Part shown: positions 1-64,000 of the stretch, piece after piece
Layout of the letters: each line of letters starts with the position of its first letter
Position numbering within the stretch: the first letter of the stretch is position 1
Source of the DNA: Nostoc linckia FACHB-104
GTDB lineage: Bacteria > Cyanobacteriota > Cyanobacteriia > Cyanobacteriales > Nostocaceae
Reading direction: 5' to 3'
DNA: 64,000 nt
Assembly: GCF_014696615.1 (NCBI RefSeq)
Contig: NZ_JACJQJ010000014.1
Span: 1 to 64,000 of the forward strand
Notes under the pieces: generated by a model
Told to the model about the DNA's origin: nothing
Database searches by the model: none
What the model saw: only the letters and a program-made list of their open reading frames with translations
Made by a program: the position numbers and the translations under genes

Positions 1-235
1 TGGGGGATTCTCCCCCAAACCCCCGATTGGGTGACGGTTGCGTCCCCCAAACCCCCTCCAAAATTATTGTTCTGTTTTTTTGTTGAGTAATACTAATTAA
101 AAAAAAGAATGCGACAGATTGTAGGGGCAAGGCACTGCCTTGCCCTCTAGAATATGATTAATGTGTGGCAAACATTATTTGATTTTGTATAACTAGTTTT
201 TTGGTTTTGTTATCAATATAATTTTCTTAACGAAC
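1..235. repeat. Composite dispersed repeat, copy 1 (left end cut by window, carries an insert)
   Basis: The sequence opens inside a repeat that recurs near 27.9 kb and 52.5 kb. Its core has a perfect hairpin (tgggggattctccccca) followed by C-rich tracts and ends in gttgagtaa. The second half of the repeat (ctagttttttggttttgt onward) resumes only at 193. About 100 bp (91-189 plus a duplicated taa) separates the two halves and is absent from the 52.5-kb copy. The insert holds a near-perfect palindrome at 125-145 (gggcaaggca / tgccttgccc). No ORF is visible here. Confidence 0.8.
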
Positions 236-253
236 TATATTTGCTGATAATGA

Positions 254-931
254 CTACTGCTCTGGATTTAACACAACAATGATTTGCGATATATGTATTC
301 CTAAAGGTTTCCAGTGAGGGTTGCTAGCAGAAAGAGTTTGATCGCCTAATACTGCTTGGTAATCGTTTGGGTACTTCTCGTAAGCATTAGAAGCAGCATC
401 TACGCGGAAGAAAATTTTGCCTTGATAGCGAGATAATCGGCTAGTCTCTAAGAAAATTGCACCGCCATAATCCCAACCTAACCCGGAGAGTTTGAAGTCG
501 CCTAGTTTTTTGCGTAACTCACTTAAAGGAGTACCAGTACTTAAGCCTTCAGGAGTTTTCCAAGCAGAACCAATATCGCGCACATCTAGAGGTTTTTTAC
601 GAGTATTATCACTCCAAACTACAAGAAATGAGCGCTCTTTACCGAGGTTTACTTGAGTAGCAGCAAAACTACCAATTCCTTCCGGGCCAGATATAGTTTT
701 ATCAATTAGACGTGATGCACCATACAATTTGACTAAATCTTGTTTGGTGGTGTTACGCGTTACAAAACCCACTCTTTCCCCAGGAATAATTAAATTGTCT
801 GCGGCTTTTTTGGCTTGAGCAACGGTAACTGACTGATGGCTTGTATGCGGTACGGCGAATACTGGGTTTAGTGAATAGCTGAGTATTAAAGCTAACGTAG
901 TTGTAGCGATACGTGTGATAGAGGATTTCAT
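254..931 (-). CDS. Secreted protein of unknown function (225 aa)
   Basis: I do not recognise the family. The N-terminus is a clear Sec-type signal peptide: a short basic start, a hydrophobic stretch at residues 8-22, and a probable cleavage after the VFA at about 25-27. The mature part is mixed alpha/beta in appearance, with no cysteines and no repeats. It contains motifs such as GWDYGG and a C-terminal hydrophobic strand (IIVVLNPEQ). It is monocistronic: the composite repeat lies downstream and a tandem heptamer spacer upstream. It is probably periplasmic or cell-surface. The gene call is solid because of the length and signal peptide; the function is open. Confidence 0.75.
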   Translation of the reverse strand: MKSSITRIATTTLALILSYSLNPVFAVPHTSHQSVTVAQAKKAADNLIIPGERVGFVTRNTTKQDLVKLYGASRLIDKTISGPEGIGSFAATQVNLGKERSFLVVWSDNTRKKPLDVRDIGSAWKTPEGLSTGTPLSELRKKLGDFKLSGLGWDYGGAIFLETSRLSRYQGKIFFRVDAASNAYEKYPNDYQAVLGDQTLSASNPHWKPLGIHISQIIVVLNPEQ

Positions 932-1070
932 AGATTCTACGCTGGAAGCTGAGAAATAAACAGACGCGATCGCTCGCGCCTGTGCTGAAGTTAGGAGTGT
1001 TCAATGAACATAGTTTCGCTTCATTGCTTTTATGTTCTACAAGTTCTCAGATATTAATTCCAGATTTTGG

Positions 1071-1098
1071 TGTTTGGTGTTTGGTGTTTGGTGTTTGG
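1071..1098. repeat. Short tandem heptamer repeat, four units of tgtttgg
   Basis: Four perfect 7-bp units sit between two minus-strand genes and are followed by the G/C-biased 'aatccccagtccccaat' type of tract. Heptameric short tandem repeats of this kind are typical of filamentous cyanobacterial spacers. Confidence 0.8.
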
Positions 1099-1141
1099 TA
1101 ATGGGTAATTGGTATTCTCCCCAATCCCCAGTCCCCAATCC

Positions 1142-3145
1142 CTAATCCCCACTCCCCATTACCCTAGTTGCATTAAAAATCGCCAGCAGTGCTACGCCGA
1201 CATCGGCGAAAACGGCTTCCCACATTGTTGCTATTCCAAAAATGCCTAAGCCAATAAATATGCTTTTGATTCCTAAGGCGAAAATGATATTTTGCCAGAC
1301 AATGCTGCGGGTTTTTCGGGAAATTTGGATGGCTTCGGCTACTTTTGCGGGACTATCCGTCATAATCACAATATCAGCAGTTTCTATGGCTGCATCTGAG
1401 CCTAAACCACCCATTGCAATACCAACATCAGCTCTTGCAATTACTGGCGCGTCATTGATTCCATCACCGATAAAGGCGACTTTATGATGCTTGGGGGTGG
1501 TGCTGAGTAACTTTTCAATGGCGCTGACTTTTTCTTCTGGTAATAACTCGGCTTCGTAGGAATCTATACCCAGTTGTTGAGCAATTTGGGAGGCGATCGC
1601 TTGATTATCTCCTGTCAACATCACGGTTTTGCGAACACCGATGCGTTTGAGCGCTTGAATAGCCTGTTTAGCGTCGGATTTCACCTCATCTGCGATCGTA
1701 ATATACCCTGCATATATATGATTGACTGCTAGATGAATGACTGTACCTTCTGTATTGCAAACATCATGAGCAATGTTCTCTCGATGTAATAGGCGATCGC
1801 TTCCTGCTATTACTAATTGATTCTCTACTGTGGCGCTAATTCCATAACCAGCGATTTCTTGATAATCTTGCACATCCGATGCATCGATTTTTCCCTGATA
1901 CGCCTCTCTAATCGATTGGGCGATGGGATGATTGGAGTGTGATTCTATTTTGGCAGCTAATTCTAGCAACTCTTGCTGATTTCTCCCGTTTTGGGGACTA
2001 ATGTTTACTACTTTAAATACTCCTTGAGTTAACGTCCCAGTTTTATCAAATACAACTGTATCTACTGTTGTCAAAGTATCTAAAAAAGTCGAGCCTTTCA
2101 CCAAAATTCCGCGTTTAGCAGCGCCACCTATCCCCCCGAAATAACCAAGGGGAATACTAATAACTAATCCACATGGGCAAGAAATTACTAATAATATTAA
2201 ACCGCGATAAATCCATTCTGAAGCTGTTGCGCCATTCAAAAATAAAGGTGGTAATAATGCCACTGCTAGAGAAGCCAAAACTACTACTGGGGTATAATAT
2301 CTCGCAAACTTAGTAATAAACTTCTCTGTTGCTGCTTTTTTGCTTCTGGCATTCTGCACCAAGTCTAAAATCTTAGCAATGGAAGACTCATCAAATAGCT
2401 TGGTAACTTTAACTGTGAGGACACCCATTTTATTGAGCATTCCTGCCAAAACTGTTTCACCAATCCTTACCGTTCGCGGTACAGATTCTCCAGTTAAGGC
2501 AGATGTATCAACCTGGGAACTACCATCGATAATCTCACCATCTAAGGGAATCTTTTCCCCTGGTTTGACTACAATAATTTCACCGATATTTACTGTCTCT
2601 GGCGATACTTTTTGGATTTCTCCATCTGTTTTTACATTGGCATAATCTGGACGGATTTCTAATAAAGCTTTAATGGAATTGCGGGAACGGTTAACGGCAA
2701 TATCTTGAAACAACTCACCAATTTTATAAAACAACATTACCCCTACAGCTTCGGGTAACTTATGAATGGCGATCGCTCCCAATGTCGCTACCGTCATCAA
2801 AAATGTTTCATCAAATACTCGTCCTCGGATTATATTCCTACCTGCAGTTTTTAAAACACTCCAGCCACTTAATAAATACGCAGGGATGAAAAGTAAATAT
2901 TCGCCTATAGAGTAGAATGTATTGTGTAATTGCTCTTCAAAAATTACACCAGGTACATACAAGCTCAAAATCAAAACTAACGGAAATATCTCATTTTTGA
3001 GATTAAATTCTGTACCATGCTCATGATTATGGTCATGGTTATGATTTTCATCATGTTGGTGAGTATGATTATGATGATGATTCTCATGAGCATCATGTCC
3101 ACAATTACAGCAATGGTCAGATTCTGAATGTATTTTCCGCTTCAT
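1142..3145 (-). CDS. Heavy-metal P1B-type ATPase with His-rich N-terminus (Zn/Cd/Pb efflux type)
   Basis: This is an ATP-driven exporter of soft divalent metals across the cytoplasmic membrane. The first ~45 residues hold a CCNCG motif and a dense His/Asp run (HNHTHQHDENHNHDHNHEHG) in place of the usual ferredoxin-like CxxC domain. The TGES actuator motif, the membrane metal site CPC (in SCPCGLVIS), the phosphorylation motif DKTGT, an HP motif in the nucleotide domain (SHSNHPIA) and the hinge GDGINDAP all follow in order. At 667 aa the length suits the Zn/Cd subgroup; the CPC argues against the cobalt SPC group. It stands alone on the minus strand. No ArsR/SmtB-type regulator gene is adjacent. 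Zn/Cd specificity is inferred from family rules and the His-rich tail. Confidence 0.93.
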   Translation of the reverse strand: MKRKIHSESDHCCNCGHDAHENHHHNHTHQHDENHNHDHNHEHGTEFNLKNEIFPLVLILSLYVPGVIFEEQLHNTFYSIGEYLLFIPAYLLSGWSVLKTAGRNIIRGRVFDETFLMTVATLGAIAIHKLPEAVGVMLFYKIGELFQDIAVNRSRNSIKALLEIRPDYANVKTDGEIQKVSPETVNIGEIIVVKPGEKIPLDGEIIDGSSQVDTSALTGESVPRTVRIGETVLAGMLNKMGVLTVKVTKLFDESSIAKILDLVQNARSKKAATEKFITKFARYYTPVVVLASLAVALLPPLFLNGATASEWIYRGLILLVISCPCGLVISIPLGYFGGIGGAAKRGILVKGSTFLDTLTTVDTVVFDKTGTLTQGVFKVVNISPQNGRNQQELLELAAKIESHSNHPIAQSIREAYQGKIDASDVQDYQEIAGYGISATVENQLVIAGSDRLLHRENIAHDVCNTEGTVIHLAVNHIYAGYITIADEVKSDAKQAIQALKRIGVRKTVMLTGDNQAIASQIAQQLGIDSYEAELLPEEKVSAIEKLLSTTPKHHKVAFIGDGINDAPVIARADVGIAMGGLGSDAAIETADIVIMTDSPAKVAEAIQISRKTRSIVWQNIIFALGIKSIFIGLGIFGIATMWEAVFADVGVALLAIFNATRVMGSGD

Positions 3146-3235
3146 TTTGCTGGCAATTAGTAATTTGTGAGATATATAAGCTATCGTTCAAATGTAATAA
3201 AAAAAATGAGTTTTTACAAGTTACTAATTTAAGAA

Positions 3236-3250
3236 TGAGAATCTATATCA
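3236..3250. promoter_or_regulatory. Zur/Fur-like 7-1-7 inverted repeat upstream of the P-type ATPase
   Basis: TGAGAATCTATATCA lies about 90 bp upstream of the ATPase start codon. It matches the cyanobacterial Zur-type pattern TGATAATnATTATCA at 11 of 14 specified positions. This is a pattern match by eye only. A Zur site in front of an exporter would be unexpected, so an ArsR/SmtB-type or Fur-type regulator is equally possible. Confidence 0.25.
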
Positions 3251-3381
3251 ATCTGTGTAGTAGTTGCAAAATTATTGATTAAGGTAGGGAATAAGAAAGC
3301 AGAAACTACAAATATACTTTGCTTTAACAAATTAAATATCAATTCTATAGAGAAATCGGATTTGATTTATGAAAAAATCTC

Positions 3382-3416
3382 AGCGTAACGCATCAGCGCT
3401 TGTAATGCGTTACGCT
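3382..3416. repeat. Palindromic intergenic repeat (GCGTAACGCA family)
   Basis: Perfect 12-bp arms (agcgtaacgcat / atgcgttacgct) flank an 11-bp loop. It belongs with similar elements at 7038-7111 and 26664-26690, all built on gcgttacg/cgtaacgc and followed by cctac. It could fold as a hairpin on either strand. Confidence 0.75.
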
Positions 3417-3556
3417 AACGCATCCTACATGAACTGTCAGTAGACCGAAAACTTCTGTGATCGCTAAAAAGGCACAAACATAGAGAAGTTTTGCTTCGAT
3501 TTGTACAGTAGACATAATGGAATAGATATTTCCCCAGAATTCCTAGAGGTGTCAGC

Positions 3557-4018
3557 ATGACTGTTATTACTTCTGATCGTCTCGTCATAGAGGAAAGCCC
3601 TTCTCACAGCGCGCACGAGCCAAATCGCACGCTCTGGATCAGCGAAGCAGGAGGGCTTACCCAGTTCGGTGCGTTCATCGAAGTCCTGCAACCAGGCTCT
3701 CGTTCATCGATCAAGCATTGGCATAGTGCTGAGGATGAAATGGTCTATGTCCTTGAAGGCGAGATCACGCTCATTGAAGGAGACACAAAGACTGTACTAC
3801 GTCCTGGTGACGCTGCAACTTTTCAAGCAGGAGTGTCGGTAGGTCACTTCCTTGAGAATTGTAGCGCCAAGGCAACGCGATGCCTAGTAGTCGGCACCCG
3901 AGCGGCAGTAGACACAATCACGTATCCTGACCTTGATCGGGTGTGTCACCGAGATCGCTCACTGCCAAACGACATCTGGACTAACAGTGCGGGAGAACCT
4001 GCTCCGAGTCCTTACTAG
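3557..4018 (+). CDS. Cupin-domain protein
   Basis: This is a single small beta-barrel cupin of 153 aa. Motif 1 is visible as HWHSAEDEMVYVLEGE (metal ligands His54, His56 and Glu61). Motif 2 is PGDAATFQAG...GHFLEN (His97). Such single-domain cupins are metal-binding oxygenases, isomerases or sensors; the substrate cannot be read from sequence. The start codon follows a weak AGAGGTG-type ribosome site. The coding sequence is visibly richer in G/C and in NNC/NNG codons than its neighbours, which hints at acquisition from another lineage. The adjacent genes, a metal ATPase and a His-rich membrane protein, do not settle the function. Confidence 0.85.
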   Translation: MTVITSDRLVIEESPSHSAHEPNRTLWISEAGGLTQFGAFIEVLQPGSRSSIKHWHSAEDEMVYVLEGEITLIEGDTKTVLRPGDAATFQAGVSVGHFLENCSAKATRCLVVGTRAAVDTITYPDLDRVCHRDRSLPNDIWTNSAGEPAPSPY

Positions 4019-4171
4019 CAATAATTGCAGGATGCTTTTTGTACACTTTTGTATAAAAATGCGGTTTGATAAAAAAATCCCTACAAGCTGAATTGTAGGG
4101 TAGGCAATACTGATAATGATGCTAGCAAGGACTTTAGCCCTTAATTTAAAGCTCTAATTTCTCAAGAAAAC

Positions 4172-5359
4172 TTAGGAAACAGATGTTAAGGAATTACCCC
4201 GTAGTCGTAATCCTACTAACAATCCCGCAATCACGAAAGCTGTCATATAGGCTAGACTAATGAACCGCACTGATAATGGTGGTGCAACTCCTTCCACGTC
4301 TATTTCTTTTTGCACTTTAAAAGGTGTAAATTGGCGGGATGCATTGGGTTTGGGTACAATTTCTACCTCTAATTTGTGAGGCGCGCCATCAAAAAATCCT
4401 TGTTCCCAAGCAAATTTTCCTGTGGTATCGGGAACAGCTTGGTAAGCAAAATTTACCCAACCATCTTCCAGCATGGTTGTTTTAATATTTAGGATTACGT
4501 CTTGAACAGGCTGATTGGTTTTTTCATCAATGACTTTTACCTGTAAAGCCGCAGGTTTTCCTACTGTGGCGCTAGTATCGCCTAATAATTGTGCCTGTAA
4601 ACCCTGTTGTCGAGCAATCCCAGAGCTATCAGTTTCAACTGCACTTTTTGATGCATGATGATCGTGATGATGAGTGTGTGTTGAACTCTCTGACTGGGCA
4701 ACTTCTGCACTAATGTTAACGAATAATAGAGCTGCGATCGCAACTACAATTGCGCCACTCAACAATAATCGCACACGCTCAGGGGCAATTTCGGTAGGTG
4801 CGACAGCTTGCGAACCGCCAATTATCCAACCGCCAGCTAACCCAACTATCAACAACACTACAGCCAGAATCGCAAAATTGCGGTATTTTACCCAATTCTC
4901 TTTTACTGGTAAAGTCAGAGTTTGTGCTATCGGGCTAAAGGCGTTAGCTACCACAGGGGTAACATTTACCTTAAATTGGTAATTTCCGCGAATTGGTAGT
5001 ATTTGTTGTAATTCCAACTGCCCTTGAGGAGCTATTGTTTCTATATCAAGCAGCTTGGTTCCCTCAACTATAGGGAAATCTGTTGTGAACCAAGGGTTAT
5101 GTGGTGGCGTAAAAATTTCCAGATGGAATTTAGCATTGTCTAAAGCTTTACCTTCAGAATCTACTGCTTGCAATGCTAATTTAACTGGGGATTGGGGTGT
5201 ACTGGCTTCCGCTTCAAAAGGTATAATTTGGCTTTCTGGCGCTGGGCTAATCAGTCTCACACTGGGTTGGGATGACTGCGAGAAGCCCACAAAACTATAA
5301 AAAACTACACTCATCATACAAATAATACTGATGAGTGTATAAAGCTTAAATTTTGACAT
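4172..5359 (-). CDS. His-rich membrane protein with Ig-like domains, downstream of cbtB
   Basis: I recognise no named family. The 395-aa protein starts with a membrane-anchor/signal segment (about 5-27) followed by an extracytoplasmic beta-rich domain (30-150). Membrane segments follow at about 159-182 and 197-215. Then comes a His cluster (HTHHHDHH, residues 228-235), a second beta-rich domain (about 255-345, resembling FixH/YtkA-like Ig folds) and a last membrane segment at 365-385. The His cluster suggests divalent-metal binding on the outer face. It lies 61 bp downstream of cbtB on the same strand, where a cbtA permease is normally found, so a role in cobalt/nickel/zinc handling is inferred. 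Confidence 0.8.
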   Translation of the reverse strand: MSKFKLYTLISIICMMSVVFYSFVGFSQSSQPSVRLISPAPESQIIPFEAEASTPQSPVKLALQAVDSEGKALDNAKFHLEIFTPPHNPWFTTDFPIVEGTKLLDIETIAPQGQLELQQILPIRGNYQFKVNVTPVVANAFSPIAQTLTLPVKENWVKYRNFAILAVVLLIVGLAGGWIIGGSQAVAPTEIAPERVRLLLSGAIVVAIAALLFVNISAEVAQSESSTHTHHHDHHASKSAVETDSSGIARQQGLQAQLLGDTSATVGKPAALQVKVIDEKTNQPVQDVILNIKTTMLEDGWVNFAYQAVPDTTGKFAWEQGFFDGAPHKLEVEIVPKPNASRQFTPFKVQKEIDVEGVAPPLSVRFISLAYMTAFVIAGLLVGLRLRGNSLTSVS

Positions 5360-5420
5360 TCTAAGTGCGAATAATCAATTATGAATTAACTTGAAGATTC
5401 CAAAACAGTTGCTAAGTGTT

Positions 5421-5615
5421 TTAGTGGCAAGGAACCAGCAAAGTATGGTGACGGGGATTGTGTACGCGATCATGAATTGCTGGGTAGGTTGTAAAATAAA
5501 CAGTCCACAGCGTCAACGCGCACAAGGAAACATAAAGTGTTGCTTGTACAGGCTTGGATAAAGTCAAGCTAGCAGTCTTTTGCAACACTGAAGAATGAGT
5601 CTGAGTTGTCATCAT
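5421..5615 (-). CDS. cbtB: CbtB-like small cobalt-transport subunit
   Basis: The 64-aa protein has one hydrophobic segment (about residues 22-45) and the conserved C-terminal signature of CbtB proteins, HDRVHNPRHHTLLVPCH. The terminal histidines and cysteine are proposed metal ligands. CbtB is known as the small partner of the predicted CbtA cobalt permease, often under a cobalamin riboswitch. Here no cbtA follows and no B12 box was found upstream. The gene has two possible ATG starts (MM); the first is used. It probably forms an operon with the His-rich protein downstream. Confidence 0.8.
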   Translation of the reverse strand: MMTTQTHSSVLQKTASLTLSKPVQATLYVSLCALTLWTVYFTTYPAIHDRVHNPRHHTLLVPCH

Positions 5616-5728
5616 ATACCTCGCATAAATCTAGAACAAATGCATCGGCCACTATTTTGGCTGGGGCTTGCTTTAGCAACTGCTTTGTTAGCGAACTTCA
5701 AAATTCATACCCAAGTTTTGCCATTACC

Positions 5729-5751
5729 TTTAGTGGTTCTTATCCACTAAA
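5729..5751. promoter_or_regulatory. Inverted repeat upstream of cbtB, possible operator
   Basis: Perfect 8-bp arms tttagtgg and ccactaaa are separated by 7 bp. The element lies about 115 bp upstream of the cbtB start, in the position of an operator or a leader hairpin. No known regulator consensus was matched. Confidence 0.3.
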
Positions 5752-6351
5752 ACCGATGATTGCGTAATTTACACAATATCTTAGTTTTTCCTTGCCTGTC
5801 ACTTTGTATATTTCTGTGAAAGCATCGAGTTGAAAAGCAAGAATGCTTATTTTTATTTATTGGCAATAGATTTCAGAACTAACGCCCTTATCATATTTTT
5901 TTCACGAAGTCATCAATTCCGAACAAACTCAGTGCTGAGAGTTGAGTGCTGTTAGTGGTAGCGGGGCGTTTAGCCCTTGCTGAATCAAAAATTATTTCAC
6001 AAATTACCCAATCCCTAAAAAATACGGGAATCTACGCATTGTATTTTTGCAATTTTTATAGTTATAAGTTTTATATGTCTTTTGATACAGTAAATCGATA
6101 GAATTATCGTATTTTATTTGCAGCCTAGAAGAGGAGAATCTAAATGAGACTCATATCCAAGTCGGGCAAATTTGGAGAAAGTAGAGATTTTTGACTATAA
6201 GTAGACACAATTAATGAATTGTATCTACCAAATATTTCGGATAGTTTCACATCTGCATAAGAACTACCTGTCAGGCTATAGTCATCTACTTGAACTCAGC
6301 TATCCTAGTCGGGGAGGATGTGAAGTAAGATAATTCCGAAAGCTGCTGAGT

Positions 6352-6439
6352 ATAGCAATCCTAAATGATTTGTGAAATATTGCATCAAGGTTTGTTGACA
6401 GTCAACTGTTAACAGCCACAACTGAAATAGGATTGCTAT
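6352..6439. repeat. MITE-like element with 12-bp terminal inverted repeats, copy 1
   Basis: The 88-bp element starts atagcaatccta and ends taggattgctat, perfect reverse complements. The interior contains aaatgatttgtgaaat and a second small palindrome (gttgacagtcaac). A second copy with degenerate left arm lies at 56176-56242. It carries no coding capacity and would need a transposase in trans. Confidence 0.7.
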
Positions 6440-6598
6440 CTATGTAGGTTCGCCTTAGCAGCTTTATGCAAATTATCTATATTGCAGGTAATAAGTTATA
6501 GTCAGCCGATGCGATCGCTAAAACTGTTTCCTGCGGGAGTAAAGAGGGAAGAGAAGAGAAAGAATAAATGCTGAGGTAGGATAGTGTTTCAGTAGAGA

Positions 6599-6826
6599 CT
6601 ATGAATTAGATGATTTATCCTGTTGCTTCACTTTCTTGATTATTTCCATGTAGACATTAATTTCACTCACTTCTACATCATGTTCAACTCTAGTTACTTT
6701 CCATTTCTCCTTTTTTAAGTAAACTTCCTCCCCAATACGAGGAACAAATGGGAGATCATAAAACTTTTTGAGAAAATCTTTTTGGTTTTCTTCCCATAAG
6801 ATGATTTTGGCTACTTCTTTCGGCAT
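6599..6826 (-). CDS. Small conserved-type hypothetical protein (75 aa)
   Basis: The protein is unrecognised. It is highly charged and Lys-rich, with a pattern of beta strands (RIGEEVYLKKEKWKVTRVEHDVEVSEINVYMEIIKKV) suggesting a small barrel or sheet domain. It has no signal peptide, membrane segment or cysteines. The start is supported by an AAAGGA ribosome site a few bases upstream. It is monocistronic between two long spacers. I am fairly sure it is a gene because of the RBS and the balanced residue composition; the function is unknown. Confidence 0.6.
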   Translation of the reverse strand: MPKEVAKIILWEENQKDFLKKFYDLPFVPRIGEEVYLKKEKWKVTRVEHDVEVSEINVYMEIIKKVKQQDKSSNS

Positions 6827-7260
6827 GGTTAATGTTTATCCTTTGTTGTTAGTAAACTCAATTTAAGAGTTTAATGACATCCACCTGGCAAGTTTATCTT
6901 ACTAATTCCCCGCCATAGCGTAGTTAAAACCACATTATTTACTAATATTCATTTACCTGGGTATAATTGGCTCTAAATCTAGAGTAAAGATACTCATTTT
7001 TTATATAAAACTGATAATTTAATTATGAAAATAGATGTAGGGTGCGTGAGCGATCGCGTAATGCATCATCCAAAATTTTCGGTGCATAAGCCATTGGCGT
7101 AACGCACTCTACTGGAATGTCACGACTAATTGTGTGCATGAGATTTATAGCATGAGATTTATAGTTAAAACGGCGCTAAAGCGCAACTACGAACATTTTT
7201 TAAAGCAACGTTTTAGCTGTGTAATCTACTACTGAATTTATTTACCTGAAAGAGGCTGTA
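6827..7260. other. Intergenic region with palindromic repeat
   Basis: AT-rich spacer between two minus-strand genes. It contains a member of the GCGTAACGCA palindrome family at 7038-7111 (listed separately) and a direct repeat of 'catgagatttatag' near 7137-7165. No gene was seen. Confidence 0.6.
7038..7111. repeat. Palindromic intergenic repeat (GCGTAACGCA family)
   Basis: Outer arms tagggtgcgt and acgcactcta pair at 9 of 10 positions around a longer interior that itself contains a HIP1 octamer. It is related to the elements at 3382 and 26664. Confidence 0.6.
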
Positions 7261-7758
7261 TTATTTTATGGCGGAAACTATAGTTTTACTCATTTTACTA
7301 ACTGGAACAATTATCCCTCTTCTTAAGTAATGAGGCGCTCTTTGGATAAATGTAAAACCTAACCTCGTATAAAATCCTTCAGCATAAAGACTAGCAGTTG
7401 TAATTACCTGATCTATACCTTGCTTACTTGCTTGCTCACAAAAATGAGTAACTAACGCTCTACCAACACCTTTTCCTTGATATTTAGGATGCACATATAA
7501 GGCTATAAGTTCATCAAAAATGTAACTAGTAAATCCGACAATTACATTTTTATGGACAGCAACCCAGCAATTTTCCACTTTCATACTTCTGAGAAGATTA
7601 GAACCATCAGGCTGGTCAAGGTAGTTTCGCCAAGCTAACAGTTCTTCTTCAGAATATAAAGTTGCTGGTAGCGCTTTGATAGCAGCAATATGAATTGCAC
7701 TCATACAGGACGCATCTGTTTTTACAGCAGGTCGAAGAAATATTTCTTTAGCGCTCAT
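7261..7758 (-). CDS. GNAT-family N-acetyltransferase
   Basis: This 165-aa protein has the GNAT fold core. Motif A is YVHPKYQGKGVGRALV, with the acetyl-CoA pyrophosphate loop Q94-G-K-G-V-G-R100. A preceding strand (CWVAVHKNVIVGFTSYI) and a C-terminal motif-B region (AEGFYTRLGF) are also present. It transfers an acetyl group from acetyl-CoA to an amine; the substrate is not deducible. The gene is single, with no obvious operon partner. Length and motif spacing are normal for the family. Confidence 0.9.
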   Translation of the reverse strand: MSAKEIFLRPAVKTDASCMSAIHIAAIKALPATLYSEEELLAWRNYLDQPDGSNLLRSMKVENCWVAVHKNVIVGFTSYIFDELIALYVHPKYQGKGVGRALVTHFCEQASKQGIDQVITTASLYAEGFYTRLGFTFIQRAPHYLRRGIIVPVSKMSKTIVSAIK

Positions 7759-7819
7759 AATTACTAATTTGTAATTCGTAATTCGTAATTAAGTCGGTCA
7801 AGCAGATACTAAATTAAAG

Positions 7820-8083
7820 ATGAGTGTGGTGCTTGTAAGGCCTCCTATCTCAAAACCAGTTAATTTGTACCTCATGCAATTAAAAAATGCTGTAAGTAGA
7901 TGCGGAATGCTTCGGGGAGCCGTTACGGTAAAACTACAGGGAAGCAAGCTATACGTATTTTCTCTAACAGGAGAAGTTGAGGGCTTGCAGCAGGTTATTA
8001 TCAATGCAGAATTACTTAGTTTAGATGGGAATAAAGATATAGGTTTGGTTATAAAGCATTTAAAGCGCGATCGCAATCTGTAA
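7820..8083 (+). CDS. Small hypothetical protein (87 aa)
   Basis: I do not recognise this protein. The plus-strand reading looks more protein-like than the overlapping antisense frame: it has alternating hydrophobic strands (AVTVKLQGSKLYVFSLTGEVEG) followed by an acidic/basic helix. It ends just after a HIP1 octamer. There is no signal peptide or cysteine cluster (one Cys). The ribosome site is weak (AAAG). It may be a small regulatory or structural protein, or a remnant. An antisense ORF of similar length at 7798-8076 was rejected on composition. Confidence 0.45.
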   Translation: MSVVLVRPPISKPVNLYLMQLKNAVSRCGMLRGAVTVKLQGSKLYVFSLTGEVEGLQQVIINAELLSLDGNKDIGLVIKHLKRDRNL

Positions 8084-8310
8084 AAAAGCTCACTTTTTAG
8101 ATAGATTTTGCATCTGGATTAGCTGGATGTCACTACAAAAGCAGCTTTTGGGTTTTATTACAAATATATAAGTACTGCTACGTAGAGTTGCAAAATTTAA
8201 ATATTTTACAGCAAAAATAGATGCATCTAGCAACTGAATATGTTTGCTTTTAGCTTAAGATTGCTATATCTACGTTGCTCAATCTCCCCCTTTTTTATCA
8301 GGCAATTCCC

Positions 8311-9600
8311 ATGTCTAATTTTGAGCTAGTACTCAAGCTATTGTTACAATTAACAATAATTTTAGTGACTTGTCGCATCGTTACTATTATTGGCACGCGA
8401 TATCTCAAACAAACCGATGTTGTTTGTGAAATGATTGCGGGGGTCATGTTAGGCCCATCATTACTGGGTCTAATTACCCCAGAGATACAGCAATGGCTAT
8501 TTCCCAAAGCACCAATCTTGTTAGCGACGGGAGCAAAAATCCCCAATCCTTCGATGTCAATTCTCTTCGCTATCAGTCAGATTGGGTTAGTAATTTATAT
8601 GTTTTTGATTGGGTTAGAATTTAATACTGATTTAATCAAGCAGCGTCTTAAAAGTGCAGCTTTAGTGTCTGGCGCAGGGATAATTGCACCTTTTTGCTTA
8701 GGTGCGATCGCCGCTTTTTTCCTATACAGTAGAGGCGACCTTTTTAAAGCTGGCGTAACTCCTTGGGCTGCGGCTTTATATTTGGGTGCATCGATGTCGA
8801 TTACCGCATTTCCGATGTTAGCCCGGATGCTTTATGAACGAGGAATTGCGAAAACCACTTTTGGCACTTTGGCTTTAGCTGCAGGTTCCATAGATGACGC
8901 AACTGCATGGTGTTTACTCGCTATTGTGTTAGCCAGTTTAAATGCTAATTCTAGTATTGCCGCTTTTGCTATTGGTGGTGGTATTGGCTATGTTTTATTA
9001 ACAATTTTTGTGGGTAAACCTGCTTTAACTATCTTTACTCGTATCACCCATAAAGATGGAGGAGTGACAATTCAAACATTAACTTTAGTACTAACAATTT
9101 TGATGTTTGGTGCTTGGTTTACTGATGCCATTGGTATCTATGCAGTCTTTGGTGCGTTTATTTTAGGTACAGCAATGCCCCGCGGTGAATTTGCCGAACA
9201 AATACGCGATCGCACTGAATTTTTGACAACGGGTTTTTTACTACCGATATTTTTTGTATTCTCGGGACTGAATACACAAATAGGATTAGTAAATACACCG
9301 ACTTTGTGGTTCATTACCTTGATTATTGTGGCGATCGCAATTCTTGGTAAAGGCATTGCTTGTATGCTCGCCGCCAAATTAGCTGGCGAAACTTGGCGAG
9401 AATCAGCAACAATTGGTGCGCTCATGAATGCTCGCGGGTTGATGGAATTAATTATCCTGAATATTGGTTTGGAACAAGGAGTAATTACACCAACTTTATT
9501 CACTATCATGGTTATTATGGCAATCGTGACAACATTAATGGCATCACCACTAGTTGCCTATTTGTTGCAAGGTACGAGTTATGAGAAATCTCTAGCTTAG
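8311..9600 (+). CDS. CPA2-family cation/proton antiporter (429 aa)
   Basis: This is a polytopic Na+(K+)/H+ exchanger of the inner membrane, with about 12-13 hydrophobic segments over its whole length. Family marks are the early GVMLGPSLLG loop, SMSITAFPMLARML, and the DDATAWC segment carrying the paired aspartates of the transport site. The C-terminal NARGLMELIILNIGLEQG motif is also present. It lacks any cytosolic regulatory tail. An in-frame TTG 36 bp upstream extends the frame, but the ATG used here gives a cleaner N-terminus running straight into the first membrane helix. It is followed by a second antiporter of the same family after a 321-bp repeat-rich spacer. Confidence 0.92.
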   Translation: MSNFELVLKLLLQLTIILVTCRIVTIIGTRYLKQTDVVCEMIAGVMLGPSLLGLITPEIQQWLFPKAPILLATGAKIPNPSMSILFAISQIGLVIYMFLIGLEFNTDLIKQRLKSAALVSGAGIIAPFCLGAIAAFFLYSRGDLFKAGVTPWAAALYLGASMSITAFPMLARMLYERGIAKTTFGTLALAAGSIDDATAWCLLAIVLASLNANSSIAAFAIGGGIGYVLLTIFVGKPALTIFTRITHKDGGVTIQTLTLVLTILMFGAWFTDAIGIYAVFGAFILGTAMPRGEFAEQIRDRTEFLTTGFLLPIFFVFSGLNTQIGLVNTPTLWFITLIIVAIAILGKGIACMLAAKLAGETWRESATIGALMNARGLMELIILNIGLEQGVITPTLFTIMVIMAIVTTLMASPLVAYLLQGTSYEKSLA

Positions 9601-9921
9601 AGAATGGGGATTGGAGACTGGTGAATAGGGACTGGGGATTGGGTATTAGGGATTCTAAATTAATTTAGTGTTTTCAAAATCAGGATCGGAAGGGAAGAGA
9701 GAAAAGAAAGCAGAGAAAGCAGAAGAGAAATGACACATCACTCTGCTACCAATTACCCCATACCAAATGCCTTATCCCCTATGCCCCATGCCCTACCCTT
9801 AACAACAATTAACATCACAAAGTAGTGTGCCTTAATTCAAGCTGAGTATAAAAAGGTTGACATTTTTGAGTGTTATAAAGAATCATCTTAGGGAAACCGG
9901 ATAGTCACTTGCGAGGAAACT
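9601..9921. other. Spacer between the two antiporter genes
   Basis: It contains gactggggattggg-type tracts and purine-rich then C/T-rich low-complexity sequence typical of the organism's spacers. No gene was seen. A GCGAGGAAAC ribosome site precedes the next gene. Confidence 0.6.
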
Positions 9922-12099
9922 ATGCACACAGTAATACTCGTTCTGTTTGAGGTGCTAATTGTTATTGGACTGTCTCGGCTAGTAGGACTGGGATTTAAGT
10001 CAATTAAGCAACCGCTGGTAATTGGTGAGATTGTAGCTGGGATTATGCTCGGCCCTTCTCTATTTGGTTTGATAGCTCCATCAGCAGCAGCTACCTTGTT
10101 TCCGCCTGAAGCCGTGCCATTTTTGAATGTGCTGTCTCAGGTGGGACTGATATTTTTTATGTTTCTGATTGGCTTAGAACTGAATCCTAGATACCTCAGT
10201 GGGCAATTAGAAACAGCTGTTTTGACTTCTCATGTCAGCATTTTGGTGCCATTTTCTTTAGGAACGCTGCTTGCAGTGTTGCTTTATCCTCTGGTTTCTA
10301 ATGCTAGCGTTTCCTTTACCGCCTTTGCTCTATTTTTGGGGGCGGCGATGTCAATTACAGCATTTCCGGTACTGGCGAGAATTATTACAGAGAACAACTT
10401 GCAAGGGACGCGCTTGGGGACATTGGCGTTAACTTGTGCGGCAGTGGATGATGTCACGGCTTGGTGCGTGTTAGCAGTGGCGATCGCAGTTGCTCGAGAA
10501 GGTAGCATTGTGAGCGCCTGGCCGACAATTGTCGAAAGCATTCTCTACATCGGCTTTATGGTGACTGTGGGGCGTTGGTTCTTGCAACGTCTTGCTACCT
10601 ACCACCAGCGCACGGGACGCTTAAGCCAATTGGTAGTAGCGTTAATTTACATGGGAGTTGTGGCTTCTGCCTTAGTTACCGAATTAATAGGCATTCACCT
10701 GATTTTTGGCGCATTTTTACTGGGTGCAGCCATGCCCAAAAATGCCGATTTGGTGCGGGAACTAGCAGAGAAAACCGAAGATTTTGTCTTAGTATTTCTG
10801 CTCCCCATATTTTTTGCCTATAGCGGCTTGCGGACGCAAATTGGCTTGCTCAACCGCCCAGAATTGTGGTTACTGTGTGCATTAGTTTTAGGAGTGGCGA
10901 TCGCAGGCAAGTATATTGGGACTTATGCCGCAGCTCGTGTGAGTGGGATTAATAAGCGGGAAGCCTCAGCCCTTGGTTGGTTGATGAATACTCGCGGTTT
11001 GACTGAGTTAATCGTGCTGAATATTGGACTCGAGTTAGGTGTAGTTTCACCGTTACTATTTACCATGCTGGTAATTATGGCATTGGTAACTACATTTATG
11101 ACTTCACCACTGCTGGAATGGACTTATCCCAAGAAGCTGATCAGGTTAGATGTAGTAGAACCAGAATTAGCAGAAGAAACTGATACACCAGCCAGAACTG
11201 GAGAAGAATACCGAATTTTAGTACCAGTCGCCAATCCCAGCACCCAAAAAGGCTTATTACAGTTAGCAGTTGCGATCGCCCTCAACTATCGTCAATCTGC
11301 CGTGGTGCATCCCCTCAGCCTGATTGAATTTGATGAAGACTATGCTTTTGAAAGCACACCCGTGGAGGCTAACCGCTTAATTGCCCAACGCCGCCAACAG
11401 CTAGAAGAAGTCATTAATACTCTCGAACCTTCTACCACTCGGGCTTATGTGCATCCTATCATCCGTACATCAAGCAACGTTGCTAGAGAAACCGCACAGA
11501 TTGCCCAAATTGAGCAACCTAACTTGATTTTAGTAGGATGGCACCGCCCAGCTTTTAGTAACAATCGCTTAGGTGGGAGAGTTGGTCAAATTCTTACTAG
11601 TGCTCCTGTAGATGTAGCAGTATTTATTGATCGGGGAGGAGAACGCTTAGAAAGCTTGCTAGTTCCCTACTCAGCTAATATCCATGATGATTTAGCACTG
11701 ATACTCGCCTTGAGATTGCTCGTTAATCGAGATACCTGTATATTGCGGATTTTACAGGTGCGATCGGAAAATCAGGTTAAGTACGAATTGAGCCACGAAT
11801 TACAAATAATGATGGAGCAATTACCAAGCAGTATCCGCGATCGCATCGAAATTCAAATGATTGAAGCTCCAGAACCAATCCAAGCTGTAGTTGAAGCTTC
11901 TGAGTCTGTCGATTTAACGATTGCTGGTACTAGCCGCGCTTGGGGTATCGAACGCCAAACCCTAGGAAGATACACAGATGAACTCGCTATTCAATGTCGC
12001 TCTTCACTGCTTATTACCCGCCGTTACAGCCAAGTCACCTCGCATTTAGCCTCTGTGCTTCCTGACGTTAGTAGTCCAGAATCAGCAGCTAGGAGCTAA
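9922..12099 (+). CDS. CPA2 cation/proton antiporter with C-terminal universal stress protein domains
   Basis: Residues 1-~405 form the antiporter membrane domain, with GIMLGPSLFG, MSITAFPVLARII, VDDVTAWC and NTRGLTELIVLNIGLELG. The segment from ~430 to ~700 is soluble. It reads as two UspA-like modules: EYRILVPVANPSTQKG...ILVGWHRP...VAVFIDR, then LLVPYSANIHDD...LTIAGTSRAWG...LLITRR. The tail probably gates transport in response to nucleotide or stress signals. The 725-aa length is normal for this subfamily. The start is backed by a GAGGAAA ribosome site. The gene's last codons contain the AGGAG ribosome site of the next gene, so the two are translationally coupled. Confidence 0.93.
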   Translation: MHTVILVLFEVLIVIGLSRLVGLGFKSIKQPLVIGEIVAGIMLGPSLFGLIAPSAAATLFPPEAVPFLNVLSQVGLIFFMFLIGLELNPRYLSGQLETAVLTSHVSILVPFSLGTLLAVLLYPLVSNASVSFTAFALFLGAAMSITAFPVLARIITENNLQGTRLGTLALTCAAVDDVTAWCVLAVAIAVAREGSIVSAWPTIVESILYIGFMVTVGRWFLQRLATYHQRTGRLSQLVVALIYMGVVASALVTELIGIHLIFGAFLLGAAMPKNADLVRELAEKTEDFVLVFLLPIFFAYSGLRTQIGLLNRPELWLLCALVLGVAIAGKYIGTYAAARVSGINKREASALGWLMNTRGLTELIVLNIGLELGVVSPLLFTMLVIMALVTTFMTSPLLEWTYPKKLIRLDVVEPELAEETDTPARTGEEYRILVPVANPSTQKGLLQLAVAIALNYRQSAVVHPLSLIEFDEDYAFESTPVEANRLIAQRRQQLEEVINTLEPSTTRAYVHPIIRTSSNVARETAQIAQIEQPNLILVGWHRPAFSNNRLGGRVGQILTSAPVDVAVFIDRGGERLESLLVPYSANIHDDLALILALRLLVNRDTCILRILQVRSENQVKYELSHELQIMMEQLPSSIRDRIEIQMIEAPEPIQAVVEASESVDLTIAGTSRAWGIERQTLGRYTDELAIQCRSSLLITRRYSQVTSHLASVLPDVSSPESAARS

Positions 12100-12103
12100 T
12101 ACC

Positions 12104-12625
12104 ATGAATCATTTCAATGTCAAATCCTTAGCCTTTTATGGCATAGCAATCAGTTCAGTTCTCTTATTATTTAAAACTGTGAGTGCTTACGGGGAAAGTA
12201 ATCTCAAAGCTCCTCCTGTAATCAACGGTTCCTATCGTCTAACTTGGGATAAAAAGCTACCGAACTGTAATCAAACAGATGCCCCAATTCTCAAAATTCA
12301 ACAATCAGGTATTTATGTAAATGCTTCTTTATTACCAGGAGATGCTAACTCCGAAAATACTACTAGCGATGAAAAAACTCATCCTCTCTCAGGCATTTTG
12401 AGAAACCAAGAATTAAATTTATCTGGCAAAATTGATGGTTCATCTCTGTGCAATATTGCTTCTACCCAAAATGCACCTTTTCACTCAGCTAAAATGCAAA
12501 TGCAATTGCTGGATAAAGGCAATTTTACCGGGCAATTAAACGTTAGTAGTGGATCACAAATTTTCAATTTTACTGCTATACCACAAAAAACACAGGAAAA
12601 ATCGCAATCAGTTAAAAAGCATTAA
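12104..12625 (+). CDS. Exported hypothetical protein coupled to the antiporter (173 aa)
   Basis: The family is not recognised. It has a hydrophobic export segment at residues 9-28. The mature region of about 145 residues is beta-rich, with two cysteines (in LPNCNQ and SSLCNI) that could form a disulfide. Motifs such as INGSYRLTWDKKLP and GILRNQELNLSGKIDG suggest a small beta-barrel or lipocalin-like shape. The start lies 4 bp after the antiporter stop, with its AGGAG site inside the antiporter gene. This implies co-expression and perhaps a periplasmic role beside the exchanger. Confidence 0.75.
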   Translation: MNHFNVKSLAFYGIAISSVLLLFKTVSAYGESNLKAPPVINGSYRLTWDKKLPNCNQTDAPILKIQQSGIYVNASLLPGDANSENTTSDEKTHPLSGILRNQELNLSGKIDGSSLCNIASTQNAPFHSAKMQMQLLDKGNFTGQLNVSSGSQIFNFTAIPQKTQEKSQSVKKH

Positions 12626-12738
12626 AAAAGGATGAAGTATGAAAAGTTAAATTAATTGAGATTCAGCTTCCGAAATAGTCTACTGAGATAAATCTAGATA
12701 AATTTAGTAGAGAGTTTTTCAATCAAGAAATAAAGATT

Positions 12739-13686
12739 ATGGACAAAGGTGTGAGGACTAGAAAATTTTTCCAATTCTACAAGCGACTGTTGAATATCAG
12801 CTTGTTAGGTATATCCATCGTCACATTTATAAAAGCTGGTAGTAGTATTGCTCAACCAGCAGCAAAGCAAATAAGACCTCCCTATTATCCCAATCTACCC
12901 GTGCAACCTGCTACAACAAATGTCACAGGCTCATTAGCTAGGTTGGATAATTGGCGCTTTTCTCCAGAGGCGATGCAACTAGAATTTACGCTATCTTCTG
13001 CTAGAACTCCTAAATATTTTTATCTAGCTCAACCTGCGCGTATAGTTGTAGATTTACCCAAGACCAAATTAGGCTATGTTCCCACTCAACAAAATTATTC
13101 TGGAGCAATTCAAAGAGTTCGCATTTCTCAATTAAATGCAGATGTGACTCGCATTGTTTTAGATTTAGCACCAGGCAATTTTCTAGATCCAAATCAGTTA
13201 AAATTGCAACCTGCTTCTAAGAAAAACCCAACTCGCTGGGTTTTACGTCCTGCTGTTACTGGTTATCAAAATTCTGTAAAACCGGGAAGCTATCCCCAAT
13301 TACCTAGTAACTTACCTATAAATCCTTATCCTCTAAATATACCTCAAATCCCCACTAACTATCCGCAACCACCGATTAATCAACTACCAATAAGTAATAA
13401 CCAACAATCACCCTTTTTTACTTTACCGCCGCCTGCCAACAACTTACCCCCAATCAGCAATAACCAACAGCAACCCTTCGTCACTGTACCACCCCTCACT
13501 TCTAACAACCCATCCCAATTACCAGCTAATCTTCCACCACCAGTTTTGCCAAATCAACCTGGTAACTTTAACAGCCCTGCACCTGTTGTCAGTCCTAATT
13601 TTCCTGTCCCCACAATTCCCAATTCTCCACCTAACATTCCGGAGACTCAGGTGGTTGAGTTTGGTCAACCCATTCCTCAGAGGTAA
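12739..13686 (+). CDS. AMIN-domain secreted protein with proline-rich tail (315 aa)
   Basis: A signal segment (about residues 16-38, ending SIAQPA) precedes an AMIN domain at about 65-145 (LDNWRFSPEAMQLEFTLSS, then ARIVVDLPKTKLG, RVRISQLNADVTRIVLDL). AMIN domains bind peptidoglycan and direct amidases or secretins to the septum or envelope. Residues ~165-310 are a low-complexity Pro/Asn/Gln region with repeated LP-, PPI- and NNQQ-type units. No amidase domain follows, so it is an envelope-binding protein without its own catalytic part. It lies 113 bp after the preceding gene and may be in the same transcription unit. Confidence 0.85.
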   Translation: MDKGVRTRKFFQFYKRLLNISLLGISIVTFIKAGSSIAQPAAKQIRPPYYPNLPVQPATTNVTGSLARLDNWRFSPEAMQLEFTLSSARTPKYFYLAQPARIVVDLPKTKLGYVPTQQNYSGAIQRVRISQLNADVTRIVLDLAPGNFLDPNQLKLQPASKKNPTRWVLRPAVTGYQNSVKPGSYPQLPSNLPINPYPLNIPQIPTNYPQPPINQLPISNNQQSPFFTLPPPANNLPPISNNQQQPFVTVPPLTSNNPSQLPANLPPPVLPNQPGNFNSPAPVVSPNFPVPTIPNSPPNIPETQVVEFGQPIPQR

Positions 13687-13949
13687 TACTGGGATTACAG
13701 AAAATTAACCGCTGATACAATGATTTTTATTGTCATGAGAATGGCAGAGCTAGAAGGCAGAAAGAAAGGTAAAAACACACTCTTTATCTTACTGCTGCCA
13801 TGCCCTACTTATCCCAATATGGTAGAATTTTTAACTTAAAAAGCGGTAAGGGCACAAAATTTTGTACCCGTGCAATTACTTGCGTCTCACTAATTTTCAA
13901 TCTGCTGTCTTTTCCCCTGATTCCCAGTCTCTAACCCCCATTCGCTTAC

Positions 13950-14768
13950 CTATTTTCTATTTCTGGCGAATATATTGTTATTTACGGGTTGATTATTTTC
14001 CATTAAACTTTGAGCAATCACACTGATAGTTTTTGTCCAAGGATGCTCTGGATAACGCATAGAGAAAATATCACTACTAGCTAAATGAAACATTTCCTCA
14101 CAAACAGGTAAAATCCCAGCAACAGGAACTTTATAAATATCTTGAACTTGTTGTTTTAAAGATGGAGTATTTAAGCTAGGTAATACTTTATTCATTACTA
14201 ATAGCATTTTTGGAACTTCTAATTTACGTGCCACATCAATTGTGACTGCTGTTCCTTGATAGTCTTGTTTGTCAGGGCGTAAAATTACCAGTAATATATC
14301 TGAAATAATCACCGAAAGTAGAGTTTCTTCGTTAATGCCAGGGTGAGTATCAATAAATAAATAATCTAACTGTAAACGCTGCATGAGTTGGCGAAATCCA
14401 TCATTGAGTAAACGCGCATCATATCCTTCACGGAGAATTCGAGATATTTCTCCAGTTTTGATGCTGGATGGAATTAGATAGATTTTGCCGCGATTATTTG
14501 TAAACCAACCTTTGCGTGTTGCAAATACAGAACTGACATCATAGGTAGCGGCTTCAATTGCACAACGTCCCCATAAGTAATCATTAAGTGTGTATTTGAC
14601 TTTAGTTTCATCTAACCCAAAGGGGACGTGAATCCCAGGTGATTGAATATCTGTGTCTACAATTCCTACTCGCGCACCCCCACGCGCCAATACAGTTGCG
14701 AGATTTGCAGTCACGTTAGATTTACCTGTACCACCACGAAATGAGTGAATAGAAATAATTTTTGTCAT
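13950..14768 (-). CDS. MinD/ParA-family ATPase (272 aa)
   Basis: This is a P-loop ATPase of the deviant Walker A type. The motif is SFRGGTGKS (residues 9-17), with Arg11 where MinD/ParA proteins usually carry the signature lysine. Switch I/II regions are visible as DTDIQSPGIHVPFG and LDYLFIDTHPGINEETL, and the nucleotide-specificity region is LLVMNKVLP. These ATPases dimerise on ATP and position partners on membranes or DNA. The gene lies 78 bp downstream of the haem/HAMP protein on the same strand and probably forms an operon with it. The partner in cell positioning is not evident. Confidence 0.88.
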   Translation of the reverse strand: MTKIISIHSFRGGTGKSNVTANLATVLARGGARVGIVDTDIQSPGIHVPFGLDETKVKYTLNDYLWGRCAIEAATYDVSSVFATRKGWFTNNRGKIYLIPSSIKTGEISRILREGYDARLLNDGFRQLMQRLQLDYLFIDTHPGINEETLLSVIISDILLVILRPDKQDYQGTAVTIDVARKLEVPKMLLVMNKVLPSLNTPSLKQQVQDIYKVPVAGILPVCEEMFHLASSDIFSMRYPEHPWTKTISVIAQSLMENNQPVNNNIFARNRK

Positions 14769-14846
14769 TTTTTTGACTCCGATATTTAGTAATACGAGTT
14801 ATTTTTGATGCTGTATATTAAGTCTCTCACCTTTGTGGGCTAGGGC

Positions 14847-15926
14847 TTATTCTTCGGGATTGTTATATTGATTGCGAATCTCTTTGGCTGTTTGTTGCAA
14901 TTTTTGGAAATAATCGCTCTCAGCAATTTCCTCAACTTGATGTATCCGTTTGCTGTTATCGATTTCTACACGTAATTGTTTTAACTGTGCGGATAATTGT
15001 TGTTCGCGATCGCAAACTTCGCGTACCATCTTCTGAAATACCCTTCCCAGTTGCCCTAGTTCGTCGGTACGTTGGGCAATTTGGGTGAGTCCTTGGCGTT
15101 CTAAATCTCGGACTTCGTTAGCGCTAACGGTTTCGCGGCTAATTGTTTGGGCAAGTTGAGCCATTGGTTTTAAAGGTTGAATTACTCTCCACTTAAGTAA
15201 GTAGTTAATGGACACTAGAACTAATGCAAAAATGCCAATGAATATGCTGATGAACAGGAAAAGTGCGTTGCGGGCGTTACCGAAGACTTCGCTAGCTGGA
15301 ATATAAATAATCTGAGTCCCAATAATTTGATTGAGCTTCCAGCCGTAACCGTTTTGAGTACCGTAGCGTTCGACGTGGCTTTTGGGTGCTTGCTCTGGGC
15401 TACCATGACACTTAAGACAGCTAGAACTGTTAACTACCAATGGTTGAGCCGTGTAAAATAACTGTTCTCCAGCTTGGGAACGTAAATCTGAGAGACTTTT
15501 TAAAGTGCGATCGCTCTCAAACCGCTCAATTAATTTTGCCTCAAAGCGGTCAGCTTGGTCATTGAGATTCGTAGGATTCAGCGTCGCCTGTTTGTAAATC
15601 AAATCTTTATACTGCCAATTGGCTTTGAGATTATCAAAGACTCGTTTAGCGGCGATGCTGGGTACAGTTTCGGGGATAAATTCATTTTGCGGATCGGCAA
15701 TTTGGGTAATTAGCGGCGCAATATCATTACTGGTATAGCTTCTGACCGAGTTGACTATCTGTATTGCCATCTGTCCGCGTGCATTCATCTCCCCTAACGC
15801 TTTTTGTTCCAAGGCTTTAGATAATGCAAATCCCCCTAATCCAATTCCAGCAATAAAAATGAGTGTTAGCAGTAGCGTAAATTGAGATGCAAGTTTAAAA
15901 CGTCCCAGCATTTTCGCAAATTCCAT
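14847..15926 (-). CDS. Membrane protein with c-type haem (Tll0287-like/DUF3365), HAMP and coiled coil
   Basis: An N-terminal membrane helix (about 13-35) leads into an extracytoplasmic domain of the Tll0287/DUF3365 type. This carries a covalent haem-attachment motif SSSCLKCHG (Cys170, Cys173, His174). A second membrane helix (about 220-243), a HAMP linker (to ~300) and a C-terminal coiled coil follow. There is no kinase or methyl-accepting domain, so the output must pass to a partner. The MinD-like ATPase encoded next is the natural candidate. The frame also has a TTG one codon upstream; the ATG is used. The expected role is redox, NO or CO sensing, or peroxide-linked signalling (inference). 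Confidence 0.88.
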   Translation of the reverse strand: MEFAKMLGRFKLASQFTLLLTLIFIAGIGLGGFALSKALEQKALGEMNARGQMAIQIVNSVRSYTSNDIAPLITQIADPQNEFIPETVPSIAAKRVFDNLKANWQYKDLIYKQATLNPTNLNDQADRFEAKLIERFESDRTLKSLSDLRSQAGEQLFYTAQPLVVNSSSCLKCHGSPEQAPKSHVERYGTQNGYGWKLNQIIGTQIIYIPASEVFGNARNALFLFISIFIGIFALVLVSINYLLKWRVIQPLKPMAQLAQTISRETVSANEVRDLERQGLTQIAQRTDELGQLGRVFQKMVREVCDREQQLSAQLKQLRVEIDNSKRIHQVEEIAESDYFQKLQQTAKEIRNQYNNPEE

Positions 15927-16490
15927 CAACGGTCTCTCTTATTCATATATCTGAGACCTGTTAACTCGATCAGATTTTCCAGGATTCTGCAACAAGTCTT
16001 TATTCCCACTGGGGTAAAGGACTTCCAACTAAAAAAAATATCCTATCGCTAGGGGTAGCAGAGGAAGCAGGGGAGCAGAGGAGCAGAGGAGCAGAGGTAA
16101 AAAAAGAATTTGCTTAATATCTTCGCCCTTGCTGATTGAATAATTTATTTTCTGGAACGCCCTAACGGGGAAAGGTATTGAGCCGCTTTCTGCCTGGTGG
16201 GAATGCAACCATGAGCGCGATATCTGACGACAAGCCACTGCGTGTCTACGCTTCACCAAATTCCCTCATCTTTCGATATCCAACTTTAGTTGGAGACAGT
16301 TTGATTGAGATCCATCTTTTGGTAATCCAAACTATTTGCCGATGGCTTTCCTCTGCCTGATTTCCTACTATGAACACATGAAGCGAAACGAAAAGCGCAG
16401 CGAAAACAACCAAGATAAAACAAATTATAACCTGGTTAATACAAGCTGCTAAATCTTAAAACATTACACAATTAACAAGGAAGAAAAATT
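15927..16490. other. 564-bp region upstream of the precursor-peptide array
   Basis: It contains an agcagagg-type tandem repeat (about 16061-16098) related in inverted orientation to ctccctctg repeats at 19555-19590. A stretch with 'ccactgcgtgtctacg' resembles a dispersed cyanobacterial repeat. The last ~100 bp, AT-rich and starting with aacctggtt at 16431, probably holds the promoter of the peptide array. Two short ORFs here look like chance frames. Confidence 0.6.
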
Positions 16491-16745
16491 ATGTCTAACG
16501 AAATCAAAAACATCGCTGCTGTTGAACTCTCTGAAGATGAATTAGATAACGTGGCTGGTGGTTTTGGAATTATTCTTGGTGATGGACAAAGCTTAGGACT
16601 GAACACTGGTAGTACCTTCCAACAAAAAAATCTGACAGTTGGTCAACAAACATTTGCAGGCCCTCATGGTGCTGGTACAACCACATTGGTTAATGTTCAA
16701 GAAATCATCAGCCACGCTGGTCAAGAACTGATTATTGGTAACTAA
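16491..16745 (+). CDS. Double-glycine-leader precursor peptide 1 (84 aa)
   Basis: A 24-residue leader ends ELSEDELDNVAGG, the pattern recognised by C39-peptidase ABC exporters, which cut after the GG. The predicted 60-residue core is Gly/Thr/Gln/Asn-rich and has no cysteine (GIILGDGQSLGLNTGSTFQ ... TTTLVNVQEIISHAGQE). An AAGGAAG ribosome site precedes the ATG. It is the first of four tandem paralogues; its leader is identical to that of the second. It fits the bacteriocin-type precursors of cyanobacteria. Lack of Cys argues against lanthipeptide or disulfide maturation. The product's activity is unknown, and no exporter or modifying enzyme lies nearby. Confidence 0.85.
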   Translation: MSNEIKNIAAVELSEDELDNVAGGFGIILGDGQSLGLNTGSTFQQKNLTVGQQTFAGPHGAGTTTLVNVQEIISHAGQELIIGN

Positions 16746-16759
16746 TTCCTAGAATTAAC

Positions 16760-16802
16760 AACCTGGTTTGCTCACAATTCAACAATATATCAAAACCAGG
16801 TT
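16760..16802 (+). repeat. Intercistronic hairpin after peptide 1
   Basis: Perfect 10-bp arms aacctggttt and aaaccaggtt flank a 23-nt loop. No T-run follows, so it looks more like an RNA-processing or stabilising hairpin than a terminator. The same arm sequence recurs after peptides 2 and 3. Confidence 0.75.
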
Positions 16803-16863
16803 ATCTCTTCTACTTCACATTTGTAAACACACATTAACTCATTAAATTGCAAGGAATAAAGTC

Positions 16864-17124
16864 ATGTCTAACGAAATCAAAAATATCGCTGCTGTTGAAC
16901 TCTCTGAAGATGAACTAGATAACGTTGCTGGCGGTTTTGGTGGAATTATTCTTGGTGGTGGTCAAACTCTCTCATTAGGTACTGACAGCACTTTCCAACA
17001 AAAAAATCTGGCAGTTGCTCAACAAACAATTGCAGGCCCTGGTGGTGCTGGTACAACCACATTGGTTAACGCTCAAGAAATCTTCAGCAACGCTGGTCAA
17101 GGACTGTTTGTTGGTAACGCTTAA
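16864..17124 (+). CDS. Double-glycine-leader precursor peptide 2 (86 aa)
   Basis: This is the closest paralogue of peptide 1. The leader is identical for 24 residues. The core is 62 residues and aligns along its whole length with peptide 1 (GGIILGGGQTLSLGTDSTF ... GAGTTTLVNAQEIFSNAG), with a two-residue extension. The shared pattern suggests that the core fold, not only the leader, is under selection. An AAGGA ribosome site lies upstream. The core has no Cys, Trp or Tyr. Peptides 1 and 2 might act together as a two-component product, which is inference. Confidence 0.85.
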   Translation: MSNEIKNIAAVELSEDELDNVAGGFGGIILGGGQTLSLGTDSTFQQKNLAVAQQTIAGPGGAGTTTLVNAQEIFSNAGQGLFVGNA

Positions 17125-17130
17125 AATTAA

Positions 17131-17178
17131 AAACCTGGTGTAATCACACTTCAATATTTCATTAACACCAGGTTTTTT
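17131..17178 (+). terminator. Hairpin with T-run after peptide 2
   Basis: Perfect 10-bp arms aaacctggtg and caccaggttt are followed directly by a run of six T's counted from the arm end. This is the form of a rho-independent terminator or attenuator placed between peptides 2 and 3. Confidence 0.7.
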
Positions 17179-17235
17179 CTTCCACATTACATTTCAATTC
17201 ACACACAAAATCATTACATCATCAGGAGTGCAATT

Positions 17236-17472
17236 ATGTCACCAGAAATCGCAAACATCGCTGCTATTGAACTTTCTGAAGCTGAATTAGATAAATTTGC
17301 TGGTGGATTAAAAACAATTAATGAGCCAGAACCAACTTACCATATTCAGCCATATCCTTACTTTGGTTCACATCCAACAATTCCTCAACAAATATTTCCT
17401 TGCTTTGGCAGCAATCATATTATTGATAGTGGTTTCCATGAGCCGACACAAAAACTATTAGTTGATGGCTAA
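17236..17472 (+). CDS. Double-glycine-leader precursor peptide 3, Pro/aromatic-rich core (78 aa)
   Basis: The leader is a diverged version of the same 24 residues, ending ELSEAELDKFAGG. The 54-residue core is unrelated to peptides 1 and 2. It is rich in Pro, His, Tyr and Phe (YHIQPYPYFGSHPTIPQQ, FPCFGSNH) and has a single cysteine. CAGGAGTG supplies a good ribosome site. A core so different behind a shared leader is the usual sign of a leader-guided export or modification system that handles several products. No modifying enzyme is in the window. Confidence 0.8.
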   Translation: MSPEIANIAAIELSEAELDKFAGGLKTINEPEPTYHIQPYPYFGSHPTIPQQIFPCFGSNHIIDSGFHEPTQKLLVDG

Positions 17473-17488
17473 TTCTGAAAATTAGCAC

Positions 17489-17526
17489 CCTGGTTGGTCA
17501 CAACTAGATATCTCATCTACACCAGG
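17489..17526 (+). repeat. Intercistronic hairpin after peptide 3
   Basis: Arms cctggt and accagg (6 bp perfect, longer if one mismatch is allowed) flank a 26-nt loop. It is a degenerate member of the cctggtt/aaccagg series found after peptides 1 and 2. Confidence 0.55.
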
Positions 17527-17589
17527 TTCTTGCTTCTACTTTAGATTTTAAATTACAGGTTAACTCATTAAATTATCAGGAGCAAAATG

Positions 17590-17835
17590 ATGTCCGAACA
17601 AATCAAAAATATTGTTACTATTGAACTTTCTGAAACTGAATTAGATAACGTTGCTGGTGGAATAGCAAAAGTTAGTACTCAAGAAGAAATTTACGATAGC
17701 AATCCCGATCCTAGCTTTGTAGCGCATCCAACAAATCCTCAACCTACATTTCCTAGTTTTCCTAGCTTCCCTAGTTTTCCCTCAATTACTCTAGAGATAC
17801 CATCAATATCTTTCCCGGGAAATGTTAATCATTGA
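17590..17835 (+). CDS. Double-glycine-leader precursor peptide 4 with Pro-Ser-Phe repeats (81 aa)
   Basis: The leader ends ELSETELDNVAGG. Two adjacent ATGs exist (17587 and 17590); the second gives the same 24-residue leader length as the paralogues and better spacing from AGGAG. The 57-residue core carries a tandem PSF motif (TFPSFPSFPSFPS), encoded by nearly perfect 9-bp DNA repeats that could expand or contract. It is proline-rich, acidic near its start, and without cysteine. It shares an HPTNPQPTFP-like segment with the HPTIPQQIFP of peptide 3, so peptides 3 and 4 form a second subfamily. Confidence 0.8.
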   Translation: MSEQIKNIVTIELSETELDNVAGGIAKVSTQEEIYDSNPDPSFVAHPTNPQPTFPSFPSFPSFPSITLEIPSISFPGNVNH

Positions 17836-18252
17836 TGCTACCAAGATATATCAATTTCGATGTAAAAGAAGTTCATCTTCAATCAGGTTAAACGCTGAAC
17901 ATAGGTAACTAAATTACTCTCTAATCACTTATTGATTCTTTATCCTCTCCACACAAACCTACCTCTTGTTGTCATTAACTAAACAGAGGTAGTTTTTTTA
18001 TGTGATAAAACTAATGCGTAGGCGTAGCCCATCGTAGACATCGCACTTGTCGGTTTTGCGTCCATGTATACTCGGCAGGCGATCGCATTTATTTATTGAA
18101 TTCTCGTTACAATTCCGGAAAAAAGGCTAAATATTTAGTAAATGCACCCTTGACACTCCTTTGCACTGGTTAAATCTACCTTGACTTTTGTCAACAAATA
18201 GTATTCAGACATACAATTTGGTCGAAAAAGTCAAGTTTTTTCTTTTACAACA
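17836..18252. other. Spacer after the precursor-peptide array
   Basis: It holds a strong terminator at 17959-17999, HIP1 sites and a 'gcgtaggcgtagccc' repeat-like stretch. No fifth leader sequence was seen. Confidence 0.6.
17959..17999 (+). terminator. Rho-independent terminator of the precursor-peptide array
   Basis: An 8-bp stem (ctacctct / agaggtag) is followed immediately by seven T's. It lies about 125 bp after the stop of peptide 4 and closes the array on the plus strand. Confidence 0.8.
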
Positions 18253-19293
18253 TCAAAATGCTACAAGTTGCGATTCGATCTCCGCAGCTTGCAAATTACG
18301 ACCGATAAAAACTAAGCGGGTTTGCTTAGCCTCTTCTGGTAGCCAAGGGCGATCGTAAAATTTATCAAATCGGTTCCCTACGCCTTGCATGACTAAGCGC
18401 ATGGGTTTGTTCGGCACAACCACAAAACCTTTAATCCGGTAAATTTCTTGTTGATTTGTTAGTTTTTCTAGCTGTTTTTGGAGTTTTTCGGGGTCAAAGG
18501 CCTGGTCTAAAATCACGTGAGTTGAGGTAATATCATCATCGTGATCGTGGTCTTCTTCGGTGTCGTGATGGCTGGGACGGCTATCGAGGTTATCTTCAAC
18601 GGCAGCTTGGTATCCCAGTAAAATAGATGGGTCGAGTTGAGAGTTATCGCTTTCCACAATTTTGACTACTCTTGGTAACTCTTGTCTGACTAACTCCTCA
18701 ACCCTAGCTTTGGTATCAGCATCCACTAAGTCAGTTTTTGTCAAAACTACCAAGTCTGCACAAGCTAGCTGGTCTTCAAACAGTTCTTGCAAGGGAGTTT
18801 CATGTTCTAGGCTATCATCTGCCTGGCGTTGGGCTGCGATCGCCTCTGGGTCGCTGGCAAATGTCCCCGCTGCTACCGCCGCGCAATCGACGACGGTAAT
18901 CACTGCATCCACCGTTGCACCAGTGCGAATTTCCTGCCAGCGAAAAGCCTTAATTAGCGGTTTTGGTAAAGCTAAACCAGAAGTTTCGATGACGATACAA
19001 TCGATGCTATCCCGACGCTTTAATAATTCCTGCATCGTCGGATAAAACTCTTCCTGCACGGTGCAGCATAAGCAGCCGTTCGTCAATTCAAAGATATTAC
19101 TCCCGCCATCACCATCTTCGGGACAAATTTGGCAAGATTTCAACAATTCGCCATCAATACCCAGTTCGCCAAATTCATTGACTAACACCGCAATTCTGCG
19201 TCCTTGGTTGTTTTGTAGCAGGTGGCGAATCAGGCTGGTTTTGCCACTACCTAAGAAGCCTGTGATTACTGTGACAGGAATTTTTGTAGCCAT
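18253..19293 (-). CDS. cobW: CobW-type G3E GTPase (COG0523 metallochaperone)
   Basis: This is a GTP-dependent metal chaperone of the CobW/COG0523 family. Walker A is GFLGSGKT (residues 12-19). The GCLCC metal motif (Cys74, Cys76, Cys77), ETSGLALP and the base-recognition TKTD follow. A His/Asp-rich linker (HHDTEEDHDHDDD, about 241-253) precedes the C-terminal CobW domain with the conserved IYRIKGFV strand. The length of 346 aa suits cyanobacterial CobW proteins linked to cobalamin cobalt insertion, but zinc- or iron-loaded paralogues have the same motifs. No cobalamin genes are adjacent. It is monocistronic, and no B12 riboswitch was seen upstream. Confidence 0.85.
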   Translation of the reverse strand: MATKIPVTVITGFLGSGKTSLIRHLLQNNQGRRIAVLVNEFGELGIDGELLKSCQICPEDGDGGSNIFELTNGCLCCTVQEEFYPTMQELLKRRDSIDCIVIETSGLALPKPLIKAFRWQEIRTGATVDAVITVVDCAAVAAGTFASDPEAIAAQRQADDSLEHETPLQELFEDQLACADLVVLTKTDLVDADTKARVEELVRQELPRVVKIVESDNSQLDPSILLGYQAAVEDNLDSRPSHHDTEEDHDHDDDITSTHVILDQAFDPEKLQKQLEKLTNQQEIYRIKGFVVVPNKPMRLVMQGVGNRFDKFYDRPWLPEEAKQTRLVFIGRNLQAAEIESQLVAF

Positions 19294-19622
19294 TGTTTAA
19301 TTAGAATGTTGCCCATTTGCATTTTCCCTGATTGCGGGGGATTGGGGAATGGGTACTGGGGATTGGGAGATGAGGGGGATGAGGGGGATGGGGATCTATT
19401 ACCAATTACCCAATGACAAATGACAAATGACAAGAGGGGCAATTTCTCTGCGATCGCCTAATTTTTATCAGGTGACCCCAGGGAAATTGCCCCTAAAGGT
19501 TAGGAAAATTTAATTGTCAATTTCAGAGTCAAGACGATGCTTAAGAGTTTCCTCCTCTGCTCCCTCTGCTCCCTCTGCTTCCCCTGCTGACACTACGAAG
19601 GGATAATTATCCTAGTAATGCC
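19294..19622. other. Repeat-rich spacer between heme oxygenase and cobW
   Basis: It contains gggactgggg/gagggggatg tandem G-rich tracts, a tgacaaatgacaaatgacaa repeat and ctccctctg tandem repeats near its right end. No gene was seen. Confidence 0.6.
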
Positions 19623-20339
19623 TTACTCGGCGGTAGCAAGTTCGGTGCTGCCACGTGTACGCTTGCGGGTGAGGGTGTTGTACAACATGATGCCGATAGC
19701 TTTGATTAAATTGCCTTCTAGTTCATTGAACATTTTCATGTTCATGCCAAAAGCAGCGTTAGCTTCATCAACAATGCGATCGGCTGTAGCTTCATCAATG
19801 GGCATCTCATCCAAAGCTTGACGATATTTAGCTTTAAATCCCTTTTCATCGGTAATATCTGCAAATTCGTAGAAGGCAGTACCTTGGCCATCATTCAGGT
19901 TCATGGCTGTTTGGGCAATACCTTTGAGAATTTGACCGCCAGATAAGTCGCCCAAGTAACGGGTGTAAGAATGGGCAATTAACAACTCTGGTGCGGTTGC
20001 AGATACTTCGCGGATGCGCTGTACATAAGCTTCTCCTGCTGAAGATAGTTGTACTTGCTCGCGCCAATTACTACCGTAGTAAAAACTTAAGTCTTGTTCT
20101 AAGGTATGCTTGCGGTTGAGTTCGGTAAAATAAATTTTGCTAACAATTGGGTGGTCGCGATGTTTTTCCATCTCCTCTTCCATCGCTGAGTAGACGAAGT
20201 AGAAGTTACCAACTAGCTTGCGATACGAGCTTTTTTCTACCACCCCTTTTAAAAAGCACTTGACAAAACCTACGTTTTCTGCCATCGTATGGGCTTTTTT
20301 AGTGCCTACACGCAATTTGCTTGCTAAATTGCTACTCAT
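19623..20339 (-). CDS. ho1: Heme oxygenase (biliverdin-forming)
   Basis: It opens haem to biliverdin IX-alpha, CO and iron using reduced ferredoxin; this is the first step of phycobilin synthesis. The proximal ligand is His17 in GTKKAHTMAEN. The distal helix carries the family motif YLGDLSGGQILKG. Length (238 aa) and the conserved ELNRKHTLEQDL and VDEANAAFGMNMKMF segments match cyanobacterial HO-1. It stands alone on the minus strand, diverging from glmM across a 675-bp spacer. Confidence 0.96.
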   Translation of the reverse strand: MSSNLASKLRVGTKKAHTMAENVGFVKCFLKGVVEKSSYRKLVGNFYFVYSAMEEEMEKHRDHPIVSKIYFTELNRKHTLEQDLSFYYGSNWREQVQLSSAGEAYVQRIREVSATAPELLIAHSYTRYLGDLSGGQILKGIAQTAMNLNDGQGTAFYEFADITDEKGFKAKYRQALDEMPIDEATADRIVDEANAAFGMNMKMFNELEGNLIKAIGIMLYNTLTRKRTRGSTELATAE

Positions 20340-21014
20340 GCTAAATTTCTCTACTTTAAAAGGTCAACTACCGGAGGATCGATTTATGACTGGCTAAAAA
20401 AGGCCATTAAAACGTTACATTAGAACCATTTGATGAGAATTTATATTAAAAATTCTTAAGCAACCAGAAGTTTTACTTTTTGCCTAGTTAGCAGACTCAG
20501 CTTTAGTGAACTTTTGTTCCCACTTTTTAATGAAGAGCTTGCATTGCCTAATTTAGGCTTTAATCAGATTTTTTGAGCAAAAAATGCTTTATTAGGGGAT
20601 GAGTATTAATTAATAGCATTCTTTACCATATCTTTACAGTATACATTGGTTTAACGTGTTAATACTTAGCGATAATAATTAAGTTGATAACCAAGCTGAT
20701 TATCAACACTAGTAATGCTTGCAGACAGTAATTATCAATTTCAAGCAATGAATCGCTTAGGAAATCTTTATAATTAGCTATGAATATTCATAAGTATTTT
20801 TACTGAATAACAGTCTGTTTAAAATCAATTGTCTCTCAAAGAAAGAAGTATATAGTGGGGGCTAGGGACTGGGGACTGGGGATTGGGAGATGAGGGGGAC
20901 AAGGGGAGAATAGCAATTACCGATTACCTAATGCCCAATGCCCAATGCCCCAAAATTGTTTAACAAAGTGTAAAGTGTTATTCTCCTGTGTGAGTGTGTG
21001 GAGTATTTAAAATT
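20340..21014. other. Divergent spacer between heme oxygenase and glmM
   Basis: This 675-bp AT-rich region has an 8-9-8 inverted repeat at 20683-20707 and a G-rich gactggggattggg tract near 20855-20905. Promoters for both flanking genes must lie here. No gene was seen. Confidence 0.6.
20683..20707. promoter_or_regulatory. Inverted repeat, possible operator
   Basis: Perfect arms gttgataa and ttatcaac are separated by 9 bp in the divergent heme oxygenase/glmM spacer. It could be a protein-binding site. No known consensus is claimed. Confidence 0.3.
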
Positions 21015-22472
21015 ATGGTTTCATCTATAACTCGTTCTCAAAGTGGCATTCAAAAAGGCTTGACTGCAACAGATAATATTGAAAGCAATTCAGAGCGGAA
21101 TTTAATAGTACTGCCCAAAAATCCTTTATTTGGTACAGATGGGATTCGCGGCAAAGTTGGAGACTTACTGAATGCGCCTTTAGCATTGCAGGTAGGCTTT
21201 TGGGCGGGGATTGTGTTGCGTAGCCATGCTGCTAGCCCAGGGCCAGTTATTCTGGGACAGGATTCCAGAAACTCCAGCGATATGTTGGCGATGGCTTTGA
21301 GTGCTGGGTTAACTGCAGCAGGTATAGAAGTTTGGCATTTGGGATTATGCCCTACTCCCTGCGTTGCTTATCTTACCAGTGTGAGTGATGCCATTGGTGG
21401 TGTGATGATTTCTGCCAGCCATAATCCCCCAGAGGATAATGGAATTAAAGTTTTTGGTGGGAATGGTGCAAAGTTACCCCTAGCATTGCAAGCAGAAATT
21501 GAGGCGGGACTACGCGGTAATATGTCAGCCGTTGCAAATGTGAGTCATTGCGGACGGCATTATTCACGCCAAGAGTTAATTGGAGATTATAGCGAAGCTT
21601 TGAAACAACCCTTACAGAGTGAAGTAAATCTGCAAGGCATGAAGATTGTTTTAGATTTAGCATGGGGGGCAGCAGTTGGGTTAGCCCCGACGGTATTTAC
21701 AGAAATGGGGGCAGAGGTAATTTGCTTGCATAATCAAGCAGATGGCGATCGCATTAACGTTAATTGTGGTTCTACTCACCTAGAATTTTTGCAAGCTGCT
21801 GTTAAAGAACATAATGCTGATGTCGGCTTTGCTTTCGATGGTGATGCTGATCGTGTTTTAGCTGTAGATAGTAAAGGCAGACAAGTTAATGGCGATTACA
21901 TTCTTTACCTTTGGGGTCGCCATCTACAGCAAAAGCAACAATTGCCAGAGAATTTGATTGTTTCTACTGTTATGGCCAATTTAGGCTTTGAAAAGGCTTG
22001 GCAACAAATTGGTGGTAAGTTAATTCGCACCGCTGTAGGCGATCAGTATGTGCAAGCAGAAATGCTGCGTCATGGGGGAATGCTAGGCGGCGAACAATCT
22101 GGTCATATTTTGTGTCGTCATTATGGCATTACTGGTGATGGCTTATTAACAGCCTTACATATAGCAGCCCTAATTAAAGAAGCTGGTATTTCCCTGCATG
22201 AAATGGTAGACCAAAGCTTCCAAACCTACCCCCAACTGTTGCGGAATGTGCGAGTCCTAGACCGCGATCGCCGTTTAGCATGGAAAGATTGCGAACCTTT
22301 ACAACAAGCGATCGCCCAAGCAGAAGCAGCAATGGGTGATGCTGGCAGAATTTTAGTCCGTGTTTCTGGCACAGAACCAGTTATCAGGGTTATGGTGGAA
22401 GCGGCCAATGCGGAACTGACTAACCATTGGACAAATGAATTGGTATCACAAGTCCAGCAACATCTAGGATAA
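21015..22472 (+). CDS. glmM: Phosphoglucosamine mutase
   Basis: It interconverts glucosamine-6-phosphate and glucosamine-1-phosphate on the way to UDP-GlcNAc. Four domains are recognisable: [11 protein letters not shown] at the N-terminus; the active-serine loop [12 protein letters not shown] (Ser135, phosphorylated); the metal loop FDGDADRV; the sugar loop GGEQSGH; and the phosphate-binding C-terminal [13 protein letters not shown]. An in-frame GTG 21 bp upstream would add seven residues. The ATG is preferred because a GGAG site sits about 12 bp before it. Immediately downstream are surface-polysaccharide genes, consistent with amino-sugar supply. Confidence 0.95.
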
Positions 22473-22483
22473 CCAGTGCTGAA

Positions 22484-22515
22484 GTGCTGAGTTACATAAA
22501 CTCACAACTCAGCAC
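22484..22515. repeat. Hairpin between glmM and hpsL
   Basis: Perfect 10-bp arms gtgctgagtt and aactcagcac flank a 12-nt loop, ending 15 bp before the hpsL ATG. It lacks a T-run and may be a dispersed 'agtgctgag' repeat of this genome (compare 5931-5955). Confidence 0.6.
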
Positions 22516-22530
22516 TCAGAACTGAAACTC

Positions 22531-24168
22531 ATGGCGAAACCCAAGAAAAAATCCTCTAAATCAAAAAAGCGGTCACAATCAGAAAAACCTCAGCTGAGTC
22601 TCAAAGAACAGTTAGCCCAAAAGCGCCAAGCTAACATAGCAAAAAAAGAATTCACGAGTTTACTAACCGCCGCCTCCTTTGGCGGTGTCTTCTTTGGCAT
22701 ACTGCTATTTTTTGTAGGTGGAATTAAGATAGCAGTTCCTGGTGTTTTAGCAATTATTATTCTGGCTTTATCTTATAAATACCCTCGTCAAGCCCTGTTT
22801 GCCTTCATAATTTACGTCCCCTTTGGGGGTACTATCACTTACTACCTGGGCAACAGTCCTGTACTGCAATTGGCTAAAGACGCTTTCTATATTCCAGCTT
22901 TAATTGGACTTTGGCAAAGTTGTCGTAAGCAAGGTTTACCCTTCATTATTCCCCAAGCAATTAAAACGCCCTTGTTGATTTTATTGGGCTTTTGTTTATT
23001 AACTTTGGTTTTTGTGAATGGTGGGCAACAGTTCAACCCACCTGCTGTAGGGCCGCTACAAAAAGCACCACAGGAATTTCCTATAGGGCTGGGAATTTTA
23101 GGATTAAAAGTATTTTTAGGTTATCTACCTCTAATTGCTTGTGCTTACTATTTAATTCGTAATAAAACAGATTTCCTATTATTATCACGGTTACAAGTTG
23201 TTCTCACACTTATCTGTTGTGTATTGGGAGTTATTCAATATTTATTATTACTAACTGGTGTCTGCCAAGGTACCAGAGGTTTTGAAGGTGATTTCTTATT
23301 TAGAGCCACATTAGAGGCTAGATGTTATTTTGGCGGCTCATTATTATATAGTCCAGAAGAAGGCGTTATCCGTTTACCAGGAACTTTTGTAGCTCCTTGG
23401 CAATGGGCATGGTTTTTAATTTCTAGTACCTTTTTTACATTTGCTACTGGCTTTACAGATCCTTCTATATTTTGGCGATTAATTGGGTTAGGTTCCTTAG
23501 CATCAGTCTTTATTAATGCGGTGATTTCTGGACAGAGAATTGCCTTAGCTTTAGTACCAACTTGTTTTGTGATTTTGCTATTTTTAACTGGTCAAATTGC
23601 CAACCTCAAACGTTTTATTCCTATTGGTATAGGACTGGCTATAATTTTGGGGATTGCAATGGTCACTAACCCTACTGTAGTTCAAGAAAGAACCGAGAGT
23701 TTTACCAGTCGTTGGGAAGCTTCACCACCCCAAGATTTTATTATTCAGCAATTTGAAGACAACTTGAAAAATGTTGGGCCTTTAGGAAATGGCTTAGGAA
23801 GGGCTACTAATTCTGCTCGTTCTATGGGTTCTACCAAACTTATAGAAACTTACTACCCTAAAGTAATGTATGAAGTAGGAATTGTTGGAGTCTTAGGATT
23901 TTTAGGTTTAGTTACCGCCCTCACAATATCAGCATTTAAAACATATCGTTCCATAAAAAATCGGAATTTACGCAGTCATGGTGCTGCTTTGTGGGTATTT
24001 GTCTTATTTATTAGCTACAACACTTACTATTATCCTTTAGATGTCGATCCGGTTGCTGTTTATTACTGGTTTTATGCCGGAGTTCTATTTAAATTACCAC
24101 TAATAGATAAACAAGAAAAAGCAAGTAGCGAAGCGCAACAGACAATAAACAGGAAACGTCCTCTATAA
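22531..24168 (+). CDS. hpsL: Hormogonium polysaccharide protein HpsL (O-antigen-ligase/polymerase-like)
   Basis: This is a polytopic inner-membrane protein of 545 aa with a very basic N-terminal tail (KPKKKSSKSKKRSQ) before about 12 hydrophobic segments. A large periplasmic loop around residues 385-430 (RTESFTSRWEASPPQDF ... GNGLGRATNSAR) resembles the Wzy_C/O-antigen ligase loop that joins sugar chains. I assign HpsL from the overall shape and from its position before the GT2/GT4 genes that match HpsN, HpsO and HpsP. The hps genes build the motility polysaccharide of hormogonia in filamentous cyanobacteria. The polymerase/ligase role is inferred from fold. Confidence 0.82.
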   Translation: MAKPKKKSSKSKKRSQSEKPQLSLKEQLAQKRQANIAKKEFTSLLTAASFGGVFFGILLFFVGGIKIAVPGVLAIIILALSYKYPRQALFAFIIYVPFGGTITYYLGNSPVLQLAKDAFYIPALIGLWQSCRKQGLPFIIPQAIKTPLLILLGFCLLTLVFVNGGQQFNPPAVGPLQKAPQEFPIGLGILGLKVFLGYLPLIACAYYLIRNKTDFLLLSRLQVVLTLICCVLGVIQYLLLLTGVCQGTRGFEGDFLFRATLEARCYFGGSLLYSPEEGVIRLPGTFVAPWQWAWFLISSTFFTFATGFTDPSIFWRLIGLGSLASVFINAVISGQRIALALVPTCFVILLFLTGQIANLKRFIPIGIGLAIILGIAMVTNPTVVQERTESFTSRWEASPPQDFIIQQFEDNLKNVGPLGNGLGRATNSARSMGSTKLIETYYPKVMYEVGIVGVLGFLGLVTALTISAFKTYRSIKNRNLRSHGAALWVFVLFISYNTYYYPLDVDPVAVYYWFYAGVLFKLPLIDKQEKASSEAQQTINRKRPL

Positions 24169-24443
24169 TTGCCAAATTAATGTCAAGGTAGAATTTACCT
24201 AGTAATTTGTCCCATTAAATTTTACTTGGTGAGTTAACTTTTCAATTTCTCTTCTTTTCCTTCTTTCTTTGTGTACTTTGTGTACTTTGCGGTTCGTTCC
24301 TCAACCTCCTCAAAATCACTGCGAAGAACTACTTAGAACACTCCCGTAAACTCCCTGATGGCAGATACCTAACTGTAGACTAGGCTAGATTCAGTTTGAC
24401 TAATAATTCGTAATTACTAATACGTAATTTTAATATATAAAAA

Positions 24444-25604
24444 ATGGCAAAGGTCATTATAGCGGGAGAATTACATCTTAGTACTCCTAACCTACCGCGC
24501 AAATCTCAACATATATTAATTCGCCCTAAACAATTTCCTTCAGGGAGGTATCCCTTAGAAAAAATTTGGTATCCTTTAAATAGCCTTAGTTATTGGCAGC
24601 CTTTTTGGAAAAAGTTTCAAGTTGTTCACGCTTTCAATAGAATTGAATATACAAATAAACCTTGGTTTGTGACCTTTGAAGACCATAGATTTTTATATAG
24701 AAATCCCAAAAACAAATTAGAAACAATAGCCTACACAATTTTAAATAACCGTTTAGCACTGAAAAATTGTCAAAAAATTATCGCTATATCTGATTATGCC
24801 AAAATGCGATTTGTCAATCGTATATCAGAATGGAATATTCGCGAAGAATTAACAAATAAATTAACTATTATTCATCCCAATTTTGGGATTAGAGCTAATC
24901 AACCTAAAACCTATAAAGATAGTGAACCAATTGAACTGATATTTGTCGGTAATCATTTAGCGAGAAAAGGTGGAATTGTCGCTTTAAGAGTAGCCAAAAA
25001 AGCTGAGTCTTTAGGGTTACCGATTAAAGTACATATTATCTCTAATTTAAGATGTGGTTTAGGAGTACCTACAGATTTTCCCGACCAATCGAAATATGCA
25101 ACAGATTTAAAACTATTGGATTTGGATAATGTAATTTTTCATAAAAGTCTTCCCAATGAAAAAGTTTTAGATTTACTAGCCCAAAGTCATTTTCAAATTT
25201 TAGCTACTTTACATGATACCTACGGCTATAGCGTCATCGAAGGCTTTTCAGTTGCGACTCCGGCGATTACTACTAATATATGTGCCCTACCAGAGTTTGT
25301 TCATGATGGGGAAAATGGCTATCACTTAAAATTACCACTTAATGAAATTCGGCATTGGAATGATTGGTTACATGGTGAAAAAACTAAGACTGATGAATAT
25401 TGGGAAATTGTGAATAGCACCTATGACTATTTAGCAGAACAAGCATTGCAGAAAATCTTACAGTTTCTGGAGCGAACAGACAAGCAAGAACATTATGAAT
25501 ATCTCAGTGCAGGTGCGCTTACACAAATCCAAAATAACCATAGTGCCGAAAAGCAAAATGAGTTATTTGATAGTTTGTATGCAGCAGCCGCAGGTTTAAA
25601 TTAA
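24444..25604 (+). CDS. Glycosyltransferase of the hps cluster (GT4-like, 386 aa)
   Basis: This reads as a GT-B glycosyltransferase. An N-terminal half contains VVHAFNRIEYTNKPWFVTFED. A C-terminal nucleotide-sugar half has FVGNHLARKGGIVALRVA and a donor-site region GYSVIEGFSVATPAITTN, in which the Glu matches the GT4 E-x7-E pattern. No membrane segment is present, so it would act at the cytoplasmic face. It lies 275 bp after hpsL and 23 bp before the GT2 gene, in the same direction. I do not recognise a specific symbol; within the hps locus it could correspond to hpsM, but I cannot support that from the sequence. Confidence 0.82.
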   Translation: MAKVIIAGELHLSTPNLPRKSQHILIRPKQFPSGRYPLEKIWYPLNSLSYWQPFWKKFQVVHAFNRIEYTNKPWFVTFEDHRFLYRNPKNKLETIAYTILNNRLALKNCQKIIAISDYAKMRFVNRISEWNIREELTNKLTIIHPNFGIRANQPKTYKDSEPIELIFVGNHLARKGGIVALRVAKKAESLGLPIKVHIISNLRCGLGVPTDFPDQSKYATDLKLLDLDNVIFHKSLPNEKVLDLLAQSHFQILATLHDTYGYSVIEGFSVATPAITTNICALPEFVHDGENGYHLKLPLNEIRHWNDWLHGEKTKTDEYWEIVNSTYDYLAEQALQKILQFLERTDKQEHYEYLSAGALTQIQNNHSAEKQNELFDSLYAAAAGLN

Positions 25605-25627
25605 ATGTTTATTTTATAGAAAAAATT

Positions 25628-26608
25628 ATGAGCGATTTACCTTTAATTTCTGTTGTTATTCCTACCTATTATCGTGAAGAAGCCTTACGAGATAGTATTG
25701 CAGATGTTTTGAAACAAGATTATGCCAATTTTGAAGTTATAGTTGTAGACCAAACCCCAAAACATGAACCAGAAATTCAAGCTTATCTCGAAGCAATGGC
25801 AACAACAGGTAAAATTAAATGGTTCCGCTTAGATTGGGCGAGTTTACCTGGTGCGCGTAATTATGGGGTGCGACGGTCAGAGGGTGAAATAATTTTATTT
25901 ATTGATGATGATGTCCAATTAAAACCCGGCTTTTTGTCAGCCCATGTGAGAAACTATGTGGAAAATCCAGAGGTGGGGGCTGTAGCTGGCAGAGTATTTG
26001 ACAGAATGAAATTAGGTGATTCTGGGGGAGATTTGCAAATTGAATATCTTCCTCCCCAAGCAATGGACCCTGGAATTGCTTGGTATCACATAGATTTAGT
26101 CCACACCATCAAACCCCAGCAGGTATTAACCGCGAGGGGTTGTAATATGTCTTTTCGCCGGGAAATTTTTACTAAATATGGGCTGAGATTTGACGAAAGG
26201 TTTCGCGGTAGTGCGGTACGGGAAGAATCGGATTTTTGTTTGCGGGTGCGACAGACAGGATATAAGATTTGGTACGACCCAGAAGCCGATTTAGTGCATT
26301 TGGGTGAAGAAACTGGAGGTTGTCATGATATTAGTATGCGATCGCTCCAGTATCAACTCACTTTCTACCACAATCATTTTTTACTGGGGCTGAAAAACCT
26401 CACCGTTAGCCAAGCTTTACGCCTTTACGCCCGTTTATTTGATTGTCACGTCCTAGGGCGACCTCCTTGTCATAAAAGCGGTTCTCCCATCAAAATCGCC
26501 ACTCGTGGCTTTTTCTATATTCTGGGTTTTTTCAAGGCTGTGGGGACTGTGATTCAATCATTATGGAATGATGGGCAAATTTACAGTCGGCTTGATCCGG
26601 AGTTTTAG
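25628..26608 (+). CDS. hpsN: Family 2 glycosyltransferase HpsN
   Basis: This is a GT-A, inverting glycosyltransferase. The N-terminus ISVVIPTYYREEALRDSI, the WASLPGARNYGVRRSEGEI segment and the metal-binding IDDDVQL are classical. A later EESDFCLRVRQTGY supplies the probable catalytic base. A hydrophobic amphipathic patch near the C-terminus (FFYILGFFKAVGTVI) may attach it to the membrane. The sequence pattern matches what I recall of HpsN in hormogonium polysaccharide loci. It overlaps none of its neighbours but is tightly spaced with the preceding transferase. Confidence 0.85.
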   Translation: MSDLPLISVVIPTYYREEALRDSIADVLKQDYANFEVIVVDQTPKHEPEIQAYLEAMATTGKIKWFRLDWASLPGARNYGVRRSEGEIILFIDDDVQLKPGFLSAHVRNYVENPEVGAVAGRVFDRMKLGDSGGDLQIEYLPPQAMDPGIAWYHIDLVHTIKPQQVLTARGCNMSFRREIFTKYGLRFDERFRGSAVREESDFCLRVRQTGYKIWYDPEADLVHLGEETGGCHDISMRSLQYQLTFYHNHFLLGLKNLTVSQALRLYARLFDCHVLGRPPCHKSGSPIKIATRGFFYILGFFKAVGTVIQSLWNDGQIYSRLDPEF

Positions 26609-26663
26609 TTATCTTGACCGCAGATAAACGCAGATATAGAGAATTTCTATTTAAAAAGTTAAT

Positions 26664-26690
26664 GGTGCGTTACGCTGTCGCTAACGCACC
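26664..26690. repeat. Palindromic intergenic repeat (GCGTAACGCA family) between hpsN and hpsO
   Basis: Arms ggtgcgtta and taacgcacc pair perfectly around a 9-nt loop and are followed by ctacattta. It is the most compact member of the family also seen at 3382 and 7038. Confidence 0.75.
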
Positions 26691-26714
26691 CTACATTTAT
26701 TAATTAAATGAAAT

Positions 26715-27890
26715 ATGAAAATTTTAGTTGCTAGTCATACTTATATTGTAGATTTAAACTGCGAAAAGTTACGCGCTTTATCGCAATTAGAACCAGGGAT
26801 TGAAGTCACGGTTGTTGTTCCTAAACGTTGGCGACCTGGTGGGGTACAAAATAAAGTTATTGAGCCTGAATATCAGGATGAAGGCGCATTTAAAATAGTC
26901 CCGGTTTCTAACTTTAGCCAAAATCATCAAGGGTTGCTCACATTTGGGGCTGATTTAATAGCTTTGTTAAAGCAATTTCGTCCCCAAGTTATTCAAGTTG
27001 AGCAAGCTTCTAGGGGGCTAGCTTATACTCAAATGATTATTTTAAATAAGATTTTGGGCTTGCAGGCGAAAAATATATTTTTTACTTGGTGGAATTTGCC
27101 ATACGAACTCAAGTTTCCAGTTGCTTTATTAGAAAAATTTAACCTAGATAATAGCCACGGTATTATTTCTGGTAATCAGGATGGGGCAGAAGTTTTACGA
27201 CAGCGAGGCTATCAGGGGCCGATTAAGGTGATGCCACAGTTGGGTGTAGATGAACGTGTTTTTACTCCCCAAGTTCAACCAGACTTAGCAGCTAAATTGG
27301 GGATTTTTTCTGATGATTTTGTAGTTGGTTTTGTAGGCAGATTCGTATCAGAAAAGGGGTTATTAACTCTGTTGCAAGCATTAATATCTATTAAAAATAA
27401 ACCTTGGAAATTACTGTTGCTGGGACGAGGCGATTTACAGGCGGAACTACTAAAAATAGCCGCAGAAAATCAGATTCAAGACCGAGTGATAATAATTGAA
27501 AGTGTTCCCCATGATGTAGTGCCACAATATATCAATTTAATGGATACTTTGGTACTACCATCTGAAACTACTTATAAATTTAAAACTTTAACTGCGGTGG
27601 GCTGGAAAGAACAATTTGGTCATGTAATTATTGAGGCGATGGCTTGTAAAGTGCCTGTGATTGGTTCTAATTCTGGCGAAATTCCTCATGTGATTGGTGA
27701 TGCTGGTTTAATATTCCCTGAAGGTGATTCCCAAGCTTTAGCTAATTGCTTAACACAATTAATTGATAACCCAGAATTACGGCATAAAATTGGGGCTATG
27801 GGTTATCAAAAAGCGATGGATAAATATACAAATAAAGCTTTGGCACAGCAGCAATTAGATTTTTATAGGGAACTTGTCAAGAGTTATTAG
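26715..27890 (+). CDS. hpsO: Family 4 glycosyltransferase HpsO
   Basis: This 391-aa GT-B enzyme starts MKILVASHTYIVDLNCEKL. The C-terminal domain has FVGRFVSEKGLLTLLQAL, LLLGRGD and the donor-binding FGHVIIEAMACKVPVIGSNSGEIPHVIG, with the retaining GT4 E-x7-E signature. The acceptor half contains KRWRPGG and FTWWNLPYELKFPV. It has no export signal, so it acts on cytosolic nucleotide sugars. The pattern agrees with my recollection of HpsO in filamentous cyanobacteria. A composite repeat separates it from the next gene, hpsP. Confidence 0.86.
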   Translation: MKILVASHTYIVDLNCEKLRALSQLEPGIEVTVVVPKRWRPGGVQNKVIEPEYQDEGAFKIVPVSNFSQNHQGLLTFGADLIALLKQFRPQVIQVEQASRGLAYTQMIILNKILGLQAKNIFFTWWNLPYELKFPVALLEKFNLDNSHGIISGNQDGAEVLRQRGYQGPIKVMPQLGVDERVFTPQVQPDLAAKLGIFSDDFVVGFVGRFVSEKGLLTLLQALISIKNKPWKLLLLGRGDLQAELLKIAAENQIQDRVIIIESVPHDVVPQYINLMDTLVLPSETTYKFKTLTAVGWKEQFGHVIIEAMACKVPVIGSNSGEIPHVIGDAGLIFPEGDSQALANCLTQLIDNPELRHKIGAMGYQKAMDKYTNKALAQQQLDFYRELVKSY

Positions 27891-27897
27891 AGAACAA

Positions 27898-28205
27898 TAG
27901 CAATTGATTTTTCACTTATTCAAGAAGCCAGCAACATTGGGGGATTCTCCCCCAAACCCCCGATTGGGTGACGGTTGCGTCCCCCAAACCCCCTCCAAAA
28001 TTATTCTTCTGTTATTTTGTTGAGTAACTAGTACAACAATAAATAAAAAGACCATACCCTACGGGAAGCCGCTTTGCGTCTACAAAATCAATAAAACGTT
28101 TACTATTTCTTAATTTTGAATTTTGAATTTTGAATTTTGAATTCCGCCTTGCGGTACTAGTTTTTTGGTTTTGTGATCAATTAATTTTCTACTGAACTGT
28201 ATTTT
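27898..28205. repeat. Composite dispersed repeat, copy 2 (with insert flanked by ACTAGT)
   Basis: It begins tagcaattgattt and continues through the gggggattctccccc hairpin to gttgagta. Then ACTAGT (28027-28032), a 123-bp insert and a second ACTAGT (28156-28161) follow before the right half (ttttttggttttgt) resumes. The 52.5-kb copy has a single ACTAGT at this point. The insert contains a tandem heptamer array at 28113-28140. The unit splits the otherwise continuous hps gene row. It accounts for most of the 396-bp spacer; no gene was seen there. Confidence 0.85.
28113..28140. repeat. Tandem heptamer attttga, four units
   Basis: Four perfect 7-bp units lie inside the insert of composite-repeat copy 2. 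The same heptamer is tandemly repeated at 37048-37075 and near 44070. Confidence 0.85.
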
Positions 28206-28286
28206 ATTAGAGATTGTTGAATTTTATTTTTTAACGCAAAGGGGTGCGGAGGTTTTATCAGAGTTATTGATGTTAAGGATAAAATT

Positions 28287-29450
28287 ATGAAAGTATTACA
28301 TATTGTTCCTTCTATTTCTCTTATTTATGGCGGCCCTAGTCAAATGGTATTAGGGTTGGCTCCTGCTTTGGTAAAGGAGGGGGTGGAAGTTACGGTAATT
28401 ACAACTGATAGTAATGGCGATAATGGACAAAAACCTCTGGATGTTCCTTTAAATGCAGCGATCAAACAAGATGGTTATGAAATTATCTATTTTCGTTGTG
28501 CGCCATTTCGTCGTTATAAGTTTTCTCTAGATTTATTTAAGTGGTTAAAACGTCACGCTTGTGAGTATGATATAGCCCATATTCATGCTTTATTCTCTCC
28601 TGTTAGTAGTGCGGCAGCAACTATTTGCCGTCAGCAAAAGTTACCTTATATTTTGCGTCCTTTAGGAACTCTCGATCCATCTGATTTACGCAAGAAAAAG
28701 TTATTAAAACAGTTTTATGCCGCAATTATTGAACGTCAAAATTTAGCTGGTGCGGCGGCTATTCATTTTACTAGTGATCAAGAAGCAAAAATATCAGCCA
28801 GATTTGGGGTAGCGACGCAAGATTTGGTGATTCCTTTGGGTGTGGTTCCGCCAAAATTAGCAACACATCAGCAAAAATTAGAGATTCCCCAGGATGTACC
28901 TGTAATATTATTTATGTCGCGGATTGACCCCAAAAAAGGGTTGAATTTGTTAATCCCTGCGCTAGAAAAGCTGTTAGCTGTTGGTTGTAATTTTCACTTT
29001 GTCTTAGCTGGGACAAATCCCCAAGATCCAGATTATGAACAAAGTATCATTTCTCAAATCCAAAATTCACCACTGCGATCGCACACTACAATTACAGGTT
29101 TCGTTACAGGTGAGCTAAAAGCTAGTTTACTGCAAGCTGCCGATGTTTTCGTTTTGCCTTCCTACTATGAAAATTTTGGCATTGCGGTGGCTGAGGCGAT
29201 GGTAGCAGGGGTACCTGTGGTAATTTCCGATCAGGTGCATATTTGTCACCAGGTAAGTGAAAGCGAATCGGGATGGGTTGGGGAGTTAGATGTACAGGTA
29301 ATAGTCAATTTACTACAAACAGCCTTGCAAAACCCCGCAGAACGCCAGCGTCGGGGACTCAACGCCCAGCAATATGCATTACAACATTACAGCTGGAATG
29401 CGATCGCTCGCCAAATGATTTCAGCATACCAACAAATTCTGCGACCCTAA
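28287..29450 (+). CDS. hpsP: Family 4 glycosyltransferase HpsP
   Basis: This is a 387-aa GT-B retaining glycosyltransferase. It starts MKVLHIVPSISLIYGGPSQM, where the GGP loop is the usual GT4 acceptor-domain glycine turn. The donor domain has LFMSRIDPKKGLNLLIPALEKL, FHFVLAGT, and ENFGIAVAEAMVAGVPVVIS with the E-x7-E motif. A TAAGGA ribosome site supports the start. It resembles HpsP as I remember it and closes the cluster; a weak terminator-like hairpin follows. Confidence 0.86.
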   Translation: MKVLHIVPSISLIYGGPSQMVLGLAPALVKEGVEVTVITTDSNGDNGQKPLDVPLNAAIKQDGYEIIYFRCAPFRRYKFSLDLFKWLKRHACEYDIAHIHALFSPVSSAAATICRQQKLPYILRPLGTLDPSDLRKKKLLKQFYAAIIERQNLAGAAAIHFTSDQEAKISARFGVATQDLVIPLGVVPPKLATHQQKLEIPQDVPVILFMSRIDPKKGLNLLIPALEKLLAVGCNFHFVLAGTNPQDPDYEQSIISQIQNSPLRSHTTITGFVTGELKASLLQAADVFVLPSYYENFGIAVAEAMVAGVPVVISDQVHICHQVSESESGWVGELDVQVIVNLLQTALQNPAERQRRGLNAQQYALQHYSWNAIARQMISAYQQILRP

Positions 29451-29543
29451 CTTATTGGCATCTGGGGTATATTTCCCCATGCCCATTTTTATTGAGCTTG
29501 TTTGCGGGAAATTACGTAACATAACATTTCTTTACCAGGCACT

Positions 29544-29570
29544 TAACCCGATTGATGAACCGGGGTTTTA
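29544..29570 (+). terminator. Possible terminator after hpsP
   Basis: aaccc and gggtt arms with a T-rich tail (ggggtttta) lie about 95 bp after the hpsP stop. The stem is short, so this is a modest call. Confidence 0.35.
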
Positions 29571-29584
29571 TGTGACGATCACAT
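29570..29584. promoter_or_regulatory. Inverted repeat upstream of the peroxiredoxin gene
   Basis: atgtgacgatcacat is a 6-3-6 perfect inverted repeat about 42 bp before the peroxiredoxin ATG, in promoter position. The 3-bp spacer excludes the standard CRP/SyCRP site (TGTGA-N6-TCACA). The regulator is unknown. Confidence 0.35.
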
Positions 29585-29625
29585 AGTAGAATACTTAATG
29601 CCTTTCTAATTACAGGGAAGTTCTC

Positions 29626-30264
29626 ATGACTCTCCGTCTAGGTGATACAGTACCCAACTTTACGCAAGCCTCTACACACGGCGACATAAATTTTTACGAA
29701 TGGGCAGGTGACAGCTGGGTTGTGCTGTTTTCACACCCTGCTGACTATACACCTGTTTGCACCACTGAACTAGGTACAGTTGCCAAGCTGAAACCAGAAT
29801 TTGACAAGCGCAATGTCAAAGCGATCGCTCTCAGCGTCGATGATGTAGAATCCCATAACGGATGGGTGGGTGATATTGAAGAAACCCAAAACACTACTCT
29901 CAACTACCCAATTTTGGCAGATGCAGATCGTAAGGTTTCTGACCTGTACGATATGATTCATCCTAATGCCAACGCAGCAGTGACAGTGCGATCTGTTTTC
30001 GTTATTGATCCAAATAAAAAGCTACGTCTGAGTTTCACATACCCTCCTAGCACAGGACGCAACTTTGATGAACTGTTGCGGGTAATTGATTCTCTGCAAT
30101 TGACAGATAATTACAGTGTGGCGACACCAGCTGACTGGAAAGACGGGGATAAGGTTGTAATTGTTCCCTCACTCAAAGATCCAGAAGTATTGAAGGAAAA
30201 ATTCCCCAAAGGTTACGAGGTAGTTAAACCCTATCTGCGCTTGACTCCTCAGCCTAACAAATAA
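29626..30264 (+). CDS. 1-Cys peroxiredoxin (Prx6 type)
   Basis: This is a thiol peroxidase reducing H2O2 and alkyl hydroperoxides. The peroxidatic cysteine is Cys45 in HPADYTPVCTTELG, and it is the only cysteine in the 212-aa protein. The length and the long C-terminal domain (WKDGDKVVIVPSL, FPKGYEVVKPYLR) identify the 1-Cys Prx6 subfamily. The catalytic arginine is expected in TVRSVFVIDP. A CAGGGAAG ribosome site precedes the ATG, and a perfect inverted repeat lies just upstream. It is monocistronic. Confidence 0.95.
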   Translation: MTLRLGDTVPNFTQASTHGDINFYEWAGDSWVVLFSHPADYTPVCTTELGTVAKLKPEFDKRNVKAIALSVDDVESHNGWVGDIEETQNTTLNYPILADADRKVSDLYDMIHPNANAAVTVRSVFVIDPNKKLRLSFTYPPSTGRNFDELLRVIDSLQLTDNYSVATPADWKDGDKVVIVPSLKDPEVLKEKFPKGYEVVKPYLRLTPQPNK

Positions 30265-30367
30265 GTCAAATTACTTCAAACTGTCTGCTGTTAAGGCGCG
30301 AAGGTAAAACTTTGCGCCTTTGCTTGTTTAGGTCAAAATAAAGATAAAAGTTAGTCTGGTAAGCATT

Positions 30368-30952
30368 ATGTTCTCATCTCCCTTGGTGTTGCAAATTCCG
30401 CCATCAATGCAAATGACAGACGAACAATTCTTTGAGTTTTGTCAGGTGAATCGTGATTTACGCATCGAGCGTAATAATTTAGGAGAAATATCGATTATGC
30501 CGCCTACGGGTTCAGAATCAGGGAATCGTAACTTTAATATAGCTGGCCAATTATATGTGTGGTCAGAACAAGATGGTACAGGTATTTGTTTTGACTCCAG
30601 TACAGGATTCAAGCTATCAACAGGTGCAGATAGATCTCCTGATGCTTCTTGGATGAAATTGGAACGCTGGAATAGTCTTTCCCCCACACAACAAGAAAAG
30701 TTTGCACCTATTTGTCCAGATTTTGTGATTGAATTGCGATCGCCTAGTGATAATCTTCAACCTCTCAAGGACAAGATGGAAGAATATATGAGAGAACCTG
30801 GGGTACAGTTAGGTTGGTTAATTGATCGCAAACATCGTCAAGTTTATATTTATCGTCCTGGTAACCCGGCAGAATGTTTAGATAATCCTAATACTATTAG
30901 CGGTGATCCAGTGTTACCTGGGTTTGTTTTGAATATGAGTAAAGTTTGGTAG
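30368..30952 (+). CDS. Uma2-family (DUF820) putative restriction-endonuclease-like protein
   Basis: The 194-aa protein has the usual DUF820/Uma2 pattern: an N-terminal MTDEQFFEFCQVN helix, GEISIMPPTGSESGNRN, SSTGFKLSTGADRSPDASW, PDFVIELRSPSDNL with the D-x(n)-E-x-R active-site line, and GWLIDRKHRQVYIYRPG. The fold is that of PD-(D/E)XK nucleases. These are highly expanded in cyanobacteria and their role is unproven. It stands alone, 103 bp after the peroxiredoxin. Confidence 0.92.
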   Translation: MFSSPLVLQIPPSMQMTDEQFFEFCQVNRDLRIERNNLGEISIMPPTGSESGNRNFNIAGQLYVWSEQDGTGICFDSSTGFKLSTGADRSPDASWMKLERWNSLSPTQQEKFAPICPDFVIELRSPSDNLQPLKDKMEEYMREPGVQLGWLIDRKHRQVYIYRPGNPAECLDNPNTISGDPVLPGFVLNMSKVW

Positions 30953-30982
30953 TATAACTTTTTATCCAAGAATATTAGAATT

Positions 30983-33193
30983 TTATTGAGATTTTTCCGA
31001 CAAAATTGTATAAGCTTCATTAACTAGCCGCATTTTTTCTTGAGCTTGTTTTTGTAATTGTGGCTGATTAACAAATAAATCTGGATGCCATTTTTTAACT
31101 AAAGTCTTGTAAGCTTGTTTTATCTCAGCCAATGAAACACCAGCTTGCAATCCTAAAACTGAATAAGCGCGAGTAATCTTGTCTTTTTCCGCTTGGCTTT
31201 TAGGCTGCTGAGATGTATTGTTATTTTGATTTGTATTGCTTTGTTTGTTAGCTTGATAACCCGGAGAACGCATTTCTGCTTTCATCCGCGCTATTTCTTC
31301 ATCGAGTTCCCAATTGCGAAATTTTGCTTCCACTTCGGCTGGATTGGGAGATGGTGAAGCCTTTGGTGGGGGAGGAGTATTAACGCGGTGAGTAGAACTG
31401 CGATATGTGGAGGATGCAGAACTATTCGCTTTCTCTTCTACTTTTGAGTAGGTTTTTTGTTCTGGTTCTACTGGTGGGGTATATGGCGTATATTTTGGTA
31501 TTTCTCGATAAGGTTGATAATTAGTAGGTATCTTAGCTTTATTTAACTCTTGCAGTAATTGATTAAAATTATTTTGTAACTGCTGTAGATTTTGCCGCTT
31601 CTGAGCAATTTCTAGTGGTTCTTGGCTACCTACAAATCGGATTACTTTTTTAGCTTTTGGCTCATACTCAGCTAAGATTGCTAATCCTTGCTTACTGAAT
31701 TCAGTAAAATAATTTTCAGTTGCATTTATACAAATTTGGGCAACTTGCTGATGATAAGATTCCTTAGCTGATTGTTCATCAGCATCTTGAATATTTTTAT
31801 TTAATAAATAAGAAATACTTCCTAATACGGCTGCACCAACAGGCCCACCTAATAACCAACCAATACCACTACCAACTGCTACCGTACCAGTTTCACTTAA
31901 ATCATTGCTATTATTTGGCTTGGGAGGTAGATTAATTTGGGGTTCGCTGGGTAAGGGAATCAATAAATCTTCTGGTCTTTGTTCTTGAAAAAATTCGTAA
32001 GCTTGATATAGCCATTTCATTATCGAGCGTTGTAACTCTGTTAAGTCTTTTTTCAATATATCTGTTTGCCAAGTTTTAAACTTATTTTCAGCAAGTGCGA
32101 CTGTGGCATCAGTTTGATATTTTTTGAGTAGAGAGTCTAAATTTAGCCAATTGCGTAATTCATCAATACTCTTATTTAAACCTTGCTGAATAAGATTGGC
32201 AGCTTTTTGTTTAATTGCAATTTTAGCAGTTTGTTTGTCATCAAAAGAGCTAACTTCGCTGAGAAGGGGGTCAATTTTAGCTTTTAAACTTAATTGAATT
32301 TGAGATGCGATCGCCTGTACTCTGGGTAAGCGTACACTACCGCGATTTTGTTGTAAAATACCCACAATATTTTGCAAAGCTGCTTCAAAGGTAGTTAACC
32401 CACTACTAGTAGCTGCTGCAACATCTCCTTTTAATCTGGCTCTTAAGGCTGGTAAAGCATCCACACGATATAAATTACTAAATCCTGGCGGTAATTCGGC
32501 GCGGAAGCTTTCTGCAACAAACAGCAGACGATTTTGCACTTGTTGCTGCTCATCTGGTTCGAGTAAGTTAATAAAATTAGCAACGAAAATAACTGTTTTA
32601 ATACCCCGATCCAATAGCCAATCTCGCAAGTTTTCGCGTTCACCTAAAGTCATTAACTTGCGCGCATCAAGTAATTGTATAACTAAATCTGTAGAGAGTA
32701 GGCGATCGCGGACTAAATTGTCTTGGGCTTCTCTGTCATTTGTACCTGGTAAATCTAGTAATTCTATACCTCTTGCTAAAAAAGAATGAGGACAGAAAAC
32801 TTCTACAGATGCTACATCTTGGCGCATCTGTCTGTTACCATCCAAAATGGCAAACTGCTGCAAAATTTCAGTACCATCGCGCTCAATTTCAGTACCATCT
32901 TTTAAGATAATGCGAGTTTGTAAATCAGTCCCATATTTGACGCTAATTGCTGCGCCTGTGGTGGGAATTAAATCTATCGGTAAAGTGCGATTTCCCAATA
33001 TGGCATTGAGCAGCGTAGATTTACCATGATTAAAAGGGCCAAATACTGCAATCTGGAAGTTAGGATTAGCTAGATAATTAGAAATTGCAGTTATATCTTG
33101 ATGTAGTTGTGATTTACTATCTAACCCTAGTAATGTGGATGCAGATTTTAGTAAATTAATTAGCTCTTTATAATCTTGGTATTGTGCTTGCAT
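30983..33193 (-). CDS. Dynamin-family GTPase with C-terminal J domain (BDLP2-like fusion)
   Basis: The N-terminal GTPase has P-loop GPFNHGKST (residues 52-60), a switch-I threonine region (IPTTGAAISV) and the G3 motif DLPGTND. Helical stalk regions surround a glycine-rich hydrophobic hairpin at about 445-475 (WLLGGPVGAAVLGSISYLL), placed like the membrane paddle of dynamins. A Pro/Ser-rich, then Asn/Gln-rich linker leads to a complete J domain in the last ~66 residues, with HPD in VKKWHPDLF. J domains stimulate Hsp70 ATPases, so the protein may recruit DnaK to membranes. It is third in the operon, 133 bp after bdlp. It does not match a plain DnaJ. Confidence 0.9.
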   Translation of the reverse strand: MQAQYQDYKELINLLKSASTLLGLDSKSQLHQDITAISNYLANPNFQIAVFGPFNHGKSTLLNAILGNRTLPIDLIPTTGAAISVKYGTDLQTRIILKDGTEIERDGTEILQQFAILDGNRQMRQDVASVEVFCPHSFLARGIELLDLPGTNDREAQDNLVRDRLLSTDLVIQLLDARKLMTLGERENLRDWLLDRGIKTVIFVANFINLLEPDEQQQVQNRLLFVAESFRAELPPGFSNLYRVDALPALRARLKGDVAAATSSGLTTFEAALQNIVGILQQNRGSVRLPRVQAIASQIQLSLKAKIDPLLSEVSSFDDKQTAKIAIKQKAANLIQQGLNKSIDELRNWLNLDSLLKKYQTDATVALAENKFKTWQTDILKKDLTELQRSIMKWLYQAYEFFQEQRPEDLLIPLPSEPQINLPPKPNNSNDLSETGTVAVGSGIGWLLGGPVGAAVLGSISYLLNKNIQDADEQSAKESYHQQVAQICINATENYFTEFSKQGLAILAEYEPKAKKVIRFVGSQEPLEIAQKRQNLQQLQNNFNQLLQELNKAKIPTNYQPYREIPKYTPYTPPVEPEQKTYSKVEEKANSSASSTYRSSTHRVNTPPPPKASPSPNPAEVEAKFRNWELDEEIARMKAEMRSPGYQANKQSNTNQNNNTSQQPKSQAEKDKITRAYSVLGLQAGVSLAEIKQAYKTLVKKWHPDLFVNQPQLQKQAQEKMRLVNEAYTILSEKSQ

Positions 33194-33326
33194 ATTTGTT
33201 CTCTCGTTTCCTTTACCGGATAACGTAGATAATTAATAATTTTGATTATATGATATGGGATGTAGATCCCCGACTTCTTTAACAAGTCGGGGATATGGGC
33301 AACAAATTCAAAGCAGAGAAAATTTC

Positions 33327-35408
33327 TCAGCTATAGTAGGCTAATAAATTGCTGTAAGCAGCTTCAATCTTTCGCAGTTCTTCTATTACCGCTTCTTGCA
33401 AATTCTTTAACCTCTTTAATTCACTTTCGCGATTGATTTCCTGTGTGACTTTTTGCTTCAACAAATTATCTAATTCCGCTTTGCGAGATGTAATATCGTC
33501 ATTAATCCGCTTAGTAACTTCTCTCTCATAAGAGTCAAAACATTCTTTCACTGCATCATATACAGTTTTAGATTGTTCGTTTGCTACTTGTGGGAGATGT
33601 TTCACTAATTCTTTTTTGGCAGTTTTGACTAATTCTTTACGTGCTTGATCTGCTTGTAAAACACCTATTCCTAAGCCTAGCAATGCAAATCCAATAGGGC
33701 CAAGAAACATACCCGTTACTGCCGAAATCATACCGCCAATACCAATGACGGTAAAGTAATTTAATAAAATATTTTTCCAATCAAACCCAGCACCAGCTAA
33801 AGCTACACCCGCAAAATTTCCTCTCGATAAGGATAACAATCCTATCGCCCATTTTGCCCAACCGGGAGATTGATCATCTTCTGGCGTACCTGTAGAATGA
33901 ACTTTTACTTGTTGTCCAGTTAATTTTTCGGTAATTTTGTCTGTAACTTGGCTATAGGATGCGCCATACTGTGCAGCACTACGTGATAGTTCTTTAAAAG
34001 CTGCATTAATATCTTTTTCAGCCGTTAAACTCCAAGCAGAAAATTTATCGGTAATATATTGTTCAAAAGCTTTTTGCAACGCCGCATTAAATGCTTCTCG
34101 TTTACTGCTACTGAGTAAGTCAAGCAAATTCAATTCTGGTTGATAGCGCAAGAAATCGGTTTCAAAGGTATTACCTAGGTTTAAAACGTAGCTACGAAAA
34201 GATTCCGAAATTGTTTTAGCTTGTGTATCTCTAGTATTGATAATTTCTTTTTGGAATTGATCGCCAATATTGGTTAGCTTCTTGAACTCTGGTTCTACAG
34301 ACTCAATTCTTTCTTTCAATTCATCAACATCTTTGTCTAGTAAAGGTAAGCGTCTTTCTATAGCTTCGCGTGTGTGATTACAAGTTTGTCTCGCTAAAGT
34401 TCTGACTTGTCGCAATTCTGCGATCGCACGTTCTCTAGTTAGAAAAGTATTTAATGCTCCCATAAACTCTGGAAAGCCAGTTCCTTGTAAATCTGCTTGC
34501 GGATTCTTCAATCTTTTTCTTAGCGCTTGAATTGAAGAAAGCTCAAAAACTCGCTCGCTATAAATATTTTGACCATCTACATGACAATATTCTGCTAAAT
34601 TCGCTTTAAATACTTGCCGTAATCTATTCTCGGCTGCATTTAACTCTTCTGTATCGTCAGGATCTATCAATGATTCCCGTACTTGATCCCATGCATTGAC
34701 TAAGAAGAAGACTGTTAAGCCTCGACCTTTAATGTAATTTTCTAAATATCGACGTTCGCCTAAAGTACAAGGTTGTGATGCTCTCATCACAAACAAAATA
34801 GCATGACAATTATTTACATAACCCAAGGATAATTCGTTACGCGCTTCTGTATCATTTAACCCTGGACTATCAACAATCTCAATCCCCTTTTCTAATAGCG
34901 TTAAAGGATACTCAACCACTGCATAATCAACATCAGGAAATGCTTGTTTCTTCTCTTGTTCTAACTTTTTCGCTTCAGCCGGATCAATTGTATATTTATA
35001 TTTAAAGCTTTGGAAGTCTAATTCTTGGGGACTTTTGCCATCATTAAAATGAATTGTGACTTTCTTCTCTGGCCCGTAGCGCAATACAGTTAAGACTGCG
35101 GTACAGGGATTAACATCACTTGGTAATAAATTTTCTCCAATTAAGGCATTGAGAAACGTACTTTTACCCCGTTTCATATCGCCTAAAACTAACAGACGAA
35201 ATACACCTTGCTTGAGATTTTTACTGGCTACTGTAATATCTTCAATATCTCTTTCAAGGCTGAGTTTTCCTGAGGAAGATTCCCCAACCAATTCAGCTTG
35301 ATTAATTGTGTCTGCAAGTTTGCTTAAACAATCAGCCATCTGCGATCGCACTTGTGCAACCCGTTCTAAATCGTTGATAAATGTATCAGTGGCAACTTGA
35401 TTACTCAT
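33327..35408 (-). CDS. bdlp1: Bacterial dynamin-like protein (BDLP)
   Basis: This is a membrane-tubulating GTPase. As I recall it, the sequence is close along its whole length to N. punctiforme BDLP, the first bacterial dynamin solved. P-loop GDMKRGKST (residues 76-84) places Lys82 at the same number as the known catalytic lysine. Switch I has NPCTAVLTVL, G3 is DSPGLND and the specificity loop is NAWDQV. Neck and trunk coiled helices follow, and the paddle is the hydrophobic hairpin at about 570-612 (VIGIGGMISAVTGMFLGPIG). An upstream in-frame ATG (35417) gives three more residues. The ATG at 35408 is chosen because an AGGG site is correctly spaced and 693 aa equals the known length. Confidence 0.96.
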   Translation of the reverse strand: MSNQVATDTFINDLERVAQVRSQMADCLSKLADTINQAELVGESSSGKLSLERDIEDITVASKNLKQGVFRLLVLGDMKRGKSTFLNALIGENLLPSDVNPCTAVLTVLRYGPEKKVTIHFNDGKSPQELDFQSFKYKYTIDPAEAKKLEQEKKQAFPDVDYAVVEYPLTLLEKGIEIVDSPGLNDTEARNELSLGYVNNCHAILFVMRASQPCTLGERRYLENYIKGRGLTVFFLVNAWDQVRESLIDPDDTEELNAAENRLRQVFKANLAEYCHVDGQNIYSERVFELSSIQALRKRLKNPQADLQGTGFPEFMGALNTFLTRERAIAELRQVRTLARQTCNHTREAIERRLPLLDKDVDELKERIESVEPEFKKLTNIGDQFQKEIINTRDTQAKTISESFRSYVLNLGNTFETDFLRYQPELNLLDLLSSSKREAFNAALQKAFEQYITDKFSAWSLTAEKDINAAFKELSRSAAQYGASYSQVTDKITEKLTGQQVKVHSTGTPEDDQSPGWAKWAIGLLSLSRGNFAGVALAGAGFDWKNILLNYFTVIGIGGMISAVTGMFLGPIGFALLGLGIGVLQADQARKELVKTAKKELVKHLPQVANEQSKTVYDAVKECFDSYEREVTKRINDDITSRKAELDNLLKQKVTQEINRESELKRLKNLQEAVIEELRKIEAAYSNLLAYYS

Positions 35409-35424
35409 CAGATTCATACCCTAA

Positions 35425-35736
35425 TTAAGGTTGATTTTTAGAAGATTCCAGGAATAGCTTGTAAGCTAGCCACACTAGCGCAGCGAACATAATCATCCCC
35501 GCCAAAGCTGCAGCGATTCTCACCGCCACCAGCACCGCTATAGCAATAGCAAACAACTTTGCACCCAGCATGATCTTTTTCATCAACGGCTGAGATAGCT
35601 TTTCCGGCTGATGCTTAACAGTTTTATAAACAGGTGGATTAATTTCTGCTTCCATTTCCCGGAGTCTTAATTCTACTTCTTGTTGTCGAAGTTCACGTTC
35701 GCGCTGTTCCAGTTCTTGATTGCGATCGCTTTCCAT
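35425..35736 (-). CDS. Small coiled-coil membrane protein heading the dynamin operon (103 aa)
   Basis: The N-terminal third is a highly charged Glu/Arg/Gln coiled coil (ELEQRERELRQQEVELRLRE). A short linker and one or two hydrophobic helices at about 55-95 follow, and the C-terminus is basic/polar. No family name is recognised. Its stop lies 16 bp before the chosen bdlp ATG (7 bp before the upstream one), so the genes are co-transcribed. A membrane anchor or adaptor for the dynamin is a reasonable inference. Confidence 0.8.
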   Translation of the reverse strand: MESDRNQELEQRERELRQQEVELRLREMEAEINPPVYKTVKHQPEKLSQPLMKKIMLGAKLFAIAIAVLVAVRIAAALAGMIMFAALVWLAYKLFLESSKNQP

Positions 35737-35993
35737 TACTGTCCACTCCGTCTAGGACAATGACATGATTTAAGTAATCATGTCACATAAATGTATTTTA
35801 TTTTACTAAAACTTGTAAAGCCTCAGTATAATCGCTACTTTGCTAGGGATTGGGGACTGGGGATGAATGATCGGGAAAATTGTCAATTAGAATTGCAAGC
35901 TAATATTAGATATAGAAGGCTTAAAAAAACTATAAATACCGCAGCCACTATACGCCAAAATTTTTATAGAAAATAATTTAGGTACGGTCAAAT

Positions 35994-36968
35994 ATGGATA
36001 TCAAACATGGCTTCTTAGGCACAGTTGGTAACACACCTCTGATTCGCCTCAACAGCTTTAGTGAAGAAACGGGGTGCGAAATTTTAGCTAAAGCCGAATT
36101 TCTCAATCCTGGTGGTTCCGTGAAAGACCGGGCTGCACTGTATATTATTGAAGACGCAGAAAAGAAAGGTTTACTCAAGCCTGGTGGTACAGTAGTTGAA
36201 GGTACAGCTGGTAATACTGGCATTGGCTTGGCGCATATTTGCAATGCTAAAGGTTACAAATGCCTCATTATTATTCCTGATACCCAATCTCAAGAAAAGA
36301 TAGACGCACTCACAACACTAGGTGCAGAAGTTCGTCCGGTTCCCGCTGTTCCCTACAAAGACCCCAACAACTATGTAAGGCTATCTGGCAGAATTGCGGC
36401 GGAGTTAGACAACGCGATTTGGGCAAACCAATTTGATAATTTAGCTAACCGCAATGCTCATTATGAAACCACAGGGCCAGAAATTTGGGCACAAACAGAC
36501 GGTAAAGTTGACGGTTGGGTAGCTGCAACCGGTACTGGTGGGACATTTGCTGGTGTCGCACTTTACCTAAAAGAAAAAAATCCAGCGGTGAAATGCGTTG
36601 TTGCTGACCCCCTTGGTAGCGGACTTTACAGCTACATTAAAACAGGTGAAATCAAGATGGAAGGTAATTCCATCACCGAAGGTATTGGTAACAGTCGCAT
36701 CACAGCCAATATGGAAGGCGCACCAGCAGATGATGCAATCCAGATAGATGATCAGGAAGCTTTGCGAGTAGTTTACCAATTGCTGAGAAAAGATGGTTTG
36801 TTAATGGGTGGTTCCACAGGTATTAATGTGGCTGCGGCTGTTGCATTAGCCAAGCAGTTAGGCCCAGGACACACCATCGTTACCATTCTCTGTGACAGTG
36901 GTTCCCGCTATCAGTCGCGCATATTTAACCGCGAATGGCTGGCTGCTAAAGGGCTTTCCGTAGATTAG
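35994..36968 (+). CDS. cysK: Cysteine synthase A (O-acetylserine sulfhydrylase)
   Basis: This PLP enzyme makes cysteine from O-acetylserine and sulfide. The cofactor lysine is Lys44 in NPGGSVKDR. The substrate loop reads [11 protein letters not shown], a variant of the textbook EPTSGNTGIG. The PLP-phosphate loop is [10 protein letters not shown], and the C-terminus has [11 protein letters not shown] and [10 protein letters not shown]. At 324 aa it has no regulatory CBS domain. The variant substrate loop leaves a cystathionine-beta-synthase-like or alternative donor preference possible. Two tandem palindromes follow it. Confidence 0.92.
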
Positions 36969-36977
36969 TTAAAAATT

Positions 36978-37030
36978 GTAGAGACGCGATTCATCGCGTC
37001 TGTTAGAGAGACGTGATTCATCGCGTCTGT
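36978..37030. repeat. Two tandem near-identical hairpins after cysK
   Basis: Units agacgcgattcatcgcgtct (36982-37001) and agacgtgattcatcgcgtct (37009-37028) each fold into a 9-bp stem with a two-base loop. They may terminate cysK transcription and also belong to a dispersed palindrome family. Confidence 0.75.
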
Positions 37031-37047
37031 TCAAAAATCTTATTTAT

Positions 37048-37075
37048 TTTTGAATTTTGAATTTTGAATTTTGAA
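37048..37075. repeat. Tandem heptamer attttga, about four units
   Basis: Same heptamer as at 28113-28140. It ends in ttgaattgatttgtcccc, and an identical ending is present near 44078-44097. Confidence 0.75.
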
Positions 37076-37088
37076 TTGATTTGTCCCC

Positions 37089-37418
37089 ATGTCAAATACT
37101 ACTCAGCCACAGTTCCCCACCATAGATCCTGCTGCTGTGCCAAAATGCGTGCGGGTGTGTCAAAACCGCACTTGTAAAAAACAAGGCGCAGCAGATGTGT
37201 TAGCTGCTTTTGCGGCTTTACCTGTTCCCGGTGTCATCGTTACACCTAGCGGCTGTTTGGGACAATGTGGTAATGGGCCGATGGTACTGGTATTACCTGA
37301 GATGGTCTGGTATAGCCGAGTTCAACCAAGCGAAGTACCTCTATTGGTAGAACAACACTTAATAGGTGATCAAAGAGTCAAGCAGATGCTTTATTATCGG
37401 TTTCATCCCCAGGGATAA
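37089..37418 (+). CDS. Thioredoxin-like [2Fe-2S] ferredoxin domain protein
   Basis: A 109-aa single-domain protein with the cysteine pattern of thioredoxin-fold ferredoxins. The first cluster is CVRVCQNRTC (Cys20, Cys24, Cys29) and the second is GCLGQCGNGP (Cys56, Cys60). Four of these should hold a 2Fe-2S cluster; the fifth is extra. The domain is related to the NuoE/HoxE fold, and an electron-carrier role is inferred. Its end overlaps an upstream extension of the next frame, but the next gene's real start lies 55 bp beyond its stop. Confidence 0.9.
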   Translation: MSNTTQPQFPTIDPAAVPKCVRVCQNRTCKKQGAADVLAAFAALPVPGVIVTPSGCLGQCGNGPMVLVLPEMVWYSRVQPSEVPLLVEQHLIGDQRVKQMLYYRFHPQG

Positions 37419-37473
37419 ACCTGTTTTAAAAATATCAAGTCTGCACTCTTTGTTGACTGAAGTGAGGAAGCCA

Positions 37474-38304
37474 ATGAACATTCAACAGCTACGTCAATCA
37501 TTGAAAATGAAGTGGCTGAGTTACTACGAACAAAACCGGCCCTGGTTAGTAAAAATGCGGATTTGGGCTACTTATGATGGTCTGCGGCGACCTTCATCTG
37601 GTTTTATGTTGGCTACTCTGTCTGTGTTAGAACCAGAGTTTTATCAGATACTTGGTTTTATTATGGAACTCAATAATAACCCTGATCAAATAATTAGGGC
37701 ATTGGGTCTGAACTTCAATCCTGATGAAGAGTTAGATTTAATTATTAGAGAGGATTCTATTGTTTCTGACCAATTTTCTGCTGAGCCTTTAGAGGAAATT
37801 CAGGATAAATTGCAGCCTGTATTATTAGCTACTGAGAATTTAGCAGTTACTTCCGAATCTCCGACGCGGGTATTAAATTCCGAACCGTTCCTGAGCGATC
37901 GCACTCCCACAAAAATTGCTGTACCATCTTTTACAACTAATAGCGTAGTTCGCGATCGCCAACCGGAATCATCGGTTGCAGTGGCTACGGCGGTGAGTCG
38001 AGAGTCTCATGCTACAACGCTAGTTGCTGAAAAACCCACAGAGGAGATTTTACCTGAACAGCAACCAGAGCGATCGCAACTCCAGCCTACCTACTTATCT
38101 GTCAATGAAAAAACATTGCAATCTCTTGGTGTGACTATCAAGCGTCCTAGCAACGGTAAATCCCTGAACGTGCAATTACCACCTATACCCAAGAAAGTCA
38201 AGCTTTCACATCCTAGTAATGCTACTACTGTCTCTTCTTGGGTGGATGAGTTCTGTCAAGGTGCTGATTGGAACCCAGAGGAAGCTATTTTTATTCATTT
38301 TTGA
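37474..38304 (+). CDS. Conserved cyanobacterial protein, DUF5331-like (276 aa)
   Basis: The N-terminal ~110 residues form a well-structured domain (MNIQQLRQSLKMKWLSYYEQNRPWLVKM ... RPSSGFMLATLSVLEPE in two blocks). A long low-complexity linker and a short conserved-looking tail (SSWVDEFCQGADWNPEEAIFIHF) follow. I recall such proteins as cyanobacterial DUF5331, of unknown function. The frame is open 36 codons further upstream, overlapping the ferredoxin gene. The ATG here has a good TGAGGAAG ribosome site and starts the conserved domain, so it is chosen. It may be co-transcribed with the ferredoxin. Confidence 0.8.
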   Translation: MNIQQLRQSLKMKWLSYYEQNRPWLVKMRIWATYDGLRRPSSGFMLATLSVLEPEFYQILGFIMELNNNPDQIIRALGLNFNPDEELDLIIREDSIVSDQFSAEPLEEIQDKLQPVLLATENLAVTSESPTRVLNSEPFLSDRTPTKIAVPSFTTNSVVRDRQPESSVAVATAVSRESHATTLVAEKPTEEILPEQQPERSQLQPTYLSVNEKTLQSLGVTIKRPSNGKSLNVQLPPIPKKVKLSHPSNATTVSSWVDEFCQGADWNPEEAIFIHF

Positions 38305-38307
38305 AAG

Positions 38308-41300
38308 TCAAGAATGAAGACTGATGGGAATTTGGACTGTGAACTCAGTTCCGTGATCTAACTCAGACCACACATTTAAGCTACCACCATGTTTTTCTAC
38401 TACAATTTGACGAGCGATCGCCAATCCCAATCCTGTACCTTTACCCACAGCTTTGGTAGTGAATAAGTGGTCAAAAATTTTCTCTTGTACCTCTTCTGTC
38501 ATCCCTTTACCATTATCGCGGATACAAATCTGTACCTGGTTTGATACAACTTCAGTGCGAATAGTAATTTTTTGGGGATTTGCTTCCAGTTCTTGGAAGG
38601 ATTGAGTTTGTGCAATTTCGTCAAACATATCAATAGCATTTGCCAGGATATTCATAAATACCTGGTTTAACTGTCCAGGAAAGCATTCTATTGGGGGTAA
38701 ATCTCCAAAGTCTGGGATGACTTGAATCGCGGGACGGTGTTCGTTAGCTTTGAGGCGATATTTCAAAATTAACAACGTGCTATCGAGTCCTTCATGAAGA
38801 TTGGCACTGATTTTGTATTCGGTATCAGCACGGGAGAAGGTACGGAGGCTATTGCTGATATTTGTGATCCGATGGGTTGCGCCTTTCATCGAATCGAATA
38901 ACTTTGGTAAGTCTGCCAAAAGAAATTGCAAGTCGATATCTTCGGCATTGTCTTGAATTGCCTCTACTGGGTGGGGATAGTACTCTTGATAAAGAGCTAA
39001 ATGTCCCAGTAAATCTTGTACGTAATCTTGGCCATTGCTAATACTGCCATTGAGGAAGCCGATAGGATTGTTGATTTCATGGGCGACACCTGCAACCAAA
39101 TTTCCTAAAGATGCCATTTTCTCGCTTTGGACAATTTGCAATTGCGACTGTTCAAGCTGCCGGACGTAGGTTTTTGCCTGTTGATAGAGGCGGGCATTTT
39201 CTAGAGAAATGGCAGCTTGAGTACAGAGGGAGTTGAGAATTAGAAGGCGATCGCTGGTGAAAACTCCACTGGCGCGGCGGTTTTTTAGGTATAAAATCCC
39301 AATCAGATGACCGTGATTAAGCAGTGGTAAACATAGAATACTCTTGGGTTGGCGTTGTCTGAGGTAGTCATCAATTACGGGTAAATCGGTTTTGAGTTCA
39401 TCAATGACCACAGTTTCTTGTGTATTTTTCACATACTGAATTAATTTCACCGGAATATGGGGATTATTGGTGAGCGGTTCAGCAAAAAGTTGTACATCAT
39501 CAGGTGTGGCGCTCGCTCGCACTTGCCATTCTGCGGTTTCATTGGGGAGGATCAACACACAGCGATCGCCTCCCGAATTTTGGAGAATAATTTGGGTGAG
39601 TTCCTGTAGTAGCTCATCCAGTTGAATGCTTCTAGACAGGGCTTGAGAAGCTTTGAGGATAGTGGCAAAGTCGAGAGCTTGATTGATGCTGTTACTACTG
39701 GAACTATGATGAGTGCCGTTATGAACCGATACCCCAGGCGCAGCAATGGTCATCAGCGTCCTCAACCCATCAGCCGATGTTGCTGTTTGTTGCAATATGG
39801 GGCGCAGCAATTCAGGATAGTGAGTTTCTAAATCGGCAACCTTGGCTTTAGCACCCCAGCGACTGTAACAGTAGTAAGCTTCTTGTATGTAGCCTGCGGC
39901 GAATTTATCTTTACCCCAATTGAGATAAAATTTGGCAGCAAGTTCGTTGGCTAGGGCTTCATCTTGGATAAAGCCGTTAGTTTTGGCACTGAAAATAGCG
40001 CGATCGTAAGCTTCCATAGCATCAGTTTTATTGTCGAGTACTCGGTATTGTTCTGCCTCAAGTAGTTCACAACGGTGCTGATGATTTACTGGCGATAGAG
40101 TTGCCCAATGATGTAATTGCTCTTGATGTTGTTTGACTTTGATGAGGATAGATTGACGTTCTGCTGCTGGCGTAATTTCCGCACATTGGGCTAGTTGAAT
40201 CAGCGCGTCAAACCAACAATAGAGGGGAACCATAAACATACCTGTACCCCCATCTAGATACTTAGCTGTTTCCGCAGAGGTTTGCATAGCTTTTTTGTTC
40301 TTGCCAAAGATGTAATAAAGAATGCTTTGGTTAAAGAACCAGAAAAATAATGCTGTGCGTTGATTGGTTGCTTGTAGTTGAGGAAGAGATTGTTCTTGGT
40401 TAAATATTTCGCCAGTGAGGATGTAGGGTATTGCCGTCTGTCCTAGTAAATTCAGGGCAGTTTGTTGATAAATTTCTTGGAATGGCAAACAGAATGCTAG
40501 CTTATACTGAATCATGGTTTGGCGATAAGCTTCAATTGTTTGAACTATTTCTGTTAAGTTCTGCCCTTCATGATAAGCATAACCACAATAACCAAAAGCA
40601 TTCCAACCTAGTGCTTCCATGTCTCCAGTTTCCAGACTAGCGTGATAGGCTGTCTGCAAGCGAGGAACTAACTCGCCTAAACCGATTTTCCCATGCTTAA
40701 TGTAAGCATGAACCACATACCAAGAACGACCTTTGAACGATTTTGCTTGGAATTTTTCCAATAAACCTAATGCCAATTCGCCAAACTCGTATCCATTGGT
40801 AATATCGCCCATGATGCCACATAGGATGAGACCATAGTCGCCATAAGCAAATATTGAGACAGGGGCATTGCCTGATTTGATGGATAGTTCAACTTGCTCG
40901 AAAATCAGCAACAGCATTAAGTTCGGCGATACAACATAGGCTGCAGGTGTTAAAACCGTCAGCATATTCATCGCCGCCAGAAGATGGGGGTCAGACATGG
41001 TTGGTAAATCGAGCAAACTCTGGGGCGGTTTGTCAATCCATAGCGATCGCGATCGCTCATATGCTGCTCGAATATCTTCCTCGGTTGGTGGCTCGGGAAA
41101 TTCAATACCTAACTCTTTTAAAACCTGTAACCCAATATTGAGCGAATCCAGCATTTGTCCTTGGGCTTTGGCTCCCATAATCCGACTTTGCTGAACTTTG
41201 ATGGTATCGAGCAAGTTTTTAGCCTGTTGCAGAACTAAATCAGCCCACTTTTCCATCTGCTCAAAATCGGTATTCAGATAGCTGGCTTCGGCAATTTCTT

Positions 41301-43713
41301 CATGCAGTGCCAAAGATAGGGAATAGTGGCTCTCCCAAGCTGTTTTCGGTAATAACTCTATTCCGGTAGACAAATAGGCGATCGCTGCTTCATAGGCGGT
41401 AGATGTCTTTGCTTTTCGCCCTGCTTCCAGGTTTAACTGGACTAAATCTTCTCGTTCTTGGGGTGGTGAAATTAATGCTCTACCGATATTCAAATGATTG
41501 ACGATTTTAAATAATCGTTCTTCGCGTTCGCTGTTTGCAGACTTCTGAAGCAATAACTGCCCAATTTTCAGGTGAGTTGTCTGTTTTTGCGCTTCTGGGA
41601 TTAATGAGTAAGCAGCTTGTTGGACGCGATCGTGCAGAAAACGATAATTGAGGGTTTCTGGTGGGGTGTGCTGTGTTGCTTGAGTTTCTGACAAATAGAA
41701 TTTGTACAGATCGCTTTGGGGCAAAATCAACCCTTCCTGTAACGCTTTCCACAGATCTGTTGCCACTTCTGTTTGAGATTGCTGCGAAACGATCGCCAAT
41801 GTGATTAAATCAAACTGTGTTCCAATACAAGCCGCTAGTTTTAAAATTTCTTGGGTTGCTGGCGGTAGCTTTTGCAATTGCTGCGCCATCAATTCGACCA
41901 CATCATCAGTCAAAGCCGCATCTTGCACTTGTACAATATCACACTGCCAATGCCCTGCATCCAAGTCAAAGGTAATTAACTGGTCTTGATGTAATGCTTT
42001 GAGAAACTGGGTAGCAAAGAAGGGATTACCCTGGGTTTTCTGCATTACCAGTTCTGTTAAAGGTTGCACTACCGATGGGGGAGCATGAAGGGTATCAGCA
42101 ATCAGGTGATTCAGGCTGGTAAAATTCAGGGGTTGCAGGGTGATGGTGTGGATGATTGCCCCAGTTTTTTCCATACCACTGAGAGTTAACATCAATGGGT
42201 GAGCGGTAAAAACTTCATTATCCCGATACGCCCCTAACAGTAATAAACAGCCCGTTTGCGACTCAGACATTAACACCTGAATCAAATTCAGTGAAGCCGA
42301 ATCTGCCCACTGCAAATCATCTACAAACATCACTAACGGGTGTTCGGGGGTGGTAAAGACTTGAATGAACCGATGAAACGACAAATTAAACCGATTTTGG
42401 GCTGCTGTTCCTGATAATTCCGGTGCTGGGGGTTGCACTCCAATAATCCGCTCCAGTTCGGGAATCAGTTCCATAATCACTTGGGCATTTTCTCCCAGTG
42501 CTTCTAGAATCTGGAATTTCCAAGTCTGCAATTGGCTATCACTTTCACTGAGTAATTGCCCCATTAAGTCCCGGAAGGCTTGCACAAACGCAGAAAAAGG
42601 CACATTCCGATTAAATTGGTCAAACTTGCCTTTAATGAAGTAACCCCGTTGTTTGACAATAGGCTTATGCACTTCATTGACCACGGCTGTTTTCCCAATA
42701 CCCGAAAAACCAGCCACCAGCATCATTTCTGATGACCCTTGGGTAACTCGCTCAAAAGCATCCAATAATACCTGAACTTCGGTTTCTCTGCCGTAGAGCT
42801 TTTCGGGAATGAGAAAGCGATCGCACAAATCCCTCTGTCCCAGATCAAACTCTGCAATTGACCCAGTTTCTTGCCACTGCTTTAAACAATGTGCCAAATC
42901 ATGCTTGAGTCCCAAGGAACTTTGATAGCGCTCTTCAGCATTTTTCGCCATCAGTTTAGCGACAATTGCCCCCAAAATTGGCGGCACAGCAGTATTTACT
43001 TCATGGATAGATGTAGCAATTTTAGCGATGTGACAATGCACCAATTCTAAGGGGTCGTCGGCAACGAAGGGTAAGCGACCTGTGAGTAATTGATACAGGG
43101 TGACACCGAGAGCATAAAAATCACTGCGGTAATCGATACCGCGATTCATTCGTCCCGTTTGTTCGGGGGCCAGATAAGCTAAGGTTCCTTCTAAGGTGTT
43201 GGGGTTTTGGATTTCCTGGGTTTCTTTTGGCAATACCGAAGCAATGCTAAAGTCTATCAGTTTAACTTGCTGGGATTCTGGATGAATCAAGATGTTGGCG
43301 GGTTTAATATCTTTGTGGATAACTCGATGTTGGTGAAGTTCGTGGAGGATGTCAGCCAGTTGAATAAAAATTCCTAAGGTTTCTGCTAAATCTAATGGCT
43401 GTCGCTGAAGATATGTTTCCAGGGATATACCACCCCAATCAGCCATGATGAGGGCATAGCCATTAGCAAATGGCTCTAGGCTTAGGGGTTGAATAATTCC
43501 AGTGATGGGCAGATTTTTGGCGATCGCATACTGATTGCGAAAATGCACCAATTCCCCAAAGGTGGGATACTCTCGTTGCAGCACCTTAATGACAACGGGT
43601 AATCTCTGGCTGTCTTGTATTGCTCTATACACTGTTGTCCGCGAACCATGATATATTTGCTCAGTCATGGTGTAGCCTGAAATTGCCGGAAATTGAGGTG
43701 CTGCGGATGTCAT
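38308..43713 (-). CDS. Hybrid Ser/Thr kinase - AAA ATPase - GAF - histidine kinase (1801 aa)
   Basis: A cytosolic multi-domain signalling giant. The N-terminal protein kinase has VIK (Lys43), HKDIKPAN (Asp135) and DFS in place of DFG (Asp154). An AAA/orc-type ATPase follows, with P-loop GFSGIGKT (335-342) and FVDDLQWAD as Walker B. Next come about 700 residues of helical TPR-like sequence and a GAF domain (about 1370-1510). The histidine kinase has phospho-acceptor His1545 in [12 protein letters not shown] and the ATP lid [16 protein letters not shown]. This is the architecture of cyanobacterial HstK-type kinases. No response regulator is adjacent. The DFS variant is common in the family and does not prove inactivity. 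Confidence 0.95.
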
Positions 43714-44105
43714 AGCCTGGGGATTAATAATTGCTTGAGGAGATGATTGCTGTTATTAAAATTCCCAAAAATATCAGTAATCTAACAATTTTAGTAGAGT
43801 GCTATCAGCGAAATTATGCAGCGAAGTGTGTGGCTATGTATAAAAATAATTTCTGATTTTTAGCCGAGATGATTTAGATTTCTTAGAAAAAATAATGAAG
43901 TATTTAATATTAGTTATCAGAATATTTGTCAGTAGATAAATCGTGGTAAATCAGCAGAGATCCTCAGACTTGATCATAAACATCAAGCTTATCTCACGGT
44001 TATTTGTCATTTGGTAATTGGTAATAGGTAATAGGTAATTGGTAAGAGGGAACAGGGAACAGTGTATTCTTTTGAATTTTGAATTGATTTGTCCCCAATC
44101 CCAGC
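43714..44105. other. Spacer upstream of the hybrid kinase
   Basis: AT-rich, with a ggtaatt/ggtaata tandem heptamer tract at 44012-44048 and a gaattttgaattgatttgtcccc unit shared with 37060-37090. No gene was seen. Confidence 0.6.
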
Positions 44106-44837
44106 CTAATTTTCAACTGTAGATAAACCTAACTCACTAGCTTGTTCGCAACAACAACCCGCAACTCCATCTGTGGGATGTATCTTTGGGGTAACTAAAG
44201 GTATTTGAGACAACAAGGAAGATGAAGTTAATTGCCCTTGTAAAGTCGAGACATTTAAGTCTTTGATTAACCCTGTTTTGATGTCTAGTACCCAACCATG
44301 AATTGTTGGGGCGTTTTCTTCATGGAGTGCTTTCCGCACAATGGGAGTGTGGTAGAGATTTTTTACCTGCGCTAGGACGTTAATTTCTGCTAAAAAATTC
44401 AGACGCGCTTCTCTGGTTGGTAAAGCATCAATCTCGTTTTGGTTTTGCAGATAGAGTTCCCGAATGGGATTTACCCAGTTATCAATAATGCCAGTGGTTC
44501 TTCCCTCTAACGCTGCTTTAATTCCACCGCAATCGTAGTGTCCACAAACAATGATGTGTTCCACATGAAGATGACAAATCGCATACTCTAAAACAGCTAA
44601 GAAGTTTAAATCTGTAAGTGAAACTTGATTAGCAATATTGCGATGGACAAACAACTCTCCGGGTTCTGTGCGGGTAAAGTTGGTGAGGGGTAAACGACTG
44701 TCAGAACAACCTAAGTACAAAAAAGGAGGTTTTTGCCCATTTGACAGCTTATTAAAGTAATTTGCGTCTACAGCTAGTTTTTCTGCAACCCAAGACTGAT
44801 TATTACTCAGGAGTTCATCAATGGTGTGATATTTCAT
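44106..44837 (-). CDS. Beta-class carbonic anhydrase
   Basis: A zinc enzyme interconverting CO2 and bicarbonate. Zinc ligands and the active dyad are visible as LGCSDSRL (Cys44, Asp46, Arg48) and CGHYDCGG (His100, Cys103). GELFVHRNIANQV is the typical following loop. The C-terminus adds an unusual GVAGCCCEQASELG cysteine cluster. The frame also opens with a TTG one codon earlier; the ATG is used. At 243 aa it is similar to cyanobacterial beta-CAs, but I cannot say whether it is carboxysomal (CcaA) or extracytoplasmic; no signal peptide is seen. It is monocistronic. Confidence 0.94.
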   Translation of the reverse strand: MKYHTIDELLSNNQSWVAEKLAVDANYFNKLSNGQKPPFLYLGCSDSRLPLTNFTRTEPGELFVHRNIANQVSLTDLNFLAVLEYAICHLHVEHIIVCGHYDCGGIKAALEGRTTGIIDNWVNPIRELYLQNQNEIDALPTREARLNFLAEINVLAQVKNLYHTPIVRKALHEENAPTIHGWVLDIKTGLIKDLNVSTLQGQLTSSSLLSQIPLVTPKIHPTDGVAGCCCEQASELGLSTVEN

Positions 44838-45046
44838 CAATGATTGATTAAATCTATGATATGCATTGTATTTTATCTATATATATATTTGTAGTTTCTT
44901 CAACAATCCCAAACAATCTTCTGCTAAAAAAATTTACGAAATTGAAGCTGAGAGCATTTTTTTCTCCCTAATTGACAAATATTCTAAAGGGATGAGAGTT
45001 TTTCCCATCCCTTCACAAATAATCCCTGAATTGATAGGCAACAGTT

Positions 45047-46624
45047 TCAACTTTGGGAACCAAGGTCGATGCGCTTTTCTACTTCTGCGAATCTTTCTTG
45101 TGCTTCTTGTTCGCTATAGAGAAGGGAGACGACAATCCCTACAATAAATGCTAGGGGAATAGTCACCAAGCCAGGATTTTTTAAGGGGAAAGGTGCTGTC
45201 GCGTGTTTGAGGATTGTGACTTGGATGGTGGGAGAGAAATAAATCAGCACTAAAGAAGAGAGGGTTCCTACTAACATACTGGCTACAGCACCGTTAGTAG
45301 TGAAGCGTCGCCACAGCATTGATAATAGTAAGGCGGGGAAGTTGGCGCTGGCTGCGATCGCAAATGCTAAACCCACCATGTAAGCTACGTTTTGTCCTTT
45401 AAACAAAATACCTAGCAATATGGCTAATGCACCTAACAGCATTGTGGCACCACGAGCGACTTTTAGCTGTTCTGATTCGTTGGCATGACCGCCGCGCACG
45501 ACATTCACCCACAAATCATGGGACAATGCAGCTGCCCCAGAAAGTGTTAAACCTGCAACTACCGCTAAAATTGTGGCGAAGGAAACAGCCGCAATAAAGC
45601 CTAAAAAGGCATCTCCACCCAAAAATTCAGCTAACATCGGTGCAGCCATGTTACCACCAGTACCAATTTGCTTGATGGCATCTTGACCTACTAATACCAT
45701 TGCCCCAAAACCGAGAATAAAGGTAAGAAGATAGAAAAAGCCAATAAAAGCCGTGGCGTAAGTCACAGAAACCCGTGCTGCTTTGGCATCGGGTACTGTA
45801 TAGAACCGCATGAGAATGTGGGGTAAGCCCGCAGTTCCAAACATTAACGACATCCCCAAAGAAATTGCATCCCAGGGATCGGACACTTGCTTACCTGGGG
45901 CTAATACACCAGAGTATTTGTCAGCAGCGGCGGCGAAGAGATTCAGGGGATTAAAACCAAATTTTGCTAGTACCAAAATCGCTAGCAATATCGTTCCACC
46001 TAACAATAAAACAGCTTTGATAATTTGTACCCAGGTAGTAGCAATCATCCCCCCAAAAATCACATAAGCCATCATCACCCCACCAACGATGACCACGGCT
46101 AATTCATATTCAAAGCCAAATAGTAGTTTAATCAGTTCCCCTGCACCTACCATCTGGGCAATTAAATAAAAACTGATGACTGCTAAGGTACCAATTGCCG
46201 CCGCAATCCGTACAGGTTTTTGCTGTAAGCGATAAGCGACGACATCAGCGAAAGTATATTTACCGAGATTCCTGAGAGGTTCAGCTATGAGAAACATGAC
46301 AATCGGCCAGCCTACCAAAAAGCCGATGGAATAAATTAAGCCGTCAAAGCCATTAAGCGCAACTAACCCAGCAATTCCTAAAAAGCTAGCTGCACTCATA
46401 AAGTCACCAGCTAAAGCTAGCCCATTTTGGAAACCGCTGATATTACCTCCAGCTGTGTAGAAGTGGACGGTGCTTTTAGTCAACTTTGCCGCCCAATAGG
46501 TAATACCGAGGGAAGTCGCCACAAACAATACAAAAAACGCGATCGCCAACGGGTTGAAGTGCCCCAAATTGGTAAGATTATCTACAGCTAGTGGGAAGTT
46601 GTACCACAAACTATTGATGCCCAT
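45047..46624 (-). CDS. actP: Sodium:solute symporter, acetate-permease type
   Basis: This SSS-family permease has about 13-14 membrane helices over 525 aa. The stretch [19 protein letters not shown], then [20 protein letters not shown] in consecutive blocks, closely follows the pattern of bacterial ActP acetate symporters. [33 protein letters not shown] continues it across several motif blocks. It would import acetate or related short acids with Na+. It is the second gene of a pair with a DUF485 protein 47 bp upstream, the normal yjcH-actP order. No acetyl-CoA synthetase gene is next to it. Confidence 0.92.
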
Positions 46625-46671
46625 ATTTGATTACAAATTTGAATTTTTGATAGAGAACGAGTGATTGGCGC

Positions 46672-46947
46672 TTACTTACGTGTCAGATTAGCGATGCGAT
46701 CGTCGTATTTAGTATTCGCCCAGCGCACATAAAGAAAAATCAATATCCATGCACAGACAATTACTAATGCCCCTAGCAAAATGCCAAGACTAAGTCCTGG
46801 CAATATTAATGAACCTAATAATGGTTTATTGAATGCAATTAGCAGAATAAAGCCAAAATAAATCACCATCATGGCTCCACTCAGCAACAGCGATACTCGC
46901 CAACGGGCATTAGCAAGAGACTGGAGAGCTTTTTTGCGATCGTCCAT
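46672..46947 (-). CDS. yjcH: DUF485 (YjcH-like) membrane protein
   Basis: A 91-aa protein with two hydrophobic helices (about 17-40 and 50-75) and charged ends. The start MDDRKKALQSLANARWRVSLLLSG resembles DUF485 members across two blocks. It is the standard small partner co-transcribed with ActP; its biochemical function is unknown. The gene directly precedes the symporter on the minus strand. Confidence 0.88.
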   Translation of the reverse strand: MDDRKKALQSLANARWRVSLLLSGAMMVIYFGFILLIAFNKPLLGSLILPGLSLGILLGALVIVCAWILIFLYVRWANTKYDDRIANLTRK

Positions 46948-47306
46948 ATCTTCAGTGAATTTGTTGAGACGATAAGTCCAAATTTTCCCATTGAAGTTGC
47001 TATTTACCTAAGATGCACACAAAAACTTAACGTAAAGAATTTTCATGAATTTTCATTGAGCTTAGATTCTCAGTTTGGTCAATCAATTTTGGATTTTGCA
47101 ATTTAGATTAATCCAATGCATCAATGCAGGGGAATCAATTTTAAATTGCCGATTTTAGATTGAATCCAAAATTTAAAATCTAAAATCTAAAATTCGGTAA
47201 CTATTTACGTATAATCACGCAACAAAATTCCAGAATACCTATCTCACTTCCGTAATCTTGACCTTGAATTTCTTCACCTTCCGTAGTTACTCTGAAGGCA
47301 TAATTT
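46948..47306. other. Divergent spacer between the symporter operon and histidine kinase gene
   Basis: AT-rich, with aaaatct heptamer repeats and an imperfect palindrome (ccgattttagatt ... aatctaaaattcgg) around 47150-47202. It must hold promoters of both flanking units. No gene was seen. Confidence 0.55.
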
Positions 47307-48920
47307 TTGCCAAAAGATACCGTGTTTGATCTGGAAGCCTTTTTTCACCTTTCACCTGACCTATTCTGTATCATTGCAGCGGATGGTTGTTACCAAAAAG
47401 TGAATTCTGCATGGGAACAAATGTTGGGGTGGAAATCGGCAGACTTAATTGGGCATTCTTGGTTAGAGTTAGTGCATCCAGATGATATTGCGATCGCGCA
47501 TTTGCCAACTGCACAGCAAAATTTACATTTAGAAATCCGTTATCTGCATCAAGATGGTAGTTATTGCTGGTTGTCTTGGAGTTTATCTACCTCCCAAGAG
47601 GGATTGACATATGCAGTAGGCAAAGATTTCACTACACAACAGCAACAAATCACAGCACTTTCTACAGAAAGAAATAGCTTATATAACCTCCTCGATCAGT
47701 TACCAGCTTTTCTATATCTCCAACCGCAGGATTATGGAGTCGGCTTTTATAATCAACGCTTCCGGGAAGTTTTTGGCGATCCTACAGGGAAACGCTGTTA
47801 CGAAGCGATCGCAGGTTTAAAACAACCTTGTCCATCATGCCCCACTTTCCGGGTTTTTGATACTCAAGCACCGCAACTATGGGAATGGATTGATGGTAAA
47901 ACAAAGCAGGTGTATCAGATTTACGATTACCCCTTTAAGGATATGAATGGTAATCCAATGGTTGTGGAAATGGGTTTAAATATTACTCCGGTAAAACAAG
48001 CAGAAAAAGCTTTACGAGAACGAGAGATAGAATTAACCCAAAAAAATCAAGAACTGCAACAAACTCTTGATCAATTAAAAAGTACTCAAACACAACTGAT
48101 TCAAACTGAGAAAATGTCTTCTCTGGGACAATTAGTGGCGGGTGTGGCGCATGAAATTAATAATCCTGTGAATTTTATTCACGGTAATATTACTCATGCT
48201 AAAGACTATACTCAACAATTACTAGAACTCTTAACACTTTATCAAACAGAATATCCCCAACCAACTGCAGCAATTCAAGAATTCATAGAAGATATTGATT
48301 TAGAGTTCCTGATTGAAGACCTAGAAAAGTTACTAGACTCAATGAAAATTGGCAGCGATCGCATTCGCAATATTGTCCTTTCATTACGCAATTTCTCGCG
48401 CTTGGATGAAGCAGAAATGAAAGAAGTTGATATCCATAGCGGAATAGATAGTACGCTGATGATTTTGCAACATCGCTTTACCAGTAAAACAGAATCTCCG
48501 CACATCAATATTATTAAAGATTATGCTCAACTCCCCTTAATAGATTGCTATGTGGGGCAACTTAATCAAGTATTTATGAATATTATTACTAATGCAATTG
48601 ATGCTCTAGAAGAGTCAATGATTAATCAAAAAGTAAATGCACAACCTGAAATTACTATTCGGACTCAGCTAATAAATACTGATTGGGTTGCTATTGAAAT
48701 TAGTGATAATGGCATGGGAATATCTGAAGAAGTTCAGCAGCGTTTATTTGAACCATTTTTTACCACTAAACCTATAGGTAAAGGGACAGGTTTAGGAATG
48801 TCAATTAGCTATCAAATTATTACAGAAAAACATCAAGGAAAATTGCAATGTATTTCCTCCCTAGGAAAGGGAGCAAAGTTTGTAATTCAAATTCCAATTC
48901 AACAAACCATTGTCGATTAG
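47307..48920 (+). CDS. PAS-PAS histidine kinase (537 aa)
   Basis: A soluble sensor kinase without membrane segments. The first PAS domain (about 8-115) has SPDLFCIIAADGCYQKVN and ends with a PAC-like DGSYCWLSW. A second PAS (about 122-235) contains CYEAIAGLKQPCPSCP (Cys164, Cys175, Cys178), a cysteine pattern that could hold a metal cluster or respond to redox. A coiled linker leads to the phospho-acceptor His282 in [12 protein letters not shown] and an HATPase with ISDNGMGIS and GKGTGLGMS. The start is a TTG, accepted because GAAGG lies 9 bp before it; a GTG five codons later is an alternative. No response regulator is adjacent. Confidence 0.9.
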   Translation: MPKDTVFDLEAFFHLSPDLFCIIAADGCYQKVNSAWEQMLGWKSADLIGHSWLELVHPDDIAIAHLPTAQQNLHLEIRYLHQDGSYCWLSWSLSTSQEGLTYAVGKDFTTQQQQITALSTERNSLYNLLDQLPAFLYLQPQDYGVGFYNQRFREVFGDPTGKRCYEAIAGLKQPCPSCPTFRVFDTQAPQLWEWIDGKTKQVYQIYDYPFKDMNGNPMVVEMGLNITPVKQAEKALREREIELTQKNQELQQTLDQLKSTQTQLIQTEKMSSLGQLVAGVAHEINNPVNFIHGNITHAKDYTQQLLELLTLYQTEYPQPTAAIQEFIEDIDLEFLIEDLEKLLDSMKIGSDRIRNIVLSLRNFSRLDEAEMKEVDIHSGIDSTLMILQHRFTSKTESPHINIIKDYAQLPLIDCYVGQLNQVFMNIITNAIDALEESMINQKVNAQPEITIRTQLINTDWVAIEISDNGMGISEEVQQRLFEPFFTTKPIGKGTGLGMSISYQIITEKHQGKLQCISSLGKGAKFVIQIPIQQTIVD

Positions 48921-48950
48921 CAATTAGATCTATCTGCGTCGATGATGATT

Positions 48951-50621
48951 TTAAGCACCAGGTTTGAAATAATCGAGAAGGCGATCGCCTGAATCGGCGC
49001 GAACTAATGCCACCACGACATCTGGTAAACTTCTTAAACTAGGATAAACCAGATAACGTGCTTCCCAACGGGGGCGAAACTTTTCTTTGTAGGCGTGTAA
49101 GCCTTTAAAGTTGTAGAAGCGATTTAAATGTTCGTAGAGATAGCCTAATACTTTCTCTAAGCGGCGCGATTCTGGGGTTTCACCTACACCAGCTAAAGCA
49201 GAAAGTGCAAAATTAAAACTATCGTAATTTTTCTCTTTAAAATACTGGAGCATGGAACTAAATAGAAAGTCCATCGTGCCATTTTCCATTGATGGACGAT
49301 GGCGCATCATATCCAAAGTAACTTCATTATGTTGATACTCTGGCACAATATTGGCAAAGGCAGTAATTTTTCCTTGGGGTTCGTAAACCACAGCAATTAC
49401 ACAATCTCGCAAATAGGCTTCATCAAACCAACCCAGAGAAAACTTTTTTTCTGAACCTTGTACCATCTTCAACCATTCATCACTTACAGGTTTCAGTTGG
49501 CGTAATAATTCGTCAGGAATTGGTGGTTGGTAAAACTTGACTTCATAGCCTAGTTTTGTCAATTTATTAATTGCAGAGCGAAACTTTTGACCAGCTTTAC
49601 CTTGTAAAGTAAAAGTCTGCAGATCTACTATCGCTTCTTCACCAATTTTGAGTACCCGAAAACCGAGAGAAATGTAAATATCCAAATCATCGGGTAAGGT
49701 TTGGTAAAAGGCGGGATACCAGTCGTTACGCTGACAAAACTCCCCAAAAGCGGCTATTACCTCTTGACGTTCATCTATGGGGCCAATGGGATCTCCCAAT
49801 GCGATCGCACCTCTACCTTTGGGAACATAGGCGATGATACTGCGACCAGAAGAACTAAAATAATAACTTTTATCACTTAATAAGGTGTAGGCGGCTAAAG
49901 AAGAATGACCATATTTTTCGACAATTTCTTTAGCTTTATGGCGTTCATTTAGGGTTGCTGAATCACGCAAAAAAACTGGTTGTAATAGCATTACCAATGC
50001 ATAGATAAACGTACAAGCTGCTATTACATAAATTGAATCAGCAAAAAAATTACCAAATTGGGTTGTCGGTTGCAATCCAGCATTATCTTCTGTGAAAAAC
50101 ATGGCGAGAGTTTGAAATATTGCGTCTTGCCAATCAAAATTCACTGAAAATTTGCCATCTAGCAAGTAAAATCCAATTGTGCCGTATGCCAAAGTAAATA
50201 GTAAAGCGCCTAATAATACTCTAACTCCCCGTGCAATTGAAGGACGGTCTGATTGAGCAGTAAATACATGGCGCATGGAGATTAATTGCACCAACAATAT
50301 ACAAGAAAGTATACTCTCTTCATAGTCCCAACCCTTGACTAAATGACTAATAATAGAAATTACTATTAAACCAATTGTGAGTAACCAAGCAATACGTTTC
50401 CGTCGCAATAAGTTTGTTGCTAATGCTAATAATGCAAACCCAGTTAAAGCCGCAAATATATGTCCAGTAGCGCGAATTTCAAAGGGTAAGAATTGCTTTA
50501 ACCAGTGAGTCCGTTCAGGTAATGTCGGCGTAACAGCAGAAACCAAGTTGACTAATCCGACTAAAGCTGTGAGAAAAGCTGCAACTCTCAGTCCGATTTT
50601 GGTTTTTAATTTAGAAGTCAT
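48951..50621 (-). CDS. Phosphatidylglycerol lysyltransferase-like (DUF2156) membrane protein
   Basis: The N-terminal ~225 residues form about six to seven membrane helices. The C-terminal ~330 residues are a double GNAT-like aminoacyl-transferase domain of the MprF/LPG synthase type. Landmarks are YGHSSLAAYTLLSDKSYYFS, GRGAIALGDPIGP, FRSAINKLTKLGYEV and TLDMMRHRPSMENGTMDFLFS. Such proteins transfer an amino acid from aminoacyl-tRNA to phosphatidylglycerol, altering membrane charge. It is shorter than full MprF (no second flippase block). Upstream on the same strand is an exported esterase; the pairing recalls aminoacyl-lipid synthase/hydrolase pairs. Confidence 0.87.
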   Translation of the reverse strand: MTSKLKTKIGLRVAAFLTALVGLVNLVSAVTPTLPERTHWLKQFLPFEIRATGHIFAALTGFALLALATNLLRRKRIAWLLTIGLIVISIISHLVKGWDYEESILSCILLVQLISMRHVFTAQSDRPSIARGVRVLLGALLFTLAYGTIGFYLLDGKFSVNFDWQDAIFQTLAMFFTEDNAGLQPTTQFGNFFADSIYVIAACTFIYALVMLLQPVFLRDSATLNERHKAKEIVEKYGHSSLAAYTLLSDKSYYFSSSGRSIIAYVPKGRGAIALGDPIGPIDERQEVIAAFGEFCQRNDWYPAFYQTLPDDLDIYISLGFRVLKIGEEAIVDLQTFTLQGKAGQKFRSAINKLTKLGYEVKFYQPPIPDELLRQLKPVSDEWLKMVQGSEKKFSLGWFDEAYLRDCVIAVVYEPQGKITAFANIVPEYQHNEVTLDMMRHRPSMENGTMDFLFSSMLQYFKEKNYDSFNFALSALAGVGETPESRRLEKVLGYLYEHLNRFYNFKGLHAYKEKFRPRWEARYLVYPSLRSLPDVVVALVRADSGDRLLDYFKPGA

Positions 50622-50935
50622 TTTTCATTGATGATAAGTTAAGTAGGTCGGCAAAATTAAAGATAACTGGCTGTCATTTGTGATTTGTCATGTGTCCTTT
50701 GTCAGGATTTCAAGTGTTTAGAACAGTAGGATGTGTTACAGATGTGAAAGGATTTGGCACACAGAGGCAATGAAATTTAGCCGTAACGCACCATCCATGC
50801 TTTATAAATACCTCTTAATTTCTGAAATTATTTGTTTAGTAAGAGAACAGGAAATAGGGAAGAATAAATAAAAGTGTACTTAGGTTGGTTTAAAAATCAA
50901 ATATGAGTCCTACAATTGCTTGTTAAGGTATATCT
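50622..50935. other. Spacer between esterase and DUF2156 genes
   Basis: It holds a gtcatttgtgatttgtcat repeat-like stretch and a half palindrome (cgtaacgcacc) of the GCGTAACGCA family near 50782. No gene was seen. Confidence 0.55.
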
Positions 50936-51850
50936 TTATTTAGCATTCTTAACTTTTGCATTATCAAACTGTTTCCCTACATACGAAAGTGAATCTCTCA
51001 GGTGTTTGTGAAAATAGTTCCAGCCAAAATCTGCACCAGATACACCATGCCCACCAGGAAAGGCATAGAATATATTAGCAACACCTAATTTGTTTAAAGT
51101 CTTGTGAAAAGCTTGAGTAGAAGCTAAGAATTCCACATCGCTGCGTCCGGAATCAAGATAAACTCGTAATCGCTTTTTATCGGGAATAGCTAATTTTTGC
51201 ACAATCAGTTCGGGGCTATTTTGGGGGCCGCTATTATCTGTAAAGTAACCACAATGGCTAAACAGAACATTGAAGTTATTCAGATAGCGTAACCCGATGT
51301 TAAATGCTCCCCATCCTCCAGAAGATACACCTCCCATCGCCCAAAATTGCGGATTATCTAAAGTGCGATAATTTGACTTGACAACTTTGACTAATTCCGA
51401 ACCAATTAAAGTGCCAATTTTGCCATTAGGGCCATCAAAATAATCTGGATCGTATAAAGGACTAGAACCACGATTATCATTACCATCAGGTGTAATTACA
51501 ATTGATGGGGCTAATTTTTTACTTTGATACAGTTCATGTAGTACATCTAAAAGTGCATATTTATCAGCAAAAGCACGTTCGTTATCATGTCCCCCATGTA
51601 ATAAAAAAATAACAGGATAGCGCTTTTGGGGATTTTGGCGATAATCAGGCGGTAAAATTAGCCCATAGTTGCGGACTTGTCCCATTGCTTGGGAGTTAAA
51701 GCTTTTTAGCTGAAACTCTAACCCTGTATTTGCTTGTGCTTTAGGTGGATCTAATTGCGGCGCGCCTAAAATAAACACGTAGCCGTAACCAGCCGCTGTT
51801 AAAAAGGCGATCGCACTTGCTAAACTAATGACAACGCGAGAGATTTTCAT
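50936..51850 (-). CDS. Exported alpha/beta-hydrolase esterase (esterase D-like)
   Basis: A signal/anchor segment (residues 7-29) precedes a hydrolase domain. The oxyanion region is FLLHGGHDNERAF. The nucleophile elbow is MGGVSSGGWGA, with the first Ser of VSS as the likely nucleophile. An Asp in VYLDSGRSDVEF and the His of FPGGHGVSGADF complete the triad. It resembles the esterase D/antigen 85-like group that cleaves small esters outside the cytoplasm. At 304 aa the length is normal. The downstream neighbour on the same strand is a lysyl-phosphatidylglycerol-synthase-like gene, so aminoacyl-lipid hydrolysis is a possible substrate class (inference). Confidence 0.87.
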   Translation of the reverse strand: MKISRVVISLASAIAFLTAAGYGYVFILGAPQLDPPKAQANTGLEFQLKSFNSQAMGQVRNYGLILPPDYRQNPQKRYPVIFLLHGGHDNERAFADKYALLDVLHELYQSKKLAPSIVITPDGNDNRGSSPLYDPDYFDGPNGKIGTLIGSELVKVVKSNYRTLDNPQFWAMGGVSSGGWGAFNIGLRYLNNFNVLFSHCGYFTDNSGPQNSPELIVQKLAIPDKKRLRVYLDSGRSDVEFLASTQAFHKTLNKLGVANIFYAFPGGHGVSGADFGWNYFHKHLRDSLSYVGKQFDNAKVKNAK

Positions 51851-52133
51851 ACTTATTTATCTCCACCTTCAGATCAATAGCACAACCCAAATAATTATAT
51901 CTTGGTCAAAGAAACTGCAAACATATAGTATTCCTATTGAGTTGGAAAAATATACTTACAGTAGTCAATTGTTACGTTACCCTACTTGATATTTAATTGC
52001 TACAAGTATCTTGTTTCAGACAGCTTTATCTAATTAATCACAAATATTTTTACTTATTGATTTTTAATTTATTTCTAGAGATAATAAAAGGCTCTTGTTT
52101 GTAATACAGCATAACCAAGCCTTTATTATCAAT

Positions 52134-52454
52134 ATGTCAATTAGTTGGGTTTACCTTGTTGGAGCAGTAATTTTTGAAGTTTTAGGTACAACTTGTATGA
52201 AGTTGTCCCAAGGATTTACTAACATCGTTCCTTCGGTATTAATATTTATATGTTATGGACTTTGTTTTACCTGTATGACTCTGTGTCTGCAAAAAATTGA
52301 TGTTAGTATTGCTTATTCTTTTTGGGCTGGGTTAGGAACTACACTGATTGCACTTATTGGTATTATTTTCTTTCGTGAATCTGCTAGTAGTATCAAACTT
52401 ATATCTATGGCGTTGATAATTATTGGGGTGATTGGTTTAAATTCTGCTAAATAG
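52134..52454 (+). CDS. Small multidrug resistance (SMR) efflux protein
   Basis: A 106-aa four-helix proton-coupled exporter. Glu15 in VGAVIFEVLG corresponds to the essential membrane glutamate (Glu14 of EmrE). The middle motif AYSFWAGLGTTLIALIG matches the EmrE tryptophan-glycine helix, and the last helix is ISMALIIIGVIGLN. The frame extends to a TTG 39 bp upstream, but this ATG gives the family's standard length and N-terminus. The next gene is convergent across a composite repeat. The substrate (quaternary ammonium, guanidinium or others) is not deducible. Confidence 0.93.
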   Translation: MSISWVYLVGAVIFEVLGTTCMKLSQGFTNIVPSVLIFICYGLCFTCMTLCLQKIDVSIAYSFWAGLGTTLIALIGIIFFRESASSIKLISMALIIIGVIGLNSAK

Positions 52455-52485
52455 ATATACTCTAATACGCTTGGGTTAAGCTCAT

Positions 52486-52665
52486 TAGCGATTGATTTGT
52501 CACTTATTAAAGAAGCCAGCTCAATTGGGGGATTCTCCCCCAAACCCCCGATTGGGTGACGGTTGCGTCCCCCAAACCCCCTCCAAAATTATTATTCGGT
52601 TTTTTTTGTTGAGTAACTAGTTTTTTGGTTTTGTTATCAATTAATTTTCTTAACTGAACCATATT
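52486..52665. repeat. Composite dispersed repeat, copy 3 (without insert)
   Basis: This 180-bp copy runs from tagcgattgattt through the tgggggattctccccca-type hairpin and C-tracts to gttgagtaactagttttttg, ending near ctgaaccatatt. It is uninterrupted at the point where copies 1 and 2 have 100-130 bp inserts, so it may be the ancestral form. It lies between convergent genes and may help terminate both. Confidence 0.85.
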
Positions 52666-52737
52666 GGATTATATAGGTAGATGCATTAGCAAATAAATTG
52701 GTCAAACAGTGTATTTTAAGTGAGTGAAATACTTGTT

Positions 52738-53964
52738 TTATTTAACGTTTAAAAACGCAAATTTGCCTTTCACCCCGTTTGGTTCCATTTTCAGTTGAGC
52801 AACGTAAAAATCTTTTTGAATGACATCACCAACTGGTGTAAAAGCAATTTCACCCAAAGGAGTTTGATAAGTTCCTTTGAGTAATTCTTGATTTAATGCT
52901 TTACGCAGTTGTGGTAATGAAAGTTGATTAATATTCCCTTTTTTATCTAAAGATTGCAGCGCTTCTACATATACCTGTAACGCAGCAAAAGCTTGAGCGC
53001 TGACTTGGGGTGGTTCTCTACGATATTGCTCAAAATAAGCTTTGCGAAATGCAGTGTTAATTTCACTCTGATATTCTGGACTATAAGCTTGGGCAATAAT
53101 CACGCCATCACAAAGAGCTTTACATACTGAAAATATATGAGATGTATTAAACCCATTACCACCAATAATAATTCCTTTATATCCAAGTTCTCGTAGTTGT
53201 TTAACTAAATTACCTCCATCAACAGCTAAACCAGAGATAATTGCTAAATCTGGTTTTAAATTAATTGCACTACTGGCTTGGGTTTGAAAGTCGGTATCTG
53301 TAGTTTGGAATTTTTGAACTGTAACTAAATCTAGTCCTAAATCTTTAACTGTTTTCTGAAATATTTCTGTTTCTGATTTATTAAAAGCATCATTTTGGGC
53401 GTAGAATACAGCTACTCTTTTAATATTATGATTTTGTTTGATTGCTGCTTTCACTGCATAAGGTGCAACAACAGCAACTGAGGAAGAAACGCGAGCCACA
53501 TAATCACCAATTTCGGGAATACCTTTAGCTGTATTTGATGCGCCGATAACTGGAACTTGATTGCGTTCGGCAATGGGATTAGCACTAAAAGCTTGTTGTG
53601 ATAGAGTAGGGCCAATAATCCCTACAACTTTATTTTGATTAATTAAAGTTTGAAAAGCATTCACGGTTCCTACTTCATCGCCACCAGTATCTTGAAAGAT
53701 TAATTTAATCGGTTTGCCATTGATACCGCCTTTGCCGTTAAAATATTTTTGGGCAATTTTTACGCCATCAGTTCCTTCTTGACCGAGTAATGCTACATTA
53801 CTTGTTTGAGCAAAAGCAATACCAATAGGAATACCATTAATTGTTTCTAATATCGATGTATTATTAGTTGTGGGTGTTGTATTTTTATTACTTTGACTAC
53901 AGGCTATCAACAATACAGAGCAGGTAAATAATAAGACAGCTTGCCGAGCGATCGCATTTTTCAT
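52738..53964 (-). CDS. Branched-chain amino acid/urea-type ABC transporter binding lipoprotein
   Basis: A periplasmic type I substrate-binding protein (Leu/Ile/Val-binding family). The lipobox is LLIACS with lipidated Cys22. GIAFAQTSNVALLGQEGTDG opens the mature ligand domain, and VVGIIGPTLSQQAFSANPI and AVFYAQNDAFNKS are the hinge-domain blocks. It is 408 aa, typical of the family. The substrate could be amino acids (NatB-like), amides or urea. No permease or ATPase gene is beside it, so it must work with components encoded elsewhere. The gene is monocistronic, facing the SMR gene. Confidence 0.9.
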   Translation of the reverse strand: MKNAIARQAVLLFTCSVLLIACSQSNKNTTPTTNNTSILETINGIPIGIAFAQTSNVALLGQEGTDGVKIAQKYFNGKGGINGKPIKLIFQDTGGDEVGTVNAFQTLINQNKVVGIIGPTLSQQAFSANPIAERNQVPVIGASNTAKGIPEIGDYVARVSSSVAVVAPYAVKAAIKQNHNIKRVAVFYAQNDAFNKSETEIFQKTVKDLGLDLVTVQKFQTTDTDFQTQASSAINLKPDLAIISGLAVDGGNLVKQLRELGYKGIIIGGNGFNTSHIFSVCKALCDGVIIAQAYSPEYQSEINTAFRKAYFEQYRREPPQVSAQAFAALQVYVEALQSLDKKGNINQLSLPQLRKALNQELLKGTYQTPLGEIAFTPVGDVIQKDFYVAQLKMEPNGVKGKFAFLNVK

Positions 53965-54024
53965 GGCTACATTTAATGATAATAATTTACATAAATTTAA
54001 TAGCGTAAAAAGTCGAATTATTTG

Positions 54025-54771
54025 TTATTTTTCGTTAATTTTATCATCAGTAATTTCAACTGTCGCTACAGTTTGTTTGAGAGATTTTTGAGCAACTTTG
54101 GTTATATATATAGTCACTGCCACCGTAGCAATTAAACCCACTATTTGTATCATCCATTCCCCAATTTGAGCTTGGGTATTACTAGGATGATTGCTTGTAT
54201 TCAGCATTGTCAGATTTGTCGCCAAAGAGCCGATGTAAACGTACATCACACTTCCGGGAATAATGCCAAAAGAACCTAAGATATAATCTTTAAGGGAAAC
54301 TTGTGTGACTCCAAAAGCATAATTTAATAGGTTGAACGGAAAGATAGGAGATAGACGAGTTAGTAAAACAATTTTCCACCCTTGTTGTGAGACAGCCAAA
54401 TCAATTGCTTTAAATTTAGGATGTTTTTCTAGTTGTTGCGCTACCCAATCCCGTGATAAATAGCGCCCAATTAAGAAAGCTAAAGTGGCTCCAATAGTTG
54501 CAGCAATTATGACATAAATAGAACCCCAAAAAACACCAAATAAACAACCGCCTTTTAATGTCAAAATAGAACCTGGTATAAATAATAAAGTCGCTAAGTT
54601 GTAAATGGCGATAAAAGCAATCGGGCCAAAATAGCCAAGACTGTTAACCCACATTATGAGTATATGTAAGATTTCTTGGATATTGAGATGTTGGCTAGCA
54701 ATTATGATTGTGGCAACTAGACAACTTAATAGTAAGAATTTAAATTTAGGATACGATTGGCGCTTTGGCAT
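54025..54771 (-). CDS. TVP38/TMEM64 (DedA/VTT-domain) membrane protein
   Basis: This 248-aa protein has about five to six helices and the VTT-domain hallmarks. These are IPGSILTLKGGCLFG, the glycine-rich YVIIAATIGATLAFLIGRY, the re-entrant region LTRLSPIFPFNLLNYAFG, and FGIIPGSVMYVYIGS. Members move lipids or act in envelope homeostasis. It is 83 bp downstream of a glycosyltransferase gene on the same strand and probably co-transcribed. VTT proteins are often found beside TIGR04283-type transferases in cyanobacteria, as I recall. Confidence 0.9.
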   Translation of the reverse strand: MPKRQSYPKFKFLLLSCLVATIIIASQHLNIQEILHILIMWVNSLGYFGPIAFIAIYNLATLLFIPGSILTLKGGCLFGVFWGSIYVIIAATIGATLAFLIGRYLSRDWVAQQLEKHPKFKAIDLAVSQQGWKIVLLTRLSPIFPFNLLNYAFGVTQVSLKDYILGSFGIIPGSVMYVYIGSLATNLTMLNTSNHPSNTQAQIGEWMIQIVGLIATVAVTIYITKVAQKSLKQTVATVEITDDKINEK

Positions 54772-54854
54772 TTTCAGTTATCAGTGATGAACCTGTTTAC
54801 TGTTGAGCGTCTTGCTATCTACAACCAAAATATTCTACTTCCCTGAGAATCAGC

Positions 54855-55577
54855 TTAAATCTTTCTAAATTTTCCCTGGCGATACCAGCTACGAATTCGC
54901 TCAGGTGATACGCCCAGTAGATAAGCGATAATTACTATTTGATTAATCAGGGTGGTTTGAAAAATTCCCTTTTTTAACCATCGCCGCGCAGATGTGATAA
55001 CTGGTACGGGAATAATTGTAATTTTACCCATGCGTTTTAAACGGCGGATGAGTTCAAAGTCTTCCATAATAGGCAATTCAGGAAAACAGCCTATTTTCTG
55101 AAACATTGGCTTAGTGATAAAAATAGCTTGGTCACCATAGGGCATTTGCAGAAAATGCGATCGCAAATTTATTCCCCATTCCACCAACCGGATACCCCAA
55201 GATGATGCATCAATCCGCAACCTAAACGCACCCGCCACGGTTTTTGGTTGTGGGAGTGCAGTCCGCACCATCGCATCAAAGCCAGCAGGTAAGCGAGTAT
55301 CAGCGTGGAGAAACAGCAGAATCTCACCGCTAGCAGCTACAGCACCCGCATTCATTTGCATCGCTCGCCCAGGAGATGAGACGATAACTTTCACACCTAA
55401 TGACTGGGCTATAGCTACAGTGTCATCTTGAGAGCCACCATCAACCACAATGATTTCTGTATTTATACTGCCTTGAGTTGTGATAATTGCCTCTGCAATA
55501 TTTGCAGCCTCATTTAACGCGGGAATAATAATCGAAAGTTTAGGAATGTTTATAGAGATAGTTTCATGATTTAACAA
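54855..55577 (-). CDS. Glycosyltransferase, TIGR04283 (arsenosugar biosynthesis-like) family
   Basis: A GT-A family 2 enzyme of 240 aa: LSIIIPALNEAANIAEAI, VVDGGSQDDTVAIAQ, GRAMQMNAGAVAASGEILLFLHADTRLP in blocks, then MPYGDQAIFI and IMEDFELIRRLKRMGK. These fit the TIGR04283 group associated with arsenosugar synthesis. The start codon is TTG; it is supported by a strong AAGGAG site 11 bp upstream and no in-frame ATG nearby. No arsM or radical-SAM arsenosugar gene is in the window, so the arsenic link is inference from family. Together with the TVP38 gene it forms a two-gene unit. Confidence 0.88.
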   Translation of the reverse strand: MLNHETISINIPKLSIIIPALNEAANIAEAIITTQGSINTEIIVVDGGSQDDTVAIAQSLGVKVIVSSPGRAMQMNAGAVAASGEILLFLHADTRLPAGFDAMVRTALPQPKTVAGAFRLRIDASSWGIRLVEWGINLRSHFLQMPYGDQAIFITKPMFQKIGCFPELPIMEDFELIRRLKRMGKITIIPVPVITSARRWLKKGIFQTTLINQIVIIAYLLGVSPERIRSWYRQGKFRKI

Positions 55578-55742
55578 TTTTATTCTTGCTCCTTCCTGAG
55601 CGCTTTCTTTTTTCTTAGAGTAATACCACGTTTCACTAAAATATAAAATTTATACCAATTCAAATAATGTTTGCGGCAGATAAATTCTTTGTAGGGGCAC
55701 GGCAAGAGGCAAAAACAAGAGGTAGGAAATATTAGGAAAGTC

Positions 55743-55994
55743 GCTACTGAGTTAAGAATAGCCACTACTGAGTTGAGCAAAGCCACTATTGAGTTAAGAA
55801 TAGCCGCTACTGAGTTGAGCAAAGCCACTATTGAGTTGAGAATAGCCACTACTGAGTTGAGAATAGCCACTACTGAGTTGAGAATAGCCACTACTGAGTT
55901 GAGAATAGCCGCTACTGAGTTGAGCAAAGCCACTACTGAGTTGAGAATAGCCACTACTGAGTTGAGAATAGCCACTACTGAGTTGAGAATAGCC
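55743..55994. repeat. 21-bp minisatellite, 12 units
   Basis: Twelve head-to-tail units of 21 bp, most reading actactgagttgagaatagc plus c. Variants gct/act at the start and gagcaaagcc/gagaatagcc at the end show a higher-order pattern. There are no unique spacers, so it is not a CRISPR. Because 21 is a multiple of three, both strands read through as 7-residue repeats (ATTELRI on plus, LNSVVAI on minus), but neither has a convincing start and ribosome site. The array ends in a hairpin (gccactat ... atagtggc, 55993-56016). Confidence 0.92.
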
Positions 55995-56119
55995 ACTATT
56001 GACTTAACGATAGTGGCTTCTGTTGTTGTAACTATCTGCCACGTGATGCATTCAAAATGGTATTCTTGGGTTCAGACATGATAACAATGCCTAATCGTTC
56101 CAATTTATTCATAAAAATA

Positions 56120-56142
56120 GGGACACAAATTATTTGTGTCCC
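56120..56142 (-). terminator. Perfect palindrome downstream of the malectin/propeller gene
   Basis: Arms gggacacaaat and atttgtgtccc pair fully around one base. It is about 125 bp downstream of the stop of the minus-strand giant gene and could act as its terminator. Confidence 0.45.
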
Positions 56143-56175
56143 TGTAATATCTTAAAAACGATTTAGAACCACTAA

Positions 56176-56242
56176 ATAGTACTCCTAAATCATTGATGCA
56201 ATGTTCATACCTTATATTTCACAACTCAGATAGGATTGCTAT
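56176..56242. repeat. MITE-like element, copy 2
   Basis: The right arm taggattgctat is identical to that of the 6.4-kb copy. The left arm atagtactccta matches its expected complement at 10 of 12 positions. Interior cctaaat and cacaact blocks are also shared. At 67 bp it is shorter than copy 1. Confidence 0.65.
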
Positions 56243-56269
56243 CAGCGCCCAGTATAATTGTATGTTTTA

Positions 56270-59200
56270 TTAAACAAAGATTGCACTGCCATTTAATGGT
56301 GCGAATGCATCTGTAATTACAGATGTTTGACCATTACTATTCACACGTACATCTAACAATCCATCTTTATTGGGATCAATGAATTGGTTGTTGGTAAAGT
56401 TGGGTAGAATTCCGGAAATTCTTTGGGATGAAACTGCAGTTAGTTTGGCAACTTGTCCGCCAATTGAAACTTCAGTATTTCCTAAGTTACCAAAGTTTTT
56501 ACCGCCAATCACAAATGTATTACCACCTGCAGCTGGTGCGCGCCAAGGGAAGATATCATAAGCAGTAGTATCTACTATGTAAAGATCGTCCACCGTCGCA
56601 ACGCTAACTGAATTATCAGCATAGTCAATACCAAGAATTGCACCTCTGGGCCCAGTTAAAACACTCAAGCCATCTGCAACGGGAGAATCAGCATTGATAA
56701 CTGTATTTTTGATAACTTTTGTGCCATCGGCCGATAAAGCCACGCTGTAAAGTTTTTGGTTCCATTGCTGTGCAATTAAATTACCGCGCAATTGGCTTTG
56801 GAACGTTGTTGCACGATATTCATCAATCCCATTAGTTGAAGAAGCAAAAGTTGTGAGTGGCGCTGTATAAACACCAGGAATGCTTGGTTGATCTGGCCCA
56901 TAATAAACATTTTGGCGATCGTCTGTGCGTCCACGATTGCGGTTAGCGGAACCGTAATATTCACCTTGTTTGATCAGGTTCAGTTCATCTGGCGCACCAG
57001 GTGCAGGGATAGAAGTTGTAGCTGAGGTAGAAAGTTCTCCAAAGTCTGGGTTATGCCCATTATCAGTAGCATAAAGCAATCCTTTGGTAGTAAAAACTGC
57101 ACCAAAGGGATTTCGCAGACCACTTGCATAGACTGAAACGTTAGTACCCGGTACAACATTGGCAACATCACCAAATGCTTGACTATCTGCCGGATCAAAA
57201 GTTAATCCTGCTGGGATTTCATAACCAGGTGGTAGGGGATTTTGCAGAACATACTTGATATTACCCTTGAAGCCAGGTTTGGAAATCTCCGCTTTTAAGA
57301 TAGCCGCAGATAAAGGCGATTCTGGTAAACCACCTATATTGTCGTTGATAACACCAGCATTAGTATTACTACCAACATTGATATATAAATCGCCTTTTTG
57401 ATCGAATGTTAAAGCATTGATCCCGTGGTCTTGATTGGAAGTTGGTAGTCCTGTGACTAAAGCTGTCAAGTTGGAGAAATTCGCCCCATCTAGTATGGAA
57501 ACTTGACCGCTATAAAATGACTGTTCTGTTTTCGGGAATGCACTACCACCGTTGCCATAAAGCCTTGTATGGGCAACGTAAATACTGGGGGAACCAGATT
57601 GATCGTAAGGGTTAAAGGCAATACCCAAGATGTTTGGTTTGTTGCCAGCCTTGTCTTGAATTGTGGTGATGATTTGGGTATTGGTAACATTGTAGTTCTC
57701 ATCAAAGGTATAGGCTCTGATTTCACCACTGTAGGTACCTACATATAATCTGCCATCTGGCCCCCAAGCTGCGGTTGAGGGAGCAGTGATTGACGCTACT
57801 GTTTTCTTAGTAAAGCTGACAGCAACGGTATCATTATCGTTGACGCTGACAGGAAGTTCTGGAATGGTGAGATTTCGATAGTTGCTATCTGTAGTAGAGA
57901 TAGTATGAGAAATGGTGAGATTGTCGGCACCTTGAGCTATTTTGTCATCAACTACATTGACAGTTACCGTTTGCGGAACATTCCAGTTAGCAGGAGTAAA
58001 GGTCAGGCTAGTCTTGTCTGTAGTTAAGCGATCGCCTTTAACTACATTAATGGTGACATTTGTTGTCGGTTGTGTATTCAGAACTAACGAGTAACTATCA
58101 CCAGCACTTCCTTCTGTAACCTCAGTTCTACCTTGTGTTTGTTGCAAAATCACCTGAGGGCCAGTAAGTGGTATAATCTCTAGCCCTGAGAGGAGAGCAT
58201 TGTTAACGCTGGCATCCAAATTCAGATTCAGCTTGCCATCGCTAACACTCACAGTAGGCACAGATAGTACTAACGCTGAGTTATTACCTGTGAAGAAAGC
58301 ATTTTTAGATTGTTTGAAAATGTCTACGTCAGAGAACACTTTCTGACCTTCTAAAGAAACATCAAAGATGCGGTCATTGAAGTCAGTGAAGAAATTCTCA
58401 GCGAAGTGCAGATTTACTCTGTAGTTACCAGCGGCTACGGGAATCTCGTAAGCCAGGTTTTGTGCATATCGATCATCTTGATATATAGGATCATCTTCTG
58501 TCTTGCCAATTTCTGCAGTGGTTTTATAGATGTTACTGTTGCCAAGCAAATATTGCGCTTGATCGGCATCCCACTTATTACCTTTAGTATCAGTGTAAGC
58601 TGCGCCACCTATATTGATCCGAATGGCCCCTGGTGTTGGTGTAGGCGTGGGTGTGGGTGTGGTAGCTGGAGTAATTTCAATCCCGTTGATGATGGCATTG
58701 TTGACACTGGCTAAGAAATCTAAATTCAGTGTGCCATCAGCGACTTTGACATTAAAAGACTGATCTATAGCAATGTTATTGCCACCTGCAGCTTTAAAAA
58801 CATCTAAGTCGTCAATTTTTAGCTGATTTTCAGCACTTACGTCAAAGACACGTTTTCCAGCTGCAGTCCAGTAGGTTTCGGCAAACTTGAGCTTAACTGT
58901 GTAGTCGCCGTTCTCAACGGGAATGGCATAGGAGAATTTCTTTAACCATCGTAGGTCTTGATAAACAGGGTCTTCACCAGTATTAGCGATCGCAGATGTT
59001 ATCCCATAGGTGTTACCGATATCAAAATAATTATCTGCACTCCAAACATTACCTTGGCTATCGGTATAAGCCTTACCACCTGCGTTAATGCGAATTGTCT
59101 TGCCTGTAGGTGTGGGTGTTGGCGTAGGAGTTGTACCTACAGGAATGATTTCAATCCCGTCGATTTTGGCATTGTTGATACTAGCCAAGAAATCTAAATT

Positions 59201-59581
59201 CAGTGTGCCATCAGTGACTTTAAGCTTAAAAGACTTATCCAAAGCGATGTTAATACCGCCCGCTTCTTTAAAAATATCCAAGTCATCAATGACTAACTGA
59301 TTTTCGGCATTCACATCAAAGACACGTTGTCCAACTTCCGTCCAGAAGAGTTCGGAAAACTTGAGGTTAACCGTGTATTCGCCGTTATCAACAGGAATGG
59401 CATAGGCAAATTTGTCTAGCCACCGTTCGTCTTGATAAAGAGGATCTTCAACAGTATTGGCGATCGCTACAGTTTTACTATATACGTTACCGCCAGAAAA
59501 GTAATTATCAGCTTCCCAGAGATTACCCTGGGTATCGGTGTAAGCTGCACCACCTGTATTGATTCTCCGGATGGTAACCAT
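56270..59581 (-). CDS. Malectin-repeat / Calx-beta-like / beta-propeller / TIG surface protein (1103 aa)
   Basis: Three malectin-type carbohydrate-binding domains (about 3-147, 163-305 and 320-473) are joined by Thr-Pro linkers. Each ends in a NNA-x-(I/L)-x-G-(I/L)-E-I hydrophobic strand. A Calx-beta-like domain (about 476-590) ends SVNDND. A sorbosone/glucose-dehydrogenase-like propeller (about 595-1000; AAWGPDGRLYVG, HGINALTFDQKGDLYINVG, YASGLRNPFGAVF, YYGSANRNRG) follows, then a TIG/IPT domain with NTFVIGGKNFGN. There is no N-terminal signal peptide: the first malectin begins at residue 3. This points to type I export or to cytosolic location. It is a tandem paralogue of the next gene. Confidence 0.9.
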   Translation of the reverse strand: MVTIRRINTGGAAYTDTQGNLWEADNYFSGGNVYSKTVAIANTVEDPLYQDERWLDKFAYAIPVDNGEYTVNLKFSELFWTEVGQRVFDVNAENQLVIDDLDIFKEAGGINIALDKSFKLKVTDGTLNLDFLASINNAKIDGIEIIPVGTTPTPTPTPTGKTIRINAGGKAYTDSQGNVWSADNYFDIGNTYGITSAIANTGEDPVYQDLRWLKKFSYAIPVENGDYTVKLKFAETYWTAAGKRVFDVSAENQLKIDDLDVFKAAGGNNIAIDQSFNVKVADGTLNLDFLASVNNAIINGIEITPATTPTPTPTPTPGAIRINIGGAAYTDTKGNKWDADQAQYLLGNSNIYKTTAEIGKTEDDPIYQDDRYAQNLAYEIPVAAGNYRVNLHFAENFFTDFNDRIFDVSLEGQKVFSDVDIFKQSKNAFFTGNNSALVLSVPTVSVSDGKLNLNLDASVNNALLSGLEIIPLTGPQVILQQTQGRTEVTEGSAGDSYSLVLNTQPTTNVTINVVKGDRLTTDKTSLTFTPANWNVPQTVTVNVVDDKIAQGADNLTISHTISTTDSNYRNLTIPELPVSVNDNDTVAVSFTKKTVASITAPSTAAWGPDGRLYVGTYSGEIRAYTFDENYNVTNTQIITTIQDKAGNKPNILGIAFNPYDQSGSPSIYVAHTRLYGNGGSAFPKTEQSFYSGQVSILDGANFSNLTALVTGLPTSNQDHGINALTFDQKGDLYINVGSNTNAGVINDNIGGLPESPLSAAILKAEISKPGFKGNIKYVLQNPLPPGYEIPAGLTFDPADSQAFGDVANVVPGTNVSVYASGLRNPFGAVFTTKGLLYATDNGHNPDFGELSTSATTSIPAPGAPDELNLIKQGEYYGSANRNRGRTDDRQNVYYGPDQPSIPGVYTAPLTTFASSTNGIDEYRATTFQSQLRGNLIAQQWNQKLYSVALSADGTKVIKNTVINADSPVADGLSVLTGPRGAILGIDYADNSVSVATVDDLYIVDTTAYDIFPWRAPAAGGNTFVIGGKNFGNLGNTEVSIGGQVAKLTAVSSQRISGILPNFTNNQFIDPNKDGLLDVRVNSNGQTSVITDAFAPLNGSAIFV

Positions 59582-60086
59582 TGCTGTTCTTTTTAAAGCA
59601 TTTCTTACTTAATCTCTCGAAAAAACTCAACCTAAAACAAGGTGCTATGTAAACTTTTTATGAGTTTTTTTTAAAGATTAAAACAAGTGCTAAATTAGAT
59701 GCTTATAACTTTCCAAAGTTTATAAATTTTCTCTAAATACATCAGCAATAATTTATAAATTTTAGATAAAGATATATATTTTACTGATAGGTGTTATTCT
59801 AACCAAATAGAGTGAGTTATTAATTTCCACAGTTAAGTAAAAACTCACAGTGTCGTGATAATTAATCGAAAGAGAGAACAGGCAACGGGCACAACCCTGT
59901 TAGAAAATGTATAAGGTCACACCTCAAACTTTCGTTGCAACTTTCTCTTTCCTAGGTTTTCTCACCTTTCACTAAAATGCTGAAATAAATCAATCCCCCA
60001 GATCACCTTGCAAACAAAGGTAACTGGGGGACAGAATTAGAGATTAATCATTTTTATGAGTAATTTCGAGAAATGCACTAAGTTCC
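59582..60086. other. Spacer between the two giant paralogues
   Basis: AT-rich, with a terminator hairpin near its right end (listed separately). The last ~250 bp before 59582 would hold the promoter of the left gene. No gene was seen. Confidence 0.6.
59994..60031 (-). terminator. Terminator-like hairpin after the right-hand giant gene
   Basis: Outer arms tcccccag / ctggggga and inner arms acctt / aaggt form an extended stem about 55 bp after the stop. On the minus strand it is followed by an AT-rich attgatttattt tract. Confidence 0.6.
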
Positions 60087-63000
60087 TTACACGAATGTGG
60101 CAGATCCATATAGTGGTAAGTATGCATCTGCAATCGTTGAAAACTGACCTTTACTGTTAATAGTCACATCTAACAAGTCAATGGGATTTGTATTACTAAA
60201 TGATGGCAAGATTCCCTTAATTCTTTCGCTGCTAACTTCTGTCAGCGTGGCAGTTTTACCGCCAATAATTACTTGAGTATTTGCCAACGTACCAAAGTTC
60301 TTACCACCAATCACAAATGTATTCTTACCTGCATCATTATTAGCAGGTGCGCGCCAAGGAAAGATATCGTAAGCGGTGACACCTATCGCCGCAGAATCAT
60401 TAGGAGTCGCGACTGTGATTTTTTTATCACTATAGTTGATGCCCACAAGCGCACCGCCTGGGCCTGTTAAGATATCTAACCCACCGCCAACATTATTGAT
60501 AGTATCGATTTTTTGTACCTTTTTACCATCTGCTGATAGTTGGTAAGTAGAAACTTCCGCATTCCAGCGCTGGGTAATTAAATTGCCTCGTAATTGATTG
60601 TTGAATGTTGTAGCTCGATATTCATCAATACCATTAGTTGAGGCCATATTAGTAGCAATAGGAGCAGTATATACTCCTGGAATACTCGCTTGTGATGGAT
60701 CGTAATAAACATTCTGGCGAGGATCTGAAACGCCACGATTTCGGTTAGGGCTACCATAATAATTACCCTGTTCAATCAGGTTGAGTTCATCAGGAGCGCC
60801 AGTTGCAGGTTTCTGAGTTGTAGCTGAGGTAGAAATATCTCCAAAACCTGGGTTATGACCGTTGTCTGTGGCATAAAGTAATCCTTTGGTGGAAAACACA
60901 GCATCATAAGGATTCCGCAGTCCACTAGCATAAACAGACACATCAACCCCAGGTTTCACACTGGCTTTATCTCCAAACACCTGACTAATGGCTGGGTCAA
61001 AAGTCAATCCGGCTGGCGGTTGGAAATTCGATGGTAAAGAATACTGAACTTTACCATTAAAGGTAGGTTTGGAAATTTCTGCCTTGAGGATAGCAGCAGA
61101 GAAGGGAGATTCTGGAATCCCACCTATATTGTCATTGGTAATCCCGGCATTAGTATTACCACCAACATTAATGTATAAATCGCCTTTATTATCAAAAGTT
61201 AAACCGTTAATGCCGTGGTCATGGTTAGAAGTTGGTAGACCTGTGACTAAAGGTATCAACTGGGAAAAGTTAGTTCCTTGCAGAATAGACACTTGACCGC
61301 TGTAAGGCGAAAGTTCTGTCTGAGGAAAAGCTCCGCCACGATTGGCATAGAGCTTACTATGAGCCACGTAGATGCTAGGTGCATCAGAGGTATCATAAGG
61401 GTTAAAGGCGAGACCTAAAATGTCACTGTTATACAAACCCTTAAGAGTAGTAATCTCTTGGGTATTGGTAACGTTGTAATTCTGATCGAAAGTGTATGCC
61501 CTGATAGTGCCATCGTAATCGCCTACGTAAAGTCTGCCATCTGGGCCCCAAGCTCCTGTAGTAGGGCCAGCAGGTGTAGACACATTGATTGTCGCTACTA
61601 CTTTTTGCGTAAAGCTGATGGGAACTGTTTCGTTATCTGCGATGCTAACAGCAACTTGGGGAATGCTGAGATTGTTATATGTGCTATCGGCACTGGTAAC
61701 GCTATGACTAATGTTAACTGTGTGATTACCTTCTACAGTAGTATCGTTAACGGCATTGACAGTAACAGCTTGTGCAATATTCCAGTTATCAGGAGTAAAT
61801 GTGAAACTACTCTTGTTGAGGGTGATTTGGTTAGCTTTGTCTGTTACTAAGTTAATCGTGACATTGGTGGTGGGTTTGCTATTTAAAACTAATGAGTAAC
61901 TATCACCAGCACCACCTTCCGCAACTGCTGTACTACCCCCCGTTTGTTGCAAAATAACTTGTGACCCAGTTACGGGAATGATTTCAATCGCTGAGATTGT
62001 AGCATTGTTAACGCTAGCATCTAAATTGAGGTTGAGTTTGCCATCACTTACACTTTGGGTAGGAACAGATAATACTAAAGCAGAGTTATTTCCAGGGAAG
62101 AAAGCATTTTTAGATTGTTTAAAAATGTCTACATTGGAGAAAACTTTCTGACCTTCTAAAGAGATATCAAATACCCGTTGATCGAAGTCAGTCCAGTAAT
62201 TTTCTGAGAAGTGAAGATTTACTGTATAGTTACCGTTTGCTACAGGAATTTCGTAAGCCAAGTTTTGGGCATAACGGTCTGTTTGATATAAGATGTCATC
62301 TTCTGTTTTACCAATAGGTGCTGTGACAGTATAGACATTACTAGTTCCAATAGAATATTGATCGGCTTGCCATACTTGACCTTTCGTATCAGTAAAACTT
62401 TTAGTTGCGCCTACATCAATCCGAATCGCTCCAGGCGTAGGAGTGGGATTAGTATCGTTATCGGTAATAGTAACTGCAACGTTACCCACAGCCAGATTGT
62501 TATATTTGCTATCTGTGCTACTAACGGTGTGGGTAATATTCGCTGTGTGAGTTCCTTCAACCGCAGTATCGTTAACGGCTGTGACCGTTACTGTTTGTGC
62601 TGTATTCCAGTTACTCGGAGTAAAGGTAAAGCTGGTTTTATTGAGTGTAACTTGGTTACCAGTAGTCGCAAGGTTAATTGTGACATTGGCGGTAGGTTGG
62701 CTGTTGAGAACTAATGCATAACTATCTGTAGCGCCACCTTCAGTTACCGCAGTATTTCCGCCACTCTGCTGCACAATTACCTGTGCAGTTGGAGCAGTAT
62801 CGTTATCGGTAATAGTGACTGCAACATTACCCACAGCCAGATTGTTATATTTACTATCTGTGCTACTAACGGTGTGGGTAATATTAGCCGTGTGATTCCC
62901 CTCAACAGCAGTATCATTAACGGCTGTGACGGTTACTGTTTGAGCGATATTCCAGTTACTCGGGGTGAAGGTAAAGCTGGTTTTATTGAGGGTAACTTGG

Positions 63001-64000
63001 TTACCAGTAGTCGCAAGGTTAATTGTGACATTGGCGGTAGGTTGGCTGTTGAGAACTAGTGAATAACTATCTGTAGCGCCACCTTCAGTCACCGCAGTAT
63101 TTCCGCCACTCTGCTGCACAATTACCTGTGCAGTTGGAGTCGTAGTCAGGGGAATAATTTCAATCGCGTCAACTTTGGCATTGTTGATACTGGAGAGGAA
63201 TTTTAAATTCAGTGTGCCATCTGCAACTTTGACTGTAAATGACTTGTCTAAAGCTGTGTTAGCTGCACCAGCTTCTTTAAAAATATCCAAGTCATCAATT
63301 TTTAGCTGATCTTCTGCATTCACATCAAATACGCGCTGACCTGCTCCCGTAAAGAACAGTTCTGCAAACTTCAGCTTGACTGTATAGTCTCCGTTAGTGA
63401 CTGGGATTGCATAAGAAAAGTCATTCAGCCAGCGTTCGTTTTGATAAAGAGGGTCTTCTACTGTATTGGCGATCGCAGCTGTTGTTGCATAGGTGTTCCC
63501 ACCAGAAAAATATTGATCTGCAAGCCACTGATTACCTTGGCTATCTGTATAAGCTGCTCCACCTGCATTAATACGTATGGCTTTACCTGTGGGAGCAGTA
63601 TCGTTATCGGTAATAGTAACTGCAACATTACCCACAGCCAGATTGTTATATTTACTATCTGTGCTGCTAACGGTGTGGGTAATATTAGCTGTGTGATTCC
63701 CCTCAACAGCAGTATCATTAACCGCTGTGACCGTTACTGTTTGTGCTGTATTCCAGTTACTCGGAGTAAAGGTAAAGCTGGTTTTATTGAGGGTAACTTG
63801 GTTACCAGTAGTCGCAAGGTTAATTGTGACATTGGCGGTAGGTTGGCTGTTGAGAACTAATGAATAACTATCAGTAGTTCCACCTTCGGTTACCGCAGTA
63901 TTTCCACCACTCTGTTGCACAATTACCTGTGCAGTTGGAGCCGTAGTCAGAGGAATAATTTCAATCGCATCAACTTTGGCATTGTTGACACTGGAGAGGA
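60087..64000 (-). CDS. Malectin / Calx-beta-like / beta-propeller / TIG surface protein, 5' end beyond window
   Basis: The reading frame stays open to the last base, so more than 1300 residues are present and the true start is outside. From the visible N-terminal side the order is: end of a malectin domain, Calx-beta-like repeat, malectin, two Calx-beta-like repeats, malectin (the DFDQRVFDISLEGQKVF type), another Calx-beta-like domain, propeller (TGAWGPDGRLYVG, HGINGLTFDNKGDLYINVG, YASGLRNPYDAVF), and TIG (NTFVIGGKNFGT). Three Calx-like units are nearly identical at DNA level, implying recent duplication or conversion. Its last 600 residues closely parallel the neighbour. Both end in a hydrophobic SA-(I/T)-FV tail that could belong to a type I secretion signal. 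Confidence 0.9.
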   Translation of the reverse strand, partial: LSSVNNAKVDAIEIIPLTTAPTAQVIVQQSGGNTAVTEGGTTDSYSLVLNSQPTANVTINLATTGNQVTLNKTSFTFTPSNWNTAQTVTVTAVNDTAVEGNHTANITHTVSSTDSKYNNLAVGNVAVTITDNDTAPTGKAIRINAGGAAYTDSQGNQWLADQYFSGGNTYATTAAIANTVEDPLYQNERWLNDFSYAIPVTNGDYTVKLKFAELFFTGAGQRVFDVNAEDQLKIDDLDIFKEAGAANTALDKSFTVKVADGTLNLKFLSSINNAKVDAIEIIPLTTTPTAQVIVQQSGGNTAVTEGGATDSYSLVLNSQPTANVTINLATTGNQVTLNKTSFTFTPSNWNIAQTVTVTAVNDTAVEGNHTANITHTVSSTDSKYNNLAVGNVAVTITDNDTAPTAQVIVQQSGGNTAVTEGGATDSYALVLNSQPTANVTINLATTGNQVTLNKTSFTFTPSNWNTAQTVTVTAVNDTAVEGTHTANITHTVSSTDSKYNNLAVGNVAVTITDNDTNPTPTPGAIRIDVGATKSFTDTKGQVWQADQYSIGTSNVYTVTAPIGKTEDDILYQTDRYAQNLAYEIPVANGNYTVNLHFSENYWTDFDQRVFDISLEGQKVFSNVDIFKQSKNAFFPGNNSALVLSVPTQSVSDGKLNLNLDASVNNATISAIEIIPVTGSQVILQQTGGSTAVAEGGAGDSYSLVLNSKPTTNVTINLVTDKANQITLNKSSFTFTPDNWNIAQAVTVNAVNDTTVEGNHTVNISHSVTSADSTYNNLSIPQVAVSIADNETVPISFTQKVVATINVSTPAGPTTGAWGPDGRLYVGDYDGTIRAYTFDQNYNVTNTQEITTLKGLYNSDILGLAFNPYDTSDAPSIYVAHSKLYANRGGAFPQTELSPYSGQVSILQGTNFSQLIPLVTGLPTSNHDHGINGLTFDNKGDLYINVGGNTNAGITNDNIGGIPESPFSAAILKAEISKPTFNGKVQYSLPSNFQPPAGLTFDPAISQVFGDKASVKPGVDVSVYASGLRNPYDAVFSTKGLLYATDNGHNPGFGDISTSATTQKPATGAPDELNLIEQGNYYGSPNRNRGVSDPRQNVYYDPSQASIPGVYTAPIATNMASTNGIDEYRATTFNNQLRGNLITQRWNAEVSTYQLSADGKKVQKIDTINNVGGGLDILTGPGGALVGINYSDKKITVATPNDSAAIGVTAYDIFPWRAPANNDAGKNTFVIGGKNFGTLANTQVIIGGKTATLTEVSSERIKGILPSFSNTNPIDLLDVTINSKGQFSTIADAYLPLYGSATFV
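62451..63940. repeat. Long intragenic repeats encoding Calx-beta-like units
   Basis: Near-identical ~345-bp units begin at about 62451, 62796 and 63598, each opening agtatcgttatcggtaatag. Between the second and third lies a ~455-bp malectin segment. The same malectin segment restarts at about 63940 and runs off the window, so a ~800-bp malectin-plus-Calx unit is itself tandemly repeated. Confidence 0.85.

Follow-up and report, generated by a model that had tools for sequence, protein, structure and literature searches.

A CTB-family precursor array in Nostoc linckia FACHB-104 as the probable peptide half of a split NHLM-type export locus

The window, the whole 64-kb stretch of DNA that was analysed, lies on contig C46 of a draft host assembly of 9.39 Mb in 181 contigs (G000). 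Between positions 16491 and 17835 of its forward strand, four tandem open reading frames (ORFs) of 84, 86, 78 and 82 codons are found, each with a purine-rich ribosome site of the AAGGA/AGGAG type ahead of it, and copies of a gene start with its spacer recur every 354-373 bases. The array and its surroundings comprise the following features, where bit scores refer to the NCBI family model NF038167.

13950..14768, minus strand: ParA/MinD-like ATPase gene adjoining the Tll0287/HAMP gene on the same strand (PF13614, PF10609)
14847..15929, minus strand: Tll0287-like (DUF3365, c-haem CXXCH) plus HAMP protein, divergent from the array (PF11845 1.8e-39, PF00672 1e-5)
16491..16745, plus strand: CTB-family precursor 1, 84 aa (leader 1-24; core FGIILG...IIGN), 77.1 bits
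16760..16802, plus strand: hairpin after gene 1, AACCTGGTTT/AAACCAGGTT, with a long loop (RNA folding z -3.96; repeat I2)
16864..17124, plus strand: CTB-family precursor 2, 86 aa, a close paralogue of gene 1, 76.6 bits
17129..17177, plus strand: hairpin after gene 2 with a U-rich 3' side (RNA folding z -5.93)
17236..17472, plus strand: precursor 3, 78 aa, with the shared leader type and an unrelated core that is rich in Pro and aromatic residues and has one Cys, 18.4 bits
17587..17835, plus strand: precursor 4, 82 aa, with the shared leader type and a FPSFPSFPSFPS repeat in its core, 28.4 bits
about 17959..17999, plus strand: hairpin and T run after gene 4, a likely terminator (RNA folding z -3.02)

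All four leaders carry Leu at -12, Glu at -8, Leu at -7, a hydrophobic residue at -4 (Phe in gene 3) and a terminal GG, and thus have the Leu-12, Leu-7, hydrophobic -4 and GG of double-glycine C39 substrates. In the structure of LahT150 with a bound leader, positions -12, -7 and -4 occupy a hydrophobic groove of the C39 protease, and changes at -7 and -12 impaired cleavage by this enzyme; Glu at -8 belongs to an older leader consensus and tolerates substitution (PMC6363468, in excerpt). A leader motif composed after inspection of the array sequences matches 4 of the 205 window ORFs of at least 45 aa, all of them array genes, and 60 first-order Markov sequences of equal length gave a mean of 0.017 matches, with no sequence exceeding 1. 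The four genes for double-glycine precursors are confirmed, far beyond what chance would supply. A preliminary description of this DNA had proposed four small tandem genes with double-glycine leaders and ribosome sites of their own, which the ORFs, the motif and the Markov control bear out. Its view of the leaders as nearly identical holds for genes 1 and 2, but the leaders of genes 3 and 4 depart from these at several positions, and their cores are unrelated.

The cores of genes 1-4 contain 0, 0, 1 and 0 Cys residues, in agreement with the earlier remark that they are essentially free of Cys, and are therefore not the Cys-rich cores of lanthipeptides or other Cys-based RiPPs. They are acidic, with net charges of -1.2 to -4.1, and Gly, Gln and Asn are abundant in cores 1 and 2. 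In unmodified form, cores 1-4 have calculated average masses of about 6150.8, 6066.7, 6150.8 and 6228.8 Da. Inspection of the neighbouring ORFs by eye brought no modifying enzyme to light.

The hairpins after genes 1, 2 and 4 beat nearly all shuffled sequences, and that after gene 3 is weak (z -1.6). The strong terminator that had been described as closing the array is only part of the picture: gene 4 is indeed followed by a hairpin and T run, but strong hairpins also come after genes 1 and 2. A consensus terminator scan of the window, covering loops of 3-8 only, found none, and a promoter scan (3 sites versus a shuffle mean of 7.1, fewer than in shuffles) was uninformative. The spacer of about 560 bp noted earlier lies upstream of the array, between it and a divergent gene pair, left unmentioned in the preliminary description, that is conserved beside such arrays. 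Within the spacer an 8-bp AGCAGAGG repeat occupies 16051-16097. Elsewhere in the window are a 21-bp tandem repeat of 12.3 copies at 55744-56002, in which both strands are open and the encoded peptides repeat, and a 345-bp tandem duplication (2 copies, 94%) at 62451-63139 within a giant minus-strand ORF (60087-63920).

Genes 1 and 2 are full-length members of NF038167, the 'CTB family bacteriocin' model, whose curated cut-off is a whole-protein score of 32 bits. Genes 3 and 4 score below that cut-off, with a match confined to the leader, and their Pro-rich cores differ from CTB cores. The peptide class is already known and has been named by NCBI, and the match of genes 1 and 2 supports the initial proposal of a cyanobacterial bacteriocin-type, multi-product locus with double-glycine leaders. 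The array is like the family in the leader and full-length core of genes 1 and 2 and in its tandem arrangement; it differs in the leader-only match of genes 3 and 4 and in lying apart from an exporter. In the samples searched the family is mostly found in Nostocaceae: a CTB match at E 1e-5 was obtained in 108 of 145 genomes of that family, and an order-wide sample of 148 genomes gave a match at E 0.001 in 17 and one above the cut-off in 6.

Other searches with the array peptides returned little. Pfam gave nothing above cut-off, the viral contigs searched held no relative, two weak matches from the PDB sequences (E 0.23 and 0.55) were judged noise, and plasmids yielded four Calothrix records with matches of 51-65%. 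A scan of contigs gave seven loci, from which L090 and L091 (leader-only matches) were left out. The predicted fold of gene 1, built from 20 close sequences, is a low-confidence model with a short leader helix and a weak core hairpin (pLDDT 55.8, pTM 0.23), and was set aside as uninformative.

Of 39 genomes searched, 9 have relatives of gene 1, namely the window's own, the seven other members of its genus that were searched (G001 to G007) and one other. In G002, G005 and G007 the array has the same position, with the Tll0287/ParA pair on one side and cobW on the other, and counts 6, 6 and 7 genes. Both flanks are also present in G003, where contig ends interrupt the array. The G001 array also adjoins the Tll0287/ParA pair, but no cobW homologue comes after it and its last gene is of a different Pro-rich type. 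G004 and G006 keep arrays of the window type, situated near contig ends, and no ParA gene was found next to the Tll0287 gene of the G004 contig. The leaders of the six genes read at these two loci (L080, L081) end in DSVTGG or DSIAGG, not DNVAGG.

The window array and those of G003, G005 and G007 begin with the gene 1 type and, like that of G002, end with the gene 4 type; orthologues of gene 3 are present in G005 and G003. The gene 2 type is represented by several near-identical copies in the relatives, and, to judge from these comparisons, the array seems to grow and shrink via tandem copies. Estimates of dN/dS, all based on few changes, are 0.09-0.17 for gene 1 (five differing pairs), 0.31-0.49 for gene 3, 0.30-0.73 for gene 4 and 0.04-0.17 for the sensor gene and cobW. 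Gene 1 appears to be under purifying selection, and genes 3 and 4 appear less constrained. Between Tolypothrix sp. PCC 7712 and PCC 7601, single-base differences reported for one CTB gene and one CTB non-coding position (PMC9679502, in excerpt) fall inside the array orthologous to that of the window.

The preliminary description had called for genome-wide searches for C39 exporters and for similar precursors. In the host genome the former yielded ten C39-domain matches, two of them within NHLM exporter systems, and the latter 20 NF038167 matches at E up to 1. The window's contig C46 has no C39 match, so the statement that no exporter lies within reach holds for that contig, and the HlyD, C39-ABC, ABC2 and cNMP genes that accompany precursors in NHLM/group V loci do not stand beside the array. 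On contigs C160 and C135 of the same genome, NHLM exporter genes do adjoin double-glycine genes, C135 carrying a CTB array inside a full exporter cluster; CTB genes are also found beside a C39 transporter on C145. A second CTB array is located close to the start of C131 (L059:436-1437), where the 20 kb that were read revealed no recognisable exporter. Fragments of CTB genes lie near the ends of C54 and C85 (L066:8655-8786, L067:60-230). Such end-of-contig pieces are possibly collapsed or broken repeats of the draft, and because they lie at the contig ends of a 181-contig assembly the true copy number may exceed four.

The frequency of CTB loci distant from an exporter was examined in 15 Nostocaceae genomes, hand-picked for few contigs and for CTB matches already seen. 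There, 149 NF038167 matches (E up to 1e-6), which form 53 loci, were set against 130 C39 matches (E up to 1e-10), of which every genome has at least six. A C39 match lies within 15 kb of 21 of the 53 loci and farther from the other 32; among multi-gene loci (at least two genes), 11 of 27 have none within 15 kb. At least one of the 21 near loci (G005, 170 kb) stands beside a C39 of another type. The distant loci come from eight of the 15 genomes, the other seven having none: 19 are from G258 and G269, which belong to one genus, seven from G001, G005 and G007, and six from G172, G198 and G240. Six of the 32 are on contigs that lack any C39 match.

Separation of precursor and exporter has been considered before. 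Wang et al. (PMC3140520, in excerpt) sought precursors within 20 kb of a cluster, a range that orphan arrays would escape, and mentioned precursors far from clusters as a possibility. The same source notes that precursors or enzymes of the prochlorosins of Prochlorococcus are likewise apart from presumed export clusters; prochlorosins differ in being lanthipeptides with a LanM enzyme, whereas no modifying enzyme is apparent at the window array. The group V or NHLM clusters of the excerpted literature (PMC3140520, PMC2887384) share HlyD, a C39-ABC protein, a peptidase-less ABC protein and a double cNMP protein, and this exporter set is found in the host genome and in the linked loci of relatives.

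The window's Tll0287-like protein combines DUF3365, including CXXCH, with a HAMP domain, the make-up of sCache_heme/Tll0287 sensors. It shares the c-haem domain and HAMP architecture of the sCache_heme sensors described in a preprint (PMC12889525, in excerpt) and differs in showing no Pfam output domain after HAMP. The same preprint reports nitric oxide (NO)-sensor properties, with tight NO binding, for one haem-Cache/HAMP protein of Pseudomonas; by analogy, the cyanobacterial protein might sense NO as well. A search of 145 Nostocaceae genomes with the Tll0287/HAMP protein gave 65 matches in 51 genomes at E 1e-80. Gene order was read at 58 of them, seven low-ranking matches being left out, and 55 homologues were kept after L127, L139 and L140 fell under the tree thresholds. 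As 14 of the 55 are from the window's genus, they are not independent.

CXXCH is conserved in all 55 homologues, and 52 have a ParA homologue within 3 kb; one of the three without (L092) starts at a contig end. A double-glycine-leader ORF lies within 6 kb in 31 of 55 and a cNMP exporter gene within 8 kb in 20 of 55. The other 24 have no double-glycine gene within 6 kb, several of them having NHLM exporter genes on the other side, and since the pair also occurs without such a gene it need not serve peptides. In 18 control regions around other homologues of the protein, neither a double-glycine-leader ORF nor a ParA homologue was found (0 of 18 for each). Six of these regions are from Nostocaceae, three from the window's own genome, and L168 and L171 are shortened by contig ends; L159 and L160 contain an ABC protein distantly homologous to the C39 exporter (31% and 25%). 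On this control, chance was rejected as the cause of the linkage between Tll0287 genes and arrays. Tll0287/ParA neighbours do not appear in the excerpted cluster descriptions of Wang et al. (PMC3140520), and a literature search for a link between Tll0287/DUF3365, ParA and bacteriocins found no paper, though one may still have been published. Within the reach of that search, it is new that CTB arrays are recurrently linked to genes for a haem-Cache/HAMP protein and for a ParA-like ATPase. In G009, from another genus, four tandem CTB precursors with identical translations (L082:10142-11243) are found near a Tll0287/ParA pair, a histidine kinase and a response regulator.

In a tree of the sensor proteins, a clade of the window type has 24 sequences and a clade of a paralogous type has 31. 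Seven of the 24 window-type loci, from five genera (G174, G198, G215, G229, G240, G261 and G263), are linked to exporter genes in the order sensor gene, at least one double-glycine-leader gene and cNMP, with HlyD next in six; the sensor gene is divergent from the double-glycine genes, and a ParA-like ATPase gene is present in six. The contig end cuts off the G263 locus, and the only double-glycine gene of the G261 locus is of the C160 type. Five of the seven loci were followed further. C39-ABC appears further along the locus behind one large gene in G261 and G229 and behind several in G174; in the stretches read past HlyD in G198 and G240 no C39 was found, the nearest matches being 24 kb and more than 1 Mb away. 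The same order of double-glycine genes, cNMP, HlyD and C39 is found at 12 of the 31 paralogue-type loci, including C135 of the host, and a thirteenth (L138) has the exporter genes without a double-glycine gene. Since both sensor clades have the same gene order, the linked state presumably came first.

The host's counterpart of the linked exporters is on contig C160, where the exporter unit spans 181826-196146 with a few genes between HlyD and C39, and where the exporter proteins carry the NCBIfam names of the NHLM system (TIGR03896, TIGR03794, TIGR03796, TIGR03797).

C160 181826-184729: ABC2 protein, NHLM family by NCBIfam
C160 184952-187159: C39-ABC protein, NHLM family by NCBIfam
C160 192944-194512: HlyD protein, NHLM family by NCBIfam
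C160 194585-195682: cNMP protein, NHLM family by NCBIfam
C160 195850-196146: double-glycine peptide that passes the CTB cut-off (33.9 bits)

The gene at L063:15447-17177, between HlyD and C39 on C160, encodes a putative caspase-like protein of 576 aa; homologues are found near the split exporter pieces in G002, G005 and G007. In trees, the C39 of C160 groups with those of G174, G229 and G261 (support 96/100, several of the sequences being partial), and the cNMP and HlyD proteins of C160 fall together with their counterparts at the linked loci (support 99/97 and 100/100). Counterparts of the C160 exporter parts show 95-99% identity in G002, G005 and G007 and 71-83% in G001. The latter genome has a compact exporter (double-glycine peptide, cNMP, HlyD, C39, ABC2) at 5.52 Mb and the array with the Tll0287/ParA pair at 1.58 Mb. 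C39 does not come after HlyD in G002, G005 or G007, and in G005 and G007 the exporter is broken in two, C39-ABC2 being far from HlyD. The best cNMP matches in the drafts G004 and G006 reach 68% and 66%, as against 82-100% in the other six genus members, so that export of the C160 type would not be obligatory: either another exporter must serve there or these drafts miss the C160-type one.

On these comparisons, the locus was probably split within or before the window's genus. The C160 system is likely the ancestral exporter partner of the array, and that on C135, an intact paralogous module, is a possible substitute. That the lack of an exporter beside the array, listed earlier among its odd features, makes it an isolated case is not supported: a likely ancestral partner lies on another contig, and CTB loci away from C39 recur in relatives.

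The reading we favour, with a probability of about 0.62, is that of a split NHLM-type (Wang group V) locus whose peptide half is the array, with unmodified peptides cut after GG, exported in trans and used at the surface or in the matrix. The four tandem genes would be translated into precursors, and the C39 domain of an NHLM ABC transporter whose gene lies elsewhere would recognise their leader helix through Leu-12, Leu-7 and the hydrophobic residue at -4. Cleavage after GG would be followed by export without obvious modification, carried out in trans by the likely ancestral partner on C160 or possibly by the C135 system. The Tll0287-like haem/HAMP protein and the ParA-like ATPase may together sense a signal, with control or positioning of the system as the outcome. 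The exported peptides, acidic and copy-amplified, would be constituents of the matrix or surface and not killing agents.

The closest functional model for such a role is EbfG1-4 of Synechococcus elongatus, which are, like the products of the array, four small double-glycine proteins encoded in tandem; their efficient secretion depends on a C39-type exporter, and biofilm formation requires them (PMC4997328, in excerpt). EbfG1-3 form amyloid and have been proposed as matrix parts (PMC9981879, in excerpt). The likeness is one of organisation: mature EbfG has, according to the excerpted statement of its authors, no homology to proteins of other cyanobacteria, and the CTB model has no match in the S. 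elongatus control genome. The many near-identical copies with a conserved core suggest that the product is needed in quantity, and the composition and copy number of the array lean towards EbfG-like matrix or surface peptides and away from classical bacteriocins.

Classical bacteriocins, that is, exported peptides that kill or inhibit competing cyanobacteria or bacteria, are nevertheless what the family name and the label of NHLM systems as bacteriocin-type exporters imply, and a study of Nodularia treats CTB genes among allelopathic compounds (PMC9846622, in excerpt). The acidic cores, three of the four without Cys, speak against this role, as do near-identical copies together with a low dN/dS of gene 1 where diversification would be looked for; an unsystematic look at the neighbours also recognised no immunity gene, and we consider bacteriocin activity unlikely. 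In the same Nodularia study one CTB gene group rose modestly under phosphate limitation and a second bacteriocin cluster did not. Still less probable is a function as signals for filament development (heterocysts, hormogonia) or density sensing, for which the resemblance of the neighbouring Tll0287/HAMP gene to a sensor could be adduced, together with HetC, a C39-type exporter whose substrate is possibly encoded elsewhere (PMC10986499, in excerpt). CTB matches at E 1e-5 are missing from 37 of the 145 Nostocaceae genomes, which counts against such signalling. So does the architecture of the array, many near-identical isoforms at high copy number being unusual for a pheromone.

The absence of an exporter nearby, a dN/dS of up to 0.73 in gene 4 and the broken CTB fragments near contig ends would also be expected of a remnant drifting into decay after exporter loss. 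The array itself hardly fits this picture, with four open frames that keep their ribosome sites, a gene 1 dN/dS of 0.09-0.17 and 6, 6 and 7 genes at the same place in G002, G005 and G007; exporter parts are moreover kept in these three genomes and in G001, and decay is very improbable.

Returning to a split export locus, a more far-reaching version can be put forward, although it is speculative and we would give it small odds. Here, a periplasmic c-haem sensor, possibly of nitric oxide, would act via HAMP and a ParA/MinD-like ATPase to control or position the NHLM exporter, the dosage-amplified unmodified peptides would be an extracellular public good of filamentous cyanobacteria, and arrays and exporter would be free to live apart. 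For the CTB family as a whole, precursor searches limited to exporter neighbourhoods would miss loci such as this one. What appeared to be an orphan array becomes a probable split system with a named, likely ancestral exporter, and a first clue to what CTB peptides may respond to comes from the linkage to genes for a haem-Cache/HAMP protein and a ParA-like ATPase.
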